Origin: Polyangium fumosum
Lineage (GTDB): Bacteria > Myxococcota_A > Polyangia > Polyangiales > Polyangiaceae
NCBI RefSeq assembly: GCF_005144585.1
Contig: NZ_SSMQ01000001.1
Location: forward strand, 248,001 to 312,000
DNA length: 64,000 nucleotides
Reading direction: 5' to 3'
Below are positions 1 to 64,000 of the stretch, in pieces (positions within the stretch are counted from its first letter, which is position 1; the number at the start of each line of letters is the position of its first letter). A model generated the notes under the pieces. That model did no database searches and was not told the DNA's origin. It was given only the letters and a program-made list of their open reading frames with translations. The position numbers and the translations under genes are program-made.

Positions 1-689
1 GCGCGGCCCGCGAAGACCTCGCTCTCGTAGGTGACGGCCACGTCGCCGACGCCCTTCTCGAACGTGATGAGGCTCTCGCGCGCGCCCTTGTCCATGATAG
101 CGACGTTCTTCAGGACGCCGCGGAGATATCCCTGCGCGGCGCCCTCGTCGTTCGCAGCGACACCCGCATGGCCACGGAGCGCCGAGACCCAGAGCGCGCT
201 GACGTTCCACATCGCGCCGCCGCTCGTCTTCGGGTTCGGCATGAGCACGTCGAGGCCCGGGCGCGCGAGGTCGGAAAAACCCGTGACGCCCTTCGGATTG
301 CCCGGACGCACCGCGAGGGCCACGACGGAGGTGGTGAAAGCGCCGCGCCGGCCCCGCTTGCGCCAGTCGTGCGTGATGAGTTTTTCCTTCTCCAGGCGCG
401 CGACGTCGGGGGCGAGCGCGAGCACGACGACGTCGGCGGGGAAGCCGGAGGCGACGGCGCGAGACTGCGCGCCGCTCGCGAGGTACGAGGCGCGCACGCG
501 GAGGCGCTTGCCGGTGCGCGCCTCGTGCTGCGCTTGAAAGGCGGGGAGGATGTCGCGTTCGAAGGCGTCACGCGACGCCGAGTACGCGGCGAGGACGAGC
601 GTGACGTCCGCTTCGGGTTCGCGTCGCTCGTGGGTGCACGACGCGAGCCCGAGGAAAGCGAGCGCGAGGGCGAAGCGCGCCCAGCGCAT
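1..689 (-). CDS. sulfate/thiosulfate ABC transporter substrate-binding lipoprotein (partial)
   Basis: The reverse strand reads from ATG at 689 without a stop to the left edge, so the C-terminus is missing (about 229 residues seen). The N-terminus is a lipoprotein signal with lipobox LASC. It continues with VTLVLAAYSASRDAFERD, the usual start of Sbp/CysP periplasmic binding proteins, and has the family's ligand-site segment PNPKTSGGAMW and GVGDVAVTYESEV. By family it would capture sulfate or thiosulfate in the periplasm for an ABC importer; the permease and ATPase genes would lie to the left of the window. The start lies 4 bp after the Kelch gene stop on the same strand, so the two may be cotranscribed. 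Other oxyanions cannot be excluded. Confidence 0.85.
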   Translation of the reverse strand, partial: MRWARFALALAFLGLASCTHERREPEADVTLVLAAYSASRDAFERDILPAFQAQHEARTGKRLRVRASYLASGAQSRAVASGFPADVVVLALAPDVARLEKEKLITHDWRKRGRRGAFTTSVVALAVRPGNPKGVTGFSDLARPGLDVLMPNPKTSGGAMWNVSALWVSALRGHAGVAANDEGAAQGYLRGVLKNVAIMDKGARESLITFEKGVGDVAVTYESEVFAGR

Positions 690-692
690 CGA

Positions 693-2183
693 TCAGGGGA
701 GGATCGACGGATCGAGGACGCCGCCGGTGTTCGTGACGCCGCCGCCGGGCGTGACGCCGCCCCAGACGACCATCTTGCTGCCCGTGCTGATGGCCGTGTG
801 ATGCGCGCGGCCGAGGGGCGCCGTCGGGATGGGCTTCGCGCTCCAGGTGTTCGTCGCCGGGTTGTAGAGCGAGCCCGTGTTGAGGTAGCTGCCGTCGACG
901 TTCTGGCCGCCCCACACGATGAGGCGCGGCGCGATCCACACGGCCGTGTGGAACTGCCTGAGCTCGGGCGCAGCCTCGGTCGTCATGAAGCTCCACTCGA
1001 TCTTCGGCTTGTACCGCGCGCCGATCGACGCCGGCCCGAGCAGATCGTAGCCACCCCAGACGATCATCTCGGTGCCCGTCCACTCGGCCGCGTGACGCGC
1101 GCGCGCCGGCGGTTGGCCGTCCTTGACCGCGCTCCAGACGCCCGTGCCCGGATCGAACTCGGCCCCGTCGCCGAGGTAGGTGACCTCGACGCCGTTGAAG
1201 CCGTAGCCGCCGAACACGATCATGTCCGAGCCGGTCCACACGGCCGAGTGATCCGAGCGCGGGCTCGGCGGCGTGCCGCCCCCGGGGATCGCGTCCCAGC
1301 GGTCCTCGGTCACGTCGTACGCGCCGCCGTCGCCGAGGTAGTTCGTCCCGTCGAACCCGCCCCACACGATCACCTTCGAGCCGGTCCACACCATCGTGTG
1401 GCCCGAACGCGGCGAGGGCGCGCCGGCCGTGGTCATCGTCGACCACGTGTTCGAGATCGGGTTGAACACGCCGCCCGTCTTGACCGGGGTGCCGTTCTCG
1501 CCGCCCCAGACGACCATGTGCGTGCCGGTCCAGACAGCGCGGCCGCGCGAGCGCGGCGCCGGGACGTTCGCGGTGCTCGTCGGCGTCCACGTGCCCGTGG
1601 CGAGGTCGAGCATGCCGCCGGTGTTCGTGTTGCCGCTGGCGGTGTTGCCGCTCCAGACGATCATCGTCGCGCCGGTCCACACGCCGACGTGATGCGAGCG
1701 CGGGGCGGGCGCGTCCTGCGTCGGCGTCGGCTCCCAGGCGTCCGCGCACTTGCCCTCGGTGCACGCGCCGAAGCACGCGTGCCCGCAGGTGCCGCAGTCC
1801 TGGCTGCTCGTCTGCCGATCGACGCAACGCGCGGGTTCGCCGCAGAACGACTCGCCCTCGTTCGGACACACGCACGCGCCCTCGGAGCAGATCGTGCCCG
1901 GCCGGAACGCGCAGTCCGCGATCTCCAGGCACTCGACGCATGTCGACTTCTTCGTGTCGCAGACCGCGGTGGGCGCGGGGCAATCGGAGTTCGAGATGCA
2001 GCTCGTCGGAGCGCCGCCGTTGCCGCCGCCGCCCGGTCCTCCTCCGCCGGGGCCCGAGCCGCCCGAGGCGCCGGTCGGGTCCTCGGTTCCCAGGGTCAAC
2101 GCATCCGGGCATCCCGCGAGCAGCATCACGAGCGCTGCCGAGACACCCACGAGCCCCCACGGCCTTTGGCGAGTAGCACCCAT
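693..2183 (-). CDS. Kelch-repeat outer lipoprotein
   Basis: Protein of about 496 residues. I chose ATG at 2183 because GGGAAGG lies just upstream and it places the lipobox LLAGC at residues 21-25; two earlier in-frame ATGs (2198, 2213) are possible. After the Cys comes a Gly/Ser-rich linker, then a Cys-rich segment (residues ~60-140, many CxxC-like pairs). The rest holds seven repeats of the type VWTGTxMIVWGG spaced about 50-60 residues apart, which fits one seven-bladed Kelch beta-propeller exported and anchored by lipid. Such propellers bind proteins or glycans; the ligand is unknown. It lies 4 bp upstream of the sulfate-binding-protein gene. Confidence 0.85.
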   Translation of the reverse strand: MGATRQRPWGLVGVSAALVMLLAGCPDALTLGTEDPTGASGGSGPGGGGPGGGGNGGAPTSCISNSDCPAPTAVCDTKKSTCVECLEIADCAFRPGTICSEGACVCPNEGESFCGEPARCVDRQTSSQDCGTCGHACFGACTEGKCADAWEPTPTQDAPAPRSHHVGVWTGATMIVWSGNTASGNTNTGGMLDLATGTWTPTSTANVPAPRSRGRAVWTGTHMVVWGGENGTPVKTGGVFNPISNTWSTMTTAGAPSPRSGHTMVWTGSKVIVWGGFDGTNYLGDGGAYDVTEDRWDAIPGGGTPPSPRSDHSAVWTGSDMIVFGGYGFNGVEVTYLGDGAEFDPGTGVWSAVKDGQPPARARHAAEWTGTEMIVWGGYDLLGPASIGARYKPKIEWSFMTTEAAPELRQFHTAVWIAPRLIVWGGQNVDGSYLNTGSLYNPATNTWSAKPIPTAPLGRAHHTAISTGSKMVVWGGVTPGGGVTNTGGVLDPSILP

Positions 2184-2298
2184 CTCGAACCTTCCCATTC
2201 TCACGGCCTCCAAGGCGCGCGCCGCGCGCGCGGCGATGGATTCGAGACGTTACCAGAACGCTCGATTTTCGTCGCGGTCGTCCGGCCGTCCCGATGGA

Positions 2299-3513
2299 TC
2301 AGGGGTTCGTCGCCCGCCGGAGCCCGTCGACGAGCCGCTCGATGTCCCGCTCGGGGACCGAGCAGAGGCCGACGCGGAGCGCGCCCTGGACCGGCACCAC
2401 GAAGATGCCTTCCTCGCGCAGACGCGCGGCGGCACGCGGAGCGTCCTCGCAAAACACCGTGGTGAAGAAGCCGCCGTCGTAGCGGGGATAGCCGAGGCCC
2501 GCGGCGGTCGCGAGGGCGTTCCAGCGCTCGACGCGGCGGTCGAGGAGGTCCTTCCACGCGGCGCGCTCCTGGTCGACGCGAGCGCGGAGATCGGGATCGG
2601 CGAGGACCCGGGCGATGGCGTTCATGCCGGCCGCGTTGCAGTTCGACCAGGTGCCGCGGCTCGCGTAGGCGAGCGCGTTCTGGACGCGCGTGCGCTCGCC
2701 GGCGTCGGGGCAGAGCGCGACGAGCGCGCCGACGCGCAGGCCGTACTGCGTGAACGACTTCGACGCGGACCAGGCGAAGAGGACCATGGCTTTGTCCGCG
2801 AGGCGCAGCGCCGGCGCGAACGTCTCGCCGAGCTTCTCCTTCGCGTACCGGCCGTAGGCGACGTCGATCAGCACGGTGATGGGCCCGCGCCCGGCGGCGC
2901 GCCCGACGACGTCGACGACGCCGTTCCAGTCTGTTTCGTCGAGCGAATACCCCGTCGGGTTGTGGCAAGGCGTGTTCAAAAAGACGAGCGCGCGGCCCTG
3001 GGCGTCGAGGACGCCGGCGAGCTTGCGCTCGAAGTCGGCGATGTCGAGGCGGCCCTTTTCGTCGAACATGCGGAACGTGGCGAGGGTGCGATCCGCTTCG
3101 TCCGCGAGGGTCTTGTACGGGCTCCAGTAAAAGCCCGTCGTGAGCAGCATTTGCTGCGGTTCGAGGAACGTGGTGATCGCGTGGCGCAGCGCGCCGGAGC
3201 CGCCGGGCGTGGCGACGGCCGTCGCAAAGGAGGCCTCGGGACGGCCGGCCAAGAGGTCGTCGATCACGCCCTGCAAGAAGGCCGGCGGGCCGGCGATCGG
3301 CGCGTACGCAGCGCCGACCTCGGGCGGGACCGAGCGCAGCGCCTCGACCACGGCGCCGATCACCGCGAGCTTGCCGTCGTCGTCGAGCAGCGCGCCGACG
3401 GTCGCGTTGATGACCGGCTCACCGGACTTCTTTCTCGCCTGCGCTTCCGCGTTCAGCGCGAAGATGGGATCGTCCGCGGGGCGCGCGGTTCGCGAGGGAA
3501 TCAAGAACTCCAT
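2299..3513 (-). CDS. class I/II PLP-dependent aminotransferase (aromatic/aspartate type)
   Basis: 404 residues from ATG at 3513; an in-frame ATG at 3609 exists, but the family N-terminus DDPIFALNAEAQARKKSGE follows the later start naturally. The segment VINATVGALLDDDGKLAVI is typical of fold-type I aromatic/aspartate aminotransferases, and SASKSFTQYGLR carries the PLP-binding lysine, about K252. FLNTPCHNPTGYS matches the conserved NPTG substrate-binding loop. Expected reaction: transfer of an amino group between an amino acid (aspartate, tyrosine or phenylalanine) and 2-oxoglutarate, in the cytoplasm. Substrate cannot be set from sequence alone. It is divergent from the subtilase gene across a 131-bp gap. 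Confidence 0.88.
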   Translation of the reverse strand: MEFLIPSRTARPADDPIFALNAEAQARKKSGEPVINATVGALLDDDGKLAVIGAVVEALRSVPPEVGAAYAPIAGPPAFLQGVIDDLLAGRPEASFATAVATPGGSGALRHAITTFLEPQQMLLTTGFYWSPYKTLADEADRTLATFRMFDEKGRLDIADFERKLAGVLDAQGRALVFLNTPCHNPTGYSLDETDWNGVVDVVGRAAGRGPITVLIDVAYGRYAKEKLGETFAPALRLADKAMVLFAWSASKSFTQYGLRVGALVALCPDAGERTRVQNALAYASRGTWSNCNAAGMNAIARVLADPDLRARVDQERAAWKDLLDRRVERWNALATAAGLGYPRYDGGFFTTVFCEDAPRAAARLREEGIFVVPVQGALRVGLCSVPERDIERLVDGLRRATNP

Positions 3514-3644
3514 GGAAGCGGCCGCTACCACGACTTCGGTAGGGCTGCCAAGCCGCGAGACGCGCCGCGATGCGTCCAAGGTCGTCCCGCTCGCCGGCTC
3601 GATGTGCACGGGACCCGGCTTCTGCGCTGCGCTAGGATAACGTC

Positions 3645-5480
3645 ATGCGAACGCCTGCCGCTCTCCCGACCGCGCTCGTCGCGACCGCGCTCGTCGCCGC
3701 CGTAAGCGCCGCGAGCGCCCAAGGTACCGAGCGCTCGCTCGTGGATCCCTCGCGAGCGAGTGGCGCCCCGGAGACGTACGCCGATCGGCTCGGCCCGCTC
3801 TACGAGCCCGTCGCCATCGCGACGGAAGGGTTCCTGTCGACGCCTTCCGATCTCGGCGAGACGAGCTGGGATGTGCCGGGGCAGATCGTGGTGGACGCTC
3901 GGGACGACCTCGACGCGCCCTCGCTGCTCTCGCTCGCCGCGGACTTCGGGCTCTCGTTCACGCCGACGCAGCTCGAGCCGGCGACGAAGATCCAGATCGC
4001 GACGGTGCCCGCGGGCGACATGGCGAGCGTGCTGGATCGGCTCTCGCGGGATCCGCGCGTGGAGTTCGCCGAGCCGCTCGCGCGGGTGCGTGCGTCGTTC
4101 GTCCCGAACGACCCGCTCGCGGGCGAGCAGTGGCACATGGAGCGCATCGGCGCGCAGCGGGCGTGGGATTTTTCGGTCGGCCGCGGCGTGACCGTCGCCG
4201 TCGTCGACACGGGCATCGCCTGCGAGGACCACGGCCCGTTCATGAAGGGCACCGATCTCGCCGCGACCGAGTGCGTCGAGGGCTGGAACTTCGTGACGGG
4301 CAACGAGCACGCGAACGACGATCAGGGCCACGGCACGCACGTGGCCGGCACGATCGCGCAGTCGACGAACAACGGGATCGGCGCGGCGGGCGTGGCGTTC
4401 GGCGCGCGGCTCATGCCCGTGAAGGTGCTGAACGAGAACGGCTGGGGCACGACGGCGGACGTGGCCGACGGCATTCGCTGGGCGGCCGATCACGGCGCGC
4501 ACGTGATCAACCTGAGCCTCGGCGGCCCGCGCAACGCGAAGGTGCTGCAGAAGGCGATCGACCACGCGACGAGCATGGGCGCGGTGGTCGTCGCGGCCGC
4601 GGGCAACACCGGCGGCAGCGTGCAGTTCCCCGGCGCGTCCGACGGCGTCATCGGCGTGAGCGCGACCGATCCGAGCGACAAACTCGCGTCGTTCTCGTCG
4701 CGCGGCGAAGGCGTGGACCTCGCCGCGCCGGGCGTGAAGGTCGTGCAGCAGACGGTGTGCAACAAGGGCCGCAACAAGTGCGAGCAGTTCCCCGGCTGGA
4801 ACGGCACGTCGATGGCCTCGCCCCACGTCGCCGGCGCGGCCGCGCTCGTGATGGGCCTCGGCGTGACCGATCCGGCCGCGGTCGAGGACGCGCTGCGGAA
4901 GAGCGCGCGCGTGGTCGACAGCTCCGACGGCGGAAAGCGTCTCTATGGTGCGGGCGTGCTCGACGCAGCCGAGGCGGCCGTGTCCGTGACGAAGCAACAT
5001 GCGTTCACGCGCCTCGTCGCGCTCGTGCTCATGACGGCCTTCGTTGCGCGTGCGGCGCGCAAGAAGAACAAGGACGCGAAGAGCCCGCTGCGCCTCGACT
5101 TCCTCCTGCCGGCGCTCGCCGCGGGCCCGGGGCTGCTCTTCTTCGCGCCGTGGCTCTTGCCGCGCGCGGACTTCTGGGTCGACGTCGCTGCGCGCCCGAT
5201 CGCAGACCTCGATCTGCTCGTCGGCGTCTCGCTCCATCGCTTCCTGCCGCTCGCGAACGCGTTCGTCCCCTTCGCGCTCACGGCGGTGGGCTTCGGCATG
5301 AAGCGCCTGCGCCCGGCGATCGCGGGGCTCTCCGTGGGCACGGGGGCGTACCTGCTCTCGCTCGTCGCGCTCGGTGACGCGGGCGGGCCCTTCGGCCGCG
5401 TGGCGCTCGTCGTGTGGTGCGTCCTGAACGCGGCGATCTGCGCCTGGATCGCGCGTACGAACCTCGCCGAGACGCGCTAG
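3645..5480 (+). CDS. S8 subtilisin-like serine peptidase with C-terminal membrane anchor
   Basis: 611 residues. A signal peptide (about 1-27) is followed by an I9-like propeptide region (about 60-145) and an S8 catalytic domain with all three residues visible: Asp188 in VAVVDTGIA, His229 in GHGTHVAGT and Ser389 in NGTSMASPHVAG. From about residue 450 the chain has a basic stretch (ARKKNKDAK) and roughly four hydrophobic helices, so the mature peptidase is probably tethered to the inner membrane with the catalytic domain outside. Most secreted subtilases lack such a polytopic tail. The small lipoprotein gene follows 44 bp downstream. Confidence 0.92.
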   Translation: MRTPAALPTALVATALVAAVSAASAQGTERSLVDPSRASGAPETYADRLGPLYEPVAIATEGFLSTPSDLGETSWDVPGQIVVDARDDLDAPSLLSLAADFGLSFTPTQLEPATKIQIATVPAGDMASVLDRLSRDPRVEFAEPLARVRASFVPNDPLAGEQWHMERIGAQRAWDFSVGRGVTVAVVDTGIACEDHGPFMKGTDLAATECVEGWNFVTGNEHANDDQGHGTHVAGTIAQSTNNGIGAAGVAFGARLMPVKVLNENGWGTTADVADGIRWAADHGAHVINLSLGGPRNAKVLQKAIDHATSMGAVVVAAAGNTGGSVQFPGASDGVIGVSATDPSDKLASFSSRGEGVDLAAPGVKVVQQTVCNKGRNKCEQFPGWNGTSMASPHVAGAAALVMGLGVTDPAAVEDALRKSARVVDSSDGGKRLYGAGVLDAAEAAVSVTKQHAFTRLVALVLMTAFVARAARKKNKDAKSPLRLDFLLPALAAGPGLLFFAPWLLPRADFWVDVAARPIADLDLLVGVSLHRFLPLANAFVPFALTAVGFGMKRLRPAIAGLSVGTGAYLLSLVALGDAGGPFGRVALVVWCVLNAAICAWIARTNLAETR

Positions 5481-5524
5481 CGTCCCTGCCGGCCGGGCTC
5501 CCTCGGCTCGGGTATAGTCCGCGC

Positions 5525-5713
5525 ATGCGTTCGCGATCCCTGCTCGTCCTGCTCGTCCTTTCGCTCTTCGGCTGCGGCGGCTCCTCCAGCGAGACGCCGT
5601 GGCCCGCGGAGCCCGAGGGGCCTGCGCTCGGTCCCGCCGGCGAGACGTCGCCCGGCGAGCTCGACGACATCCGCAGCGCCTCGCCCGACGCCGGGCCGGG
5701 CGTCGAGCCGTGA
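5525..5713 (+). CDS. small lipoprotein, 62 residues
   Basis: Starts at ATG 5525 with a lipoprotein signal MRSRSLLVLLVLSLFGCGG; the lipid-modified Cys is about residue 17. The rest is a short acidic, Pro/Gly/Glu-rich tail with no recognisable domain. Its TGA overlaps the GTG start of the next gene (GTGA at 5710-5713), which suggests translational coupling. Function unknown; it may be a periplasmic partner of the PDZ protein encoded next. Confidence 0.65.
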   Translation: MRSRSLLVLLVLSLFGCGGSSSETPWPAEPEGPALGPAGETSPGELDDIRSASPDAGPGVEP

Positions 5714-7026
5714 GCACGCCTCGGCGCGCCTGGTCGTTCGCGCTCGCGACCTTCGTCGCGTTGCTGGTCGTGCCGCTCCTCGTGTGGCTCGTGCTGCCGA
5801 GCCCCGGCGCGCCCCCTGCGAGACCGCCGCGCCCGCGCGCCACCACCGCGACCCTCGCGCCGCCCGTGGAGACGACGGAGGCGAGCGCGGCGCCGCACGC
5901 GCCGTCGAAGCCCGCGATCGCCAAGCAAGACGAGCCGCCGGCCGACGACGACGTGACCGGGACCGTGCTCGACGCGGAGGGACAACCCGTCCCGCGCGCC
6001 GCCGTCGGCTGCGACGATCGAAGCGCGCAGCTCACGACGACGACCGACATGGAAGGCCACTTCCGGCTGCCCGCGGAGGCCGCGGGTTGCATGGTCGTCG
6101 CGCATCACTCACAGCATCCGTCGTCCGAGCGCGTCCGTGTGGAGGCGGGCAAAGACAACATCGTGAAGCTCGGTCAGGGCGGCGCGATCGAGGGCGTGGT
6201 CGTCGACGAGCAAGGCGCGGCGGTGACCTCGTATCGCCTCACGATCGAGCTCTTCTTGCCTAAGACCGAGGGCGTCGACATCGGCGTGCGAGGCCGGCCG
6301 AAGAAGGTGGAGGATCCGGCAGGCGCGTTTCGCTTGGAAAAACTGCCGCCGGGGAAGTACGTGCTCGGCGCGAGCGCGGAGGGGCATCCGCCGGGCAAGA
6401 GCGAGACCGTGGAGGTCGAGGTCGGTCAGACGGCGCGCAACGTACGGATCGCGCTGCCGCGCATGGCCACGCTCTCGGGCACGGTGCGCGACGAGGAGAC
6501 ACGGAGCCCCATCGCAGGGGCGACGGTGCGGCTCGACGGCGTGGCGGGCGGCGGAGGCTTCGACCTCGCGGCGCCCGTCACGACGGATGCAGAGGGCGCG
6601 TTCTCGCTCGTGGGCGTGCCGCCGGGGCCGTTCTCGGTGCGCGTGGAGCGCGACGGCTACAAGAGCCGGATCGTGCCGGGTTTGACCACGCGCGGCGCCT
6701 CGGTCATCCGCGAGGACATCACGCTCCGATCACGCGGCGACGGCGGCAGCGAGAGCGAGCTCGAGGGCATCGGCGCGATCCTCGTGCCCACGCCGAACGG
6801 GATCGTGATCTCGTCGCTCGTCGAGAACGGGCCGGGCGCGAAAGCAGGGCTTCGACGCGGAGATCGGCTCCTGCGCATCGACGGCGTGTCGGCCCTGGAG
6901 ATGACGCTCCCCGACGCGATCCAAAGGCTCCGCGGTCCCTCGGGATCACGCGTCACGGTGTCGGTCGCGCGCGAGGGCGAGGGCAACGCCGAGGTGACGG
7001 TGACGCGCGAGCGCATCGAGCGGTAG
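5710..7026 (+). CDS. membrane-anchored carboxypeptidase-regulatory-like and PDZ protein
   Basis: 438 residues from GTG at 5710, in a GTGA overlap with the preceding gene. One hydrophobic N-terminal segment (about 8-30, ATFVALLVVPLLVWLVL) acts as signal anchor. A Pro/Ala/Thr-rich linker leads to three carboxypeptidase-regulatory-like beta-sandwich domains (GTVLDAEGQPVPRAAV, then GVVVDEQGAAVTSYRL, then GTVRDEETRSPIAGATV). The C-terminal ~90 residues form a PDZ domain (GIVISSLVENGPGAKAGLRRGD). It looks like a periplasmic scaffold that binds peptides; no catalytic residues are visible. The linked lipoprotein and upstream subtilase suggest an envelope role, but that is inference. Confidence 0.85.
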   Translation: MSTPRRAWSFALATFVALLVVPLLVWLVLPSPGAPPARPPRPRATTATLAPPVETTEASAAPHAPSKPAIAKQDEPPADDDVTGTVLDAEGQPVPRAAVGCDDRSAQLTTTTDMEGHFRLPAEAAGCMVVAHHSQHPSSERVRVEAGKDNIVKLGQGGAIEGVVVDEQGAAVTSYRLTIELFLPKTEGVDIGVRGRPKKVEDPAGAFRLEKLPPGKYVLGASAEGHPPGKSETVEVEVGQTARNVRIALPRMATLSGTVRDEETRSPIAGATVRLDGVAGGGGFDLAAPVTTDAEGAFSLVGVPPGPFSVRVERDGYKSRIVPGLTTRGASVIREDITLRSRGDGGSESELEGIGAILVPTPNGIVISSLVENGPGAKAGLRRGDRLLRIDGVSALEMTLPDAIQRLRGPSGSRVTVSVAREGEGNAEVTVTRERIER

Positions 7027-7077
7027 CGCTCGGCTGCTCGACCATTCCGCCTCGCGGCCGTGCTACATGCTCGCCCC

Positions 7078-9774
7078 ATGGTCACCCGCAAGGCCGAGCT
7101 ACCGCCGCCGGGCGCGTCCGATGTCCTCTACATCATCGACCTGTCGGGGTACGTCTTCCGCGCGTATCACGCGATCCAGACGCCCCTGACGAGCCCCACG
7201 GGCGAGCCCACGCACGCCACCTACGGCACCGTGAGCATGTTGTCGAAGCTCGTCGACGAGCGCAAACCGGCGTTCCTCGCGGTCGCGATGGACTCGCCCG
7301 GACGCACGTTCCGCGACGATCTCGACGAAAACTACAAGGCGCATCGCCCCCCGGCGCCGCCCGACCTTCACGTGCAGATGGCGCGCTGCAAGGAGATCGT
7401 CGAGGCGTACCGCATCCCGATCTACATCGCCGACGGCCTCGAGGCTGACGATCTGCTCGCGGTCGCGGTCGCGCGCGCGAAGGAGCGGGGCCTGCGGGTC
7501 GTGATCGTGAGCAGCGACAAGGACCTGATGCAGCTCGTCGACGCGGACCGCGTGATGCTCTGGGACGGGCGCGACAAGGTCTACGGTCCGGCCGAGGTCG
7601 AGGAGAAGTTCGGCGTGCCGCCCACGCAGCTCCGCGACTTGCTCGCGCTCGTGGGCGACACGAGCGACAACGTGCCCGGCGTGCCCGGCGTCGGCGTGAA
7701 GACCGCCGCGGACCTCTTGAAGGAGTTCGCCACGCTCGACGGGATCTACGCGGGCCTCGATCGCGTCAAGCGCCAGAAGATCCGCGACAACCTGCGCGAG
7801 CACGAGGCGGACGCGCGCCTGTCGCAGAAGCTCGTCAGCTTGCACATGGAGGCGCAGGTCGACTTCGACTTCGAGGCGCTTCGGTACGGCGGCGCGGACG
7901 TCGCGCGGCTCCGAGCGCTCTTCACGGAGCTCGGCTTCACGCGCTTCATCAAGGCCGTGCCCGCCGCGGCGCCCGTGGGCGGCAGCAGGCGCGCGATCGC
8001 CACGCGCGACGAGTTCGCTGCGTTCGCCGCAGAGGTGCAGAAGGCCGGCAAGCTCGCGATCGAGGTCCACGCGACCTCACGCGAGGCCATGCGCGCACAC
8101 GTCTGCGGCCTCGCGCTCGCCTACGAGCGTGGCCAGAGCGTCTACGTGCCGATCGGCCATCGCTACCTCGGCGTGCCCGCGCAGCTCGGCATGAGCGACG
8201 TCGCCGTGGTGCTCGGACCGATCCTGAGCGACCCTGCGATCGCGAAGCTCGGCCATGATCTGAAGTTCGTCGACGTCCTTTTGCGCCGCCACGGTCTGTC
8301 GCTCCGCGGCGCCACGTTCGACACGATGCTCGCGAGTTACTTGCTCGACTCCGAGGCGTCGCACGAGCTCGCCGACGTGGCCGAGCGCGACGCCGGCGTG
8401 AAGATGCAGCCGTTCGAGGAGCTCGCGCCGAAGAAGCGCGGGCAAGCGCAGCGCGCGCTCGACGACGTCGAGATCGAGCTGGCGACGGGGTACGCCGCGG
8501 CTTTCCCGGAGGTCGCCCTCACGCTCGTCGAGCAGCAGACGCCGCGCCTCGAAGCCGCGCACCTCGGCGACCTCTTCACGAAGATCGAGCTGCCCCTCGC
8601 TTCGGTGCTCGCGCAGATGGAGTACACGGGCGTGCTCGTCGATCCGAAGGCGCTCGCCTCGCTCGGCGAGGAGATGGCGAAAGAGCTCGCGGTCCTGGAA
8701 AAACGCGCGCACGACGCCGCCGGCAAGGAGTGGAACCTCGCGTCGCCGCGGCAGCTCGAGACGATCCTCTTCGACGAGCTCAAGCTCCGCAGCCTGCGCA
8801 AGACGAAGACCGGCCGCTCGACGGACGCGGACGTGCTCGAGCAGCTCTCCGAGGATCACCCGCTGCCGGGCATCGTGCTCGAACATCGCGCGATCGCGAA
8901 GCTCAAGGGCACGTACGTCGACGCGCTGCCGAAGCTCGTGCACCCGGAGACCGGGCGTATCCACACGCGCTGGAGCCAGGCGGTCGCGGCCACGGGGCGC
9001 CTCTCGTCACAGGATCCGAACCTGCAGAACATCCCGATCCGGACCGAGCTCGGTCGCCACATCCGGCGGGCGTTCGTGGCGCCGCCGGGGTTCGTCGTGC
9101 TCTCCGCTGACTACTCGCAGATCGAGCTACGCGTACTCGCACATCTGTCGAAGGACCCGGTGCTCGTCGATGCCTTCCGCACGGGGCAGGACGTGCATAC
9201 GCGCACGGCGATGGAGATCTTCAGCGTCGAGGCCTCGGAGGTGACGGTCGAGATGCGGAGGCGCAGCAAGACCATCAACTTCGGCGTGATCTACGGCATG
9301 GGCGAGGCCGCGCTCGCGAGGCGGCTCGACATCCCGCGTGTCGAGGCCGCGCGCTTCATCAACGCGTACTTCCAGCGCTACCGCGGCGTGCACGAGTTCA
9401 TGGAGCGCACGATGACGGAGGCGCGGCACACGCAGGTCGTGCAGACGATGCTCGGTCGTCGACGCATGGTCCCGGACGTACACAGCTCCGATCGTGGCCG
9501 CCGAGCGTACGCCGAGCGGATCGCGCAGAACACGCCGATCCAGGGTTCGAGCGCGGATCTCTTGAAGCTCGCGATGGTTCGTCTTGGCGAACCCGTCGTG
9601 CCGGGCGCGCGCATGGTGCTGACGGTGCATGACGAGCTCACGTTCGAGGTGCCCGCCGATCGCGTGGAGGAGGCGAAGGCGAAGGTGCGCGAGGTGATGG
9701 AGACGGTGTTCCCGCTCGATGTGCCGCTCGTGGTGGACGTGGGCGCGGGTCCGACCTGGGCCGACGCGCATTAA
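7078..9774 (+). CDS. polA: DNA polymerase I
   Basis: 898 residues from ATG at 7078, close to the family length. Domain order: N-terminal 5'-3' flap exonuclease (about 10-300, with IIDLSGYVFRAYHA, SSDKDLMQLV and GDTSDNVPGVPG), a 3'-5' exonuclease-like domain (about 310-500), then the polymerase domain with motif A (LSADYSQIELRVLAHLS), motif B (RRRSKTINFGVIYGM) and motif C (LTVHDELTFEVP). It fills gaps and removes primers in replication and repair. The proofreading carboxylates of the E. coli enzyme are replaced: DTE becomes EVH, the Asp of NLKYD becomes Val, and the Asp of YAAED becomes Phe. Proofreading is therefore probably lost, as in Taq polymerase. Confidence 0.97.
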   Translation: MVTRKAELPPPGASDVLYIIDLSGYVFRAYHAIQTPLTSPTGEPTHATYGTVSMLSKLVDERKPAFLAVAMDSPGRTFRDDLDENYKAHRPPAPPDLHVQMARCKEIVEAYRIPIYIADGLEADDLLAVAVARAKERGLRVVIVSSDKDLMQLVDADRVMLWDGRDKVYGPAEVEEKFGVPPTQLRDLLALVGDTSDNVPGVPGVGVKTAADLLKEFATLDGIYAGLDRVKRQKIRDNLREHEADARLSQKLVSLHMEAQVDFDFEALRYGGADVARLRALFTELGFTRFIKAVPAAAPVGGSRRAIATRDEFAAFAAEVQKAGKLAIEVHATSREAMRAHVCGLALAYERGQSVYVPIGHRYLGVPAQLGMSDVAVVLGPILSDPAIAKLGHDLKFVDVLLRRHGLSLRGATFDTMLASYLLDSEASHELADVAERDAGVKMQPFEELAPKKRGQAQRALDDVEIELATGYAAAFPEVALTLVEQQTPRLEAAHLGDLFTKIELPLASVLAQMEYTGVLVDPKALASLGEEMAKELAVLEKRAHDAAGKEWNLASPRQLETILFDELKLRSLRKTKTGRSTDADVLEQLSEDHPLPGIVLEHRAIAKLKGTYVDALPKLVHPETGRIHTRWSQAVAATGRLSSQDPNLQNIPIRTELGRHIRRAFVAPPGFVVLSADYSQIELRVLAHLSKDPVLVDAFRTGQDVHTRTAMEIFSVEASEVTVEMRRRSKTINFGVIYGMGEAALARRLDIPRVEAARFINAYFQRYRGVHEFMERTMTEARHTQVVQTMLGRRRMVPDVHSSDRGRRAYAERIAQNTPIQGSSADLLKLAMVRLGEPVVPGARMVLTVHDELTFEVPADRVEEAKAKVREVMETVFPLDVPLVVDVGAGPTWADAH

Positions 9775-9912
9775 CGAGCGCCCGCACCCCTGACCCCGCG
9801 TTCACCGCTTGGGGGCCATGCTCGGACAAGTCGAGCTTCGCCCCCAATCGCTCTGCTGGGAGACGGGAGGGGAGCCGAATACGGCGAACAAAATGCAACA
9901 AACCGCCGCACG

Positions 9913-9928
9913 CCTCGAAATTTCGAGG
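9913..9928. promoter_or_regulatory. 16-bp perfect palindrome between polA and rpsT
   Basis: CCTCGAAATTTCGAGG is a perfect palindrome about 45 bp past the 3' end of rpsT, in the 197-bp gap between the convergent polA and rpsT genes. With no loop and no T-tract it is a poor terminator; a dimeric-protein binding site is possible. Nothing else is visible in the gap. Confidence 0.3.
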
Positions 9929-9971
9929 TGTGTAGCGGTCCGATGCGTGCTCGGCCGAGGCCGAGGATCAG

Positions 9972-10241
9972 CTATGCGGCCTTCGTGGCCTTGTGCAGCG
10001 CGCGGGCGAGGCGGCCCTGCAGGCGCGAGGCGCGCTTGCGGGGGATCGTGCCCTTGTGCGCCGCGCCGTCGAGTGCGCCGATGGCCTCACGAACGGTCTT
10101 GGCGGCCTCCGCGGGGGTGGCCGTGATGGTCGCGCGCGCCTTCTTCAGCTCGGTGCGGAGGGCGGACTTGGCGGCGCGGTTACGAGCCGTCCTCTTGATG
10201 CGCTGGCGGTTGCGCTTGTCGGCAGATGCGTGATTGGCCAT
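9972..10241 (-). CDS. rpsT: 30S ribosomal protein S20
   Basis: 89 residues, the usual S20 size, starting MANHASADKRNRQRIKR and containing RNRAAKSALRTELKKA, both typical of bS20. The protein is almost wholly basic and helical and binds 16S rRNA in the small subunit. The C-terminal part (IPRKRASRLQGRLARALHK) matches the conserved RKKSRLAKKL region. Its start is only 11 bp downstream of the small basic gene at 10253-10435, so the two are probably one operon, read from the gap at 10436-10554. Confidence 0.97.
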   Translation of the reverse strand: MANHASADKRNRQRIKRTARNRAAKSALRTELKKARATITATPAEAAKTVREAIGALDGAAHKGTIPRKRASRLQGRLARALHKATKAA

Positions 10242-10252
10242 GGAGCAAATCC

Positions 10253-10435
10253 CTACTTCTTCGCTGCCGCGCTCGCCGCCGTGCGGGGGGCATCGGGCGC
10301 GTTCGGGTCGTAACCCTCGAGGTGGATCGGAAACTTCGGCGTGCCGTGCGCGCGGAGCTCGCGCTTGCGGGCCGTGCCTTCGCGCCGCGCCTTCCGCTTG
10401 CGGATGCGGCTGCTTTGCTGCGTTGCGGAGACCAT
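10253..10435 (-). CDS. small basic protein upstream of S20
   Basis: 60 residues from ATG at 10435. The first half is strongly basic (QQSSRIRKRKARREGTARKR), as in RNA-binding or ribosome-associated peptides; the second half is neutral with a Pro/Asn segment. It is 11 bp upstream of rpsT on the same strand, which suggests cotranscription and possibly a role with the ribosome. I do not recognise the family. It could be a ribosome-associated factor peculiar to myxobacteria; the assignment as a gene rests on its basic composition, its spacing and lack of overlap. Confidence 0.6.
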   Translation of the reverse strand: MVSATQQSSRIRKRKARREGTARKRELRAHGTPKFPIHLEGYDPNAPDAPRTAASAAAKK

Positions 10436-10554
10436 GGGGGGGCGGAGTCTATTCGGAGGGTCTCGCCTGTCAAGACAAGACACACGTTTTCCGCACGATC
10501 CGTCGCGCCGGCCGAACCTCGAAAGCCCGGGCCCGGCCGGCGCGGTACGGCCGT

Positions 10555-12036
10555 TCAGGGCCGGATCGTCACACCGACGGTAAACGAGGGCTTCGAGAAG
10601 GCGCCGACGTTCGCGCCCTTCAGCGCTCCCTTGACGCACCCGCTCTGGCCGTTGCTCGCGGCCCAGCCCGTCACGCTGACGTTCGTCACGGTGCCGCCCG
10701 ACGAGAACGTGATCTGCGCGCGAGACACGTCGTCTGCGCCCGCGACGCACGCCTTCGCGCCCGGCATCACCGCGCCGACCGCGCTCGCGACCGAGCCCTG
10801 CGACGGCTGCTCCGGGATCGTCTGGTTGCCGCCCTTGTTGCCGCCGGCCGCCGGGACCATCTCGCCGGTCGCGTCGTTTTTCTCATTGGAACCACCCACG
10901 GCCTGCGCCATCGCGCCCGCAAGATCGCCGGGCTTCGCGCCGATCGTCGGGGCCGGACCGGCAGGCGCCGTCGCCGCCGGCGGCGTGTCCGCGCCGCCTG
11001 CAGGAGGCGTGGCCGCGGCGACCTTCGAATCGGTCGCAGCGCCGCCGCCCGTCGGCTGCGCGGGTTTCTGCGCGTCCGCCGAGGGCTCCGTCGGCAGCGA
11101 GTCCAACGACAAACCCGTCGACGCCGGCGGCGGTGCCTCGGCGATCTTCTGCTCGACAGCCTTCGGCGCCTCGGCCGCGACCTGGGGTTTGTCCTGCCCG
11201 ACGTTCGCCGTGGTCGTGTCCTGCTTCGACGGCTGGCCGCGCATCACGATCGCGACGCCCGCGGCGATGCCGACGACCGCGACGAGGATGCCCCACGTCG
11301 CGCCGCTGCCCTTCTTTTCGGCCTTCTTCTCGCGCGCCTCGGCGAGGTTCTTCACGTTGCCCGCGCTCGCCGCCGCGACCTTCTCGTCGCCTTCGAACGC
11401 GAGGTCGTGCGTCGCGGGCTTGGCCTTCTCTGCCGCCGCGATCTGCTCGGCCGTCGCCGTCTTGTTGATGAGGTTCAGGTCGACGACGCCCGAGTCTTCC
11501 TTGCCGGCCTCCGAGGGCCTCGGCGGCGGCGCGGAGGGCATCGGCGTGCGCGAGACGGGCGCAGGCGGCACCTCCGACGGCGGCCTGCTGATGGCTGCCG
11601 GCGGGATCGAGCTCGGGCCCGGGATGCTCGGGCGGGACGCACCCGCTTGGCTGGCCCGCGCGGCGAGCTCCTTGAGCGAAGGACGCTTCGAGGTCGCGGC
11701 GCTCGTCGGCATGCTCTCCGGGGGCTTGACCGACGACGACCCGGGGTTCGAATCCTGCTGAGACATCGTTCTTTCTCCTGAAAGGACGGGCCGCGCAGGG
11801 CCCTCCGAAGCAACCAAGCGTTCTGCCTCTCCCGCCTCGGGCGAGAGCGATGGCGGCGCGAGCAGCGCCGTGAGCGCCGCGTCGTCCGCGCGGGGAGCGG
11901 CTTGCGCAGCCGCGACGATCGAAGCCGCTCGTTCTTCCCAAGCCGCGTCGTCGAGTGTCGGCGCAGGCCAGGTACCGAGGAGCTTGTCGACCTTGGCACC
12001 GAGATCGGTCTTGTCGGTCTTGTCTTGGGGGCTCAT
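10555..12036 (-). CDS. anti-sigma-like single-pass membrane protein with AgmX/TonB-like C-terminus
   Basis: 493 residues; its ATG overlaps the sigma factor stop (ATGA at 12033-12036), so it is translationally coupled to the ECF factor. A short N-terminal region with an acidic/helical stretch (WEERAASIVAAAQ) is followed by a long Pro/Ser-rich linker, one membrane helix at about 247-265 (WGILVAVVGIAAGVAIVM), an Ala/Pro-rich periplasmic linker and a C-terminal domain (last ~75 residues, two Cys, ITFSSGGTVTNVSVTGWA) resembling a worn AgmX/PglI or TonB-type domain. Position and topology suggest an anti-sigma factor that senses the envelope. A good internal ribosome site (AGGAG) precedes an in-frame ATG at 11766, so a shorter product is possible. 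Confidence 0.7.
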   Translation of the reverse strand: MSPQDKTDKTDLGAKVDKLLGTWPAPTLDDAAWEERAASIVAAAQAAPRADDAALTALLAPPSLSPEAGEAERLVASEGPARPVLSGERTMSQQDSNPGSSSVKPPESMPTSAATSKRPSLKELAARASQAGASRPSIPGPSSIPPAAISRPPSEVPPAPVSRTPMPSAPPPRPSEAGKEDSGVVDLNLINKTATAEQIAAAEKAKPATHDLAFEGDEKVAAASAGNVKNLAEAREKKAEKKGSGATWGILVAVVGIAAGVAIVMRGQPSKQDTTTANVGQDKPQVAAEAPKAVEQKIAEAPPPASTGLSLDSLPTEPSADAQKPAQPTGGGAATDSKVAAATPPAGGADTPPAATAPAGPAPTIGAKPGDLAGAMAQAVGGSNEKNDATGEMVPAAGGNKGGNQTIPEQPSQGSVASAVGAVMPGAKACVAGADDVSRAQITFSSGGTVTNVSVTGWAASNGQSGCVKGALKGANVGAFSKPSFTVGVTIRP

Positions 12037-12620
12037 GCCGCGTCCCCTCCAAACCCTTGCTTTTCGAGGTGCTCGCGCAGCTTGCGCCGCGCTTCGTGCA
12101 CGCGCCACGCGACCGTGCCCTCGGGACAATCGAGCACCCGCGCGGCCTCTTCGTGGCCCATGCCGTCGATGCACACGAGGACCAGCGTGGTCCGGAGCGT
12201 GTCCGACAGCTTGTCGATGCCCTCGCACAGCGCCTTCGTGAGCTGACGCTCCTGCGCGCTCCGCGCCGGATCCGAGCCGTGCGACGAGCGGTGCTCCGCG
12301 AGGAGCGGCTCGATGCGCGGGTCGTCCGCGGGCACCGCGTCGCGCTTCGTCTTGCGAGCGCGGATGGCGTTGAGCGAGAGGTTGACGGCGATGCGGTAGA
12401 GCCAGGTGAAAGGCTCGCTGCGGCCGTCGAAGCGGTCGAGCGCCTGGTAGGCTCGGACGAAGGTTTCTTGCGTCACGTCCTCGGCCTCCGCGCCCGTACG
12501 CACGAGGTGGAACGCGAGGCGGAAGATGCGCCGCTGGTGACGCTGCACGAGCGTCCCGAACGCTTGCGCGTTCCCGGCGCGTGCCTGCTCCACGAGCTCA
12601 CGATCCGTCGGTTTGCCCAT
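12033..12620 (-). CDS. ECF-family RNA polymerase sigma factor
   Basis: 195 residues with only regions sigma2 and sigma4, as in group 4 factors. Sigma2 (about 10-90) has FRLAFHLVRTGAEAEDVTQE and FTWLYRIAVNLSLNAIR; sigma4 (about 125-185) ends in the helix-turn-helix LDCPEGTVAWRVHEARRKLR that would read the -35 element. It should direct RNA polymerase to an envelope or stress regulon when released by its partner, most likely the overlapping downstream membrane protein. It resembles RpoE/SigW-type factors; the regulon cannot be inferred. Confidence 0.93.
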   Translation of the reverse strand: MGKPTDRELVEQARAGNAQAFGTLVQRHQRRIFRLAFHLVRTGAEAEDVTQETFVRAYQALDRFDGRSEPFTWLYRIAVNLSLNAIRARKTKRDAVPADDPRIEPLLAEHRSSHGSDPARSAQERQLTKALCEGIDKLSDTLRTTLVLVCIDGMGHEEAARVLDCPEGTVAWRVHEARRKLREHLEKQGFGGDAA

Positions 12621-13033
12621 CTTGGCTGGCTCGCTGGTGCGTGAAACGAAGGGAGGGCGCCCAGGGCGGGTCCCGCCACGGTCGGACCACGCACGACATC
12701 CGTGAGTCCGATGAGGAGCGCGAAGGTGTGATGTGCCCGAGGTCCGTGGCCGGGAGCGAGGGATCGCCGAGAGGAAGGCCCCACGCCAGGCGCGGGCCGT
12801 GCCCTCGACGGTCTCCCCGATGAGCGCCCCGAGCCACGTTCAGGCGCGCGAACATAACCGAACATGGCCGGTTGGACAAAGCAACGCGCCGTTGCTTGGG
12901 ACGAGCTTCTCCTTGGCGCGCCTGGATTTTGCTCTCCCAGGCGGGGGCGCGCCACGAACGGGGGCCCCTCGCCCGGCTCCGGGCCCCGTCCACCAGGCCC
13001 GTGATCCAGGCCGCGGGCTGCTATGGTCGGAGC
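12621..13033. other. 413-bp divergent intergenic region between ECF operon and ctp gene
   Basis: No convincing gene. It must hold the promoters of the sigma operon (leftward) and the processing peptidase (rightward). A perfect hairpin lies at 12879-12897 (arms AAGCAACG and CGTTGCTT, 3-nt loop), next to a short direct repeat of CGAACAT at about 12849-12865. An autoregulated ECF promoter would be expected here, but I cannot place -35/-10 boxes with confidence. Confidence 0.45.
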
Positions 13034-14371
13034 ATGCGCATGTCCGTTCCCCGATGGCTCCGGACCGCCGGCCTCGTGCTTGCCGCCTTCGCCGGCGGCG
13101 CGGTGACGAGCCAGGCCGTACACGCGAGGAACCAGTCGAGTAGCCCGTACGACCCCTTCGACCAGCTCTCCTGGGTCCTCGTGCTCGTCGAGAACCACTA
13201 CGTCGATCCAGCCCAGCGAAATAAAATCGTCGAAGGTGCGATCAAGGGGATGGTCGCCGAGCTCGATCCCCACTCGGCGTACATGACCCCGCAGGAGTAC
13301 GCGCTCTTCCAGAGCGACACCGAAGGGAAATTCGGCGGTATCGGCGTCGAGGTCGACTTCCGCGACGAGCGCGTGATGGTGCTCGCGCCGATGGAAGGCT
13401 CGCCCGCCGCGCGCGCCGGCATGAAGCCGGGCGACGAGATCGTCGCGATCGAGGGCAAGCCCGTGCGCGGCGAGCGGCTCGAGAAGATCATCGGGCTGAT
13501 GCGTGGTCCCGCGGGGTCACGCGTGCGCATCACGCTGCGCCGGCAAGGCGTCTCGGAGGCGATCCAGCTCGACCTCGCGCGCGAGGAGATCCACGTGGCG
13601 AGCGTGGTGGGCAAGCGGCTCGACAGCGACGTCGCGTACCTGAAACTGCGGCAATTTCAGGCCGGGACGCACGACGAGCTTCTGCGCGTGACGGCGAAGC
13701 TTCGCGCGGAGAGCACGCGGCCGCTGCGCGGCGTGTTGCTCGACATGCGCAACAACCCCGGCGGGCTCGTCGACGAGGCCGAGGCCATCGCCGACGAGAT
13801 GCTCGACGCGGGGGTCATCTACACGACGCGGCATCGAGGCAAGGTGATCGACGAGGTGAAGGCGAACAGCGGCGGCGCGCTCGCGGGCCTGCCGATCGTG
13901 ACGCTCGTGAACGAGTACTCCGCGAGCTCGTCGGAGCTCGTCGCAGGCGCGTTGCAGGACAACCGGCGCGCGTCGGTGATCGGGTCATCGACGTTCGGCA
14001 AAGGGAGCGTGCAGACGATCTTCGATCTGCCGGGCGGCGCAGGGATGCGGCTGACGACGATGCGGTACTACACGCCGAGCGGTCGATCGATCCAGGCGCA
14101 AGGGATCCAGCCCGATGTGCGCGTCGAGGCGAGCCGGCCGCTGCAACCGGGCGAGGTGGTGCGCGAGAGCGATCTCGACGGGCATCTGTCCGCGGAAGCA
14201 GGAGGCGGGACCGCGAACACGAACGTGGCGCGCGGGCCGATCGTGCGGGCGACCGCCGACGATACGGGGCCGGCGCGCGACGTGCCGGCGGACCCGACGA
14301 AGGGCTCCGATTTCGTGCTGGCGACAGGCTACAAGATGCTGATCGAGAAGCTCGGCGCGGCGCCGCGTTAA
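13034..14371 (+). CDS. S41 C-terminal processing peptidase (CtpA/Prc family)
   Basis: 445 residues from ATG at 13034, with a signal peptide or anchor (about 1-30) and a leading helical region (DPFDQLSWVLVLVENHYVDP). A PDZ domain (about 90-175, GGIGVEVDFRDERVMVLAP) precedes the S41 core. The Ser/Lys dyad is visible: about Ser298 in NEYSASSSELVAGAL and Lys323 in STFGKGSVQT, 25 residues apart as in E. coli Prc. It should cleave C-terminal tails of exported proteins in the periplasm. The Ser/Thr-rich tail of about 70 residues is variable. Its end overlaps the convergent glpB stop by 4 bp. Confidence 0.93.
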   Translation: MRMSVPRWLRTAGLVLAAFAGGAVTSQAVHARNQSSSPYDPFDQLSWVLVLVENHYVDPAQRNKIVEGAIKGMVAELDPHSAYMTPQEYALFQSDTEGKFGGIGVEVDFRDERVMVLAPMEGSPAARAGMKPGDEIVAIEGKPVRGERLEKIIGLMRGPAGSRVRITLRRQGVSEAIQLDLAREEIHVASVVGKRLDSDVAYLKLRQFQAGTHDELLRVTAKLRAESTRPLRGVLLDMRNNPGGLVDEAEAIADEMLDAGVIYTTRHRGKVIDEVKANSGGALAGLPIVTLVNEYSASSSELVAGALQDNRRASVIGSSTFGKGSVQTIFDLPGGAGMRLTTMRYYTPSGRSIQAQGIQPDVRVEASRPLQPGEVVRESDLDGHLSAEAGGGTANTNVARGPIVRATADDTGPARDVPADPTKGSDFVLATGYKMLIEKLGAAPR

Positions 14372-15627
14372 ACCGGCTGAGCAGCGGCGTGGCCCGCGCG
14401 CAGGCCCGAGGCGACCGCTTCGAGCAGGGTGCGCGGGCGAGCCGCGAGGACGTCGCCCGCGGCGAAGACAAAAAGCGCGGCGCGGCCGCCGGGCGCGTGG
14501 ATGCCGACAGCCTCGAGCATGGAGGGCGCGGCGTCCTTGGGCCACGCGGTTTGATCGAGCTCGGGGCCGTGCATGGAGGCGACGACGTCGAGCGGGCCTC
14601 GCGCGAGCGCGAGCGCGACGGGCGCGTCGATCGAGAGCGCGAAGGGGATGGCGCCACGCGCAGGGAGATCCTCGCCCGCCCCGTGCTCGGGTGGTTCGTA
14701 GACGATGCCGCCGCCCGCGACGCCGCCCATCGCGATCACGGCGGCGTCCGCGGCGATCTTCGTGGTGTCGCGCGCACGCGTGAGGAGGAGCCGATCGCCG
14801 TCACGGACGAGCGATACGGCGCGATCGACGATGCGCTGCACGCCGAGCCTGTCGAAGAACTTGCGTTGCGCCGCATCGAAGCGCAGGCCCGCGGCGGAGC
14901 CCACGCCGACGAGCGCTTCGCCGACGGAGACACGGGCACGCTCGGAGAGCTCTTCTGCACGGGCCGCGCGCGCGCCGAGCCAGGAGCCGAGCAGCACGGC
15001 GGAGGCGGGTTCGTCCGGGTGAAGCCGCGCGTCGGCCGTGAGCGCTTCGCGCAGGCGCTCGGCGAGCCAGCCGATCCGCGCGGGGTCGTCGTGCCGCGCC
15101 GCGAGGTCGCCGTCGGAGATGCGCGCCTCGTCCGCGAAGCGCAGGATCGATGCGTCGATGGCCTCGAAGCGAAGGCCCGTGCGGCGCGCGAGCGGGTCGT
15201 CGGAGAGCGTCGCGGCGATGGCGTCGGCGTCCCAGCCGGCGCGCGGGGCGCGGGGCAGAAGGACACGTTTGCCGCGGAGCGCCCCGAGATCGAGCAGGCC
15301 CTTGTCTCGGCCGCGCGCAGGGCGCAGCCGGCCCGCGATCGTCGCGACGAACGGCGGCGGCGCCCGATCCGGGAGGTCCCAGATGCCGAGCGCATTCGAA
15401 AACGCGACGACCTCCGGAGGCAACGTGTGGAGCTCGATGGGGCTTCCGAGCACGCGCGCGGCGTGGATGCGTTCTTCCCAGGGGACGTCGTCGACAGCGC
15501 CTCCGCCGAGCGAGCTCGCGCCCGCGCCGGCCGAGACGAGGACGATGTCGGCGCCGCTGTTTCGCGCGGCAAACGCAGCCGAGAGGCCGGCAACCCCCGC
15601 GCCGAGGACGAGGACGCGGCGGCTCAC
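14368..15627 (-). CDS. glpB: glycerol-3-phosphate dehydrogenase subunit B-like flavoprotein
   Basis: 419 residues from GTG at 15627, overlapping the glpA stop (GTGA). The N-terminal Rossmann motif VLVLGAGVAGLSAAFAARN binds a dinucleotide, and the closing segment LFVFAAGDVLAARPRTLLEAV places the flavin as in GlpB. In E. coli GlpB is the second subunit of the anaerobic, membrane-associated GlpABC complex that oxidises glycerol-3-phosphate to dihydroxyacetone phosphate and feeds electrons to menaquinone through GlpC. Here no glpC follows: the next gene is the convergent peptidase. The match is by fold and context; sequence conservation is modest. Confidence 0.75.
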   Translation of the reverse strand: MSRRVLVLGAGVAGLSAAFAARNSGADIVLVSAGAGASSLGGGAVDDVPWEERIHAARVLGSPIELHTLPPEVVAFSNALGIWDLPDRAPPPFVATIAGRLRPARGRDKGLLDLGALRGKRVLLPRAPRAGWDADAIAATLSDDPLARRTGLRFEAIDASILRFADEARISDGDLAARHDDPARIGWLAERLREALTADARLHPDEPASAVLLGSWLGARAARAEELSERARVSVGEALVGVGSAAGLRFDAAQRKFFDRLGVQRIVDRAVSLVRDGDRLLLTRARDTTKIAADAAVIAMGGVAGGGIVYEPPEHGAGEDLPARGAIPFALSIDAPVALALARGPLDVVASMHGPELDQTAWPKDAAPSMLEAVGIHAPGGRAALFVFAAGDVLAARPRTLLEAVASGLRAGHAAAQPV

Positions 15628-17339
15628 GCGGCCTCGCCTTCGTCGATGTCGCGCACGTCGACGCCGAGCTCGGCGCGGACCGCCGCGATCGCCAGCGCTT
15701 CCTGCTGCGCCTGCTCGGGCCCGAGCGCGACGGCGCGCGTCTGCGCCTGGCGCGCGAGGAAACGCGCCGCTTGCTGGAGGCCCTCGCGCGGCGGGAGGTC
15801 GAGCTCCTGCGCCACGATCTGCCCGCACCGCGCGGCGCATCGCATGCCGCCGCACGCGCCCATGCCGAGCCGCGTCCGGCGCGCGACGTCGGAGACCGAG
15901 CGGGCCCATTCGGTCCGCACGACGTGCCGCACCTCGGCCTCGGTCACCGGCTCGCACGCGCAGACCGTCGCCGCCTCGCGCGGCCGCTCTTGCACACGCT
16001 CGGCGATGTGGAGCGAGCGCGAGCCGTGACGGAAGACGAGGCGACGCGCCGCGACCGGATCGATCTCCATGCGCGCGGCGAGCTCGATCGCGTCGACGGG
16101 CTTGTCGCCGCCGGGCAGCGGTCGCTCGTGCGTGGCGCAGCGCGCGCCGATGTCGAAGCGCGCCGCGAGGACGTCGGTCATCTCCTCGGCGAAGATGCGG
16201 TAGCTCGCGAGCTTGCCGCCGATCATCGAGTAGACGCCCGGCGCGTCGTGCGCGGCGTGGTCGATGATCTGGTGCTCGCGCGAGAGCCGATCCTCGTGCG
16301 GGCCGTAGGCGTAGAGCGTGGGCCGCACGCCGGCGTAGGTGCCGATCGCGCGCGCCGTGTGGATCTGCGGGAAGACACGCGCGACGCCTTGCACGAGGTA
16401 GCGCACCTCCTCGCTCGTCGCGCGGACCTCGTCGAGGTCGCCGTAAAAGTCGTCGTCGGTCGTGCCGACGATCGTCATGTTCTGCCAGGGCGCGACGAAG
16501 ATCTGCCGGTCGTCGATGGTCTGCGCGGCGACGGCATAGTTCAAAAGCCGACGGTCGTAGACGATGTGGATGCCCTTGCCGGGGCGGACGCGCGCGCGCG
16601 TCGGTGCGATGCGGCCGAGCGAGGCGGTGATCGGGGCCCACGCGCCCGTCGCGTTGATGACCGTGCCCGTGCGCAGCTTGCCCGTCCCGCCCTTGCGCCG
16701 ATCGCGGTAGTGGACGGCGACGACCTCGCCCGTGTCCTCGCGCCGCTCGATGCGCTCGACCGTGCAGCCGACGAGGATGCGCGCGCCGCGCTCGCCCGCG
16801 TCCACGGCGTTCGCCGCGCAAAGCCGCGCGCCGTCGATGCCCCACTCGTCGAAGCTGATGCCGCCGACGATGTTGCCGCGCAGCCCCGGTTCGAGCTGCT
16901 GCATCTCCTCGGCCGTGAGCAGCGCGTGTTTTTTGCCGCGCTTGAGCGGCTGGTAGCGGTCGTACGCCTCGAAGAAGGCGTCGATGAGGGCGAACATGAT
17001 CCTCGCGCGGCCCTTGTTCTCGACGGGCATCAAGAACGGGACGCGGTGCAGCATGTGCGGCGCGATGCGCTGGATGTAGCCCGAGTCGCGGCACGAGGTC
17101 GCCGTCACGTTCGGGTCGTTCAGCATGTACCGCGGGCCGCCGTGAATGAGGCCGCTGTTGTTGCCGCTCGCGCCGAAGGCGAGGTCGTTGCGTTCGATCA
17201 GCGCGACGCGGAGGCCGCGCATCGACGCGTCGCGGGCGACGCCGGTCCCGTTCACGCCGCCGCCGATGACGACGAGGTCGACGTCGTGGTCGGATCGTCG
17301 AGGCTCTACCTTTGCGGAACTGTTGACGGGACGCGGCAT
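15624..17339 (-). CDS. glpA: anaerobic glycerol-3-phosphate dehydrogenase subunit A
   Basis: About 571 residues from ATG at 17339 (an in-frame ATG at 17351 is also possible). The FAD site VDLVVIGGGVNGTGVARDAS is at the N-terminus, followed by the family signature LIERNDLAFGASGNNSGLIHGG. The C-terminal ~100 residues form a BFD-like [2Fe-2S] domain with CACEPVTEAEV and TRLGMGACGGMRCAARCG, which distinguishes GlpA from GlpD. It oxidises sn-glycerol-3-phosphate at the membrane and is translationally coupled to the B subunit. It lies downstream of the glycosyltransferase gene on the same strand, 67 bp away. Confidence 0.92.
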   Translation of the reverse strand: MPRPVNSSAKVEPRRSDHDVDLVVIGGGVNGTGVARDASMRGLRVALIERNDLAFGASGNNSGLIHGGPRYMLNDPNVTATSCRDSGYIQRIAPHMLHRVPFLMPVENKGRARIMFALIDAFFEAYDRYQPLKRGKKHALLTAEEMQQLEPGLRGNIVGGISFDEWGIDGARLCAANAVDAGERGARILVGCTVERIERREDTGEVVAVHYRDRRKGGTGKLRTGTVINATGAWAPITASLGRIAPTRARVRPGKGIHIVYDRRLLNYAVAAQTIDDRQIFVAPWQNMTIVGTTDDDFYGDLDEVRATSEEVRYLVQGVARVFPQIHTARAIGTYAGVRPTLYAYGPHEDRLSREHQIIDHAAHDAPGVYSMIGGKLASYRIFAEEMTDVLAARFDIGARCATHERPLPGGDKPVDAIELAARMEIDPVAARRLVFRHGSRSLHIAERVQERPREAATVCACEPVTEAEVRHVVRTEWARSVSDVARRTRLGMGACGGMRCAARCGQIVAQELDLPPREGLQQAARFLARQAQTRAVALGPEQAQQEALAIAAVRAELGVDVRDIDEGEAA

Positions 17340-17406
17340 GGTGCGCGTCATAGCACGCCGCGTCGCGGGTCGCAGAGGCGCGCGAGGGGCTCGCGCGGCC
17401 CGAGGA

Positions 17407-18117
17407 CTAGCCCTTGATCCGGATCGCCCAGGTGAGCTTCGCGAGGCTCTTGAGCACGTTCGGCACGCGCTTGACGAGGTTGATCGAGGGGGGACGCTTT
17501 TCCTTCACGCGGACGGGGATCTCCTGGATCGAGAGGCCCGCGCGGTAGGCGCGGATCACGAACTCGCTCGCGAAGACGTCCTTCTCGACGACACACGCGC
17601 GCGCGATCGGCAGGAGCGCTCGCCGCGTGAACGCCTTGAGTCCATGTGTGTCCGTGCCCTGGAAGCCGAGCGTCACGCGGAGCAGGCCGTTGTAGAAAAT
17701 GCTGGCCGCGTGCCGGGCGAGCGGTCGTTCGTCAGCCGAGCCGTCGAGGAGCTTGGAGCCGATCACCATGTCGACGGAGCCGGCGTCGAGCCGCTCGACG
17801 GCGCGGCGGTGGAAATCGGCGTCGCAGAGGTCGATTTCGTCGCAGATGATGATCTCGCCGCGCGCCTCCTCGACGATGCCGCGCCGGAGGGCGCCGCCGT
17901 AGTTCGGCTCGCCGAACGAGAAGAAGCGGACCTCGGGGTATTTCGCGGCGAGCTCGGCGGCGATCTCGACCGTGCGGTCGCGCGAGCCATTCTCGGCGAG
18001 GACGATCTCGTAGGACCAATCGAAGGGGCGCAGCCGCTCGCGCAGGTCGACGACCGCGGCGTGCAGAATGGCCTCCTCGTTGTAGACCGGGATGACGATC
18101 GATATCCGGGGATCCAT
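17407..18117 (-). CDS. family 2 glycosyltransferase (dolichol-phosphate-mannose-synthase-like)
   Basis: 236 residues from ATG at 18117, overlapping the stop of the preceding oxidoreductase gene (ATGA). The GT-A start [18 protein letters not shown] and the nucleotide-sugar loop ENGSRDRT are typical of GT2. The catalytic region reads [15 protein letters not shown] in place of the common DADL. No membrane helices are present, so it is a soluble or peripheral enzyme that probably transfers a sugar to a polyprenyl-phosphate or glycan on the cytoplasmic face. Coupling with the FAD enzyme suggests one surface-glycan pathway. Confidence 0.85.
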
Positions 18118-19445
18118 CAGGGCTCCTTCGCCGCCCCTCCGCCGAGGGAGGAGATCGCCTTCGCCGCGGCATCACGGCCGAAACGCAGGGCGTCCTCCAT
18201 CGACGAGTAATTCCATCCGCCGTAGCGGCCCGCGGTCACGATGCCGTTTCCTTCGAGGAACGGCAAGACGACCTCCAGCGATTCGAAATACGCGTGGTCG
18301 AAGATCACGTACGCGTGGTCGATGCGGCGGACCCGCGCGAAGCGGATCTGCTTCGGCGAATCGATGAGCCGCATCTCGGTGAGGCCCTCGGCGACGCGGG
18401 GCAAGAGCGCCGGGAGATCCGGCTCGCTGCGGTCCGCGAGCTCCACGTAGAGGCTCGCTTTGCCGGGCGGCGCCATTGCATCGGAGAAGTTCGAGTAACA
18501 ACCGACCCGGTAAAACGGATACTTTTCCTCGGGCACGTACACCCAGTGGAGCGGCTCTCCGCAGGGGCCGTCGAGCGCGACGTCGAGGTAATACAGGTGC
18601 GTGCAGCGCAGGCGCCGCGCCGCTTCCACGACGTTCGCCGGCGCGCCCGCGAGGCGCTCGACGAGCACGGGCAAGGGCGCCGTGGAGACGAGCACGTCGT
18701 ACGGGACGGTCTCGTCCTCGAAATGGAGCTCGCGCGCCTGAACATCGATCGACGCGGGCGCACGGCCAAGCTCGATCCGCGTCGGCAGGCTCTTCGCCAT
18801 CCCCTCGGCGAGCTTGCCGATGCCGAGCCGCGGATAGACGAACCGCGCGTTGTACCCGAGCTCCCGGTCGTTCAGGCCCACCGCGCCCGCGAGCACGTCT
18901 TCGAGCTTCGGCAAAGGCACGAACCGCGAGCACCACGCGGCCGTGATCTCCCGCGGCGAGACGCCCCAGAGCCGCGTGTTGTAGGGGATCATGAAATGCT
19001 TGCTGAACCCCTCGCCGAAATGCTGGAGGCAAAACTCCTCGAAGTTCTTCGGCGCGGGTTTGTCGGGGTTGTGATGCGCCCGGACGAACCCGTGCAGGCA
19101 TTCGTAGGCGACCTCGGGCGGCAGGCCGTAGGTGTTCGCCTGGAAGGGATACCGGGTGTAGGTGCCGTGCGACCAGATGCGCGAGCGACGCTCGACCTCG
19201 ACCCAGTCCTCGCCGATCCAGCCGAGCGCGAGCGCGCGCAGATCCGGCTCGCGCAGGTGCAGGAGGTGGCCCGTCCGATCGAAGCGGTAGCCCTCGTCCT
19301 CCAGGGTGATCGCATGCCCGCCCGGCCGGCCGAGCCGCTCGAAGAGGCGATGCGACGTGCCCGCGCGGCCGAGGTGGAACGACGCCGACATGCCAGTCAG
19401 GCCAGCGCCCAGGATCGCGACGGGGGTGCGGGGAGAACGAATCAT
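18117..19445 (-). CDS. FAD-dependent amine-oxidase/UDP-galactopyranose-mutase-like protein
   Basis: 442 residues from ATG at 19445. The FAD-binding motif [19 protein letters not shown] and the following [11 protein letters not shown] belong to the NAD(P)-binding amine-oxidase superfamily. The body is of the type often found beside glycosyltransferases ([39 protein letters not shown]), related to UDP-galactopyranose mutases and protoporphyrinogen-oxidase-like proteins. The C-terminal [20 protein letters not shown] closes the flavin site. Its stop overlaps the start of the GT2 gene, so it probably acts on a sugar or lipid-linked sugar in the same pathway. The actual reaction is unknown. Confidence 0.8.
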
Positions 19446-19540
19446 CCGGTCGAGTCGGAAATCCCCGCCGCCAAACCGCAGGGAGCGCCGGACTCTAGCA
19501 GGCCTTCGTCGGACCGGGAGAGGCGTTCCGCACGATCCGG

Positions 19541-21172
19541 CTAGCGCCGGCGCAAGACGCGACCGCGCGGCCGGTCGAGCCGCATCGCGCCACGATCCAC
19601 GACGACGTGGCCGCCGAGGACGACCTTGTCGATGCCGACGGGCGGCGCGTTCGGGCCGCCCTCGCCGACACGGAGCGGATCGAAGAGCACGAGATCGGCC
19701 GCATGGCCGGGCGCGAGGCGTCCGACGCCCGGCAGGCCCACGCGCTCGGCGGGGAAGGAGGTCATGCGGCGGACGGCCTCTTCGAGCGAGAAGAGGCCGA
19801 GATCGCGGCTGTAACGGCCGAGGACGCGCGGGAAGGTGCCGAAGGAGGCGGGGTTGTGGAAGCGGCCGCGGCGCGTGAGGATCGCGTCGGTTTCGAAGGC
19901 GCAGAGCCGGTGCGAGAGGACGGCGCGGAGGGGTTCTTCGTCGGTGTCGTCGCCGGAGTAGGTGCCGATGAGCACGCGCGCCGCGCCCGAGCTCTCGCGC
20001 GAGACGTGGACGTACGCGTCGAAAGGCGAGACGCCGAGGCGGCGCGCGATCGCGGCGATGTCGAGGCCTTCGAGCGGCTCGAGCGAGGCCTTGCCGCCGC
20101 CCCAGGTGACGGTGATGTCGGACCAGTCGAGGCCAAGCGCGAGGCGGAACATCGCGAACTCGCGACGGAGGCGCGCGAGGACCTTGGGGTCGCGGATGCG
20201 CTCCTCGAAATGGTCGAGCACCCACGCGGGCAGGATCGCGTTGATGGTCGTGTTGCCGACCGTGTAGGGGAACGCGTCGAAGGCGACGTCGACGCCGGAC
20301 GCGACGGCCTCCTCGATGCGCCGGAGCACGGTGGGATAGGTGCGCCAGGTGCGGCGGCCGATGAAGATCTGGTGCGAGAGCTGGAGGCGCGCGCCGCCGC
20401 GCTTCGCCGCGATGACGAGCTCGTCGACGGAGCGCACATTGTGCGGCGCGCCGAGGAGCATCGGCTTGTAGAAGGGCGAGATCCACACGTAGGCGCGGCC
20501 GTGCACCGTGAAGATCGCGCCTTCCTCGGCGACGACGTTGCAGAGCGAGGCGAGCTCGTCCGATGGCGCGAAGACGCCCGGCTTGTAGGCGAGGCCCGCG
20601 GAGAGGCCAAAGGCGCCTTCCCGCAACGCGTCGCGCGTGGCGCGCCGGAGCGCGTCGAGCTCGTCCGGCGCAGGCGCGCGGGGCGCGTTGCCCATGACCG
20701 ACTGACGGATCGTCCCGTGCCCCGCGAGGAACGCCACGTTGAAGGCCACGCCGCGCGCCTCGATCGCGTCGAGCATCTCGGCCGTCGAGCGCCACGCGTA
20801 GGGAAATGCGCGGTCGCGCAGGATCTCCGAGGAAACGTCGGCGAGGCGCGTGGAATCTTCCGTGACCGGCGCGAGCGAATGCCCGCAGTTGCCCACGACG
20901 AGCGAGGTCACGCCCTGGCGCAGCATCGGCGCGAGGATCTCGCCGTGGTCGTCGAGCGGCAGCAGCCAATCCGCATGCGAGTGGATGTCGACGAAGCCGG
21001 GCGCGACCACGAGGCCGCGGGCGTCGAGCGTCGCCTTGCCCGTGATCGCCCCGGGGACCGTCAGCGCTGCGACCTGGCCTTCCTTGATGCCGACGTCGGC
21101 CGCGAAGCGTGGCCTGCCCGTGCCGTCGATGACGTCGCCGCCGCGCACCACGAGGTCGAATTCGTCGGTCAT
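19541..21172 (-). CDS. N-acyl-D-amino-acid deacylase (amidohydrolase family)
   Basis: 543 residues, typical length for D-aminoacylases. It begins FDLVVRGGDVIDGTG and has the metal-binding motif GFVDIHSHADW (HxH), then the usual GVTSLVVGNCGHSLAP loop whose Cys bridges metal in this family. Later LQLSHQIFIGR supplies a further His. The C-terminal GHAADLVLFDP closes the barrel as in urease-type amidohydrolases. It should hydrolyse N-acyl-D-amino acids or related amides in the cytoplasm. It is divergent from the next gene with only 32 bp between starts. Confidence 0.9.
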   Translation of the reverse strand: MTDEFDLVVRGGDVIDGTGRPRFAADVGIKEGQVAALTVPGAITGKATLDARGLVVAPGFVDIHSHADWLLPLDDHGEILAPMLRQGVTSLVVGNCGHSLAPVTEDSTRLADVSSEILRDRAFPYAWRSTAEMLDAIEARGVAFNVAFLAGHGTIRQSVMGNAPRAPAPDELDALRRATRDALREGAFGLSAGLAYKPGVFAPSDELASLCNVVAEEGAIFTVHGRAYVWISPFYKPMLLGAPHNVRSVDELVIAAKRGGARLQLSHQIFIGRRTWRTYPTVLRRIEEAVASGVDVAFDAFPYTVGNTTINAILPAWVLDHFEERIRDPKVLARLRREFAMFRLALGLDWSDITVTWGGGKASLEPLEGLDIAAIARRLGVSPFDAYVHVSRESSGAARVLIGTYSGDDTDEEPLRAVLSHRLCAFETDAILTRRGRFHNPASFGTFPRVLGRYSRDLGLFSLEEAVRRMTSFPAERVGLPGVGRLAPGHAADLVLFDPLRVGEGGPNAPPVGIDKVVLGGHVVVDRGAMRLDRPRGRVLRRR

Positions 21173-21204
21173 CTCGGGCAGGTTACCACGCTAGGATAGG
21201 CCTC

Positions 21205-22374
21205 GTGCTTGCCGTTGCCCTTGTCGTTTGCCTCGGCCTCGCGGCCGTCCTCGTGCTTGTTTTGCTGGGGCTCGGGCGCAAGCAGGACGCGGAGCGCGCC
21301 GAGCTCGATCGACGTTTCCTCGCGCTCGGCCAGGCCCTCGGCGCGGAGAGCGAAGGCGGCGCGCTGCGCGTGACCGCGCAGGGACAGCCGTTCGTGTTGC
21401 GGCTCCGCCATGGGCGTGGGGGAAGGGCGGAGATCGAGGTCGAGGCCACGGGGAGCGGCGCCGCGGCGCGGCTGCCGATCGTGATCCGGCGCGAGACGTC
21501 GGTCGACATGCTCGGCAAGAAGCTCCGGATCAACCGCGAGGTGCAGACGGGCGACGCCACCTTCGACGCCGCGGTGTACGTGGAGTCGGACGCGCCGGAT
21601 GGAGACGTCGAGCGCGTGCTCGGCGAGGCGCGCGTGCGGCAACGTGTCCTCGCGCTGCTCGACGCCGGCTTCTCGTCCGTCGCGATCCACGACGGCGGCG
21701 GCAAGCTGCTCGCCGTGCGGGACGCGGGCGAACGCTTCGATGACGGCGCCTTGCGCACGGCGTGCGGCGAGCTCGGCGCGATCACGGAGGCCTTGCCGGC
21801 GCCGAGCGCGAGGCCCGGTCCGCCGGCGCTCTGGCTCGCCGGGCCGGTCGCGGCCGTGGTGTCCGTCGTGCTCGCGTTCGTCGGGTTTTACCTGCTGTCG
21901 TGGGCGCGCGGCACGTACTACCCGCTCGGCAGCAGCGCGACGATCGTCGGCGCAGCGCTCGGGCTCGTCGCGTGGCTCTGCGCGCTCCCGCTCGTGGGCG
22001 TGCTCGTGCGCGGCCGCTCGGTGAGCTTCCGCCTGTTCGGCGCGTGCTTTTGTTTCTTGCTCCTCGCCATGCCGCTCTCTGGCGCGGGCACCGCGATCGC
22101 CATGAACGGCCGCATGGATGCGGCTCCGCCGACGTGCCTCGAGGCGCGCGTCTCCTCGAAAGGATCACGCACATACAAGACGAGCACGTCGTACTTCGTG
22201 CACCTCGACGGCCTGCCGAGGGAGGCCGCGCCCGTCGAGCTGCCGGTGCAGCGCGAGCTCTACACGTCGCTGCACGAGGGGCAGGATGTGTTCGTGGAGG
22301 TTGGGCGCGGCCGCTTCGGCTGGGCGTGGCTGAAGGGGATCCGGCTCGACGATGTCGACTGCGGCGGGTGGTAG
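21205..22374 (+). CDS. polytopic membrane protein of unknown function
   Basis: 389 residues from GTG at 21205. One N-terminal helix (1-24) is followed by a soluble region of about 180 residues, then three hydrophobic helices (around 211-235, 245-270 and 278-300) and a final ~90-residue domain with a DUF3592-like look (CLEARVSSKGSRTYKTSTSYFV, then YTSLHEGQDVFVEVGRGRFG). That end resembles the beta-rich domain seen in bacterial DUF3592 membrane proteins. No catalytic motif is visible. It sits between the deacylase (divergent) and the aconitase-like gene (138 bp downstream), with no obvious functional link. Confidence 0.75.
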   Translation: MLAVALVVCLGLAAVLVLVLLGLGRKQDAERAELDRRFLALGQALGAESEGGALRVTAQGQPFVLRLRHGRGGRAEIEVEATGSGAAARLPIVIRRETSVDMLGKKLRINREVQTGDATFDAAVYVESDAPDGDVERVLGEARVRQRVLALLDAGFSSVAIHDGGGKLLAVRDAGERFDDGALRTACGELGAITEALPAPSARPGPPALWLAGPVAAVVSVVLAFVGFYLLSWARGTYYPLGSSATIVGAALGLVAWLCALPLVGVLVRGRSVSFRLFGACFCFLLLAMPLSGAGTAIAMNGRMDAAPPTCLEARVSSKGSRTYKTSTSYFVHLDGLPREAAPVELPVQRELYTSLHEGQDVFVEVGRGRFGWAWLKGIRLDDVDCGGW

Positions 22375-22511
22375 ATGCTTTCGTGCCACGACGCGTCAAG
22401 GTGCGCGAAAAATTTGCGGAAAGACCGCATTGGATCCCGCCTCGGGATCGGGATAAATCACCGGGACGGCGCTGCAGTTCCCGTCTTTCGCCGAGGGAGG
22501 TCGAGAGGAAC

Positions 22512-24500
22512 ATGCCCATCCCCCGTCGCACATCGGTCCGCCCGAGCGGACGCACCCTGTACCTGACCGAGGATCCCGAGACGCTGCGCGCGCAGCTCGG
22601 CGGAGGTTCGATCGCGTTCGACCCCGAGCGCCACGCCCTCGTGAACAACATCTCGACCGACGAGCTCACACCGGGCTGGGTTTGTTACTACTACGACGAG
22701 ACGCTCGCCCGGTACTGCCTGGTCGGCCTGCGCGGCGGGCTCATCGAGCGCGACGCCATCAAGAACGGCGGCTTCGGCGTGATCGTCAGCGGCCGCTCGA
22801 AGGGCTGCGGATCGTCGCGCGAGACGGCGCCGTACTCCGAGCGCGAAGCGGGCATCCAGATCGTCGTCGCCAAGAGCATCGAGAAGATCTACGGGCAGAA
22901 CTGCCAGAACATCGGCCTGCTCACGACCACGGACTTCAGCGTGCTCGACCGCGTCCAGCGCGGCGAGGAGATCCCGATCTCCGAGTTCACGCGCGGGCTC
23001 GACCCGATCAGCCGCGACGTCGTCGAATACGGGGGCCTGTTCACGTACAACAAGGCGCGCCTCGCCGGTGAAGTCTCGCCGCCGACGCTCGACACCCCGG
23101 CGCGGCCGATGACGCTCTGCGAGAAGATCCTCGCCTCGCGCGCGATCGTCGACGCGAGGACGGGCGCGATCGGCGTGAAGGCGGTCAAGCCCGGCGACTC
23201 GCTCTTCGTGCGCACCGACGTCCGCTTCTCGCACGAGTACGTCACGCCGATGGCGGAGTCGCTCTTCCGCGCCGGCTTCGGCCCCGACGCGAAGGTCGAG
23301 GCGCCGGAGAGCGTGTACGCGTTCCGCGATCACCTCACGTTCCTCGACCTCGTGATGTCCGAGGCCCACAAGAAGATGGGCCTCAAGGAGCAGGCCGCCT
23401 CGCTCGCCACGGTGCAGGAGGCGTTCACCCAAAAGCACCGCGTCAAGCTCTACGGCGAGGTCGTGCGCGATGGAAAAACCGTCGGATCCGAGGCGATTTG
23501 CCACAACAAGGTGATCGAGGAGATCGCCCTGCCCGGGCAGGTCGTGGCGGGCACGGACTCGCACACGTGCATGGCCGGCGCGCTCGGATGCTTCGCGTTC
23601 GGCGTCGGCTCGACCGACATGGCGAACGCCTGGCTCACGCGCGACATCCGCGTCGCCGTGCCCGAGTCGGCGCGCTTCAACCTGCACGGGAAGCTCCGCC
23701 CCGGCGTCACCGCCAAGGACGTGATGCTCTACCTGCTCTCGCAGCCGTTCTGGAAGAGCGGCGAGGGCATCGGCAAGGTGCTGGAGTTCGCGGGCGATGG
23801 CGTGCGCGCGATGGGGCTCGACGAGCGCGCGACGCTCACGAACATGGCCGTCGAGGCGGGCGGGTTCACGGGCATCATCGAGGCCGACGAGGTCGTCGTC
23901 GAGTACCTGGTCAAGCAACGTGGCCTCGACGCGGACACGGTGCGCGCGCAGATCGTGCGGGCCGACGAGGGCGCGACGTACATGGCCGTCTTCGACGTCG
24001 ACCTCGGCGCGATCGAGCCGATGGTCGCGACCCCGGGCGACCCGCGCAACGGCGTGCCTCTGCGCTCGCTCACCGAGGTCGCGGGCGGCGACGTGAAGAT
24101 CCACGTGGCCTACGGCGGCTCGTGCACGGGCGGCAAGAAGGCGGACATGGACATGTACGCCGAGGTGCTCCGATCTGCGGTCGCGCAAGGCAAGCGCGTC
24201 GCCGACGGCGTGCACCTCTACATCCAGTTCGGCTCGCAGGACATCCGCCGTTATGCCGAGCAGAAGGGCTACATCGAGATCTTCGAGCGCGCGGGCGCCG
24301 AGCTCGTCGACCCTTCGTGCGGCGCGTGCATCAAGGCCGGGCCGGGCGTCTCGTTCACCGCGGACGAAGTCACGGTCTCTGCGATCAACCGCAACTTCCC
24401 CGGGCGATCGGGCCCCGGAAAGGTCTACCTCGCGAGCCCGCTCGTGGTCGCGGCGAGCGCGATCGCCGGGCGGATCGTCGAGCCTGCGGCGATCGCCTGA
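22512..24500 (+). CDS. aconitase-family hydro-lyase, small and large domains fused swivel-first
   Basis: 662 residues from ATG at 22512, preceded by GAGAGGAA. Residues ~1-190 are a LeuD/aconitase swivel domain (GFGVIVSGRSKGCGSSRE; the KGCGSSRE loop is diagnostic). Residues ~210-662 are the LeuC/aconitase catalytic domain with the three cluster cysteines about C353 (GTDSHTCMAGALG), C603 and C606 (DPSCGACIKAGPG). Ordinary AcnA and IPM isomerases place the swivel last or on a separate subunit. It is about 200 residues shorter than AcnA or AcnB and lacks AcnB's HEAT-like domain. It should isomerise a hydroxy-di/tricarboxylate (citrate, isopropylmalate or relative) with a [4Fe-4S] cluster; the substrate is not settled. 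Confidence 0.88.
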   Translation: MPIPRRTSVRPSGRTLYLTEDPETLRAQLGGGSIAFDPERHALVNNISTDELTPGWVCYYYDETLARYCLVGLRGGLIERDAIKNGGFGVIVSGRSKGCGSSRETAPYSEREAGIQIVVAKSIEKIYGQNCQNIGLLTTTDFSVLDRVQRGEEIPISEFTRGLDPISRDVVEYGGLFTYNKARLAGEVSPPTLDTPARPMTLCEKILASRAIVDARTGAIGVKAVKPGDSLFVRTDVRFSHEYVTPMAESLFRAGFGPDAKVEAPESVYAFRDHLTFLDLVMSEAHKKMGLKEQAASLATVQEAFTQKHRVKLYGEVVRDGKTVGSEAICHNKVIEEIALPGQVVAGTDSHTCMAGALGCFAFGVGSTDMANAWLTRDIRVAVPESARFNLHGKLRPGVTAKDVMLYLLSQPFWKSGEGIGKVLEFAGDGVRAMGLDERATLTNMAVEAGGFTGIIEADEVVVEYLVKQRGLDADTVRAQIVRADEGATYMAVFDVDLGAIEPMVATPGDPRNGVPLRSLTEVAGGDVKIHVAYGGSCTGGKKADMDMYAEVLRSAVAQGKRVADGVHLYIQFGSQDIRRYAEQKGYIEIFERAGAELVDPSCGACIKAGPGVSFTADEVTVSAINRNFPGRSGPGKVYLASPLVVAASAIAGRIVEPAAIA

Positions 24501-24504
24501 TCGC

Positions 24505-25779
24505 CTAGCTCCCGCCTCGTGACGACTTGATCACCTGCTCGACCTCGAGCCCGCGGAAGGTGCCTCGCATGGCCGCCTTCTCGGCGGAGAGGTCGGGCTT
24601 CGGGGAGGTGCGCATGCGCGTGGACGACCGCTCGGACGGGGGCTGCGTCGGCGTGGGCGTCGTGCGTTGATCGAAGCTCGTCAGCGTGCTCGTGAGCTCC
24701 TCCGGCGCCGGCGCCGTTGCGACCTTTCCGCTCGTCGTGGTGCCCATGCGGATCCCGGCCGCCGTGTCGCCGAGCTTGAGCCCCGCGACCGACTCCGCGA
24801 TCCGCGCCCCCGCGATCGTGCTGGCGAGCCGCAGCCCCGCTGCCGTGTCGCGCAGGAACTTCCGCCCCGCGGCCGTATCTTCGAGCCGGAGCCCCGATGC
24901 CATCTCGCCGAACCGGAGGCTCGCCGCCGCGCGCAGCCCTGCGATCGACTCCGTCAGCTTCAGGCTCGCCGCCGTCTCGCTGAAGAGCCGCTGGCTCGCC
25001 TCGATCTCGTGCGCCAGCCGATCGCTCGGCTCGGTCTCGTTGAACGCCGCGATGAGCAACGCCCCGAGCTGCTGCGCGTCCGGCGGCGCCGGCATCGGCT
25101 CCCGCGGCACGAATCCGAACTGTGTCCCTGACCACGTGAGCGCCGCTTTGAGGGCTTCGAGCGGGGAGATGCTCGCCTGGTCGAGCGTCCCGCCGACGAT
25201 CACGCCGGAGGCGATGGACATGGCGAGGCGGCTCGGGCTCGTGGTGCTGGAGAAGCGCAGCTCGCCGCTCCGTTGTTCGATTTCCAGGGCGCCGAGCACG
25301 CTGGCGATCGACATTTTCGTGGGGTCGCCGAGGACCGCGAAGGACTCGCCGTCGCTCGCGGGGGGCAGGATCGACTGGCCGCGTTCGAGCTCGCGGATTC
25401 GCTCGCCCATGGCGATCATGGCGTTCACCTGGGCCACGAGCTCGGCGGGATCGATGGGGGCGGAGAGCACGACGTCGGCGCCGCTGGCGAGCACGGCGAG
25501 GCGCGTGGATTCGTCGTCCGACGTGGTCAGGACGACGAGCGGCGTGTAGGCGACGCGCGTATCGTGGCCGCGGATCACCGAGGCGAGCTCCAGCGCGTCG
25601 GCGTCGGGCAGATCCAGCGAGGCCACGATCACGTGGGGTTCGAGGGCGCAGGCGACGTTGAATCCGGCCCGCGCCGTGGCGGCCGAGACGACGTCATACG
25701 TATCGGACGGCAGCCCCTCGACGAGCGCCCGGTAAGCGGAGAGATCCGCATCCACGACGAGCACGAAATCGCCCGACAT
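24505..25779 (-). CDS. pseudo-receiver plus DUF4388 protein with nonapeptide repeats
   Basis: 424 residues. Residues ~5-122 have the CheY-like fold (VLVVDADLSAYRALVEG, ADVVLSAPIDPAELVAQV), but the phosphoacceptor Asp is replaced by Ser54 and the conserved Lys by Ala107, so phosphorylation is unlikely. Residues ~145-245 resemble a DUF4388/PATAN domain (MSIASVLGALEIEQRSGELRF). Residues ~273-351 are a run of about eight imperfect units of the type LRLEDTAAG, mostly with a strict 9-residue spacing. The tail is Thr/Pro/Ser-rich. It is probably a protein-interaction hub in a signalling pathway. Convergent with the aconitase-like gene, 4 bp apart. Confidence 0.8.
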   Translation of the reverse strand: MSGDFVLVVDADLSAYRALVEGLPSDTYDVVSAATARAGFNVACALEPHVIVASLDLPDADALELASVIRGHDTRVAYTPLVVLTTSDDESTRLAVLASGADVVLSAPIDPAELVAQVNAMIAMGERIRELERGQSILPPASDGESFAVLGDPTKMSIASVLGALEIEQRSGELRFSSTTSPSRLAMSIASGVIVGGTLDQASISPLEALKAALTWSGTQFGFVPREPMPAPPDAQQLGALLIAAFNETEPSDRLAHEIEASQRLFSETAASLKLTESIAGLRAAASLRFGEMASGLRLEDTAAGRKFLRDTAAGLRLASTIAGARIAESVAGLKLGDTAAGIRMGTTTSGKVATAPAPEELTSTLTSFDQRTTPTPTQPPSERSSTRMRTSPKPDLSAEKAAMRGTFRGLEVEQVIKSSRGGS

Positions 25780-25983
25780 GAAGCGAACCTACCATGCCGG
25801 CTGACGCGAGCGGAGCGTCCGTGCGTGGACGGACGCAGGGTTCGGCGGAAGGTAAGATTTCAACGTTTTCAATGTGGGGAAGGCCACTGCGAGAGCGTGA
25901 GCTTGCTCCCGCGGCGCTTCCTCGTGCATCCCGCGTGCGCTAAGGTATTCCCTTGTAGCTCTAGCTCACGCCTTCGGGGAGCC

Positions 25984-26217
25984 ATGAACGACAAAGACAC
26001 GCTGGCGAAGAACAACGAGGCGTCGAAGACCGACAAAAGGAAGCAAAGTCTCTACTTTCCGGAGTCGATGCTCCAGGAGATCAAGGAAGAAGCGGCGCGG
26101 CTCGATCGGTCTTTGTCGTGGGTGGTCCAGCGCGCCTGGAAGCTCGCCCGGCTCGAAATCAAAAAGCTGCCGAGCGTGAACGAGGTCGGTGAAGGCGAAG
26201 AGGATCTCGGCGATTGA
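25984..26217 (+). CDS. small TIGR04563-like protein, probable ribbon-helix-helix DNA-binding
   Basis: 77 residues. A charged N-terminus precedes the conserved core KRKQSLYFPESMLQEIKEEA and LDRSLSWVVQRAWKLAR, which is the small domain I recall as TIGR04563, widespread in myxobacteria. The beta-strand (QSLYFP) followed by two helices fits a MetJ/Arc ribbon-helix-helix fold, so DNA binding as a dimer is likely. Its TGA overlaps the TTG start of the hydrolase gene (TTGA at 26214-26217). An AT-rich patch at about 25853-25872 upstream is a likely promoter area. Confidence 0.82.
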   Translation: MNDKDTLAKNNEASKTDKRKQSLYFPESMLQEIKEEAARLDRSLSWVVQRAWKLARLEIKKLPSVNEVGEGEEDLGD

Positions 26218-27122
26218 CGACGAGCAGTTTGCCCCCTCCTTCGAGCGGGAGCGCCCCCCAGACCGCCTCGTTCGCCACGGCCCCCGACACGACGCGCCTC
26301 TTCGTGCGGCGAAGGCGGGGCCCCTCGGATCTCACGGTTCTTCTCTCCGACGGGATCGCCTGCGACGGCTTCATCTGGAAGTACCTGTGGGACGACCTCT
26401 CCTCCGTGGCCAGCGTCGCCCACTGGAACTACCGCGGCCACGGCCGTAGCAGCCTGCCCGCAGACCCCAAGTGCATCGAACTCGCCGACCACGCGCGCGA
26501 CCTCGACACGGTCCGGCGTGCCGTCGCCGACCCCGAGGTCGTGCTCGTCGGCCATTCGATGGGCTGCCAGGTCTCGCTCGAGGCCTACCGGCTCCGGCCC
26601 GAGAAGGTGCGCGCGCTCGTCCTGATCTGCGGCGCGCCGGGGCGCATCACCCACACGTTCAAGGGCACCGACGTGCTCGCGCAGATGCTGCCGAAGCTCA
26701 TCGCGCGCGTCGACGCCCACCCCGAGATCGTGCGGGCGCTGTGGGGAAGGGTGCCGGCCGAGGCAGCCCTGCGCCTGGCGATGCTGACGGGTGAAATCGA
26801 TCGGTCGATCCGTCCCGAGGACGTGATGCCGTACCTCAAGCACATGGTCGACATCGACGTGTCCATGTTCCTGCGGATGCTCCGGTCCGCCGGGGATCAT
26901 TCGGCTTCGGACCTCTTGCCGAAGGTGAACGTGCCCGTGCTCGTGGTCGCGGGGGATCGCGATACCTTCACGCCGCCCCGGTACGCCGAGGAGATGGCCG
27001 CCGCGCTGCCGCACGGAGAGCTGCTCATGGTGAACGGCGGCTCCCACGCCGTGCCCATCGAGCGCCCCGATCTCGTGCGCGACAGGATCCAGCGTTTCCT
27101 GCGCGAACGCGTGCTCGCGTGA
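26214..27122 (+). CDS. alpha/beta-fold hydrolase
   Basis: 302 residues. The TTG at 26214 overlaps the previous stop (TTGA); the conserved domain only begins about residue 28, so another start is possible. The core has WNYRGHGRSS, the nucleophile elbow GHSMGCQVSLEAY (Ser about 111), the acid in VVAGDRDTFTPP and the catalytic His in NGGSHAVPIE, a complete Ser-Asp-His triad. It belongs to the epoxide-hydrolase/lipase-like esterases and probably cleaves an ester or amide in the cytoplasm. Its stop overlaps the next start (GTGA), giving three coupled genes. Confidence 0.9.
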   Translation: MTTSSLPPPSSGSAPQTASFATAPDTTRLFVRRRRGPSDLTVLLSDGIACDGFIWKYLWDDLSSVASVAHWNYRGHGRSSLPADPKCIELADHARDLDTVRRAVADPEVVLVGHSMGCQVSLEAYRLRPEKVRALVLICGAPGRITHTFKGTDVLAQMLPKLIARVDAHPEIVRALWGRVPAEAALRLAMLTGEIDRSIRPEDVMPYLKHMVDIDVSMFLRMLRSAGDHSASDLLPKVNVPVLVVAGDRDTFTPPRYAEEMAAALPHGELLMVNGGSHAVPIERPDLVRDRIQRFLRERVLA

Positions 27123-28204
27123 ATCCCCGTCCCCTTGGGGGCGTGCTCTCGCGGATCGCCGCGACGGCGCTCGTCCTCGGGGCTTGTGCGCGGGAAGGAC
27201 AACCGCAGCCCACGGAGGGCGGCGATCCGCAGGCCCCTGCGAAGGCCACGCCGTCCGCCGTGACCGCCACGAGCATGACGCCCGCCGCGAGCGCGGCTCC
27301 AAGGCCCGCGCCGAAGGAGCTCGACGTCGAGGCTGATCCCGTGCGCCGCGAGCTTCTGCACGCCCCGATCAAGTCGGTCGCGCTCGTCGGCTGGAGCCGG
27401 CCGGGGATGTTTGGCGTCACGCTCGAACGGCGAGACCCGCCCCGCTTGGCGCCCGCGCTGCTCCTGCTCGCCCTCGCGGAGCACCCCGTCGCGTACCGCG
27501 GCAGCCTCGCGTTCGAGCGGCTCGCGCGGGCGCTCGGCATGCGCGTGGTCCCCGCGGCCGTGCTCCGGCGCATCGGCACGGGCGAGCTCGGCGCCCTCTT
27601 CGCGGGCCAGCGGGATCTCCGCGACTACCTCTCGCTTCACGCCGCCGTGCAGAACGACGGCACCGTCGACGCCTTGATGTTCGCCCCCGGCCGCGGCGAC
27701 GGCCCCGGCGCGTGGGCCTCGCCAGCCGGCCACAACGTCACGCTCGACCACTCCCTCGAAGCCGAGACCTGGGCCCGCTGGGCCGCCTCGCCCGACCCGC
27801 TCCCCGGCGAACGCACCGCGCTCCTCGCCGACTACGTCGAGACCCTCGTCCTCGACTACCTCACCGGCCACGTCCTGCGCCGCGCGGTCCACTTCGACGA
27901 CGTCGCTGGGGCGATCCACCTCACCGACAATGCCGCTGCGTTCCCGTCGAAGGTCGATCCTCGCGCGCTCGACGTCCTGCTCTCGCGCCTCCGCCCCGTC
28001 GCGCGTTTCCCGCGCGGCTTGCAGCAGGCCCTCCTCGCGCTCGACCGGGACCACGCGCGGGACTTGCTCGCGTCCGGCCCGTTCGAGACCTGGCTCGTCT
28101 CGCCGCGCACCCTCGTGGACCTCGACGAGCGCAGAAAGAGCCTCCTCACCCTGATCTCGGCCCGCGTCGCCGAGCGCGGAGAGCCCGCGGTCCTCTCCTT
28201 GTAA
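27119..28204 (+). CDS. lipoprotein with divergent protein/lipid-kinase-like fold
   Basis: 361 residues from GTG at 27119, overlapping the hydrolase stop. The N-terminus has a lipoprotein-like signal ending in LVLGAC, followed by an Ala/Pro linker to about residue 60. The remainder shows the pattern of PI3/4-kinase/HipA/FAM20-like kinases: AYRGSLAFERLARALGMRVV (the ExxAxxLxxxLG helix), then LVLDYLTGHVLRRAVHFDD, then AGAIHLTDNAAAFP at the metal-binding position. The usual Asn of the GN(T)DR loop is His here. It may phosphorylate something outside the cytoplasm, or be a pseudokinase. Inference only; unrecognised by close family. Confidence 0.6.
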   Translation: MNPRPLGGVLSRIAATALVLGACAREGQPQPTEGGDPQAPAKATPSAVTATSMTPAASAAPRPAPKELDVEADPVRRELLHAPIKSVALVGWSRPGMFGVTLERRDPPRLAPALLLLALAEHPVAYRGSLAFERLARALGMRVVPAAVLRRIGTGELGALFAGQRDLRDYLSLHAAVQNDGTVDALMFAPGRGDGPGAWASPAGHNVTLDHSLEAETWARWAASPDPLPGERTALLADYVETLVLDYLTGHVLRRAVHFDDVAGAIHLTDNAAAFPSKVDPRALDVLLSRLRPVARFPRGLQQALLALDRDHARDLLASGPFETWLVSPRTLVDLDERRKSLLTLISARVAERGEPAVLSL

Positions 28205-28224
28205 GATTTTTCCGGGATCTTTCA

Positions 28225-28245
28225 TCGTTTTCGTGCCCAAAACGA
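28225..28245. promoter_or_regulatory. inverted repeat upstream of histidine kinase gene
   Basis: Arms TCGTTTT and AAAACGA, 7 bp each, separated by 7 nt, in an AT-rich patch between the kinase-like lipoprotein stop and the histidine kinase start at 28270. It may be an operator or a weak terminator; no T-run follows. Confidence 0.35.
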
Positions 28246-28269
28246 GGTTTCGCGGTATCCTGGCCGACC

Positions 28270-28983
28270 ATGTCCGACCCGGGCGGTGATGCATCTCTCG
28301 AGGAGTTGATGGCCGTGATGGCGCACGATCTCAACAACCCCATCGCCGCGCTGATCACGAACCTGAGTTTCGTCGAAAGCTCACTCGCGCCGGGGACGGG
28401 CACGGAGGCGGTCGAGGCGCTGGGCGACGCGCAGATGCTTTGCGATGTCTTGCGGCGCCTCACCGGCAACCTCGACCTCGTGGCGCGTCGAGGCGGGCCT
28501 CCTTCGGGCGCGGCCGCGGCGTGTGACCTCGTCCTGTTCGGGCGGGAGGCGCTCGGCCGGCTCGGCAAGCAGGCTGCGGCGGCGGAGGTCGATCTCGTGT
28601 TGGATCCGGCGCTCCGGCACGGCGAGGTCATGGTGCGGTGTGATCGTGGGCTCTGCGCGCGGGCGATCGACAACCTCATCGCGTTCGGGATCGAGCGCGC
28701 GGCGCCGCGGACGGCGCTCGTCCTTTCGGCGGCGCGCGACGGGGCCGAGGCGCGCGTCGAGGTCCGTTACACGCCGCGCTCGTACCACACGGTGGATCCG
28801 CCGCCCACGGGCGCGCCGCCGGCGCAACGCCGGAGGTACATCCAGGCGACGTATGGCCGGGGGCTCTCGATCTACTGCGTCCGCGTCGCGGCGACGTTGC
28901 TCGGCGGCCGGCTCGACACGACGCACGAGGAGGATGGCCGGGCGCGGCTCTGTCTCGTCGCATCTTGCCCGGAAGAACGCTAG
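28270..28983 (+). CDS. HisKA-type sensor histidine kinase fragment-like protein, 237 residues
   Basis: ATG at 28270. The H-box AVMAHDLNNPIAALITNLSF carries the phosphorylatable His at residue 19, almost at the N-terminus, so no sensor domain is present. The rest is an HATPase_c-like region with RAIDNLIAFGIERA (N-box-like) and a G-box remnant YGRGLSIYCVRVAATLLGGRL. The D-F-G nucleotide motifs are weak, so catalytic strength is uncertain. It would autophosphorylate in trans and act as a cytoplasmic module, perhaps taking a signal from another receiver protein. The following gene begins 11 bp later. Confidence 0.8.
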   Translation: MSDPGGDASLEELMAVMAHDLNNPIAALITNLSFVESSLAPGTGTEAVEALGDAQMLCDVLRRLTGNLDLVARRGGPPSGAAAACDLVLFGREALGRLGKQAAAAEVDLVLDPALRHGEVMVRCDRGLCARAIDNLIAFGIERAAPRTALVLSAARDGAEARVEVRYTPRSYHTVDPPPTGAPPAQRRRYIQATYGRGLSIYCVRVAATLLGGRLDTTHEEDGRARLCLVASCPEER

Positions 28984-28994
28984 GCTCCGTCGCG

Positions 28995-29381
28995 ATGGAC
29001 GTCGAGACGGTCCGCGGTTGGCTCGAGAGGCTCGATTACGAGGTCAAGGACGAAGGTCCGAAGACGCTGCGCGTCTTCCCGCGGCGGCCCGGCAACGAGT
29101 CGCTGCCCCCTTACTTCATCCAGTGCAGCGAGCACTGGCTCATGCTCTCGCTCCTGCCCGTCCTCTCCTCGCGCATCCAGCCCTCACCGGAGCTGCCGCG
29201 CCGGCTCCTGCTCCTGAACCGCGACATGCGCATCGCGAAGTTCGCCCAGGGCAACCAGGGCGAAGTGGTGCTTTGCGCGGAGCTACCGACCGAATCGCTC
29301 GACTTTCCGGAGTTCGCCGACGCGACCGAGCGGCTGGTGAAGTACTTTCACCACTATCACGATTACCTCGCGTCGCCCTGA
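28995..29381 (+). CDS. YbjN/type III secretion chaperone-like protein
   Basis: 128 residues from ATG at 28995; the start is 11 bp after the histidine kinase stop. The fold signature is that of YbjN/CesT-type chaperones: ETVRGWLERLDYEVKDEG, then FPRRPGNESLPPYFIQCSEHW, then LPRRLLLLNRDMRIAKFAQG. Such proteins bind peptides or secreted substrates; YbjN relatives affect motility and stress but have no defined enzyme activity. The end KYFHHYHDYLAS is typical. Convergent with the FGE-type lipoprotein gene. Confidence 0.75.
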   Translation: MDVETVRGWLERLDYEVKDEGPKTLRVFPRRPGNESLPPYFIQCSEHWLMLSLLPVLSSRIQPSPELPRRLLLLNRDMRIAKFAQGNQGEVVLCAELPTESLDFPEFADATERLVKYFHHYHDYLASP

Positions 29382-29389
29382 CGCGGCCT

Positions 29390-30625
29390 TCACTTCTGCG
29401 TGATCACGACGCGCCCGTCGTCGCGGTAGGTCACGTTCCCTGATTCGCCGCGACAATCCCAGCACGTCGCCCAGAACAACCGTTTGCGCACGTATCCATT
29501 GAAGCCGAGCGCGATCGGGCCTTTTTCGTCCTTCAGCACGAGCGTCGAGGCGATGCGGTATCGATCCCCCGGCAATCGATAAAACGCGACGACGAACGAA
29601 TCTTTCGCGGCGCGGCCCGCGAGCACCACGATTTGCTCGCCGGGCACCGGGTTCCAGAGCAGCGGCGACGTCGTCAGCACCGTGTTCTGCGGCGGCGCGC
29701 CCGCGTCGCCCCGGGCGAGCACCACGTTCACGTCGTCGGGCTCCTTGAAGTACGTGATCTCCCGGTCGAGCGTGGAGAGCGCCGGCACCGAGGCGAACAT
29801 CTCCGCGAGCTCCTTCGCCGGCAGCTCCACGCGCCGGTAGGTCTGCTCCCATTGCGGCGACGGGATCGTGGCCGCGTTCGGGGCGCCGCGGCAGCAACGG
29901 AAACCGAGATCCTGCGCGCTCGCGCCCGGGTCGATCGCCGTCCGATGCGCGCATCGATGATCCGGCCCGACGGCGCTGCCCTGCGCCCCGCGCACGGCCG
30001 CCGCGCGTGGCTGCATGTCCTCGATCGGCAGCACCTCGCTCGCTGTCCACTCCCGGTACGCCGCGCCCATCCCGAGCACGCCGAAACCCGACGCGCACGA
30101 GGCTGGCTCCTTCGCACACTTCGCATCCCACGAGGCGCTCCCCGCGTACGTCGTCCCCTCGGGCCCCTTGCAGGCGCGCTCCCATTCGAGCTCCGTGCAG
30201 AGCCGCCCCCCGGCTTGCTCGCAGAGCTCGGCTGCCTTCGCGCGCGACACGCCCGTGAGCGGCGGCTTCGTCGGGTCGTTTGGGTAGAGGTACCGATCGA
30301 TCGCGTAGTCGCCGAGCTTCACCTCCAGCTCGGCGGGCTCGAGCACGGGATCACGCCCCTTGTCGCCGGGGGTCGAGCCGGCGATGAGGGCGCCGCCGGG
30401 GATGTCGACGCGCTCGCTCTTCGCGGCCTCGGCCTTCGAGGCGCTTGCGTCCGGATCGGCCTGGTTCTCGGCGGCTTCGAGCACCTTGCCCTTCGGCGAG
30501 AGCACGACGGGCGGCCCGCCGTCCGCGCTGCCCGTGGAGGAGCCGCTTCCGCCCGAGGTGCAGCCCGCGAGCGCGGCGAGGGCGCAGAGGAGCGCGAAGG
30601 AGGTCTCGTTTCCCGGAAATTTCAT
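29390..30625 (-). CDS. lipoprotein with formylglycine-generating-enzyme-like (SUMF1) domain
   Basis: 411 residues from ATG at 30625, with lipobox LAALAGC near residue 22. After a Ser/Gly/Ala-rich linker a SUMF1/FGE fold is seen at about 75-250: VDIPGGALIAG, then DRYLYPNDPTKPPLTGVSRAKA, GRLCTELEWERACKGPEG and LGFRCCRGAP at its end. The last ~150 residues are a separate domain with no recognised family. In related bacterial lipoproteins the FGE fold usually serves as a binding domain rather than an enzyme. It is divergent from the prepilin peptidase gene. Confidence 0.85.
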   Translation of the reverse strand: MKFPGNETSFALLCALAALAGCTSGGSGSSTGSADGGPPVVLSPKGKVLEAAENQADPDASASKAEAAKSERVDIPGGALIAGSTPGDKGRDPVLEPAELEVKLGDYAIDRYLYPNDPTKPPLTGVSRAKAAELCEQAGGRLCTELEWERACKGPEGTTYAGSASWDAKCAKEPASCASGFGVLGMGAAYREWTASEVLPIEDMQPRAAAVRGAQGSAVGPDHRCAHRTAIDPGASAQDLGFRCCRGAPNAATIPSPQWEQTYRRVELPAKELAEMFASVPALSTLDREITYFKEPDDVNVVLARGDAGAPPQNTVLTTSPLLWNPVPGEQIVVLAGRAAKDSFVVAFYRLPGDRYRIASTLVLKDEKGPIALGFNGYVRKRLFWATCWDCRGESGNVTYRDDGRVVITQK

Positions 30626-30698
30626 GCGAGGACGCCGGTTTATGCCAGACACGGCGCGCCCCGGCAAAGCCTCGCGCTATGCTGCGCCTCCCGTGCTG

Positions 30699-31655
30699 AT
30701 GCTCGGCGACCTGCCCCCCTCGTTCCTGTACGGCTTCGCGCTGGTCTTCGGCCTGCTCTGGGGCAGCTTCCTGAACGTCGTGATTTACCGCGTTCCGCGC
30801 GGGATGAGCGTCGTCCGCCCCGCCTCGCGTTGCCCCGCGTGCGAGACCCCGATCCGCCCCTGGGACAACATCCCCGTCCTCGGATGGCTCTTCCTGCGCG
30901 GCAAGGCGCGCTGCTGCGGCGCTCCGGTCTCGCCGCGTTACCCGCTCGTCGAGGCGATCGGGGGCCTGCTCTCCGTGGCGATCGTGCACGTGATCCTCAC
31001 GCCGCTCGACCCTACGACCTCGCTCGCGCGCGCCGGGGCCATCTACATCGCCGACCTCGCGCTCGCGCTTGGCCTCGTCGCGGCGGCGTTCATCGACCTC
31101 GAGCACATGATCCTGCCCGACGAGATCACGCTCGGCGGCGCGGTGCTCGGCCTCGCCACGGCCTCGCTGCGCGACCTCTCGTTCGTGGACTCGCTGATCG
31201 GCGCGGCCGTGGGGTTTGCCGTCGTGTGGCTGCCGTTCATCGTGATCTACCCGCGCTTGCGGGGCGGGGCGGGGATGGGCCTCGGCGACGCGAAGCTCTT
31301 GATGCTCTCGGGCGCGTGGTTCGGCTGGGGCGGCGCGCTCGTGGTGCTCTGCGCGGGCGCGGTGCAGGGGACGTTCGCGGCGATCGGCGTGCTCGCGGTG
31401 CGCGGCAAGATCGAGGAGCCGGAGGCGGTGCGGCTCGAGCGCGAGGAGATCCAGAAGGAGCTCGCGGCGATGACGCCGGAGGAGCGCGCCGAGGCTGAAA
31501 AAGAGCTCGCCGCGGACCCGCTCGCGGAGGAGGCGGGCGAGGGGCTCGGACAGGCGCGCGTCGCGTTCGGGCCTTTCTTGGCGCTCGCGACGCTGGAATA
31601 CCTTTTCTTCGGCCGCGCGGCCGTCGAGGCGTTTTTCGGATGGGCCGGGGGCTGA
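30699..31655 (+). CDS. pilD: type IV prepilin peptidase
   Basis: 318 residues from ATG at 30699 (GTG at 30693 is in frame too). The N-terminal cytoplasmic segment has GSFLNVVIYRVPRG and a CPAC...CC zinc motif. Two catalytic aspartates of the A24 family lie in DLEHMILPDEIT and GMGLGDAKLLM. Eight or so membrane helices are present. It removes the leader of prepilins and methylates the new N-terminus. A charged insert of about 60 residues (ERAEAEKELAADPLAEEAGEG) precedes the final helix. No pilin gene is nearby in the window. Its end overlaps the next gene by 16 bp. Confidence 0.95.
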   Translation: MLGDLPPSFLYGFALVFGLLWGSFLNVVIYRVPRGMSVVRPASRCPACETPIRPWDNIPVLGWLFLRGKARCCGAPVSPRYPLVEAIGGLLSVAIVHVILTPLDPTTSLARAGAIYIADLALALGLVAAAFIDLEHMILPDEITLGGAVLGLATASLRDLSFVDSLIGAAVGFAVVWLPFIVIYPRLRGGAGMGLGDAKLLMLSGAWFGWGGALVVLCAGAVQGTFAAIGVLAVRGKIEEPEAVRLEREEIQKELAAMTPEERAEAEKELAADPLAEEAGEGLGQARVAFGPFLALATLEYLFFGRAAVEAFFGWAGG

Positions 31656-32101
31656 CCCTCCTCGTGCTCGTGGCGCTCGCGGGGTGCGGCGGCTCGCCGA
31701 TCCCGCTGCCCGAGGTGGGCCCGCATGTGCGCGAGGCGCCGGTGCTCGTGCCGTATCCGCCGCCGGCGGCGCGCGTGGAGATCGTGCCGGCGCGTAAAGG
31801 CAAAAAGGAAGTCTGGATCGACGGGGAGTGGACGTGGGAGCGGCGGCGCTGGGTCTGGCGGCGGGGTCACTGGGAGGTGCCGCCGCCGAACAGTTATTGG
31901 GCGCCGCCGGTGACCGTGCGACAAGCGGATGGGTCGCTCGGGTTTTTCGGGGGCGGGTGGCGGACGAAGGGCAGCGGCGTGCCGATCGTGGAGCAGACGC
32001 CGTCGGGTCAACCCGCGCCCGCTGCGCCCGCTGCGTCCGCCGCGCCTGCTGCGTCCGCCGCGCCCGCGTCGAGCGGCGCGACGCCGAGCGCCCAGCAATA
32101 A
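31640..32101 (+). CDS. YXWGXW-type lipoprotein
   Basis: 153 residues from ATG at 31640, overlapping pilD by 16 bp. A lipoprotein signal (MGRGLTLLVLVALAGC) leads to a tandem W-rich segment WTWERRRWVWRRGHWEVPPP, the hallmark of small YXWGXW-repeat exported proteins, then a Pro/Ala/Ser tail of low complexity. Function unknown. The last 94 bp overlap the 3' end of the convergent prolyl oligopeptidase gene, where both proteins are low-complexity Ala-rich. Confidence 0.75.
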   Translation: MGRGLTLLVLVALAGCGGSPIPLPEVGPHVREAPVLVPYPPPAARVEIVPARKGKKEVWIDGEWTWERRRWVWRRGHWEVPPPNSYWAPPVTVRQADGSLGFFGGGWRTKGSGVPIVEQTPSGQPAPAAPAASAAPAASAAPASSGATPSAQQ

Positions 32102-34146
32102 AAGCTCAATTCGTCCACGTCCTGCTCGACGAGCGCCGTCCGCGTGGTGCCGCCGCCGTGGCCCGAGGCCCGGAGCGGCAGCAAGAAATACGGCCCGCCG
32201 AGCGTGTTTTCCGCCTGAAGCCGCGCGACCATTTTGAGCGGATCGTAGGGCGGCGCGAGCCGATCGTTGAGCGCCGGGACGAACGTGATCACGGGATACC
32301 GGCGATCGGAGCGCACGTTGTGGTACGGCGAATACCCGGCGAGATACGCGCCCTCGACGGGATCGTCGGGCGAGCCGTATTCGACGGTCGCCGAGCTCAT
32401 GAAGCCGAATTTGGGAAATTGCAGCATGTCGAGCGTGGGCGCGCGGCAGAACACGGCGCCGAACGCCTCGGGGGCTTGCAGGGCGGTGACGGCGACGAGC
32501 ACCCCGCCGTTGCTGTTGCCGCGCGAGGCCAGCCGGGCAGGCGTCGTGTAGCCTTCCGCCACGAGGAAGCGGGCTGCGGCGATGTAATCGTCGAACGCGT
32601 TTTGCCGCCGCGTCTTGATGGCGGCCTCGTGCCACGCGCGACCGTACTCGCCGCCGCCTCGAATGTTGGCGAACGCGAGCACGCCGCCGAGCTTCAGCCA
32701 AGCGGCGGTGACCGCGGTGAAGCGCGGCTGGAGCGAGATGTTGAATCCTCCGTAGCCGTTCAGCCGCACGGGCAAACGCCCGTCGCGCGGCAAATCCTTG
32801 TGGTGGACGATGAACATCGACACCCGCGTGCCGTCGGCCGATGAATACCACACCTGGTTGGTCGCGAACGCTGACGGATCGAGCCCGACGTCGGGCACGT
32901 GGTACGGCGTCAAACGGTCGGTCGCATAAGCATACCGATAATGCGAGGGCGGCTGCACGTACGACTCGAAGCTCACCCACACCTCGTCGCCGGTCCAGGC
33001 GCCGCTGACGCCGCTGACGACGCCGTCCCCCTCGTTGCGATTGACCGAGCCGAGCGCCGGCAGCACGAGCTCGCGGAGGTAGGCGCCGTCTTCGGCGTGG
33101 ATATGGACGCGATGGGAGGCCGCATGGTTATACACGGCATAAAGCCGGCCACCCACGCCGACGACGGTTTGCAGCGTGTCCTCGTTTTCGGGCAGGATCG
33201 TCCGCCACTCCGTCGGCGCCGCGAGCGACGCGATGCACGCTCGTCCGCGTGGCGCGTCGAGATCGGTATGAATGAGCAGTGAATCGCCGATCACCTGCAC
33301 CTGGTGGAGCGACCGCATCACGGGGGCCACCGGCAAGAGCACGTCGTCCGCGAGGCGCAGCAGCGAGACGACGTTGGCATGCACGAAGTCCCATTTCGAG
33401 AGCACGGCAAAACGACCGCACTCGCTCACCTTGACGGAGCACCAGTACTCCTTGTTGTGGTCGTCCCCGAAGACCCGGCGTGCCGGCGTGCTCGACCCGA
33501 TCCGGTGCTCGTAAATGGCGTTCCAGTGCGCCTCGTCGCCCGCGGGCACCTCGCCCGGCGCAGGACACGCCGAATAAAAGAAGCCGGCTCCGTCGGGTCG
33601 CCACGCCAGCGACGCGTGGTCCGTGCCGCGGGGCCGATCGGGCAAGAGGCGCCCCGTCTCGACGTCGAGCACGTGAATCACCGCGCCGTGCGTGCTGCCC
33701 ACGGCCTTCCCGAACGCGACCCGCGTGCCATCGGGCGAGGGCACCGCGAAGACGAGCGCCTCGTCGTTCGCCCACGTATTCGGATCGAGCACGGTTTCGA
33801 GCGGCGCGCCTTTCTCGCGCCGCATCAGGAGCTTGAGCTTTTCGTCCTCCGCATCCGCTTGCCAGAGGAACTCACGTCCGTTTGGCCCCGTGCGAATCGG
33901 AGGCGACAGCCGCGCATAGCGCGCGGAGCGCGTCACGGCGGCCCGTAGCCAGTCGCGCCCCGGCACCCCGTCGAGCACGCCGCGCGTGATGGCCTCCTGC
34001 GCGGCGATGAAACCTTGCGTCTCGGCGTCGTCGAGCCGTTCGAGCCAGGCGTACGGATCGTCGAAGCGCCTTCCGTGCAGCGTGAAGCCGCTCTCCGGAT
34101 CACGCCGCGTCGGGGGACAGGGCAGCGCTTCATTCAGCTCTTTCAT
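32008..34146 (-). CDS. prolyl oligopeptidase (S9 family)
   Basis: 712 residues from ATG at 34146, the usual prolyl oligopeptidase length. The N-terminus FDDPYAWLERLDD is diagnostic. A beta-propeller (about 70-400) precedes the hydrolase domain with nucleophile Ser545 in LASRGNSNGGVLVAV, Asp in ALNDRLAPPYDPLK and His in LRASGHGGGTT. It cleaves after proline in short peptides; no signal peptide is seen, so it is probably cytoplasmic. The C-terminal Ala/Gly/Asp tail overlaps the convergent lipoprotein gene by 94 bp. The first twelve bases of this gene recur at 36351-36362 as part of a duplication. Confidence 0.94.
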   Translation of the reverse strand: MKELNEALPCPPTRRDPESGFTLHGRRFDDPYAWLERLDDAETQGFIAAQEAITRGVLDGVPGRDWLRAAVTRSARYARLSPPIRTGPNGREFLWQADAEDEKLKLLMRREKGAPLETVLDPNTWANDEALVFAVPSPDGTRVAFGKAVGSTHGAVIHVLDVETGRLLPDRPRGTDHASLAWRPDGAGFFYSACPAPGEVPAGDEAHWNAIYEHRIGSSTPARRVFGDDHNKEYWCSVKVSECGRFAVLSKWDFVHANVVSLLRLADDVLLPVAPVMRSLHQVQVIGDSLLIHTDLDAPRGRACIASLAAPTEWRTILPENEDTLQTVVGVGGRLYAVYNHAASHRVHIHAEDGAYLRELVLPALGSVNRNEGDGVVSGVSGAWTGDEVWVSFESYVQPPSHYRYAYATDRLTPYHVPDVGLDPSAFATNQVWYSSADGTRVSMFIVHHKDLPRDGRLPVRLNGYGGFNISLQPRFTAVTAAWLKLGGVLAFANIRGGGEYGRAWHEAAIKTRRQNAFDDYIAAARFLVAEGYTTPARLASRGNSNGGVLVAVTALQAPEAFGAVFCRAPTLDMLQFPKFGFMSSATVEYGSPDDPVEGAYLAGYSPYHNVRSDRRYPVITFVPALNDRLAPPYDPLKMVARLQAENTLGGPYFLLPLRASGHGGGTTRTALVEQDVDELSFYCWALGVAPLDAGAADAAGAADAAGAAGAG

Positions 34147-34329
34147 GCAGGTGGCCGCTTCATACCATCACGCGCCTCGCACGGGTTCGTCCGCTTCTCC
34201 GAGAGTGCTAGCGTGGGCGAATGAAACGTCTTCCTGGACCCCTGCTGGGCGTTTTCCTCGTCGCGTGTGGCGGTTCGGAGCCGAGCCCCGTGGCCGCCCC
34301 GACCCCCGCGCCCAGCTCGGCCTCGACAA
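34135..34329. repeat. tandem segmental duplication, first copy, left segment
   Basis: About 195 bp nearly identical to 36351-36580, covering the first four codons of the prolyl oligopeptidase gene (antisense), the intergenic region and the first ~37 codons of a lipoprotein gene. The second copy has about 34 extra bases just before the promoter-proximal CGAGAGTGCTA. See the finding for the whole model. Confidence 0.88.
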
Positions 34330-34493
34330 TCCGGAGCTCCAGCACGATACAAGCGTGGACACACCCTCCGAGGGGAGCTTTTATGTCGCCTCGACTTCTT
34401 CACTTGAAGGGAAGCAAGTTTCATGAATCGGACTGTCCTTTTTACGGCTGGCACAATGGCTGCCGCCTTCCTGTCGATTCAAGGCTGCTCTAG
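34221..34493 (+). pseudogene. truncated lipoprotein gene (first copy of duplicated gene)
   Basis: Starts MKRLPGPLLGVFLVACGGS and continues as a near copy of residues 1-37 of the intact lipoprotein at 36472-36927. Similarity stops after ASTI (about 34329), and the frame then runs through unrelated sequence into the start of the S41 gene, ending at 34493. The Cys-rich body of the intact protein is missing. It is best read as a remnant left when the downstream part was replaced or deleted; a short exported lipopeptide could still be made. Confidence 0.75.
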
Positions 34494-36096
34494 CGATCCG
34501 GCCGCGGGCCCTGGGCCCTCCGACGGGACCCCGGATGGAGGTGTCCCCGACGGCGGAGAGCCCGACGGCTCGCCGCCCGCGGGTGACTGTGATGCGCAAG
34601 GCGCGACACGCTGTGACGACGGAAAGGTCTCCACGTGCGAGCTCATCGGCGGCTCGCTGAACTGGAGCGGTGCCGCATACTGCCCCGACAATCAGATCTG
34701 CAAGGGGAGCGCGTGCGAACCGGCGACCGAGAAGCAGCAGAAGCAGGCCGCCGCTGTCGACCAGTACGCCGACGACCTCCGTGATTACACCGGCTACGAC
34801 CAGGGGCTCGACTTCCCGGCGATGAAGAAGGAGGCGCGCCGCATTCTCTTCCTCGGCGACGAGTCCGACTACGCGCTCGCGAAGGCGGTGCGGCACGTGT
34901 TCCGAGGCGTGCCTCAGGGTCACACGTCCATCGGCTTCGGCCCGAACGACTGGTCGGCGTGCATGACGCGCGAGGCGAACGTCCCTCTGCGCGGTACCTC
35001 CTGGTACGGCGTCTGCGCGCGCGCGGCTGGCGACGCGTCGATCATCACGTTCGCGGCAGACAACAACCCGATGGGCCTCAAGCCGGGCGACCAGGTCGTC
35101 AAGGTGACCACCGCGAACGGCGATGTATGGCAGAGCCCCGGCTTCCTCGACCGCATTGGCCAAGAGCCGATCTGCGACGGCTCGCTGCCGTCGAAGAGCG
35201 CGCGCGACGACTACGCGGCGTCGAACCTCTTCGCGCTCCTCAACACGGGCGCGACGATCGATGTGATCGCCTCTGACGGGACCACGAAGACCATCACCGT
35301 GCCCGAGCGGACGGCCAACTATATCTCCTGCTTCGACGCCCTCCGCCGCCCGTCGCGGACCAAGCTGTTCGAGTCCTCGCAGCGCGCCGACGGCGTCGTC
35401 GTGATGATCGTGCCGACGCTCGGAAACCACGCCGATCATCCCTTCCCCCAAGATTTCACTGTCGAAAACTACCGAACGTGGGTCGCCGAGGGCATCGACC
35501 TGATCCGTAACGAGCTCCTCAAGTACAGCGACATCAAGGGGCTCGTTTGGGACATCCGCGGCAACGGCGGCGGCTCGCAAGAGCTTGGCATCGCCTTGAT
35601 AGGAAGCGACTTGCTGGGCTCGACGGAAGGCGCGTTCGCCAACTGCTACGCGCGCGTGCCTGCCTCGGACCCGCCGGCTTTCACGACAGGCGAGGTGGAG
35701 TATCCGTTCCCCTACCAGGCCTTCGCCGACGAGCCGCTGCCGTCGGTCGGCTTCACCGGCAAGCAGGTCCTCCTCGTCGACGGCACCGCGTACAGCGCTG
35801 CCGACTGGATGGTCCACGCCGCGAAGAAAGCGGGAATCATGATCGTGGGCCACGCCTCGGCTGGGGCCTACGGCTACTCGACGGGCGACTCCTACGTGAC
35901 GAAGCACATCGCACCTGCCGAGGGCGTGCACGCCGGGATCCTCTCGTTTATCTCCGGCGCGCACTGCGTGGACACGGCGACCGGCGAGTCGATGGAAGGC
36001 AACGCGCCCATCGACGTGGTGGTCGACTTCAAGGCGTCGGATCTCGCGGCCGGGATCGACACACAGCTCGAAGCTGCTGCTGCTCTCGCCAAGTGA
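34423..36096 (+). CDS. S41-type peptidase lipoprotein lacking the catalytic lysine
   Basis: 557 residues from ATG at 34423, lipoprotein signal ending in LSIQGC. A Gly/Asp/Pro linker and a small Cys-rich domain (about 54-105, with CDAQGATRCDDGKVSTCE) precede a large S41 fold: DYALAKAVRHVFRGVPQGHT, a PDZ-like stretch (NNPMGLKPGDQVVKVTT), and the core IKGLVWDIRGNGGGSQELG. The nucleophile should be Ser458 (GTAYSAADW), but 25 residues later, where Prc has Lys, this protein has SAGAYGYS. It is therefore either inactive or uses another base, as tricorn-like S41 enzymes do. It sits inside the first copy of a tandem duplication. Confidence 0.82.
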   Translation: MNRTVLFTAGTMAAAFLSIQGCSSDPAAGPGPSDGTPDGGVPDGGEPDGSPPAGDCDAQGATRCDDGKVSTCELIGGSLNWSGAAYCPDNQICKGSACEPATEKQQKQAAAVDQYADDLRDYTGYDQGLDFPAMKKEARRILFLGDESDYALAKAVRHVFRGVPQGHTSIGFGPNDWSACMTREANVPLRGTSWYGVCARAAGDASIITFAADNNPMGLKPGDQVVKVTTANGDVWQSPGFLDRIGQEPICDGSLPSKSARDDYAASNLFALLNTGATIDVIASDGTTKTITVPERTANYISCFDALRRPSRTKLFESSQRADGVVVMIVPTLGNHADHPFPQDFTVENYRTWVAEGIDLIRNELLKYSDIKGLVWDIRGNGGGSQELGIALIGSDLLGSTEGAFANCYARVPASDPPAFTTGEVEYPFPYQAFADEPLPSVGFTGKQVLLVDGTAYSAADWMVHAAKKAGIMIVGHASAGAYGYSTGDSYVTKHIAPAEGVHAGILSFISGAHCVDTATGESMEGNAPIDVVVDFKASDLAAGIDTQLEAAAALAK

Positions 36097-36226
36097 GCTC
36101 GTTCTTCGTGCGCATCACCGCCTGAGCTCGGCGAGGAGCCCGAAGGTGACCTCGGAGGTCGGTCGGACCTTTACGTGCTGGCCTGCCGAAAACAGCGCAT
36201 CACGCGCCCTCCTGCCGCCTCCACAT

Positions 36227-36350
36227 CTTGTGCGGCAAGAACCAATCCGACCGATGCCGCTCCATCGCCGTCCGCACCAGCCGCTCGACCAGCTCCTCGA
36301 ACGTCATCCCCGCGGCATACGCCGATTTCGTGAAGCACGAGCGGTCCGGG
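36227..36350 (-). pseudogene. 3'-end fragment of the ATP-grasp ligase gene (duplicate)
   Basis: On the reverse strand this segment encodes FTKSAYAAGMTFEELVERL and RHRSDWFLPHK, nearly identical to the C-terminus of the intact gene at 37222-38289 (which has FEGL and RYRS). It matches 37258-37390 with a ~10-bp deletion near the right end. No start or upstream coding exists; it abuts the repeated prolyl-oligopeptidase start at 36351. Together with 36097-36226, where I see no gene, it fills the gap after the S41 gene. Confidence 0.85.
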
Positions 36351-36580
36351 CAGCTCTTTCATGCAGGTGGCCGCTTCATCCCATCACGCGCCTCACACGG
36401 GTTCGCCCGCTTCTCTGCCGGTGCAGCCGCCGCCGTGCAGGGGACCCGCGCGAGAGTGCTACCGTGGGCGGATGAAACTTCATTTTGGCCCCCTCCTGGG
36501 AGGTTTCCTCGTCGCGTGTGGCGGTTCGGAGCCGAGCCCCGTGGCCGCCCCGACCCCCGCGCCCGCCTCGGCCTCGACAA
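36351..36580. repeat. tandem segmental duplication, second copy, left segment
   Basis: About 230 bp matching 34135-34329 at roughly 85-90% apart from an extra ~34 bp (about 36418-36451). It begins with the antisense of the first four codons of prolyl oligopeptidase (CAGCTCTTTCAT), here with no such gene attached, and so marks the duplication junction. Confidence 0.88.
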
Positions 36581-36927
36581 GCATGCCCATCGAGGAGGCG
36601 CGCCCGGCGCCGGCGAGCCCCGACCCTGTTGCCGCGTGCACGATGACGAAGGCCCTGTCCGCGTCCTGTGCTCCGTGCGTCACGTCTCGTTGCTGTTCTC
36701 CGCCTGTGGCCTTCAGCGCCAGCACGGCCCAGGCGCTCGGGTGCCGCATGGGATGCCGCAAGCCGCTTCCCGCCGGGATGCCCGTGCTTGAAGACAGCGA
36801 CCGCGCTGTGATGATCAAGACCTGCCTCGCCAGGTGCGGCGAGCATTTCGAGCCCTCCGATGAGGCTACGCGACTCGACGCTTGCATCGCCGAGCGCTGC
36901 AACCCCGAGTGCCTCGTCGGCGGGTGA
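36472..36927 (+). CDS. Cys-rich lipoprotein, intact copy
   Basis: 151 residues from ATG at 36472 with lipobox FLVAC. A Pro/Ala/Ser linker (about 18-50) leads to a compact domain with twelve or more cysteines in pairs (SCAPCVTSRCCSP, GCRMGCRKPLP, CLARCGEHF, CIAERCNPECLVGG), which suggests a disulfide-bonded exported domain. No family recognised. A truncated sister lies at 34221. A minisatellite begins 15 bp downstream of its stop. Confidence 0.75.
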   Translation: MKLHFGPLLGGFLVACGGSEPSPVAAPTPAPASASTSMPIEEARPAPASPDPVAACTMTKALSASCAPCVTSRCCSPPVAFSASTAQALGCRMGCRKPLPAGMPVLEDSDRAVMIKTCLARCGEHFEPSDEATRLDACIAERCNPECLVGG

Positions 36928-36941
36928 GGCGCGGGCCTCCC

Positions 36942-37214
36942 GCGAAGGGCGACGAGGCTGGCGTGATGGGCACAGTCGCTCGCGCGAAGGGCGACGAGGC
37001 TCGCGCGATGGGCACAGTCGCTCGCGCGAAGGGCGACGAGGCTCGCGCGAAGGGCGACGAGGCTCGCGCGAAGGGCGACGAGGCTCGCGCAAAGGGCACA
37101 GTCGCTCGCGCGAAGGGCGACGAGGCTCGCGCGAAGGGCGACGAGGCTCGCGCGAAGGGCACAGTCGCTCGCGCGAAGGACAACGAGGCTCGCGCGATGG
37201 GCGCTGCCGCTCGC
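36942..37214. repeat. 21-bp minisatellite, 13 units
   Basis: Thirteen contiguous 21-bp units with no spacers. Two unit types alternate irregularly: GCGAAGGGCGACGAGGCTCG(C) and GCGATGGGCACAGTCGCTCG(C), with hybrids (units 8 and 11) and two degenerate units at the right end. Being a multiple of three, several frames stay open; forward they would read AKGDEAR/AMGTVAR, reverse ASSPFAR/ATVPFAR. It lies between the lipoprotein stop and the ligase stop and is absent from the first copy of the duplication. Confidence 0.95.
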
Positions 37215-37221
37215 GCCGACG

Positions 37222-38289
37222 CTACGCGTCGCCGGGCGAAGCCGGGTGCGGCCCCACCTTGTGCGGCAAGAACCAATCCGACCGATACCGCTCCATCGCC
37301 GTCCGCACCAGCCGCTCGACCAGCCCCTCGAACGTCATCCCCGCGGCATACGCTGATTTCGTGAAGCACGAAATATAATCGAGGTCCGGGTAAATGCCCG
37401 GCAGCGGGTTGACCTCCAGCACGTACGGTTTTCCCGCGCCGTCGAGCCGCAGGTCCACCCGCGCCCAGTCGCGAATCCCGAGCACCTCGCACGTCCCGAT
37501 CACGAGCGACTCGATGTCCCGCTGGAGCCCGCTGTCGACCTTCGCCGGGCAGAGCATGTGCTTCGTGCTGTGCCACGTGAACTTCGCGTCGTAGCCGTAC
37601 ACCCGCCGCGGGCTCCGTGGAATGGCGGTGAAATCAATCTCCACGAGCGGCAGCACCTCGAACGAGCCTCGATTGCCGATCACCGCGGCCGTGAACTCCC
37701 GGCCCGGCAAGAACTCCTCGACGAGCAGCGGCTGGCGATATCGTTCGAGGTACGTGCTCACGAGGGCCGCGAGCGCCGCGTCGTCGTCGACCACGTTGGC
37801 ATCGTAAATCCCCTTGCCCGCCCCCTCCGCCACCGGCTTTGCGATCACCGGATACGCGAGGCCGAGCGCTCGATCGAGCGGTCGATGCATCACCGCCGCG
37901 CGGGGCGTCGGAATGCCTGCGCGGTCGAGGATACATTTCGTGTACCACTTGTCGTGCGTGATCCCGAGCGTCACCGGGTCGCTGCCCACATACGGCCATT
38001 GCAACCATTCGAAGAGGGCAGGGGCCTGGGCTTCCCGGCCGGTCCCGTAGATCCCCTCGGAGAGGTTGAAGATCAGGTCCGGCCGGCGCTCCGCGGCGAT
38101 TTCCTTCGGCGAGAGCGTCGTGGTGTCCCACACGCGCACGGTGCCGAGCCGCTCGAGCGCCCGGACGACCGCGTCCCGAAGCTCCGGGCTGTCGAGCTCG
38201 GCCAGGTCCTCGTCGCCGAGGTGCGAGGTGTCCTTCGGGGTCAGCGAGATGCAAAGGGCGAGGTCCATGGCGACCCGCACTCCTATCAT
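37222..38289 (-). CDS. D-alanine-D-alanine-ligase-like ATP-grasp enzyme
   Basis: 355 residues from ATG at 38289 (a second ATG lies at 38268). ATP-grasp features are seen in order: RPDLIFNLSEGIYGTGREAQ (the N-domain substrate loop of Ddl), YVGSDPVTLGITHDKWYTK, VIAKPVAEGAGKGI (ATP-binding), EEFLPGREFTAAVIG and the metal-binding DLRLDGAGKPYVLEVNPLPG. It should join two substrates by an acyl-phosphate, D-alanine in the classic case; the spacing of the Ddl serine loop differs, so a peptide or amino-acid ligase is also possible. Its last ~45 codons are duplicated at 36227-36350, and its stop is 8 bp from the minisatellite. Confidence 0.85.
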   Translation of the reverse strand: MIGVRVAMDLALCISLTPKDTSHLGDEDLAELDSPELRDAVVRALERLGTVRVWDTTTLSPKEIAAERRPDLIFNLSEGIYGTGREAQAPALFEWLQWPYVGSDPVTLGITHDKWYTKCILDRAGIPTPRAAVMHRPLDRALGLAYPVIAKPVAEGAGKGIYDANVVDDDAALAALVSTYLERYRQPLLVEEFLPGREFTAAVIGNRGSFEVLPLVEIDFTAIPRSPRRVYGYDAKFTWHSTKHMLCPAKVDSGLQRDIESLVIGTCEVLGIRDWARVDLRLDGAGKPYVLEVNPLPGIYPDLDYISCFTKSAYAAGMTFEGLVERLVRTAMERYRSDWFLPHKVGPHPASPGDA

Positions 38290-38337
38290 CGCGCGCCCTG
38301 CTCCTGCTCGTCCGCGTCCTGCGCTATCTTCCGCGCC

Positions 38338-38646
38338 GTGAACCGGAAGGCCTTCGAGACGAACCCTCGCCTGCTCCTCGTGCTCCCGCTCGCCCTCTCG
38401 CTCCTCGCCGGCTGCAAGCGCGGCGTCGAGTGCACGACCGAGATCACCGCCGGCACCGGGACGTTCAAGGGCACGGCGCGCGGCGAGGGCGACGAGAAGG
38501 GGCCGGTCATGAAGGCCGCCCTCCGCGACGCCTGCCAGCGCATGTGCGTCGACACGAAGGCCGCCATGATCGACGCCTGCGTCACGCGCTGCACCGTCGA
38601 CGTCGGCGCGACGAAGATCGGCGCCCGTACCTCCTGCAACGACTGA
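38338..38646 (+). CDS. small lipoprotein, 102 residues
   Basis: GTG start at 38338, divergent from the ligase gene by 48 bp. Signal LLVLPLALSLLAGC gives the lipidated Cys at about residue 26. The mature part is short with four more cysteines (CTTEI, ACQRMCVDTK, ACVTRCTVDV) and a GTGTFKGTARGEG segment. The cysteine pairs resemble the helical CxxxC hairpin of other small myxobacterial lipoproteins. No family identified. Confidence 0.7.
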   Translation: MNRKAFETNPRLLLVLPLALSLLAGCKRGVECTTEITAGTGTFKGTARGEGDEKGPVMKAALRDACQRMCVDTKAAMIDACVTRCTVDVGATKIGARTSCND

Positions 38647-38659
38647 AGCCCAAAGCCCC

Positions 38660-39358
38660 ATGATGCTCGCCTGGTCCTTCTCCGCGCGCACGCTCGAAGA
38701 GATCGAGTGCCTCCTCCGCGCCCTCGGCAAACACCGCTACGTCCGCGAGGTCGATCATCGCATCCACTGGACCGTCGATCGCGCCCTCGCCGACCTCCCC
38801 GCCTTCGCCCCGCACGCCCAAGCCTTCGCCGCGCGGCGCAGTCGGGAGAAGGGGCTCGAGATCGCGTCCCGTGATCCCTCGCTCTGGCGATCGGCCACCG
38901 CGGACGACGTCTGCGCCGTCTTCCGCGCGTTCTGGACCCCGGGCGAGACCGCCGAGCGCTACAAACAAGCCCTCCGCGCGGCCCTCGCCGAGACGGGCTT
39001 GCCGCCTGCGACCCACACGCCGTTCGAGGCCTCCGCCGACGAGCCTCCGCACCCCGAGCTCATCCTGCTCGACTGGGAGCTCTTCCCCGTCGACGAGCTC
39101 GACGCCGATCGGCATCGCGGCGCGCTCGAAGCGATGGAAGAAGCGGGCGAAGAGGTCTCTGCCTCCGCGCCCGTCTTCCAGGAAGGCCCGGTCCTCGCCG
39201 CACCGGAGCTGCTCGACGGTGCCCCGGGCGGCGAGCTTGGCGAGGATTTTTTCGTGTGGTCCGATGGGCCCTACAGCTACTCGGACTACGTCTTCCGCGG
39301 CGCTGCGAAGGTCGCGAAACTCGCCGAGCCGCCGGTCGGCTACAACGACTTCGAGTAG
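38660..39358 (+). CDS. hypothetical protein, 232 residues
   Basis: Starts 13 bp after the lipoprotein stop. No signal peptide or membrane helix. The first half is helical and Ala/Arg-rich (RTLEEIECLLRALGKHRYVRE); the second half is acidic (DEPPHPELILLDWELFPVDELD). It ends in an aromatic stretch SDGPYSYSDYVFRGAAK. I do not recognise it; codon usage and length support a real gene. It is convergent with the Holin-X gene, 5 bp apart. Confidence 0.6.
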   Translation: MMLAWSFSARTLEEIECLLRALGKHRYVREVDHRIHWTVDRALADLPAFAPHAQAFAARRSREKGLEIASRDPSLWRSATADDVCAVFRAFWTPGETAERYKQALRAALAETGLPPATHTPFEASADEPPHPELILLDWELFPVDELDADRHRGALEAMEEAGEEVSASAPVFQEGPVLAAPELLDGAPGGELGEDFFVWSDGPYSYSDYVFRGAAKVAKLAEPPVGYNDFE

Positions 39359-39363
39359 GGCGA

Positions 39364-39921
39364 CTACGGCCCGATCATCGGCCGCGATCGGCCCGGCTCG
39401 CCCGGGAGCGTCACGCCCGGCAGCTCCGCCTTGTGCACGCCCTCCTCGATCGGCGACTCCGTCGCGCTGATCGGCATCGTCGCGCTCGCCCGACCCGAGC
39501 GCATCGCGCGCACCGCGCCGAAGAAGGCGACCACGAACAGCACACCCGCGAGGATCGCCAGCCTGCCCGCGACCGAGGGGATGATCGCCCCGAGCCCGAT
39601 CATCACCGCGATCACCGCGATCACGGTGGCCGCGGCTCCGCAGGTGAAGGCCACGACGCCCCACACCACGCGCGGCACCATCTCGCTCACGGTGCGCTGC
39701 GCTTCGAGCTTCCCGAGCGCGATGCCGTCGCGCACGAGCTCCGTCGCCACGTCGATCGTGTCCCGCGCGACGGCGGCGATCGCCTCTCCGGTCGACATCC
39801 CCTCGCCGGCCGGCCGCCGCGCGATCGGCGGCAGCGCGCGCTCCGTGATCTCGGGTGGCGTCTTCGGCGAGACGCGCAGGCGCGCGTGCCCGTTCCCGTT
39901 GGATGGTCGCTCCTGGTTCAT
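39364..39921 (-). CDS. phage holin-X/DUF1469-type membrane protein
   Basis: 185 residues. A charged, disordered N-terminus (about 1-40) precedes an amphipathic helix (DTIDVATELVRDGIALGKLE) that is the signature of Holin-X proteins, then two membrane helices (about 80-130, WGVVAFTCGAAATVIAVIAV and VAGRLAILAGVLFVVAFFG). Despite the name these are common chromosomal envelope proteins. It is encoded 13 bp downstream of a DUF3618-like gene, the usual companion. Confidence 0.78.
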   Translation of the reverse strand: MNQERPSNGNGHARLRVSPKTPPEITERALPPIARRPAGEGMSTGEAIAAVARDTIDVATELVRDGIALGKLEAQRTVSEMVPRVVWGVVAFTCGAAATVIAVIAVMIGLGAIIPSVAGRLAILAGVLFVVAFFGAVRAMRSGRASATMPISATESPIEEGVHKAELPGVTLPGEPGRSRPMIGP

Positions 39922-39934
39922 GGCTCGTTCTCCT

Positions 39935-40162
39935 TCACAACGAGCGCCACACGAGGCGCCGACGCCGACGCACCACGGCCGTCACGATCCCGAGCAGCAA
40001 GAGCCCACCGATCGTGACCGCGGCGCGCACGATGTTCTTGCGCATCGAACCGGCGCTCGATTTCAGCATCGACGAGACACGACTGAGATCCGCGACGAGG
40101 CGCTCCTTCGCCAGCTCCAGCCTGTGCTCGAGCGCTCGCCGCTGTTGATCCACGGGCATCAT
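39935..40162 (-). CDS. DUF3618-like small membrane protein
   Basis: 75 residues from ATG at 40162 (or 40159). An amphipathic helix (QQRRALEHRLELAKERLVAD) is followed by KNIVRAAVTIGGLLLLGIVT, one membrane helix, and a strongly basic C-terminus (RRRRRLVWRS). That layout fits DUF3618 proteins, which lie next to Holin-X genes in many genomes. Probably cotranscribed with the gene at 39364-39921. Confidence 0.7.
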   Translation of the reverse strand: MMPVDQQRRALEHRLELAKERLVADLSRVSSMLKSSAGSMRKNIVRAAVTIGGLLLLGIVTAVVRRRRRLVWRSL

Positions 40163-40342
40163 CGTCGTGCCCGTCGCCCTCAGATCCTGGTCGCTGAGAC
40201 GGTTCACGCCCGGCCGAACGTGCAATCCGCGTTCCCCACACGTGCCGCGGCTGTGTGCAGCGAGCGGCCCCGGCCACAGGCGAACTTTGGGGTTTCGTTC
40301 CCTCGCCCGACGTGCCAAATCGGCCGGCGAGTACGCATCCTC

Positions 40343-41791
40343 ATGAAGATCCCGCGCCACATCTTCCGCGAGTACGACATCCGCGGCGTCGCCGATCGAG
40401 ACCTCTCGGACGACCTCGCCCGCGAGCTCGGCCGCGCCTTCGCGTTCGTCCTTCGCAAGGACGTTGTCAGCGCTCGGGGCTCCGGATCGCCTTCGGCGTC
40501 CTCTGCCCCGAACCCCGCGCCCCGTGTTGCCGTCGCGCGTGACGGCCGCCTGTCGAGTGATCGCCTCTTCGCGGCGCTCTCCGAGGGCCTGCTCGCGGGC
40601 GGCGCCGACGTCGTGTTCGTCGGCGTGGGCCCGACGCCGATGCTCTACTTCGCCGCGCATCACCTGGAGACGCACGGCGCGATCATGATCACCGCGAGCC
40701 ACAACCCCGCGCCCGACAACGGCTTCAAGATGATGCGCGGCAAGAGCTCGTTCTACGGCGCCGACATCCAGGCCCTCGCCGACCTCATCGAGCAGGGCGT
40801 CGCCCTCGCCGAGCCGCCCGCCGCGCGCGGCAAGCTCAGCGAGACCAGCGTCGTGGACCCGTACATCGAGTCCGTGCGTCGATCGAGCCGCCTCGCCCGC
40901 ACCGACGTCCGCTTCGTCATCGACGCCGGCAACGGCGCGGCGGGTCCGCTCGGCGTCGCGACCCTCTCGGCGCTCGGGCTCTCGCCCGAAGCCCTTTATT
41001 GCGACATCGACGGCACCTTCCCGAACCACCACCCCGACCCCACGGTACCGGCGAACCTCGCCGCGCTGCGCGAGCGCGTGCTCGCCACGGGCGCCACGTT
41101 TGGCGTCGCGTGGGACGGCGACGGCGATCGCGTGGGAGCGATCGACGAGACGGGTGAGGTGATCTGGGGGGACAAGCTGCTCCTGCTCTACGCCCGCGCC
41201 CTGCTCCGCGAACATCCCGGCGCCACCATCCTCGGCGAGGTGAAGTGCTCCGAGACGCTCTACGCCGACATCGAGAAGCACGGCGGGCGGCCGCTCGTGT
41301 GGAAGACGGGGCACTCGCTCATCAAGACGAAGATGAAGGAAGAACACGCGCTCCTCGCCGGCGAGATGAGCGGCCACATGTTCTTCGCCGACCGCTGGCC
41401 GGGCTTCGACGACGCGGTCTACGCCACGGTGCGCCTCGTGGAGATCGTCGCCTCCGAGGGCAAGACGCTGCGCGAGCTGCTCGCCGACGTGCCGCCCACC
41501 TTCGCCACGCCGGAGATCCGCGTCGATTGCCCCGATGCGCTCAAGTTTTCCGTCGTCGCGGACGTCGTCGCGCACTACCGCGGCAAGCGGCCCGTGCTCG
41601 ACATCGACGGCGGGCGCTTCGACTTCGGCGAGGGCGCGTGGGGCCTCTGCCGCGCGTCGAACACGCAGCCCGTGCTCGTGCTCCGCTTCGAGGCGGCCAC
41701 GCCCGAGCGGCGCGACGAGATCCGGCGTGAGGTCGAAGGCGTGGTCGCAGACGCGATCCGCCGCGCGGCCGAGGCAGGCGGCCGCCCGTGA
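40343..41791 (+). CDS. phosphomannomutase/phosphoglucomutase
   Basis: 482 residues from ATG at 40343. HIFREYDIRGVAD opens the first domain; the phosphoserine loop TASHNPAPDNGFKMM has Ser119; the metal loop is DGDGDRVGAID; the sugar loop reads GEMSGHMFF, as in bifunctional AlgC-type enzymes. It interconverts hexose-6-phosphate and hexose-1-phosphate, feeding GDP-mannose or UDP-glucose for polysaccharide. An Ala/Ser/Pro insert of about 20 residues (near 42-62) is unusual. Its stop overlaps the prmC start (GTGA). Confidence 0.93.
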   Translation: MKIPRHIFREYDIRGVADRDLSDDLARELGRAFAFVLRKDVVSARGSGSPSASSAPNPAPRVAVARDGRLSSDRLFAALSEGLLAGGADVVFVGVGPTPMLYFAAHHLETHGAIMITASHNPAPDNGFKMMRGKSSFYGADIQALADLIEQGVALAEPPAARGKLSETSVVDPYIESVRRSSRLARTDVRFVIDAGNGAAGPLGVATLSALGLSPEALYCDIDGTFPNHHPDPTVPANLAALRERVLATGATFGVAWDGDGDRVGAIDETGEVIWGDKLLLLYARALLREHPGATILGEVKCSETLYADIEKHGGRPLVWKTGHSLIKTKMKEEHALLAGEMSGHMFFADRWPGFDDAVYATVRLVEIVASEGKTLRELLADVPPTFATPEIRVDCPDALKFSVVADVVAHYRGKRPVLDIDGGRFDFGEGAWGLCRASNTQPVLVLRFEAATPERRDEIRREVEGVVADAIRRAAEAGGRP

Positions 41792-42735
41792 CGGCGACGC
41801 GCGGCGAGGCGCCGGGCGAGGCGTGGACGATCCGCCGCGTGCTCGCGTGGGCGGTGGACGACCTCAAGAAGCGAGGCTTTTCCTCGGCGCGCCTCGATGC
41901 CGAGCTCTTGCTCTGCCACGTCCTTCGTATCGACCGCATCAAGCTCCTCGTCGACGCCGAGCGCCCGCTCGACAAGGCCGAGCTCGCGCGGTACCGCGAG
42001 CTCTTCCTGCGCCGCCGGAGCGGCGAGCCGATCGCGTACCTGCTCGGCGTGCGCGAGTTCTACGGCAGGCCTTTCCGTGTCGATCGACGTGTCCTCGTCC
42101 CGCGCCCCGACACCGAGACGCTCGTCGAGGTCGCGCTCGCGCGCACGCGTCACCTCGACCTCGCGGCGCGCGTGCTCGACCTTTGCACGGGCTCGGGCTG
42201 CGTCGCGATCTCGCTCGCGCGCGAGCGCCCGACCACGTGTGTGCTCGGCCTCGACCTCTCGCCCGACGCGGCCACGGTCGCGCGGGAGAACGTCGTGCGC
42301 CTCGGCGCCACGAACTGCGCGATCGGCGTCTCCGACCTCTTTTCCGCGCTCGAAGGCCGGAGCGCCGTGTTCGACCTCATCACGGCGAACCCGCCGTACA
42401 TCCCGGAGGCCGAGATCGACACGCTCATGGTGGACGTGCGCGGGTTCGAGCCGCGGCTCGCGCTCTCGGGCGGCGCGGATGGGCTCGTGATCCTTCGGCG
42501 TATCGCGGAGGAGGCGCCGCGGCACCTCGCCCCGGGCGGCGTGCTCGCGGTCGAGGTCATGGCCGGCCAGGCGCCGGACGTGAGCGCGCTCTTCGCGGCG
42601 CAGGGGTTCTCCGCGATCGAAATCCAAAAAGACCTCGGCGGGCACGAGCGGATTGTCTCGGGGGTTTGGGGGCAGAGCCCGGCTCGTCCGGGCGGAGCCC
42701 CCATCGAAGAAACGGTCTGGGCGGGGAAACCATGA
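41788..42735 (+). CDS. prmC: peptide chain release factor glutamine methyltransferase
   Basis: 315 residues from GTG at 41788, overlapping the previous stop. N-terminal helical domain with RLDAELLLCHVLRIDR and the linker GVREFYGRPFRVDRRVLVPR, then the SAM fold (VLDLCTGSGCVAISLA) and the N5-glutamine motif ANPPYIPE with Asn201. It methylates the GGQ glutamine of release factors 1 and 2. The C-terminus is extended by about 25 residues (GQSPARPGGAPIEETVWAG). The end overlaps the next gene (ATGA). The usual partner prfA is not in the window. Confidence 0.95.
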   Translation: MTATRGEAPGEAWTIRRVLAWAVDDLKKRGFSSARLDAELLLCHVLRIDRIKLLVDAERPLDKAELARYRELFLRRRSGEPIAYLLGVREFYGRPFRVDRRVLVPRPDTETLVEVALARTRHLDLAARVLDLCTGSGCVAISLARERPTTCVLGLDLSPDAATVARENVVRLGATNCAIGVSDLFSALEGRSAVFDLITANPPYIPEAEIDTLMVDVRGFEPRLALSGGADGLVILRRIAEEAPRHLAPGGVLAVEVMAGQAPDVSALFAAQGFSAIEIQKDLGGHERIVSGVWGQSPARPGGAPIEETVWAGKP

Positions 42736-43406
42736 AGGCGCCGGGGGGCCGCGCGCCGGGGGATTCGCCCTTGGATGGCGAGGCGCTGCGCATGATCCGC
42801 CAGCGCTCGCTCTTCATGGCGCGGCGGCTCGGGTATCCGGTCGACGTGAGCTTGCCTCTGCTCACGGACCGCGGGGTTTTACGGGACAAGGACGAGGTCG
42901 TCGACCGCATGCTCGCGCTCGACGCGGTCATCGCGTGCGCCTCCGGCATGCCGCCCGAAATCGCCTCCGATTGGGTCTCCGAAATCGGCATCACGGGCTC
43001 GCTCTCCCCTTCGGAGGCGCGTGTCCTCGAAGGGCGCGCCGAGGACGTGCCCGCGGGCCTGCTCGACCGCATGGAGGCGCTCTGGGCGCTCGGCTGGGCC
43101 TCCTCGCTCTTCCGGGCCCTCGATTACGCGCGCATTTGTGGTCCCGAGCTCGCCATGATCTTCGGCGAGCTCGACGACGCCCGCGACGTGCGCGCCTTGC
43201 GCAAGCGCAGCCGATTGCGCCGCCACGAGGAGGTGCTCTCCGCCTGCGACCTCGCCCGCTGCTTGCACCGCGGCGTCGAGATCGCCGCGCGCAAGCGAAT
43301 GAGCTTGCCGGGCAAGGTCCAGCCGAACGTCATCCTGGAGCGACGCAAGGCGCTCGAATGGCTGCTCGGCGAGGAAGAGTGGGACGAGGTGTTCGTGGGG
43401 GCGTGA
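42732..43406 (+). CDS. DUF4272-type protein
   Basis: 224 residues from ATG at 42732, coupled to prmC by ATGA. The conserved part reads RQRSLFMARRLGYPVDVSLP, then MEALWALGWASSLFRALD, then SACDLARCLHRGVEIAARKR and ILERRKALEWLLGEEEWDEV, which fits DUF4272. These all-helical proteins are widespread and of unknown function. No signal peptide. It is convergent with the barrel-like gene, 17 bp apart. Confidence 0.75.
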   Translation: MKAPGGRAPGDSPLDGEALRMIRQRSLFMARRLGYPVDVSLPLLTDRGVLRDKDEVVDRMLALDAVIACASGMPPEIASDWVSEIGITGSLSPSEARVLEGRAEDVPAGLLDRMEALWALGWASSLFRALDYARICGPELAMIFGELDDARDVRALRKRSRLRRHEEVLSACDLARCLHRGVEIAARKRMSLPGKVQPNVILERRKALEWLLGEEEWDEVFVGA

Positions 43407-43422
43407 ATCCACGCCCGCGGAA

Positions 43423-44193
43423 TCACTTGTGCCGCGGATAAAGCGTCGTCCGCCACCCGAGCACGAAGGCCCCGCCGCGGATCGAGTTTCCGTACATGTA
43501 ATCGTACGCCAGGTACGGCCCCATTCCGAGCTTCGACCCGAACCGGAACCCCTCGTAAAACACCCCGAGCCCGAGCGCCGAGGTCAGACCTCCGTCGACG
43601 AGCAACGTGTCCTGATCGTCGGCCGGCGTCACGATCGCCGTCCCCACGCCCGTCTCCGCCATCAGCCCGAGATCACGCAGCGACCCGCCGAGCGTGTAGA
43701 GCGGGAAGATCTCCGTGTGAAACCCGACCATCCCGCTGAAAAACACCTTGTCGCCCGCGTCGAGCCCGATCGCCCCGAAGGTCAGGCCGAACGTCAAGAA
43801 GTCCCGCAGCGCCGCGCCCGCCCACGCGCGTGCGCTGAAGCCCGCGCCGATCCCGGTGTCCGTGTAGTAGCGCAGGAGCCCGATCTTCGTCGGGTCGTTC
43901 GGGAACCCCGACGCGCTGCCGAGCGACGCGCCGATCGCGAGCCCGAACGTGAAGCTGCTCCGTCGCTCCGACGTCACTTCGCGTAACGTCGGGTCGTTCT
44001 GGTCTTCCATGCCGCTCGTCCCGAGCGTCCGGATCCCGGCCTCTTCCTTCTTCGCCTCGGCTTGCGCCTCCGTCGTGCTCCGGCCGCCGCGCGGCCCTTG
44101 CTGCGCGTTCGACGGCGAAGCCCACGACAGGATCGTGCAGGTGAGGGCGACGGACAGAGCGGCCACTTTTTTCGGGGAAACAACCTTCGCCAT
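43423..44193 (-). CDS. outer-membrane beta-barrel-like protein
   Basis: 256 residues from ATG at 44193, signal peptide ending ASPSNAQQ (about residues 1-31). The mature chain has a disordered, Glu-rich start and then alternating, Gly/aromatic-rich strands (SSFTFGLAIGASLGSASG, TFGLTFGAIGLDAGDKVF) ending in TTLYPRHK, as in small transmembrane barrels. No precise family. Divergent from the double radical SAM gene with 30 bp between starts. Confidence 0.7.
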   Translation of the reverse strand: MAKVVSPKKVAALSVALTCTILSWASPSNAQQGPRGGRSTTEAQAEAKKEEAGIRTLGTSGMEDQNDPTLREVTSERRSSFTFGLAIGASLGSASGFPNDPTKIGLLRYYTDTGIGAGFSARAWAGAALRDFLTFGLTFGAIGLDAGDKVFFSGMVGFHTEIFPLYTLGGSLRDLGLMAETGVGTAIVTPADDQDTLLVDGGLTSALGLGVFYEGFRFGSKLGMGPYLAYDYMYGNSIRGGAFVLGWRTTLYPRHK

Positions 44194-44223
44194 GCGGAGC
44201 CCTTCCCTTATACGATACGGCGG

Positions 44224-46578
44224 ATGTCTCGCATCGCGATCGTCTTCCCTCCGATCCGCGTCTCGCGCGACTTCATCGACTACCCGTACTTCGCGGACCT
44301 CGGCGCCCTCCAGGCCGCCGCCGTCCTGCGCGCGTCGGGCTTCGAGGTCGACCTCGTCGACGCGCTCGCGATGGAGGGCGCGACGCTCGCGAGCCACGAC
44401 GACGACGCGGGCTACGTGCGGCTCGGCGCCTCGCTCGACAAGGTCCTCGCGCGGGTTTCGGCCGAGGCCGACGCCGTCCTCGTCGCGTACACGCCGTTTC
44501 ATCGGCCGCCCTCGCGCGACGATCTGCTTGGGAAGCTCCTCGCTGGTCTCGCCGCGCATCGTCCGGATCGTCCCATGGTCTTGGCAGACCTCTACCAGAG
44601 CGGCCAGCACGTCGTCGACGTCCCGTCGAGCGAGATCCTCGCCGCCTACCCCGAGGTCTCCGTCTTGATCCGGTACGAGGCCGAAGGCGTACTCGCGCGG
44701 GTTTTTTCCGATCTCGAACGACAAGGCCGGCCCCAGGAGCCCTTCGCCCTCGTCCCCGAGGAGCCGCCCCGCCTCGACGACCTGCCCTTGCCCGCGTGGG
44801 ACCTCGTCGATCTGCCGGCCTACTTCGCCTTCCACGAGGCCACGATCCAGGGCCTCGGCCGGCCTCACTGGGCCTTCCCGATCGACGGACATAGCGCGCC
44901 GATCCTCACGAGCCGCGGCTGCCCCTACCGCTGCGTCCACTGCTCCTCGAACCCCACGGCCCGCAAAGACGGCGAGCTCGTGGCGCCGAAGACCCAGCGC
45001 CGCTACGCCCCCGCCTACCTCGACCGCCTCCTCGGCGACCTCGCCGCGCGTGGCGTGCGCCGCGTGCACCTGCTCGACGAGCTCGTCAACGTGAACGAGC
45101 GGCACTTCGACGCCGTGCTCGACCTGCTCGAAAAGCACGATCTGCGCTTCGAGATCCCGAACGGCGTGCGCGCCGACTACGTCCTTCCGCGCCACGTCGA
45201 GGCCATGAAGGATCGGATGACCACGCTCAGCGTGAGCGCCGAGAGCGGCGTGCAGCGCGTCGTCGACGAGGTGGTCGACAAACAGCTCGACCTCGGCGCC
45301 ATCAAGGAAGCGGCGAAGCTCGCGCAGGCGGCCGCGCTCCCGATGCTCGTGCACTTCATGATCGGCCTGCCCGGCGAGACGAAGCGCGACATCAACGGCA
45401 CGCTCGCCTTCGCGCTCGACCTCTTCGAGGAGACGGGCGCGTTCCCGAGCGTCCAGTTCGCCACGCCCCTGCCCGGCACGCGCCTCGGCGCCGAGGCCAA
45501 GAAGAAGGGCCGCGCGCTGCCCGTCGTGAACGACTGGGGCCCGCGCTTCCAGCAAGCGCCGACGATCGAGACCGACGCCTTCACCGAGGACGACCTTCGC
45601 CGCTTCAAGTGGACGTTCGATCAGCGCATCGGCGCCTCGCAGGGCCCGAAGAAGGTGATCATGAACGTCACCTACAAGTGCAACAATCGCTGCACCTTCT
45701 GCGCGACCGGCACGCGCACGCAGTTCGACGGCGACCTCGACAGGCAGCGCGAGCTGCTCGTGAAGTACCGCAAGCTCGGCGTCACGCTCCTCGACTTCGA
45801 CGGCGGCGAACCCACGCTCAACCCGAACCTCGTCCGCCTCGTCGGCTTCGCCCGCCGCATCGGCTACGAGCGCGTCAACGTCACCACGAACGCGCGCATG
45901 TCGAGCTACGAGGACTACGCGAAGAAGCTCGTCCACTCCGGCGTCACCTCGATCCTCACGAGCATCCACGGCCCCGACGCGCAGACGCACGCGCAGAACG
46001 TGGGCGTCGCCGAGGCCTTCGATCAGACCGTCGCCGGCGTGAAACACTTCGTCCGCCTCGCGCCGCCCGGCGTCGAGCTCGGGGCCAACATCACGCTCAC
46101 GAAGTCGAACCACAAGAAGCTCCACGACGTCGCCGCGCTCGTCTTCGATCTCGGCCTGCGCTGGTTCAACATCCAGTTCCTCACGCCCTTCGGCCGCGCC
46201 ACGAGCTCGGTCTGCCCCGACACGAGTGTCGCCGCGGAGGAGACGAAACGCGTCATCGACGACTTCCGCGATCGCATGAAGATCCAGGTCATCAACCTGC
46301 CCTTCTGCTTCATGCCCGGCTACGAGGCGTTCCTCCTCGGCGACATGCTCAAGCTCGAACGGCACATGCTCTTCGTGAACAACGAGGAGGTGAACCTCTT
46401 CGAGTACCTGCGCGAGCGGCGCGTGAAAAAGGCTGTCTGCGAGACGTGCCCGCACGAGGTCTTTTGCGGCGGATTCTACGAGCTCGAGCAGGTCCCCGAG
46501 CCGACGTGGCTCATCCGGCCCGAGGATCTCGTCCGTCCGATCGGAGCGGATGTTCCGCGACCGTTCGCGCGCCCGTGA
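44224..46578 (+). CDS. double radical SAM protein (B12-binding-like + radical SAM + radical SAM)
   Basis: 784 residues from ATG at 44224. Residues ~1-150 have the B12-binding-like Rossmann fold (IAIVFPPIRVSRDFIDYPYF) but no DxHxxG, so cobalamin may not bind. The first radical SAM core has C233/C237/C240 (SRGCPYRCVHC) in a TIM-barrel to about 450, including FMIGLPGETKRDIN. The second core has C486/C490/C493 (TYKCNNRCTFC) and the SAM-binding DGGEPT. A C-terminal set C739/C742/C748 (CETCPHEVFCGG) with a nearby Cys in INLPFCFMPGY suggests an auxiliary cluster as in SPASM/twitch proteins. The substrate is unknown; neighbours do not resemble a known maturation pathway. Confidence 0.9.
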   Translation: MSRIAIVFPPIRVSRDFIDYPYFADLGALQAAAVLRASGFEVDLVDALAMEGATLASHDDDAGYVRLGASLDKVLARVSAEADAVLVAYTPFHRPPSRDDLLGKLLAGLAAHRPDRPMVLADLYQSGQHVVDVPSSEILAAYPEVSVLIRYEAEGVLARVFSDLERQGRPQEPFALVPEEPPRLDDLPLPAWDLVDLPAYFAFHEATIQGLGRPHWAFPIDGHSAPILTSRGCPYRCVHCSSNPTARKDGELVAPKTQRRYAPAYLDRLLGDLAARGVRRVHLLDELVNVNERHFDAVLDLLEKHDLRFEIPNGVRADYVLPRHVEAMKDRMTTLSVSAESGVQRVVDEVVDKQLDLGAIKEAAKLAQAAALPMLVHFMIGLPGETKRDINGTLAFALDLFEETGAFPSVQFATPLPGTRLGAEAKKKGRALPVVNDWGPRFQQAPTIETDAFTEDDLRRFKWTFDQRIGASQGPKKVIMNVTYKCNNRCTFCATGTRTQFDGDLDRQRELLVKYRKLGVTLLDFDGGEPTLNPNLVRLVGFARRIGYERVNVTTNARMSSYEDYAKKLVHSGVTSILTSIHGPDAQTHAQNVGVAEAFDQTVAGVKHFVRLAPPGVELGANITLTKSNHKKLHDVAALVFDLGLRWFNIQFLTPFGRATSSVCPDTSVAAEETKRVIDDFRDRMKIQVINLPFCFMPGYEAFLLGDMLKLERHMLFVNNEEVNLFEYLRERRVKKAVCETCPHEVFCGGFYELEQVPEPTWLIRPEDLVRPIGADVPRPFARP

Positions 46579-47365
46579 CGAGCCCCTTCGCGACGACCGC
46601 AGCGACGAGCACCACGACGCCGAGCACCCGCAAAGGCCAGCCGAGGTAGAGCACCCAGCCGTCGTGCTCCAGGCTCACGAGCGCGAGCGAGAGCCCCACG
46701 AGCCCTGCCACGATCTCCGTCACCCGGCTCCGCGCGCCTTCCTCGCCCACCTTCGGCGCGTGCGAGAGCGCGTGCAGCAAGAGCCCCGCCACCGCCGCCA
46801 CGAGCCACGGCCGGATCGACGCGATACGCGCCGCGCCCACGAGGTCGAGGGACATCGCCCCGGCCACGGTCGAGAGCGCGCAGCCGACGAGCGAGAGCGC
46901 CGCGACGACCTTGCTCTTCGGCCTCGCCACGTGGTCGAGCGCCTGGATCGCCACCACCATCGCGAGCGGCACCGTGTGCCCCGCGATCGCGAGCACGATC
47001 GTCGGCTGAAGCTCGCCCGCGCGCGAGAGCGAGGCGACGGCCGTGCCCTCGCCGGCCTGATGCAGGAGCACCGCGGCGTAGCCCATGAGGAGCGTGGGAC
47101 CGTCCGTGTGCCCGTTCCGCTGGGGCGCGAGCCGTTCGATCAAAAACGGCACGAGGAAGCCGGCCGCCGCAGCTCCGAGCGCTAGCCAGCCGGCCTCGGC
47201 GATGGCCTCGGGCAAGAGGTGCAGGAGCGCGACCGCGGCCGACGCGACCATCGCGAACGTCCCGAGCCCCGGCATGACGCGTTGCCCGTGGTCACGCCAG
47301 ATCGCGGCGATGCCGCCGAGCAGGACGGCGAGCGCGAGGACGGCGAGCCCGGCGGGGAGGGACAC
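46511..47365 (-). CDS. ZIP-like metal transporter
   Basis: 284 residues from GTG at 47365. Eight hydrophobic helices; helix 2 ends VALLHLLPEAIAEAG, helix 4 has LLHQAGEGTAVAS and helix 5 AIAGHTVPLAMVVAI, echoing the metal-binding HxxxEG and HxxPE motifs of ZIP proteins, though both are altered. It may take up zinc or iron, or be a relative with another role. Its last 68 bp overlap the 3' end of the convergent radical SAM gene. Confidence 0.65.
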   Translation of the reverse strand: MSLPAGLAVLALAVLLGGIAAIWRDHGQRVMPGLGTFAMVASAAVALLHLLPEAIAEAGWLALGAAAAGFLVPFLIERLAPQRNGHTDGPTLLMGYAAVLLHQAGEGTAVASLSRAGELQPTIVLAIAGHTVPLAMVVAIQALDHVARPKSKVVAALSLVGCALSTVAGAMSLDLVGAARIASIRPWLVAAVAGLLLHALSHAPKVGEEGARSRVTEIVAGLVGLSLALVSLEHDGWVLYLGWPLRVLGVVVLVAAVVAKGLVTGARTVAEHPLRSDGRDPRAG

Positions 47366-47493
47366 GGCGCGCGTCGTAGCATGAATTCGTGCCGGTCCGA
47401 TCGAGAGCCTTCTCCTCTCGCGGTGTGTCTCGGACGCGTGTACTGTCGGGCCCGTTCGTCGAAGGAGCGCCACGCGGCGCGAGGGAGGATGGG

Positions 47494-47853
47494 ATGGACC
47501 CGGCAGAACGCGGCTTTTTGTCAGTGATCGGCGGTCTCGCCACGGGGGTGCATGTCCTCGTGGCCATCGCCGTACTCGTGCTCGGGCTCGTCGTCGTGCG
47601 GCCGGTGAACCAGAATGCAGGGTTCGTCTTCGCGGGCGCTGGGGGCGTGCGGCTCGTCGGCCTCGTGCTCGACTTCATCGTCGACGCGCTGATGGCGAAC
47701 GCCGGCTTTGACGCGATCATGATGTGGAACGCGCTCAACAGCGTGATCTCGATCGGCACGAGCGTGGTGTTCTTCGGCGGGATCGCGTTTGGAGCGTACA
47801 CGCTCGCGGAGACGCGGCCGCAGCAGAAGGGCGGTGGGGCATGGGCGGGATGA
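47494..47853 (+). CDS. small membrane protein, 119 residues
   Basis: ATG at 47494 just after GGAGGATGG. Three hydrophobic helices (VIGGLATGVHVLVAIAVLVLG, AGGVRLVGLVLDFIVDALM, SIGTSVVFFGGIAFGAYTLA). The C-terminus is polar (RPQQKGGG). The next gene overlaps by 13 bp and has the same general size and topology, so the pair may form a heteromer. Family unknown. Confidence 0.7.
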   Translation: MDPAERGFLSVIGGLATGVHVLVAIAVLVLGLVVVRPVNQNAGFVFAGAGGVRLVGLVLDFIVDALMANAGFDAIMMWNALNSVISIGTSVVFFGGIAFGAYTLAETRPQQKGGGAWAG

Positions 47854-48212
47854 GCGGCGTCGGAGCGGGCTTGCTCAGTCTCGCGAGCGTCGCCGTGCTG
47901 ACGCTGCTCGGGGTCGGCCTCGTCACCGTGGGGCTCGGCACCGTGAAGAAGGTGCATGGCCCTGCGGGGTTCTGCCTCGCGGGCGCGGGGGCGCTCATCG
48001 CGTTTGCCTCGATCTTGCGGCAGCTCTTGAGCTTCGCGTTGAGCTTCGCCGGCATGAGGCTCGGGACGATGTTCACGCTCACGCAGGTCCTCACGATGGG
48101 CATGCACGTCCTCGCGGCCGTGCTCCTGCCGGTGTCGATCTTCCTGCTCGCGACGGCGATCAAGCAGGGGGCCGGGCAGATCCAGACGCAGGGGACGCGC
48201 ATCCACTACTGA
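47841..48212 (+). CDS. small membrane protein, 123 residues
   Basis: ATG at 47841, overlapping the preceding gene by 13 bp. Three to four hydrophobic helices (LLSLASVAVLTLLGVGLVTV, AGFCLAGAGALIAFASILRQ, LTMGMHVLAAVLLPVSIFLL). It resembles its neighbour in layout and may be a diverged paralogue. It lies 78 bp upstream of the encapsulated ferritin gene on the same strand. Function unknown. Confidence 0.68.
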   Translation: MGGMSGVGAGLLSLASVAVLTLLGVGLVTVGLGTVKKVHGPAGFCLAGAGALIAFASILRQLLSFALSFAGMRLGTMFTLTQVLTMGMHVLAAVLLPVSIFLLATAIKQGAGQIQTQGTRIHY

Positions 48213-48290
48213 ACTCCGGCCGCGTTTGCCTGCGCGGCCTTTGCCCTCGACGCTCCGCAACGCGCGCCCCGACTTCGGCATCCGAAGGGT

Positions 48291-48710
48291 ATGGGCAGCG
48301 AGACCTACCACGAGCCGTACGACGTCCTGTCGCCCGCGGCTCGCGACATGCACCGAGCGCTCTGGTCCCTCATCGAGGAACTCGAGGCCATCGATTGGTA
48401 CGCGCAGCGCGCCGAGGTCACGAACGACGCGGAGCTCAAGGCCGTCCTCTTGCACAACCGTGCCGAGGAGATCGAGCACGCGATGATGAACCTCGAATGG
48501 ATCCGCCGGCAGGATCCCTTATTCGACAAGAATATCCGCACCTACTTGCTGAAGGACGTCCCGATCACCGAGATCGAGGCGAGCGAGGAGAGAAAACAAG
48601 CGGGTGAAGCGCAAGGGGCGAGGGCGGGGGCGTCACCACCGCCTGCGCCCTCGCCGCCGCGCGCCGGCGCGGGTCGTGGGCTCGGCATTGCCAGCTTGAG
48701 GAGGAGGTGA
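48291..48710 (+). CDS. encapsulated ferritin-like protein (EncFtn) with encapsulin targeting tail
   Basis: 139 residues. YHEPYDVLSPAARDMHRAL and SLIEELEAIDWYAQRAE, then HNRAEEIEHAMMNLEWIRR match the two-helix encapsulated ferritins. By alignment from memory with Rhodospirillum rubrum EncFtn, the ferroxidase ligands would be E30, E60 and H63, with W36/Y37 nearby. It dimerises, oxidises Fe(II) and stores iron inside the shell. After a Pro/Ala linker (about 105-127) the C-terminus GLGIASLRRR fits the cargo-loading peptide (LTVGSLRR type). The shell gene follows 3 bp downstream. Confidence 0.95.
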   Translation: MGSETYHEPYDVLSPAARDMHRALWSLIEELEAIDWYAQRAEVTNDAELKAVLLHNRAEEIEHAMMNLEWIRRQDPLFDKNIRTYLLKDVPITEIEASEERKQAGEAQGARAGASPPPAPSPPRAGAGRGLGIASLRRR

Positions 48711-48716
48711 ATCGTG
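48699..48716 (+). promoter_or_regulatory. Shine-Dalgarno of the encapsulin gene inside the EncFtn targeting-tail codons
   Basis: The last three codons of the ferritin (AGG AGG AGG, 48699-48707) plus TGA give GAGGAGGTGA, a near-perfect complement to the 16S tail. The encapsulin GTG starts at 48714, 6 nt after the core. The same bases encode the arginine end of the cargo tag and set translation of the shell gene. Confidence 0.8.
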
Positions 48717-49523
48717 GCCCTGGATCTGCTTCGTCGTGACCTCGCCCCGATCCTGCCCGAGGCCTTCGCGCTCATCGACGCGGAGGCGCGGCGCGTGCTC
48801 CAGTTGAGCCTCGCGGCGCGCAAGCTCGTCGATTTCCGCGGCCCGTTCGGCTGGGGATATGCGTCGGTCAATACGGGCCGGCTCCGCCCGCTCGGCGAGG
48901 GCCCCGTGCCCGGCGTGTCCATCGGCCAACGCACGTCGCAGCCGCTCCTCGAATTGCGCACGCCCATCTCGCTCGACCTCGCGGACCTCGACGCGGCGGC
49001 GCGCGGCGCCGTCGATCTCGACATGTCCGCGGTCGTGCAGGCGGCCGAGCGGATCGCGCGGGTCGAGGACGGCGCCATTTTTCATGGATATGCCGAAGGG
49101 GACATCCACGGCATCGTGCAAAAGAGCCCGCACGCGCCGGTGCGCATTCCGAACGTCACCGCGTTTCCGGCCGCGGTCGTGCAGGCGCAGGAGGTCCTCC
49201 GGTCGGCCGGCGTCACGGGCCCTTATGTGCTCGTGGCCGGCTCGCGTGAATACGACGAGCTCGCGGCGGGCTCGGACGACGGGTATCCGATCTTGAAGCG
49301 TATCGAGCGACAGATCATCGATCACCCGGTCGTGTGGGCGCCTGCGCTCTCGGGCGCGGTGCTGCTCTCCGTGCGCGGAGGCGATTTCGAGCTCACGGTC
49401 GGGCAGGATCTCTCGATCGGATACGCGTACCACGAAAAACAGCGGGTCGAGCTCTTCCTGACCGAGTCGTTCACGTTCCGCGTGCTCGAACCGCAGGCGG
49501 CCGTGGTTCTCCGCCGCGGCTAG
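48714..49523 (+). CDS. encapsulin shell protein (HK97-fold nanocompartment)
   Basis: 269 residues from GTG at 48714. The N-terminus LDLLRRDLAPILPEAFALID and AARKLVDFRGPFGWGYASVN are typical of family 1 encapsulins, as are SREYDELAAGSDDGYPILKR and the C-terminal strand LFLTESFTFRVLEPQA. Family 1 shells of this length assemble T=1 (60 subunits), although longer T=3 forms exist in myxobacteria. It packages the ferritin encoded just upstream and sequesters iron in the cytoplasm. Confidence 0.96.
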   Translation: MALDLLRRDLAPILPEAFALIDAEARRVLQLSLAARKLVDFRGPFGWGYASVNTGRLRPLGEGPVPGVSIGQRTSQPLLELRTPISLDLADLDAAARGAVDLDMSAVVQAAERIARVEDGAIFHGYAEGDIHGIVQKSPHAPVRIPNVTAFPAAVVQAQEVLRSAGVTGPYVLVAGSREYDELAAGSDDGYPILKRIERQIIDHPVVWAPALSGAVLLSVRGGDFELTVGQDLSIGYAYHEKQRVELFLTESFTFRVLEPQAAVVLRRG

Positions 49524-49600
49524 ATCCGGCCGGCCCTTCCGTTTGCCCTCGCCCTCGTGTACGGTGCGCTGCCGCTCGAACGGCAGGACCACCGGCCCTC

Positions 49601-49930
49601 ATGAAAAACCCCTCCTTGCGCGCCGTCGCCGCGCTCGTCCTCGCCTTGCCCATGCTCGCCCTCGGGTGCTCGAAGGAAGCGCAGGCCAAGGTGACGCTCG
49701 AAAAGTACGAGGCGGTGTTCCGGGTCTGCAAGGAAGAGACGGAGAAGGCGAAGCTCTCGCCCGGGGAGCATCGATGCTCGCTCGTGGCGAGCATCGCCGT
49801 GGATCTCGGCCTCGAAGAATCGGGGCTCGAAGAGCCGAAGCGGCACGAATTGCTCGCGGCCTGGCTCGACACAAAGGGGTTCGTGGCCCATTACTTGCCG
49901 CCTTCGATGCGGCCCAAGGAAGAGCGCTGA
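49601..49930 (+). CDS. small lipoprotein, 109 residues
   Basis: ATG at 49601, 78 bp after the encapsulin stop. Signal VAALVLALPMLALGC; the mature chain is Glu/Lys-rich, helical (KVTLEKYEAVFRVCKEETEK) with two further Cys and a PPSMRPKEER end. No family recognised. Next gene starts 21 bp after its stop, so both may be one unit; a link to iron storage is not shown. Confidence 0.68.
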   Translation: MKNPSLRAVAALVLALPMLALGCSKEAQAKVTLEKYEAVFRVCKEETEKAKLSPGEHRCSLVASIAVDLGLEESGLEEPKRHELLAAWLDTKGFVAHYLPPSMRPKEER

Positions 49931-49950
49931 AGGCGCGAGAAAGGTTTGTC

Positions 49951-50607
49951 ATGTCCGAGGAAGGGATCGACGATCCGCGCAGCGTCCTGTCGCTCGCCGC
50001 GAACGAGCTCGGCGTGGGGCAATTCGAGGAGGCGCTCGCGCGCGTGAAGGCGCTCCAGCCCTCGCTTGCGGGCACGCCCGACCTGCTCGCGCCGTCGCGC
50101 GCGCTCGAAGCGCGGGCGCTGGCGAGCCTCGGGCGGGAGGAGGAGGCGCTCGTGGTGCTGGAGCAGGCGCAAAAGGATGCCGAGGCGGCGAACCTGCCCG
50201 CGCACGTCGAGGGCCTCGGGCGGCTGCGGGCCGGGCTCGCGCAAGCGTTCGAGATGGAGCGGCTCGCGTCGATGTCACCGGAGGATCTGGAGCGACAAAC
50301 CGAGGATCCGGCCCAGCGCGCCGTGCTTTATTCGAACAAGATCGTCGCGGCGCTCGCCGTGGGCGACATCGAAGGGGCGCGTGAGCTCTTGCCGCGCGCC
50401 CGCATGGCCGCCGAGCAGGCCGAGGATCCGGCTGCGCTCCTGCCCGTCCTGCTCGCGACGACGCAGCTCTGCGTGGCGACGAACGACGTGCCGACGGCGA
50501 AACGCGCGCTCGAAGCGGCCCGCAAGGTCGCCGAGGCGAGCGAGCCGGACGCGATCCCGCTGATCGACGAAATGGCGGGGTATCTCCTGCGAGATCCCGA
50601 GGCCTGA
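49951..50607 (+). CDS. TPR-like helical-repeat protein
   Basis: 218 residues from ATG at 49951. Alternating Ala/Leu/Glu-rich helices of about 17 residues (ANELGVGQFEEALARVKALQ, RALEARALASLGREEEALVV, IVAALAVGDIEGARELLPRA) fit five or so tetratricopeptide-type repeats, with no signal peptide. It should mediate protein-protein contacts in the cytoplasm. Convergent with the gamma-glutamyltransferase gene, 37 bp apart. Confidence 0.75.
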   Translation: MSEEGIDDPRSVLSLAANELGVGQFEEALARVKALQPSLAGTPDLLAPSRALEARALASLGREEEALVVLEQAQKDAEAANLPAHVEGLGRLRAGLAQAFEMERLASMSPEDLERQTEDPAQRAVLYSNKIVAALAVGDIEGARELLPRARMAAEQAEDPAALLPVLLATTQLCVATNDVPTAKRALEAARKVAEASEPDAIPLIDEMAGYLLRDPEA

Positions 50608-50644
50608 GGCGCCCGGGATCCCGCAGACCACCTGATTTAGCCCC

Positions 50645-52552
50645 TCACTTCGATTCCACCACCATCGCGCTCCCGCCATTGCGGCGCACCGGCTCCGCGA
50701 CGGCCGTCATCGTGCCATCCGCGTTCAATTGAATCGCCGTCGCCGCGCCGATGAGGCCGGCATCCGAAAACGCGTGGCCCTTGGCCTGGAGCGCCGTCGC
50801 CTCGGGCGAGCTCATGAAGAGCGGCTCGGCGCTGCTCGTCGCGTTGGGCGCGTTTCGTTGCGACACACGCGGCGCGGCCAGCGCCTCGTCGATCGGCATC
50901 TTGAAATCGATGTGATTCACGAGGATCTGCATCACCGTGGTGATGATCGTCGCGCCGCCGGGCGAGCCGACCGCCAGCACGGGCACGCCGTTCGACAGGA
51001 CGATCGTCGGGCTCATGCTGCTGCGCGGCCGCTTGCCCGGCTCCAGCACGTTCGGGTGCGGCGTGTCCGCCGTGGCGGGGATGTTGAAATCGGTCAGCTC
51101 GTTGTTCAGCAAAAACCCGCGCCCCGGCACGACCATGCCATTGCCGCCCTCGTATTCGATGGTGCAGGTGTAGGAGACCAGGTTCCCGAACGAATCCGCC
51201 ACCGTGATGTGCGTGGTCTCCGGATCGAGCTCGGCGGGCGATTCCCCCGCATGGAACCCGGCGGGCGGCTTCGGCTTCGCGCCGCTCGGATCCACCTGAT
51301 GCGCGAACGGATTGCCCGCGGGCTTCGCCTCGATCGAGGCCATCGTCGGGTCGATGAGGGCCCGCCGCTCGGCCGTGTACGCCGCCGAGAGCATTCCCTC
51401 CACGGGCACGTTCACGAACTCGGGATCCCCCATGAACGTGTTGCGATCCGCATACGCGAGCCGCGAAGCTTCGAGCCAGTGATGCAAAAAATCCGTTTTG
51501 CTCATCGAGGCCGAATCGAAGCCGTCGAGCAGGTTCAGCGTCATGCCCGTGGTGAGCCCGCCGCTCGAAGGCAACCCGACGCCGAGGATCGTGAGCCCGC
51601 GATAGGTCGTTTGCACGGCGGGGCGCACGCGCGCCTCGTAGGTGGAGAGGTCCGAGACGGTCATGAAGCCCGGGCGCGGCACGATCGTCGCGTCGGCCGT
51701 GAACGGCGGGTTCGTCACGGTCGCGACGATGTCCTTGCCGATGTCGCCATCGTAAAAGATCGCCGGGCCATTTTTGGCGAGGAGCTCGTACGTCGCGGCG
51801 AGGTCCGGGTTCGTGAAGATCGTGCCCACGGGGAAGGGATCACCGGCCGCGTTCAAGAAGAGCGCGCGTGTGCTCTGGATCTGACGGAAGCGATCGATGT
51901 TGCGCGTCGTCTGATCGAAGAACGTCGGGTCGACATCAAAACCCTTCTTGGCCACGAAGATCGCGAGCTTCAACGCGTCGGCGAGCGGCCGTTTCCCATA
52001 ACGACGCAGCGCCTCGTCCCAACCGCGCAAGGTGCCGGGCACGCCGACGGAGAGGCCGCTCGTGAGCAGATCGTTGAATGCAATGGGCGCGCCGTCCTGG
52101 TAATACGCCGTGTGCTTCATTCCCTGCGGCGTCGTCTCGCGGTGGTCGATCACCACGGCTTGTTTCTTGTCGGCGAGCCATACGAGCATGAACCCACCGC
52201 CGCCGACGCCGCACGAGAACGGATCGGTCACGCCGAGCATGGCGGCCGCCGCGACGGCCGCGTCGATCGCATTGCCGCCGGCCCTGAGCGCCTCGATCGC
52301 GGCCCACGTCCCGCGGTGATCCACGGTCGCCGCGGCGCCGCCTTTCCCGACGGCGGTCGGCACGAACGTCGTGGGCGGCACAGGATCGAGCGGGGGCTCC
52401 GCGTCGGCCGGGCTATCGGGCCCCGCGTCCGCCGGCTCGGGTCCGGCGTCGTTTCCCGCGTCCGGATTCGTGGTGGGAGGGGGCGGCTGCGAATCGAGCG
52501 AGCAGCCGAGGAGCGTGGCCGCAAGAAGGAGAGCGAGATTCGTGTGACGCAT
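50645..52552 (-). CDS. gamma-glutamyltransferase lipoprotein
   Basis: 635 residues from ATG at 52552, lipobox LAATLLGC (about residue 17), then a Pro/Asp/Ala linker of ~50 residues. The large-subunit region begins AVGKGGAAATVDHRG and has DPFSCGVGGGGFMLVW. The autocleavage/catalytic threonine is about T446 in LDPETTHITVAD, and the small subunit carries RPRSSMSPTIVL and GSPGGATIITTV. It should autoprocess and cleave gamma-glutamyl bonds of glutathione or gamma-glutamyl peptides in the periplasm. It is close to twice the length difference of a linker longer than E. coli Ggt, which is not lipidated. Confidence 0.92.
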   Translation of the reverse strand: MRHTNLALLLAATLLGCSLDSQPPPPTTNPDAGNDAGPEPADAGPDSPADAEPPLDPVPPTTFVPTAVGKGGAAATVDHRGTWAAIEALRAGGNAIDAAVAAAAMLGVTDPFSCGVGGGGFMLVWLADKKQAVVIDHRETTPQGMKHTAYYQDGAPIAFNDLLTSGLSVGVPGTLRGWDEALRRYGKRPLADALKLAIFVAKKGFDVDPTFFDQTTRNIDRFRQIQSTRALFLNAAGDPFPVGTIFTNPDLAATYELLAKNGPAIFYDGDIGKDIVATVTNPPFTADATIVPRPGFMTVSDLSTYEARVRPAVQTTYRGLTILGVGLPSSGGLTTGMTLNLLDGFDSASMSKTDFLHHWLEASRLAYADRNTFMGDPEFVNVPVEGMLSAAYTAERRALIDPTMASIEAKPAGNPFAHQVDPSGAKPKPPAGFHAGESPAELDPETTHITVADSFGNLVSYTCTIEYEGGNGMVVPGRGFLLNNELTDFNIPATADTPHPNVLEPGKRPRSSMSPTIVLSNGVPVLAVGSPGGATIITTVMQILVNHIDFKMPIDEALAAPRVSQRNAPNATSSAEPLFMSSPEATALQAKGHAFSDAGLIGAATAIQLNADGTMTAVAEPVRRNGGSAMVVESK

Positions 52553-52634
52553 GGCGTCGAGGAGAACACGGCCACGGGGACGAATCCATCGGGAAAGGAC
52601 GCATTCGCGAGCCCGGGAAGGACGCGGACCTCGG

Positions 52635-53468
52635 TCACCCCCCTTCCGAGAGCCGCTGTGCCAGCCGCACGTGCAGCGCGTGCCCTGCCTTGAACGCGAG
52701 GTAATGCGCCCGCGGCAGCGGATCCAGGAGCGCCAGGTCGCCCATGAAATCCAGGAGCTTATGGCGCGCGGGCTCGTCCGGGAAGCGCAGCGGCCCGTTC
52801 AGCCATTTCGTTCCATCACAAACGATCGCCGTGTCGAGGCTCCCGCCCGCGCAGAGCCCCCGCGCCTGCATCGCCTCCACGTCCGCGAGGACGCCGAACG
52901 TCCGCGCCGGCGCCACCTCCGCGAAAAACCGCTCGGGCGAGGCCAGGAGCGAGGCCCATTGCTCGCCGATCGGCGCCGCGTCGAACACGATTCCACAGGA
53001 AAACCGCAATTCCGGCGCGGGGATCGCCGCGACGAACGCCCCGCCGTTCGAAGGCACCCAGATCGGCGTTTCGAGCACCGTTTCGAGCCGCGGCGCGTAG
53101 GCCGCCGAGAGCCCCACCCGCGCGATCGCCTCGGCCCACGGCAGCGCCGAGCCGTCGAGGATCGGCACCTCGGGCCCCGTGATCTCGATGCGCGCGTCGT
53201 CCACGCCCATCCTCGCGAGCGCCGCCAGCAAATGCTCCGGCGTCCGCACCGAGGCCCCTTCATTCGCGAGCATCGTCGATCGTGTCGTATCGGTGACGAA
53301 CGCCGCGCGGGCCCGGATCACGGGCTCGCCCGGCAGATCCATCCGCACGAAGAAGCGCCCCTCGCCAGGGCCCACGGGGCGGATTCGCACCTCGACGGGC
53401 TTGCCCGTGTGCAGGCCCCGCCCCGGGATCACCACGTCATCGGCCAGTGTTTTTCGCGGGTCGACCAT
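52635..53468 (-). CDS. lpxC: UDP-3-O-acyl-N-acetylglucosamine deacetylase
   Basis: 277 residues, starting at ATG 53468. E78-H79 in RTPEHLLAALARMG, then H236 and D240 in EPARHKLLDFMGDL and H263 in FKAGHALHVRL match the zinc and catalytic residues of E. coli LpxC (H79, H238, D242, H265). It carries out the committed step of lipid A synthesis, so the cell has an LPS outer membrane. The chain is shorter than E. coli LpxC (305). Other lpx genes are not in the window. Coupled neighbours: none; the DAG-kinase gene is divergent, 145 bp apart. Confidence 0.96.
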   Translation of the reverse strand: MVDPRKTLADDVVIPGRGLHTGKPVEVRIRPVGPGEGRFFVRMDLPGEPVIRARAAFVTDTTRSTMLANEGASVRTPEHLLAALARMGVDDARIEITGPEVPILDGSALPWAEAIARVGLSAAYAPRLETVLETPIWVPSNGGAFVAAIPAPELRFSCGIVFDAAPIGEQWASLLASPERFFAEVAPARTFGVLADVEAMQARGLCAGGSLDTAIVCDGTKWLNGPLRFPDEPARHKLLDFMGDLALLDPLPRAHYLAFKAGHALHVRLAQRLSEGG

Positions 53469-53613
53469 TGTTCGTTCGGCGGCTCGTGTCTTCGGCGCGT
53501 CCTTCGCGAGCGCGCGGCAGGCGCGAAAAACATTTCGCGGCGCGCATGAGAGTGGAGAACGGGGCCGGTTCGATCTTGTGGCGCGCGGTCATGTCATGGC
53601 AAGGGTTAGGTCG

Positions 53614-54564
53614 ATGAAGCCGCTTCTCATCGTGAACCCCCAGTCGGCGGGAGGAAAGACGGGCGCGCTCTTCGAGAAGATGCGCGGGCCGATCGAGCGT
53701 CACCTCGGGCACGTCGACGTCGTGTTCACCGAGCGCTCCCGGCACGCGGTCGACATCGCGCGCGACGCGGCGAGCGAGGGGCGGGGGATGGTGATCTCGG
53801 TCGGCGGCGACGGCTCGATCCACGAGGTCGTCTGCGGCCTCATGGAGGCGCGCGACGCCGGCAAGAAGCTCCCCAAGTTTGGCATCATCGGCGCCGGCAC
53901 CGGCGGCGACTACCGGCGCACGCTCGGCTTCGAGAACCGCCTCGACCGTTATTGCGAGGCCATCGCCGAGGGCAAGACGCGCGCGGTGGACATCGGCCGA
54001 TTCTCGTACGCGACGCATACGGGCGAGCGGAAAAGTTCTTACTTCGTGAACATCCTCTCCGTCGGCATGAGCGGCCTCGTCGATCAGTTCGTGGCCGAGT
54101 CGACGCGCACGCTCGGCGGCACGATGGCGTATTTCACGTCCTCGGTGAAAGGCCTCGCGCGGAGCGTCGTGGGCCGCGTCAAATGCACGATATGGCGCGA
54201 GGACGGCTCCCGCGAGGAGACGATCGAGACGCGCTGCTTCGCGATCTGCAACGGCCGGTACTTCGGCAGCGGCATGCAGGTCGCGCCGATGGCGCACCCG
54301 GACGACGGGCTCTTCGACGTCGTCGACCTCGGCGCCGCCTCGCGCCTGCGGTTTTTTATGGTGTCCTCGCGCATGTACACCGGCACGCACGTGCACTCGC
54401 TCGACGTGAAGCACTACCGCTGCGAGCGCATCCAATTGGAACTTTTGAACGAGGACGTCGCGGATCGTTTCCTGCTCGACGTCGACGGCGAGCCGCTCGG
54501 TCGCTTGCCGCTGGAGGTCGAGATGGTGCCCGGCGCCATCGAGGTCCTCGTCCCGAAACAATAA
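53614..54564 (+). CDS. diacylglycerol-kinase/sphingosine-kinase family lipid kinase
   Basis: 316 residues from ATG at 53614 (ATG 53596 is in frame too). PLLIVNPQSAGGKTGALFEK and VISVGGDGSIHEVVCGLM are the two nucleotide-binding signatures of the DAG_cat (YegS/BmrU) family, and GIIGAGTGGDYRRTLGFENR is the usual GTGND variant, here GTGGD with a Gly in place of Asn. The C-terminal half forms the beta-sandwich (LLDVDGEPLGRLPLEVEMVP). It would phosphorylate a membrane lipid in the cytoplasm. Confidence 0.9.
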   Translation: MKPLLIVNPQSAGGKTGALFEKMRGPIERHLGHVDVVFTERSRHAVDIARDAASEGRGMVISVGGDGSIHEVVCGLMEARDAGKKLPKFGIIGAGTGGDYRRTLGFENRLDRYCEAIAEGKTRAVDIGRFSYATHTGERKSSYFVNILSVGMSGLVDQFVAESTRTLGGTMAYFTSSVKGLARSVVGRVKCTIWREDGSREETIETRCFAICNGRYFGSGMQVAPMAHPDDGLFDVVDLGAASRLRFFMVSSRMYTGTHVHSLDVKHYRCERIQLELLNEDVADRFLLDVDGEPLGRLPLEVEMVPGAIEVLVPKQ

Positions 54565-54627
54565 TGCGTTGCGGCATTGCGGAATTGGCTCGCGCGGTTC
54601 CGCAATCGATGTAGAATCGAAAGTCTT

Positions 54628-55839
54628 ATGAGCCAAGACGGCGTCTCGAGCGGCGCGCGATCCTCCGGGCCGCGCTTTCTTGTCGTTGGATGTGGCGGAA
54701 TTGGTGGCCTCGTGGCCGCGCACCTGTTCGCGGGTGGGCACGACGTCACGGCGCTGACCACGAATGCACGGATCGCAGACGCGATCAATACGAAGGGCCT
54801 GCGCGTCCTCGGTGAAAACAGCCCCGGCGTCGTGCGCGGGCGGGCGGTCACCGAGCTCGGGCCGGGCACCGAGCCGTTTGATTACATCCTGCTCGCCACG
54901 CAGCCGCCGCAGGTGGAAGAGGCCGCGCGCGGCGTGCTGCCGCACCTCGCGGAGACGGGCGCGATGGTGACGTTCCAGAACGGCCTCTGCGAGCCGCGGC
55001 TCGCGCGGATCGCGGGCCCGGAGCGCGTGCTCGGCGGCGTCGTCGCGTGGGGCGCGTCCATGGCCGAGCCCGGCGTGTACGAACGCACGTCGCCCGGAGG
55101 ATTCGTGCTCGGCCGCATGGATGGGCAGCCGGACGACCGGCTCTATCCGCTGGCGAAGGCGCTCGGATCGATCGGCGAGACGATCCTCACCGACAACCTG
55201 GCCGGCGCGCGCTGGTCGAAGCTCGCGATCAACTGCTCGATCTCCTCGCTCGGTGCGCTCGGCGGCGACCGGCTCGGCGTGCTTTTGCGCCATCGCTTCA
55301 TTCGTCGCCTGACGCTGGAGATCATGACCGAGGTCGTGCTCGTGGCGCGCGCCTCGGGCGTGAAGCTGCAAAAGGTCTCGGGCACGCTCGACCTCGACTG
55401 GATCGCGCTCTCCGACGCCGACCGTACGGCCGTCGCCTCGCCCTCGCTCTTCGCCAAGCACGCCATTTTGCTCGCGGTCGGCACGCGCTTCCGCAAGATG
55501 CGCTCGTCGATGCTCGCCGCGATGGAGCGCGGCCGCCCGCCCGCCGTGGATTTCTTGAACGGGGAAATCACGAGCCGCGGCCTCTCGCTCGGCATCGCGA
55601 CGCCCATCAATGCGGCCGTCCAGGCCGAAGTGCACGCGCTCGCCGCGAGCCGGACGCCGCCCTCGCTCGCGCTTTGCCGCGCGCTTTACGAGCGTACGCG
55701 TTCGCTCGTGAATGCGCCGTTCTCCATCCCGCCGCCCCCCGCGGAGGCGGACCCGGCCGCGCTCGACCCGGAAATCCCGCCTCCGCCGCGCAAGGCGACG
55801 ACGGCCCGCGCCACGTCCCCCTCGTCGCTCGAACTATGA
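54628..55839 (+). CDS. ketopantoate-reductase-like dehydrogenase (PanE family)
   Basis: 403 residues from ATG at 54628, about 100 longer than E. coli PanE. The Rossmann loop RFLVVGCGGIGGLVAAHLF and the segment DYILLATQPPQVEEAARG bind NADPH; TFQNGLCEPRLARIAG and the helical domain KLAINCSISSLGAL follow the family, with NGEITSRGLSLGIATPINAA near the catalytic end. The C-terminal ~60 residues are Pro/Ala-rich and extra. It may make D-pantoate for coenzyme A or reduce another 2-oxo acid. Its stop overlaps the convergent peptidase stop by 6 bp. Confidence 0.85.
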   Translation: MSQDGVSSGARSSGPRFLVVGCGGIGGLVAAHLFAGGHDVTALTTNARIADAINTKGLRVLGENSPGVVRGRAVTELGPGTEPFDYILLATQPPQVEEAARGVLPHLAETGAMVTFQNGLCEPRLARIAGPERVLGGVVAWGASMAEPGVYERTSPGGFVLGRMDGQPDDRLYPLAKALGSIGETILTDNLAGARWSKLAINCSISSLGALGGDRLGVLLRHRFIRRLTLEIMTEVVLVARASGVKLQKVSGTLDLDWIALSDADRTAVASPSLFAKHAILLAVGTRFRKMRSSMLAAMERGRPPAVDFLNGEITSRGLSLGIATPINAAVQAEVHALAASRTPPSLALCRALYERTRSLVNAPFSIPPPPAEADPAALDPEIPPPPRKATTARATSPSSLEL

Positions 55840-57432
55840 CGTGACGCCGAGCAGCCGCTCGGCCGCCGGATAGATCGGACGGATGTCCACGGGGATATCG
55901 CCGAGCTTGCCGAGGGCGCGCGCGAGCGGCTCGCTCATCACGCCGTATTTCGACAGCATGGCCCGCGCGCCGTCCTTGTCGCCGCGGGCCTGCACGAGGA
56001 GGATTTCACGCAGCAGATCGCGGATCGCGCCGGGCACCTTCTCGTGATCGATCGAAAAAAGCCCGCTCGTTTCGTCCTCGCGGATCACGCCTTTCTCCAT
56101 GAGCCAGTGGAGCTGGAGCGCCGTTCCTTTGCCGTGCGCCTCCTCGATGCCGAAGCGGGTCGCGCGGAACATGCCGGCGAGGAACGTCGAGAAGAGCGGG
56201 GAGCGTCCCCCGGCCGGCAGCACGCCGCGATCCATCAAAAAGAGGAGGTTATAGATCCCCATCACGTCCGCCTTCGCCTCCTCGAACGGCGAATGCAGCT
56301 CCTCCAATCGGAGCCGCACCTCGGTCGAGGCGCCGTCCACGACGATCCGGCCCGGGCCGAGCCCGTGCGAGAGCTCGTGCAAGAGCGTGTGATGAAAGAA
56401 TGCGTCGGCCGAGAGGCGCGAGAGCTCCTCGGGCGCGAGGACACGCGCCGCGATCGGCTTCAAGATCCCCTCGAACTTCGCCTTCATCACGTTGCGGAGC
56501 AGGACGTTTTTGCTCCCCTTCGCCTCGCGCACGCGCTCGTCGTTCGGCAAATTGAACGCGAGCGTCTGCACGCCGGCCCTCGTGTCGCCGGCCGAATACA
56601 CGAGGTCCGCCACGCGGATCGGTGAATCGGTGCCGCGGTTCGGGTTCTTGTGCTCGTCCGGGATCGGCAGGTTCTGCTCCATCGCGGGCAGCTCCGACTT
56701 CAATCGCGCGAGCGTGCCGCTCGCCGAGGGGTCGATCACGGTCACGAACGAGGTGAACGCGGCCTTGTACCCGAAGAGCCGGTCCTCGTAGGTCTCATAC
56801 GGGCCGATCGTGACCTCCACGCGGCTCTCCATGTCCATCCAGGCGAGGTCACTCTCGTAATACTCGTCCGCCCCGAGCGCTTTCACGACAGCGCCGAGGT
56901 ACCGCGCGAGCCCGGCGTCTTTTGCCGCCGCCGCGGCCTTCTGAAGCTCCGCGACGATGGGCCCGAGGAAGGATCGGAACGCCGTCGAATACGGAATCGT
57001 GACGAGCCCATTTTCTCCACGCCGAACGAGCGTGTAGAGGCTCCGGAGCGCGTCGGCCTCGGCCGGATGCGCGGCGATCCACGCCTCGAACTCGTCCTTC
57101 GTCATGTCGACCGGGTAATACCCGGCGCCGGGCGGCCTCGGCAAATCGCCCACGAACGGCTCCTGATCGAGCCGATCCCAGGGACCGGCCGACAGATCGA
57201 AATAAGCGAGCGCGTCCTTCGCGAGCGGTGACGTCTCGCGGGCCAGCTCCGCGCGCATCTCCGGCGCCTCCGCGAACGATTGCCGCAGGAAGATCACGTC
57301 GATGGGCAGGGACGCGCGGACGAGGTGCAGGAGAACCTCGCGTTCGTCCGGCGTGAGCGCGTCGAGGTCGGCGTCGATGGGCGTGGGCACGAAGCGCGCG
57401 AGGCGCGCCGAGACGTCGGGCAGAATGTGCAT
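55834..57432 (-). CDS. M49-like (dipeptidyl-peptidase-III-type) metallopeptidase
   Basis: 532 residues from ATG at 57432, no signal peptide. Long helical start, then VTIGPYETYEDRLFGYKAAF, typical of the M49/Nudix-linked group. The zinc motif is HELSHG (H352, E353, H356), i.e. HExxH rather than the HExxGH of classic dipeptidyl peptidase III; the third ligand is likely in FEEAKADVMG about 45 residues later. It would cleave short peptides in the cytoplasm. Family assignment rests on the layout of these motifs. Confidence 0.82.
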   Translation of the reverse strand: MHILPDVSARLARFVPTPIDADLDALTPDEREVLLHLVRASLPIDVIFLRQSFAEAPEMRAELARETSPLAKDALAYFDLSAGPWDRLDQEPFVGDLPRPPGAGYYPVDMTKDEFEAWIAAHPAEADALRSLYTLVRRGENGLVTIPYSTAFRSFLGPIVAELQKAAAAAKDAGLARYLGAVVKALGADEYYESDLAWMDMESRVEVTIGPYETYEDRLFGYKAAFTSFVTVIDPSASGTLARLKSELPAMEQNLPIPDEHKNPNRGTDSPIRVADLVYSAGDTRAGVQTLAFNLPNDERVREAKGSKNVLLRNVMKAKFEGILKPIAARVLAPEELSRLSADAFFHHTLLHELSHGLGPGRIVVDGASTEVRLRLEELHSPFEEAKADVMGIYNLLFLMDRGVLPAGGRSPLFSTFLAGMFRATRFGIEEAHGKGTALQLHWLMEKGVIREDETSGLFSIDHEKVPGAIRDLLREILLVQARGDKDGARAMLSKYGVMSEPLARALGKLGDIPVDIRPIYPAAERLLGVTS

Positions 57433-57641
57433 GGCTCTGGCGGGGGATGTAGCCGGCTCAGGGGGCCTTGGCGAGGACCATTACCGGGGGGCGGCGCTGC
57501 GCCTCGCGCTTCGATCCGAGCGCGCTCGTCTCCTCGGAATGGTCCCCGACCGCCTCGGCGAGGCAGGGGTTGTCCGCATCGCCGCCGACCCACGGCCCGG
57601 GGTCGAAATGGGCGACGGCGCGGCGCGTTCAGCCATTGGCT
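57433..57641. other. intergenic region without a gene
   Basis: About 209 bp upstream of the metallopeptidase gene. Open frames here are short and lack a start with a ribosome site; I see no promoter boxes I can defend. With the hairpin cluster to its right it makes the 368-bp gap 57433-57800. Confidence 0.5.
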
Positions 57642-57804
57642 AGAGCATCGAACGGTTCGATGCTCTGCGAGATCGCGAAGCGAACTCGCCTCGGGGGGTG
57701 AATCGACCGGGCTTTGCCCGGGCGAGAGGGGGACGCGAGGCGTCCCCCTCGGGACGAAAGAAGCCTAGAACATCGAGCGGTTCTTGAACCGATCGATGTT
57801 CTAG
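57642..57804. repeat. cluster of five hairpins (palindromic repeat element)
   Basis: Five consecutive inverted repeats in 163 bp. (1) 57642-57666: perfect 12-bp arms, 1-nt centre. (2) 57667-57689: GCGAG..CTCGC with inner TCGC-gaa-GCGA. (3) 57707-57721: CCGGGC ttt GCCCGG. (4) 57726-57750: 10-bp arms GAGGGGGACG/CGTCCCCCTC. (5) 57765-57804: arms CTAGAACATCGA/TCGATGTTCTAG with inner GGTTC tt GAACC. Elements 1 and 5 also share a direct repeat CTAGARCATCGARCGGTTC (57640 and 57765). The stop codon of the tiny lipoprotein gene lies inside element 5. Confidence 0.92.
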
Positions 57805-57932
57805 CGCGACGGCGGCGGGTTTTGCCGCACCGCGCAGCCGCAGCCCGGATCGGCCGCGGGGGGCGGCGCCCGGTGCGAGCAGCCGGCGAGGAGGGCCGAG
57901 AGCACGACGAGAGCGACGAGGAAGGGACGCAT
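57801..57932 (-). CDS. tiny lipoprotein, 43 residues
   Basis: ATG at 57932, signal FLVALVVLSALLAGC with the lipidated Cys at residue 18, then a 25-residue mature peptide with CGC and a Pro-rich end. Its TAG stop is part of the large palindrome at 57765-57804, which may terminate transcription. Function unknown; support is the clear lipobox and a preceding GGAAGGGA-type site in reverse (about 57935). Confidence 0.6.
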   Translation of the reverse strand: MRPFLVALVVLSALLAGCSHRAPPPAADPGCGCAVRQNPPPSR

Positions 57933-58016
57933 GGATGCATCGTTTCCGAGCCGATGCGGGAGGTCAAGCGCCCGCGCTTTTCTCGGGGTGCGCTTCGGCG
58001 ATAGCCTGCGCTTCGC

Positions 58017-59933
58017 ATGGGACGAAACCTTGGGCCCCGCATCCGCCGCGTGGTCCTCTCCAAGGAGGGCCTCGCCCACGTCGAGCGGCGCGGCAGCGCA
58101 GACGGCAGCTTCGAACTGCCCTTCGGCCGCGCCGAGCTCGGCGAGGTGCTCCGGTCGCTCGTCGTCTGGGTCGAGCGCGGCGAGGGTCGAACGACCGCGC
58201 TCGCCTTCGACGCGCCCGAAGACCCGGACGCCGTGCTCGCCGAGAAGAAGCTGCGCTTCGAACCCGGAACGACGCTGCGCGGCATCGTGCACGCCGCGCG
58301 AGGTCGGCGCGTGCGGGTCGCGGGCAGCGACGGGCCGATCGAGGGCGAGGTGCTCGGCTTCGAGGAGTCGACGGGTGGGCAAGGCCCACGCAGGTGGCTG
58401 CTCCTGCGCACGGGCGCGGGGCAGATCGAGGTCGTCGACATGGCGTCCGTCCGGCAGCTCGAGCTCGCCGATCCCGCGCTGCAAGGCAGCCTCGACGTGC
58501 TCGTGAACCGCGGCCGTACGTCCGCGGGCGGAGACGGTCGCGCCGTGCGTGTGGTCCTCGCCGGCCGCGTGGAGGATGTGCGCGTGCTCTACGTCGTGCC
58601 CGCGGCGCCCTTCCAGCTCTCGTATCGGCTCGCGCTCGCGGGCGCGGAGGCGCGGCTCTTCGCGTTCGCGCTCGTGCAGAACCCGCTCGAAGAGGACCTC
58701 GAAGACGTGGAGCTCGTGCTCTCGTCCGCGCAGGCCGGCGCGGCGTCGAGCGACTCGTACGCGCGTGCAGATCGGCAACGCGACGACGAGACCGAGAACG
58801 CCACGAAGCTCGAGCGCACGCGCAGGGCGCACGGCCATCCGGCCACGATTCGCGCCGCCGCGCCGCTCGGCACGCTCGTCGCGCTCGCCGGGCGCGCGCC
58901 GGAGCGCATCGACGAAGCCGACACGATGGACACCGAGCAGGCCGCGGCCGAGCTCGCCGCCGCGGCCGCCGCCGAGCCGCGGGAGTGGGCCGCCGAGGGT
59001 CCCGTCTCCATCCCGCGCCGCGGCGCCGCGATGGTCCCCGTGCTCGCGACGAGCGTCCGCGTGCGCAAGGAGCGCATCTTCCGCGAGGGCGCAGGGCCGA
59101 GCCCCGACCTCGTGCTCTGCTTCGACAACGACACCGGCGTTCGCCTCGAAGAGGGCCGGTGCGCGGTCTACGACGAGGGCCGCTACGTCGGCGAGTCTGC
59201 GATCGGCGCTGCGACGCGCGGCGCGCCCGTGCGCGTCTCGTTCACGAAGGACCCCGGCGTTCGTTGCCACCGCACGAGCCGCAAGGACACGACCTTCGCG
59301 GGCCTCGCCTTCGAGGCGGGCGGCCTCATCGAGCAGCGGCGCGTCGAGGAGCGCCACGTGTACTGCGTGCGCAGCGATCATTCGACCGCCGTGGACGTCG
59401 TCGTCGAGGTCCCGCGCAAGGACGGCCGCACGCTCACCGGCGAGGGCATCACGCCCATCGTGGAGACGCCGCGCGCCACGCGCTTCCGCGTCGAGGTCCC
59501 GCCGCGCGGCGAGGCGAAGATCGAGGTGTGCGAGGCGTGGACCGAGACGACGCGCCTCGCCTACGAGTCGATCGAGCCTGGGCAGATCGAGACCTGGCGT
59601 GCGTCCGGGCGGGTCGACGCAGCGCAGCTCGACATCCTCTCCGAGCTTTCCCGCAATGTCGAGGAAGCGAGCCGGTTCGAGGCCGAGCGGGTGCGGCTCG
59701 ACCGCGATCTCGTCGACATCTTCACCCGGCACGGAAAGATCGCCGAGCAGCTCGCGGTGCTGCGTGACGCGGGCCCGGAGGGGGCGCTGCGGGCGCGGTA
59801 CGTCAGCGAGCTCGACGCCATGCAGCAACGCATCAATCCGATGGAAGCGGAGATGCGGCGGCTCCGGGACGAGGCCGACACGCGCCGCCGCGCCGCGGAG
59901 CGAGCGCTCGCGAGCCTCGCGCGAAGCACGTAA
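58017..59933 (+). CDS. DUF4139 domain protein
   Basis: 638 residues from ATG at 58017. No signal peptide. The N-terminal domain has VVLSKEGLAHVERRG and FGRAELGEVLRSLVVW, and the central and C-terminal parts carry ALVQNPLEEDLEDVELVLSS, a pattern of DUF4139/mucoidy-inhibitor-A-like proteins, ending with a coiled-coil helix (about 540-635, ELSRNVEEASRFEAERVRLD). Function of the family is unknown. It is followed 40 bp later by the CstA gene. Confidence 0.82.
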   Translation: MGRNLGPRIRRVVLSKEGLAHVERRGSADGSFELPFGRAELGEVLRSLVVWVERGEGRTTALAFDAPEDPDAVLAEKKLRFEPGTTLRGIVHAARGRRVRVAGSDGPIEGEVLGFEESTGGQGPRRWLLLRTGAGQIEVVDMASVRQLELADPALQGSLDVLVNRGRTSAGGDGRAVRVVLAGRVEDVRVLYVVPAAPFQLSYRLALAGAEARLFAFALVQNPLEEDLEDVELVLSSAQAGAASSDSYARADRQRDDETENATKLERTRRAHGHPATIRAAAPLGTLVALAGRAPERIDEADTMDTEQAAAELAAAAAAEPREWAAEGPVSIPRRGAAMVPVLATSVRVRKERIFREGAGPSPDLVLCFDNDTGVRLEEGRCAVYDEGRYVGESAIGAATRGAPVRVSFTKDPGVRCHRTSRKDTTFAGLAFEAGGLIEQRRVEERHVYCVRSDHSTAVDVVVEVPRKDGRTLTGEGITPIVETPRATRFRVEVPPRGEAKIEVCEAWTETTRLAYESIEPGQIETWRASGRVDAAQLDILSELSRNVEEASRFEAERVRLDRDLVDIFTRHGKIAEQLAVLRDAGPEGALRARYVSELDAMQQRINPMEAEMRRLRDEADTRRRAAERALASLARST

Positions 59934-59973
59934 CGCGGCATCGACCTCGGCGGCGTGGCCTTATACTCGCCGC

Positions 59974-61713
59974 GTGCTGCCCCTGCTCGCGCTTGGCGTC
60001 ATCGTCGTCCTCACCGTCGGCTACTTCTCCTACGGCCGCCTCATCGCGAGGAACTACGCGCTCAATGACGCCTCCGAGACGCCCGCGGTGCGGCGCGCGG
60101 ACGGCGAGGACTTCGTGCCGACGAAGCCCTTTTACCTGCTCGGACAGCACTTCAGCGCCATCGCCGCGGCCGGCCCCATCGCGGGGCCGATCCTCGCCGC
60201 GCAGATGTTCGGCTGGGTGCCGTGTGTGCTCTGGATCGGCTTCGGCGTGATCTTCATCGGCGCCGTGCACGACTTCTCCGCGCTCGTGGCGAGCGTGCGC
60301 CACGACGGCGAGAGCGTGGCCGAGATCGTTCGGCGGCAGCTCGGCCGCCGCGCGTGGCTGCTCATCCTCACGTTCATCTGGCTCGCGCTCATCTACGTGA
60401 TCGTCGCCTTCGCCGACATCACGGCGAGCACGTTCGTGGGCAAGACCGAGGAGTTCGAGGGCGGCACCTTCAGCTTCAACCCGGGCGGCGCCGTCGCGGC
60501 GGCGAGCCTCATGTACCTCGGCCTCTCCATCGTGATGGGCCTCGTCGACCGGCGATGGAAGCCCCCGCTCTGGCTCACCACGTTGATCTTCGTGCCCGCG
60601 ACGCTCGGCGTCGTCTGGCTCGGGACGAAGGTCTCCACCTCGTTCGTGCTCCCCTTCGAGAACCCGCAGCGCGCGTGGGGCCTCGGCATCCTCGTCTACT
60701 GCTTCATCGCCTCGCTCCTGCCCGTGTGGCTGCTCCTGCAGCCGCGGGGCTACCTCGGCGGATTCGTCCTCTACCTCGCGCTCGCGGCCGGCGTGATCGG
60801 CCTCTTCTTCGGCGGCCTGCGGTATCCCGGCGAGTTCGACATCCGCATGCCGGCGTTCAAGACCTTCGACGCCGGCGGCCCCTTCGGCGGGCTCTTCCCG
60901 TTCCTCTTCGTGACCATCGCGTGTGGCGCCTGCTCGGGCTTTCACGGCCTCGTCTGCTCGGGCACGACCTCGAAGCAGATCGCCAAGGAGTCACACACGC
61001 ATCCCGTGGGCTATGGCGCGATGCTGCTCGAAGCCTTCGTCGCCATCATCGCGCTGACCACGGTCATCACCCTCGCGCCGGAAGGAAAGCTCCCGGGCCC
61101 CGGCAAGATCTACGGCGACGGCGTCGGCCGCTTCATGACCGTGATCCTCGGCAAGGAGCACTTCCTCTTTGCGGCCACCTTCGGCGCGATGGCCTTCTCC
61201 ACCTTCGTCTTCGACACGCTCGACGTCTCCACGCGCCTCGGCCGGTACGTCCTCGAGGAGCTCTTCGGCTGGAGCAAGAAGCGCAAGGCCGGCGCGCTCG
61301 CCGCGGCGCTCACCTTGCTCCCGCCCGCGTACTTCGTCGCCACGGCGCGCCCGCCCGCGCCCGGCGTGCGCCCCGCCTACCTCGATTTCTGGACACTCTT
61401 CGGCACGAGCAACCAGCTCCTCGCCGCGCTCACGCTCCTCGCCGTCACCGTGTGGCTCCACCGCGAGAAGCGCCGCATCTGGTACACGGCCGTGCCCATG
61501 GTCTGCGTCATGACCGTGACCTTGTGGGCGCTCATCGCGCAGATCCGCCACGCCTTCGGAGCCATCCGCCAGGGTGGCTTTTCGTTGAATACGGCGACGA
61601 TGAACGGCGTCGTCGGCGTCCTGCTCGTCGGCCTCGCGATCGCGCTCCTCATCGAGTCGTCCCGGGCGCTCCTCGGCCGGACGCCCGCGCCGGCCGAGAC
61701 GCGGGCCGGCTGA
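59974..61713 (+). CDS. cstA: CstA-family peptide/pyruvate transporter
   Basis: 579 residues from GTG at 59974, with about 15 membrane helices. KPFYLLGQHFSAIAAAGPI and GPILAAQMFGWVPCVLWIGF are the CstA signature; FGAMAFSTFVFDTLDVSTRL and the central ACSGFHGLVCSGTTSKQI are also conserved. CstA relatives import peptides or pyruvate during carbon starvation. It is about 120 residues shorter than E. coli CstA (701) and lacks its C-terminal extension. Confidence 0.93.
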   Translation: MLPLLALGVIVVLTVGYFSYGRLIARNYALNDASETPAVRRADGEDFVPTKPFYLLGQHFSAIAAAGPIAGPILAAQMFGWVPCVLWIGFGVIFIGAVHDFSALVASVRHDGESVAEIVRRQLGRRAWLLILTFIWLALIYVIVAFADITASTFVGKTEEFEGGTFSFNPGGAVAAASLMYLGLSIVMGLVDRRWKPPLWLTTLIFVPATLGVVWLGTKVSTSFVLPFENPQRAWGLGILVYCFIASLLPVWLLLQPRGYLGGFVLYLALAAGVIGLFFGGLRYPGEFDIRMPAFKTFDAGGPFGGLFPFLFVTIACGACSGFHGLVCSGTTSKQIAKESHTHPVGYGAMLLEAFVAIIALTTVITLAPEGKLPGPGKIYGDGVGRFMTVILGKEHFLFAATFGAMAFSTFVFDTLDVSTRLGRYVLEELFGWSKKRKAGALAAALTLLPPAYFVATARPPAPGVRPAYLDFWTLFGTSNQLLAALTLLAVTVWLHREKRRIWYTAVPMVCVMTVTLWALIAQIRHAFGAIRQGGFSLNTATMNGVVGVLLVGLAIALLIESSRALLGRTPAPAETRAG

Positions 61714-61840
61714 GCCGCCGCGGCCCCGAATTCCCTTCAATCCTCGCTGTTTCGGGTCCATGTCGCTTTTCTGGAACCCGCCCCGGATCTTGCTGTCGTT
61801 AGGTACGTGGACGCGATGCTGAACGCCGGATGAGACGCGA

Positions 61841-61862
61841 GGACGCCCTGGAGAGGGCGTCC
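61841..61862. promoter_or_regulatory. stem-loop upstream of the AgmX-type gene
   Basis: Perfect 9-bp arms GGACGCCCT and AGGGCGTCC with a GGAG loop, about 85 bp before the ATG at 61946, in the 232-bp gap after cstA. Not followed by a T-run, so a leader structure or operator is as likely as a terminator. Confidence 0.4.
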
Positions 61863-61945
61863 GACGAGTCGCCCGCGTAGCAGAGCTTCACGGAAACACG
61901 AGAGCGATCCCCGCCGCGCGCGGAGGAAATCAGGAGAGGTTTGTC

Positions 61946-63571
61946 ATGGAGTATCGCAACGAGAAGAAGCAGGCACTCGACTCGAACAACCCGTTCGTCG
62001 CCAAGGCGCCCGTGGATCTTTTCGGCGCGACCCCGGCGCGCCCCTTCGATCCCCGCGCCCTCTTCGCCGACAAGGCGAGCGAGCCCGAGACGGTGGCCGC
62101 CGACGCGCCCGAGGGTTCGTACACGTACGCGCTCTTGAAGAGCGGCCCCGAGGTCCCCGCCGAGGAGTGCGAGCGCGCGGACGAGGCGGTCGAGATCATG
62201 ATCCTGTGGGGCGACTCGATCCTCCACGTCGCGCACCTCTCGCCGGTTCGTCCGTTCCACGTCGGCGAGGAGAGCGCGGACTTCGTGATCCCCGCCGGCA
62301 CGCTCGGCGCCTCGCGGCTCCCGGTGGTGCTCGTGGGCGCGGATGGCAAGGCGAGCGTCGTGGTTCCGGCGACGGCGAAGGCGACGATCGAGACCGAGGG
62401 CCGTCGCGCTCCGGTCGACGCGACGAACGCGATGCCGTGCGCGGCGCTCGCGGGCAGCGTCGAGGTCGCGCTCTCGCTCGGCGCGCGGGTGAAGGTGGAG
62501 ATCGGCGGGCTCGTGATCCAGGTCGCGAGCGTGAAGGCGGGCCGCAAGGTCAAGGGCGGCGCGGTGGCGATGCAGGGCAAGGGTCTCTCCTGGCACGGCG
62601 TCTCCCTCGCGGTGCACGCGGGGTTGCTCGCAGCGGCCGCGTTTTTCCTCCCGCCCCTCGGCGTGACGGACGAGGACGCGATCTCGGACGAGGACAAGTA
62701 CTTCATCCAGCACGCGCTCGACGTGAGCGCGGAGCGTGAGGAGGAGAAGAAGGAGACGCCCGAGCTCGCCGAGAACAACGAGAAGGCCCCCGGCGGCAGC
62801 TCCGGCGCGCGTGCGCAGGACAGCGAAGGCAAGATGGGCAGCACGACGAGCCACAAGACCGACGGCCGGTTCGCGCTCTCCGGGGACAAGAACAACACGG
62901 ACCCGCAGATCGCGCGTCAGGCGGCGGTCGACGAGGCGCGCAACTTCGGCATGATCGGGCTGCTCAACGTGATGAACGGCGGCGACCCGAACGCCGTCAC
63001 GGCGAAGTGGGGCGGCGACACCTCGTTCGGCAGCGACGATCGAAGCGCCCTCGGCAACATGTGGGGTTCGTCGATCGACGAGGCCGCGGGTTCGGGTGGT
63101 CTCGGCGTGTCGGGCCACGAGGAGGGTGGTGGTGGCAAGGGTGAAGGCATCGGGATCGATCGCATCGGGACCTACGGCGTGAACCTCGGCGGCCCCGGCG
63201 GCTTCAACCGCCAGCTCAAGCCGAAGGATCACAAGACGAGCGCGCCGATCATGCGTCCGCAGGGCGTCACGACGACCGGTCGTCTCCCGGCCGAGATCAT
63301 CCAGCGGACCGTGCGGCAGAACTTCGGCCGCTTCCGGTTCTGCTACGAGCAGGGCCTGCGGACGAACCCGAACCTCCAGGGCCGCGTGGCCGTGCGGTTC
63401 GTGATCGGTCGCGACGGCAGCGTCTCGCAGGTGTCGAACGGCGGGTCGGATCTGCCCGACCAGAACGCGGTCTCCTGCGTGGTCCGCTCGTTCTACGGGA
63501 TGAGCTTCCCGGCTCCGGAGGACGGCATCGTCACCGTGACGTACCCGATCATGTTCCAGCCCGGGAGCTGA
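61946..63571 (+). CDS. AgmX/PglI C-terminal domain protein (gliding-type)
   Basis: 541 residues from ATG at 61946 after AGGAGAGG. A cytoplasmic N-terminal beta domain (about 75-195, IMILWGDSILHVAHLSPVRP) is FHA-like; one membrane helix follows at about 222-240 (SLAVHAGLLAAAAFFLPPLG); a long acidic/Gly-rich periplasmic linker leads to the AgmX/PglI domain (last ~95 residues, RQNFGRFRFCYEQGLRTNPN and VAVRFVIGRDGSVSQVSNGG). In Myxococcus such proteins belong to gliding and multi-gene motility machinery. A strong terminator lies 34 bp downstream of its stop. Confidence 0.92.
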   Translation: MEYRNEKKQALDSNNPFVAKAPVDLFGATPARPFDPRALFADKASEPETVAADAPEGSYTYALLKSGPEVPAEECERADEAVEIMILWGDSILHVAHLSPVRPFHVGEESADFVIPAGTLGASRLPVVLVGADGKASVVVPATAKATIETEGRRAPVDATNAMPCAALAGSVEVALSLGARVKVEIGGLVIQVASVKAGRKVKGGAVAMQGKGLSWHGVSLAVHAGLLAAAAFFLPPLGVTDEDAISDEDKYFIQHALDVSAEREEEKKETPELAENNEKAPGGSSGARAQDSEGKMGSTTSHKTDGRFALSGDKNNTDPQIARQAAVDEARNFGMIGLLNVMNGGDPNAVTAKWGGDTSFGSDDRSALGNMWGSSIDEAAGSGGLGVSGHEEGGGGKGEGIGIDRIGTYGVNLGGPGGFNRQLKPKDHKTSAPIMRPQGVTTTGRLPAEIIQRTVRQNFGRFRFCYEQGLRTNPNLQGRVAVRFVIGRDGSVSQVSNGGSDLPDQNAVSCVVRSFYGMSFPAPEDGIVTVTYPIMFQPGS

Positions 63572-63604
63572 AGGCTGATCCCGCGAAACAACGCCCCTCT
63601 CTGA

Positions 63605-63655
63605 CCGCCGGGGCCACCTTCCACACCTGGAAGGTGGCCTCGGCGGTTTCCTTTT
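63605..63655 (+). terminator. rho-independent terminator of the AgmX-type gene
   Basis: An 18-bp stem (63605-63622 with 63629-63646) broken only by one G-U pair, loop ACACCT, followed by TTTCCTTTT. It lies 34 bp after the stop at 63571. Confidence 0.9.
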
Positions 63656-64000
63656 GTCGTCCTGCACCTGTGGGAGGTGGCCTCGGCGATCTCGTTCGTC
63701 GGCTGTGATGTGTGTGCGTCGGCGACGCCGACCTGCCTTGGGCACCTGGCACCTGTGGGAGGTGGCCGTGGCGATCTCCTTACGTCGACGGACACGTGTG
63801 TAGGCCGCGCATCCCGACCTCCTCGGGGGACAGGCACGTCCGTCACGTCGGCGCGGCAGGTCTCGTTCGCCGGCTGTGACGTGTGTGCGTCGTCGATCGA
63901 GGACGCGTACGGCGCCTGTGCGGCGCGTGAGCATCTCTTTCTGAGATGCCCGGCCTCATGTACTCTCGACGCGGGTCCTCGGCTGGAACGATCGGGAGGG
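63656..64000. repeat. 345-bp non-coding tract with interspersed short repeats
   Basis: No gene supported. GCACCTGTGGGAGGTGGCC occurs twice (about 63664 and 63750), each followed by a variant of TCGGCGATCTC. A CTCGTTCGYCGGCTGTGAYG unit occurs at about 63691 and 63862, followed by TGTGTGCGTCG. A hairpin GCATCTC/GAGATGC sits at 63931-63949. The last bases, CGATCGGGAGGG, look like a ribosome site for a gene beyond the right edge. Confidence 0.65.

Follow-up and report, generated by a model that had tools for sequence, protein, structure and literature searches.

Radical SAM (rSAM) proteins that carry two cores in one chain have a described precedent in FbiC, the FO synthase, whose halves also occur as separate genes (PMC11917521, in the portion of the article consulted). 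A second point of reference is the HxsA4-type His-Xaa-Ser (Hxs) system, a little-studied system that seems to alter a small peptide of His-Gly-Ser repeats and whose parts bear curated family names (HxsA4, NF038313; HxsB, TIGR03978; HxsC4, NF038332; HxsD_rel, NF038315). A search of PMC articles returned no paper on the two-core protein discussed below or on the biochemistry of HxsA4.

The protein, P0001, is encoded in a 64,000-nucleotide stretch of a Polyangium fumosum contig (NZ_SSMQ01000001.1, positions 248,001 to 312,000), hereafter the window, to which the coordinates in Table 1 refer. We consider it, with a probability of roughly two in three, a bifunctional maturase in which two radical SAM enzymes of an HxsA4-type system are fused, and most likely a new component of a named Hxs system. 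An initial annotation, made from the sequence alone, had placed two radical SAM cores in one 784-residue chain. Its coordinates, frame and length agree with the ATG at 44224, the stop at 46576-46578 and the translation, and the Cys residues it listed in two triplets and a C-terminal group recur in the sequence and in alignments of homologues.

Table 1. Features of the two-core gene and its neighbour, in window coordinates.
Feature	Position	Strand	Basis
Two-core radical SAM protein P0001, 784 aa	44224..46578	+	Profile matches, homologues, alignment, AlphaFold2 model
N-terminal Rossmann-like (B12-binding-like) domain, ~aa 1-185, no DxHxxG	44224..44778	+	Predicted secondary structure, fold matches, motif scan
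Core 1, ~aa 186-465, complete rSAM barrel, AprD4/B12-rSAM kind	44779..45618	+	PF04055, NCBIfam models, fold
CX3CX2C of core 1 (C233, C237, C240)	44920..44943	+	Invariant in aligned homologues
Core 2, ~aa 466-690, complete rSAM barrel, HxsC/SPASM-maturase kind	45619..46293	+	PF04055, NCBIfam models, fold
CX3CX2C of core 2 (C486, C490, C493)	45679..45702	+	Sequence and alignments
C-terminal C695 and C739-X2-C742-X5-C748	46306..46467	+	All four invariant in alignments
Divergent protein, ~247-256 aa, start uncertain, signal-peptide-like start	43423..44166	-	Family f2

Within one stop-free frame, each core separately passes the PF04055 cut-off of 29.5 bits, with 60.8 bits for core 1 and 63.3 bits for core 2, in agreement with the two cores first noted. 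Core 1 belongs to the radical SAM superfamily by this score, its CX3CX2C motif and the (beta/alpha)6 order of strands and helices in the model; core 2 belongs there by its score, CX3CX2C, GGEP motif and complete barrel. The AlphaFold2 model of the chain (mean pLDDT 87.8) holds two complete barrels, a check named beforehand by the initial annotation, which had also envisaged a second core devoid of a SAM-binding pocket. The motifs of that core are intact: GGEPT at residues 527-531 is invariant and the Cys triplet is conserved at 90% or more in the homologue alignments.

Towards the C-terminus, C695, C739, C742 and C748 form invariant columns in 25 and in 58 aligned homologues, and all four are retained even where a copy in genome G032 has lost its core-2 triplet. 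An auxiliary cluster had been proposed from the last three of these residues; the group is indeed present and invariant, C695 is to be added to it, and the four are likely ligands of an auxiliary [4Fe-4S] cluster. Since there are only four, one such cluster is suggested and not two. The full SPASM string is CX2CX5CX3C; P0001 has C739-X2-C742-X5-C748, the residue at the X3C position is not Cys, and SPASM is absent among the three Pfam families matched at E ≤ 1.

A frameshift that merges two ordinary genes, which the initial annotation had named as a possible refutation, can be practically dismissed, as can an assembly artefact with the same effect. Separate halves do occur in one related genome, and nothing in the window supports such a joining. 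Full-length two-core homologues are widespread in the Myxococcota, occurring at 92-98% identity in five congeners and at 50-76% in many other genera (both among the matches listed), and dozens of assemblies, from isolates and metagenome-assembled genomes (MAGs) alike, contain the frame at full length. Close relatives were present at 72 loci, of which four lacked a gene call and six fell outside 700-860 aa; in our scan of genome contigs, 61 of the remaining 62 homologues keep both CX3CX2C motifs, which answers an earlier call to look for homologues retaining both halves. Alignment A2 comprises 57 of these 62 and the window protein (58 in total). Both cores are under purifying selection, with omega values of 0.17-0.28 and 0.08-0.31 in four usable pairs (L010, L013 and L016 of seven loci were left out); one C-terminal value is high (L012, 0.72), at a dS of 0.047 with few changes behind it. 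The recurring frames and the purifying selection together reject the artefact.

The two halves resemble different enzymes. Over residues ~1-473 the model matches AprD4, MgmA, OxsB and TsrM, and over 466-784 it matches viperin, SkfB and SuiB, viperin, which was solved with nucleotides, matching core 2 as strongly as the two peptide maturases. Profile comparisons among the best 25 of 63 matching NCBIfam families give a similar picture: core 1 matches AprD4-type and B12-rSAM models, all under cut-off, while core 2 reaches 109.7 bits against HxsC4 (cut-off 500) and 74.5 bits against HxsC (TIGR03977, cut-off 267.9). No curated cut-off in that set, HxsC and HxsC4 included, is passed, and by these scores P0001 itself would be classed as neither. 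An internal duplication of one core was considered and rejected, as the best blastp match between the cores spans 20 residues (E 0.015) and the two prefer different family models and folds. Because its cores are of different subfamilies, P0001 is a fusion.

Whether core 1 uses cobalamin is a related concern. AprD4 works without cobalamin and MgmA uses it, and the fold of residues 1-473 is close to AprD4 and to cobalamin enzymes alike. The initial annotation had described a B12-domain-like N-terminal part lacking DxHxxG; the fold matches bear out the former and the motif scan of P0001 found no DxHxxG. Among 68 gene calls of homologues, three (L108, L132 and L152) contain the string within their first 180 residues. 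In Pfam, P0001 matches no B12-binding domain family at E ≤ 1, and by Pfam and motif scan together it falls outside the B12-binding family that marks cobalamin-dependent rSAM enzymes.

Co-occurrence with Hxs genes, given here as raw genome counts that ignore kinship, is strong. Among the matches listed, 46 of 116 genomes hold a close two-core homologue (at least 50% identity, contig-end fragments included). A partner HxsC-like rSAM protein is present in all 46, and in none of three genome-size bins is the two-core gene seen without it; HxsD_rel occurs in 44 of the 46, and HxsB and HxsA4 exceed their cut-offs in 43 and 42, respectively, among the matches listed. The partner is found in seven further genomes, five of which hold a relative of P0001 at 31-33% identity (among the matches listed). 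Such relatives, some partial, occur in six further genomes (020, 095, 065, 019, 027 and 056) among the matches listed, and those of G065 and G027 show only one strict CX3CX2C. An HpnH profile, over cut-off in three of 116 genomes among the matches listed, was uninformative as a control. Genome lists, genome sizes and the linkage count given below were compiled by hand, such that single slips are possible.

A wider set of 377 Myxococcota genomes agrees. HxsD_rel is found at E ≤ 0.001 in 82 of 84 two-core genomes, and over cut-off in 80, among the matches listed; the two misses at E ≤ 0.001 are MAGs, 67% and 58% complete. These 84 are made up of G021, with a 212-bit fragment, and 83 others whose A1 match reaches at least 306 bits, some of them fragments or split; G168, which matches over core 1 only (220 bits), is excluded. 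The converse is looser: among the matches listed, HxsD_rel occurs in 125 of the 377 genomes at E ≤ 0.001 (117 over cut-off), and 43 of the 125 have no two-core gene. Similarly, among the matches listed in the 116 genomes, nine of 52 with HxsB and seven of 49 with HxsA4 over cut-off lack a close two-core homologue, five of the nine and five of the seven having a 31-33% relative. As Hxs parts are thus found without it, the two-core gene is not in every such system.

Gene neighbourhoods point the same way. The tightest string, in the distant genome G285, reads HxsD-like gene, HxsD_rel (61.2 bits, cut-off 41), HxsB (475.9 bits, cut-off 370), two-core gene; its HxsD-like protein has no NCBIfam match at E ≤ 1e-12, and a pattern search found no HGS-repeat peptide on this 12.7-kb contig. 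The pattern used for counting HGS peptides allows only HGS or HGSW ends. In G415, G186 and G199, HxsC4, HxsB and HxsD_rel are over cut-off on the same 20-kb stretch, together with an (HGS)n peptide and an rSAM protein bearing the partner's start motif, and gene clusters are also found in G008 and G043. The two-core gene and HxsD_rel share a contig within 50 kb in 20 genomes among the matches listed.

In the Polyangium genome itself, all four Hxs families exceed their cut-offs. HxsA4, a peptide of (HGS)n repeats at L167 (13269-13616), scores 96 bits as an 80-aa reading and 111 bits in the genome scan (cut-off 55); HxsB (C144:67814-69220) scores 546.9 bits (cut-off 370), HxsC4 (C200:21728-22717) 594.4 (cut-off 500) and HxsD_rel (C144:67524-67727) 75.2 (cut-off 41). 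The only HxsD copy scored against TIGR03976, from Minicystis, reached 39.8 bits (cut-off 50). The two-core gene lies on contig C111 and the Hxs genes on C144, C22 and C200, hence unlinked. No precursor was found among the window genes examined, much as the initial annotation reported; the precursor-like (HGS)n peptide is encoded in another part of this genome. The other window genes (phosphomannomutase, PrmC, encapsulin with EncFtn-like cargo and Pfam-less genes) gave no functional lead. The adjacent family f2 protein has no Pfam match at E ≤ 0.01; its family has nine members in nine of 41 clustered sources, window included, and all nine adjoin a two-core gene.

These associations might reflect only that the same rSAM-rich lineages carry both, and the uncorrected counts, the 58 rSAM matches in the Polyangium genome and the unlinked gene lend themselves to that explanation. 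We nevertheless hold it to be quite improbable. In family f1 (71 genomes), presence of the two-core gene is patchy and yet matched by HxsD_rel, found in 27 of the 28 that have a close homologue; the link with the partner is seen in every genome-size bin, and the G285 string and the five clusters bring the genes together. The initial annotation had seen no known pathway nearby; co-occurrence and neighbourhood do not support that view and place P0001 in the HxsA4-type system.

Drifted copies bear on the relation between the cores. Three genomes (G032, G070 and G042) hold two copies with complementary drifted halves. Copy A of G032 (L150/L053) has lost all three core-2 Cys, the sole such case in 62 homologues, core 1 is lost in the second copies of all three genomes, and each lost triplet is kept by another gene of the same genome. 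In one other related genome the halves are separate genes. Core 2 of G067 has drifted to 37%, and no second copy was found in this MAG (82% complete). Complementary drift and separate genes show that the cores are separable, and both activities seem to be needed. In single FastTree runs on core 2, copy B of G032 groups with G106, G082 and G097, and copy B of G042 and G070 with G036, G043, G008 and Polyangium. These groupings (supports not used) do not favour duplication within each genome, and from the placement of copy B its acquisition by transfer appears likelier.

Conceivably only one core is catalytic and the other serves for structure or for peptide binding, its motif being retained by descent, as the G032 copy without core-2 Cys and the three second copies without core 1 might suggest. 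That every lost triplet is covered by a second gene argues that both activities are needed, and this, with both motifs in 61 of 62 homologues and purifying selection on both cores, makes a single catalyst improbable. The initial annotation had offered two possibilities, sequential steps on a single substrate or halves that act on partners; the drifted copies and split genes are better explained by separable catalytic steps within one pathway.

Under the maturase reading, each core would bind its own [4Fe-4S] cluster and SAM and generate a separate 5'-deoxyadenosyl radical. Core 2, together with a single auxiliary cluster at the C-terminus, would act on the HGS-repeat peptide in the manner of SPASM-type RiPP maturases. 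The AprD4/MgmA-like core 1, possibly using cobalamin, may introduce another kind of change, either in the same peptide or at residues that partners have altered first. The fusion would allow one protein to make both changes along a repeat.

Several observations run against the maturase reading: the gene is unlinked to Hxs in its own genome and action on HxsA4 is putative; Hxs parts occur without it; core 2 has lost its Cys in one of 62 homologues and drifted in G067; the G285 contig lacks an HGS peptide; and the curated HxsC and HxsC4 cut-offs are missed. An alternative is an FbiC-like role, in which the cores produce or join a small molecule (cofactor or modified group) for the Hxs system and one passes an intermediate to the other, the peptide being untouched. 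In many bacteria the FbiC halves form one protein, in archaea two (PMC11917521, same portion), and a split case exists here too; AprD4, the best fold match of core 1, was solved with the sugar-type substrate paromamine; and the two-core gene lies away from the peptide gene in its own genome. We think this unlikely, given that core 2 resembles the peptide maturases SkfB and SuiB and the HxsC models (though viperin scores equally) and that P0001 is partnered by a peptide and by the maturase-type HxsB.

A broader possibility, which we offer tentatively and consider doubtful, is that at least seven rSAM proteins with nine cores, dispersed over the Polyangium genome, work on one HGS-repeat peptide, the fused cores making two different radical changes repeat by repeat. 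The set comprises P0001, a second and unrelated two-core family (C197), HxsB, HxsC4 and three HxsC-like proteins (C144, C22). If true, so many radical SAM proteins acting on one peptide would be exceptional.

The maturase reading supplies a concrete, testable new component for the Hxs system, and the natural split of the cores provides single-core versions, copy B of G070 or G042 for core 2 and a 470-aa protein of G122 for core 1. Should both cores act on HGS repeats, they would represent a new route to two radical modifications along a repetitive peptide. With the likely enzymes scattered over the genome, Hxs systems of the Myxococcota can exceed a local gene cluster.

Compared with known systems, residues ~1-473 share the fold of AprD4 (PDB 6fd2; Z 27.4, rmsd 3.8, 416 aligned, the match range running to 744) and MgmA (PDB 9ccb; Z 25.5, rmsd 3.9, 354 aligned), which, unlike P0001, are shorter single-core chains of 454 and 417 residues, at 20-23% identity. 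Residues 466-784 share the fold of SkfB (PDB 6efn, Z 22.1) and SuiB (PDB 5v1q, Z 21.4) and their C-terminal CX2CX5C, but, unlike SPASM domains of that type, have no Cys four residues after C748. The HxsA4-type system is represented in the Polyangium genome by all four of its families, whereas core 2 of P0001 is far under the HxsC4 and HxsC cut-offs. The statement that two full barrels are rare needs qualifying, other cases being FbiC (from the portion of its source consulted) and at least one further two-core rSAM protein, of an unrelated family, at C197 in the same genome. With FbiC, on that same portion, P0001 shares two cores per chain and halves that also exist as separate genes. FbiC halves, however, are CofG and CofH, neither of which is among the best 25 of the 63 NCBIfam families matching P0001; the cores of P0001 are AprD4/MgmA-like and viperin/SkfB/SuiB-like, and its context is a peptide system, where that of FbiC is F420.

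The two-core protein occupies one unbroken frame of 784 residues in which PF04055 matches twice, scoring 60.8 and 63.3 bits where the cut-off is 29.5. Both CX3CX2C triplets (C233/C237/C240 in core 1, C486/C490/C493 in core 2) and the C-terminal cysteine group (C739/C742/C748) lie where the initial annotation had numbered them, and homologue alignments add C695 as a fourth invariant C-terminal cysteine. The absence of the cobalamin-binding DxHxxG, likewise claimed there, was borne out by a motif scan, and no Pfam family of the B12-binding kind matched at E ≤ 1. A DxHxxG-like string lies within the first 180 residues of 3 of 68 homologue gene calls (L108, L132, L152).

An AlphaFold2 model built on a 58-sequence alignment (mean pLDDT 87.8, pTM 0.87) predicts, from its order of strands and helices, a Rossmann-like N-terminal domain, two successive barrels and a C-terminal extension; both barrels, whose completeness the initial annotation had wished to see checked by structure prediction, read as complete. 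Residues 1-473 align on AprD4 (Z 27.4, rmsd 3.8, 416 aligned, over a range that extends to residue 744), MgmA (Z 25.5), OxsB (23.8) and TsrM (22.4); the matches of residues 466-784 are viperin (Z 22.5), SkfB (22.1), BlsE (21.7) and SuiB (21.4). Among the best 25 of 63 family models, those nearest core 1 were AprD4-type and B12-rSAM and those nearest core 2 were HxsC4, AhbD and HxsC, all under their curated cut-offs, and models and fold alignments agree on the kind of each core. The cores give hardly any blastp match to one another. The protein fuses two radical SAM (rSAM) enzymes of different kinds.

The single chain recurs widely. Homologues at ≥50% identity, mostly full length, were found in 46 of 116 genomes (the source genome included), with a 31-33% relative in six more among the matches listed. 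Five congeneric genomes give 92-98% identity. In a scan of species genomes, Polyangium sp. 15x6, 6x1 and y55x31 match at 94-95%, and 72 of 80 loci hold close relatives, their hosts being Polyangium, Minicystis, Byssovorax, Nannocystis, Paraliomyxa, Sandaracinus and others, MAGs in many cases. Both CX3CX2C motifs are kept in 61 of the 62 homologues of 700-860 residues at these loci, and omega is low in both cores (0.17-0.28 in core 1, 0.08-0.31 in core 2; four usable pairwise comparisons). The chain is therefore no product of a frameshift joining two ordinary genes, nor do these observations point to a second core with no SAM-binding pocket, the two outcomes that would have undone the initial proposal.

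The halves can part company. Three genomes (G032, G070, G042) each carry two relatives, copies A and B (L053/L054, L074/L073 and L075/L076). Copy A retains core 1 at 64-65% identity to the window protein, but core 2 has diverged to 31-39%, with all three core-2 cysteines lost in G032 and kept in G070 and G042; copy B retains core 2 at 63-77% while its first half has fallen to 25-28% and the core-1 triplet is gone. In all three, copy B is divergent to a neighbour with an HxsC4-like start, which exceeds the HxsC4 cut-off in G032. A fourth genome (G067, a MAG 82% complete) yielded copy A (core 2 at 37%) and no copy B. As the core-2 tree places the G032 copy B apart from those of G070 and G042, complementary drift probably arose twice, perhaps with one copy acquired by transfer. 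In a further genome (G122), core 1 stands alone as a 470-residue protein (36.6% identity; PF04055 47.7 bits); a separate 1004-residue protein holds core 2 (41.8%) along with one more rSAM core. On this evidence both activities seem to be needed, and they need not share one chain.

The initial annotation saw neither precursor nor pathway nearby, which holds for the window but not for other genomes, where Hxs (His-Xaa-Ser system) genes lie close. In the window the neighbours include homologues of phosphomannomutase and PrmC, an encapsulin next to EncFtn-like cargo, and a secreted-looking protein read divergently. The secreted-looking protein is a possible partner, its family adjoining a two-core gene in all nine members (41 sources clustered). 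The cargo ferritin gene (PF22277, 125.9 bits) immediately precedes the encapsulin gene, an order that visual inspection also showed in a congener (L056); the pair gave no sign of membership in the Hxs system.

Features of the window and of other contigs of the same genome
Feature	Location	Strand	Remarks
Two-core rSAM gene	window 44224-46578	+	784 aa
Small secreted-looking protein	window 43423-44166	-	divergent neighbour of two-core gene; no Pfam match
Encapsulin shell gene	window 48291-49523	+	PF04454, 282.8 bits
Second two-core rSAM protein	locus L207 6830-8659	+	contig C197; 609 aa; CX3CX2C at 15 and 331
1002-aa protein	locus L207 3760-6768	-	contig C197; divergent neighbour of 609-aa gene
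167-aa protein, then at once 283-aa HxsC-like rSAM	locus L167 7582-8085, 8090-8941	+	contig C144

Elsewhere, the two-core gene of Minicystis rosea (G043, L039) and of a Byssovorax MAG (G008, L055) lies about 2.5 kb or less from HxsB (543 and 549 bits; cut-off 370); also present are HxsD_rel (63 and 62 bits; cut-off 41) and an HxsD-like gene, the Minicystis copy of which scores 39.8 bits, below its cut-off of 50. Linkage is tightest in G285, where one strand carries, with short gaps, an HxsD-like gene (no NCBIfam match at E ≤ 1e-12), HxsD_rel (61.2 bits), HxsB (475.9 bits) and then the two-core gene; on this contig the repeat pattern used matched no HGS peptide. In three genomes (G186, G415, G199), the two-core gene and an (HGS)n peptide share a 20-kb stretch with what motifs and blast matches suggest are six or seven rSAM proteins, among them a partner-like rSAM and, over cut-off, both HxsB and HxsC4. 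By the coordinates in the match tables, no more than 50 kb separates the two-core gene from HxsD_rel on one contig in 20 genomes, which represent several families; the window's genus and G036 differ, with a gap of hundreds of kilobases or with the two genes on separate contigs.

At many loci, reading frames near HxsB end in QHCS(HGS)nW. The 21 distinct peptides, counted with a pattern admitting only HGS or HGSW as the end, carry 8 to 58 HGS units; all 21 end in W and one starts QHGS. Repeat number varies widely at L102, L106, L117, L203, L205, L206 and other loci with a constant HGSW end in those seen, and the start, usually QHCS, has the variants QHGS, QHAS, GHGS and THCS. The window's genome encodes such a peptide on contig C144 (96 bits against HxsA4; cut-off 55), directly after HxsD-like, HxsD_rel and HxsB genes, and an HxsC4 (594.4 bits) on contig C200. 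Is the 167-residue protein of C144, or the pair it forms with the adjoining HxsC-like rSAM, a second substrate or partner? Some of the 167-residue protein's relatives begin like Tat signal peptides, and inspection by eye showed comparable pairs at several further Hxs loci.

The second two-core protein (PF04055 142.7 bits over two stretches) is unrelated to that of the window. At E ≤ 1e-40, 41 of 116 genomes hold a relative of it, and each of these 41 also carries the partner rSAM marked by HEKRNWVRL; such a relative lies <2 kb from a homologue of the window's gene in G082 and G090. The 1002-residue divergent neighbour of the second two-core protein has a CX3CX2C close to its N-terminus and unites one Pfam rSAM domain with a GFO/IDH/MocA oxidoreductase domain in a single chain. 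On a bold reading supported by profiles and neighbourhoods, at least seven rSAM proteins (nine cores in all) may serve one system in the window's genome, a tally that includes the second two-core protein and three HxsC-like proteins at contigs C144 and C22 (the partner being the one profiled).

In the co-occurrence counts, HxsD_rel, over cut-off in 50 of 116 genomes, is present in 44 of the 46 with a close two-core homologue (49/52 with weak relatives added), HxsA4 over cut-off in 42 and HxsB in 43. The partner rSAM (538 residues in the window's genome, HxsC-like yet below cut-off) occurs in 53 of the 116, including all 46, and no two-core gene lacked it in any size class (<6, 6-9 and >9 Mb). 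Across 377 genomes of the phylum, HxsD_rel (E ≤ 0.001) accompanies the two-core protein in 82 of 84, in 80 over cut-off; the two exceptions are MAGs with a completeness of 67% and 58%. The reverse is looser: the two-core protein is missing in 43 of 125 HxsD_rel genomes of the 377 and, among the 116, a close homologue in 9 of 52 HxsB and 7 of 49 HxsA4 genomes. Some systems of this type therefore include the protein and others do not. The counts ignore kinship, which is the main weakness of the association, and HpnH, the control family, was too rare for use.

Building on the architecture, conservation, association and separability established for the protein, we place it in the Hxs pathway with a probability of about 0.9, and with less assurance favour a bifunctional maturase. 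Each core would cleave SAM, C695, C739, C742 and C748 may hold one auxiliary cluster, and the substrate would be the HGS-repeat peptide, on which core 1 might make a further change of another type, perhaps using cobalamin. FbiC (PMC11917521) also has two rSAM cores per protein and makes FO with two radicals; a small-molecule role of that kind seems unlikely here. The Hxs system and the HxsA4 type are already named through NCBI models, and a 2022 paper (PMC9062424) cites Haft and Basu for putative HxsB/HxsC roles; the kind of system is uncharacterised as far as the literature searched goes. Since that search returned nothing on the two-core protein or on HxsA4 chemistry, and two-core rSAM proteins and named Hxs systems are both precedented, we regard the maturase candidate as a new fused component of a known kind of system.
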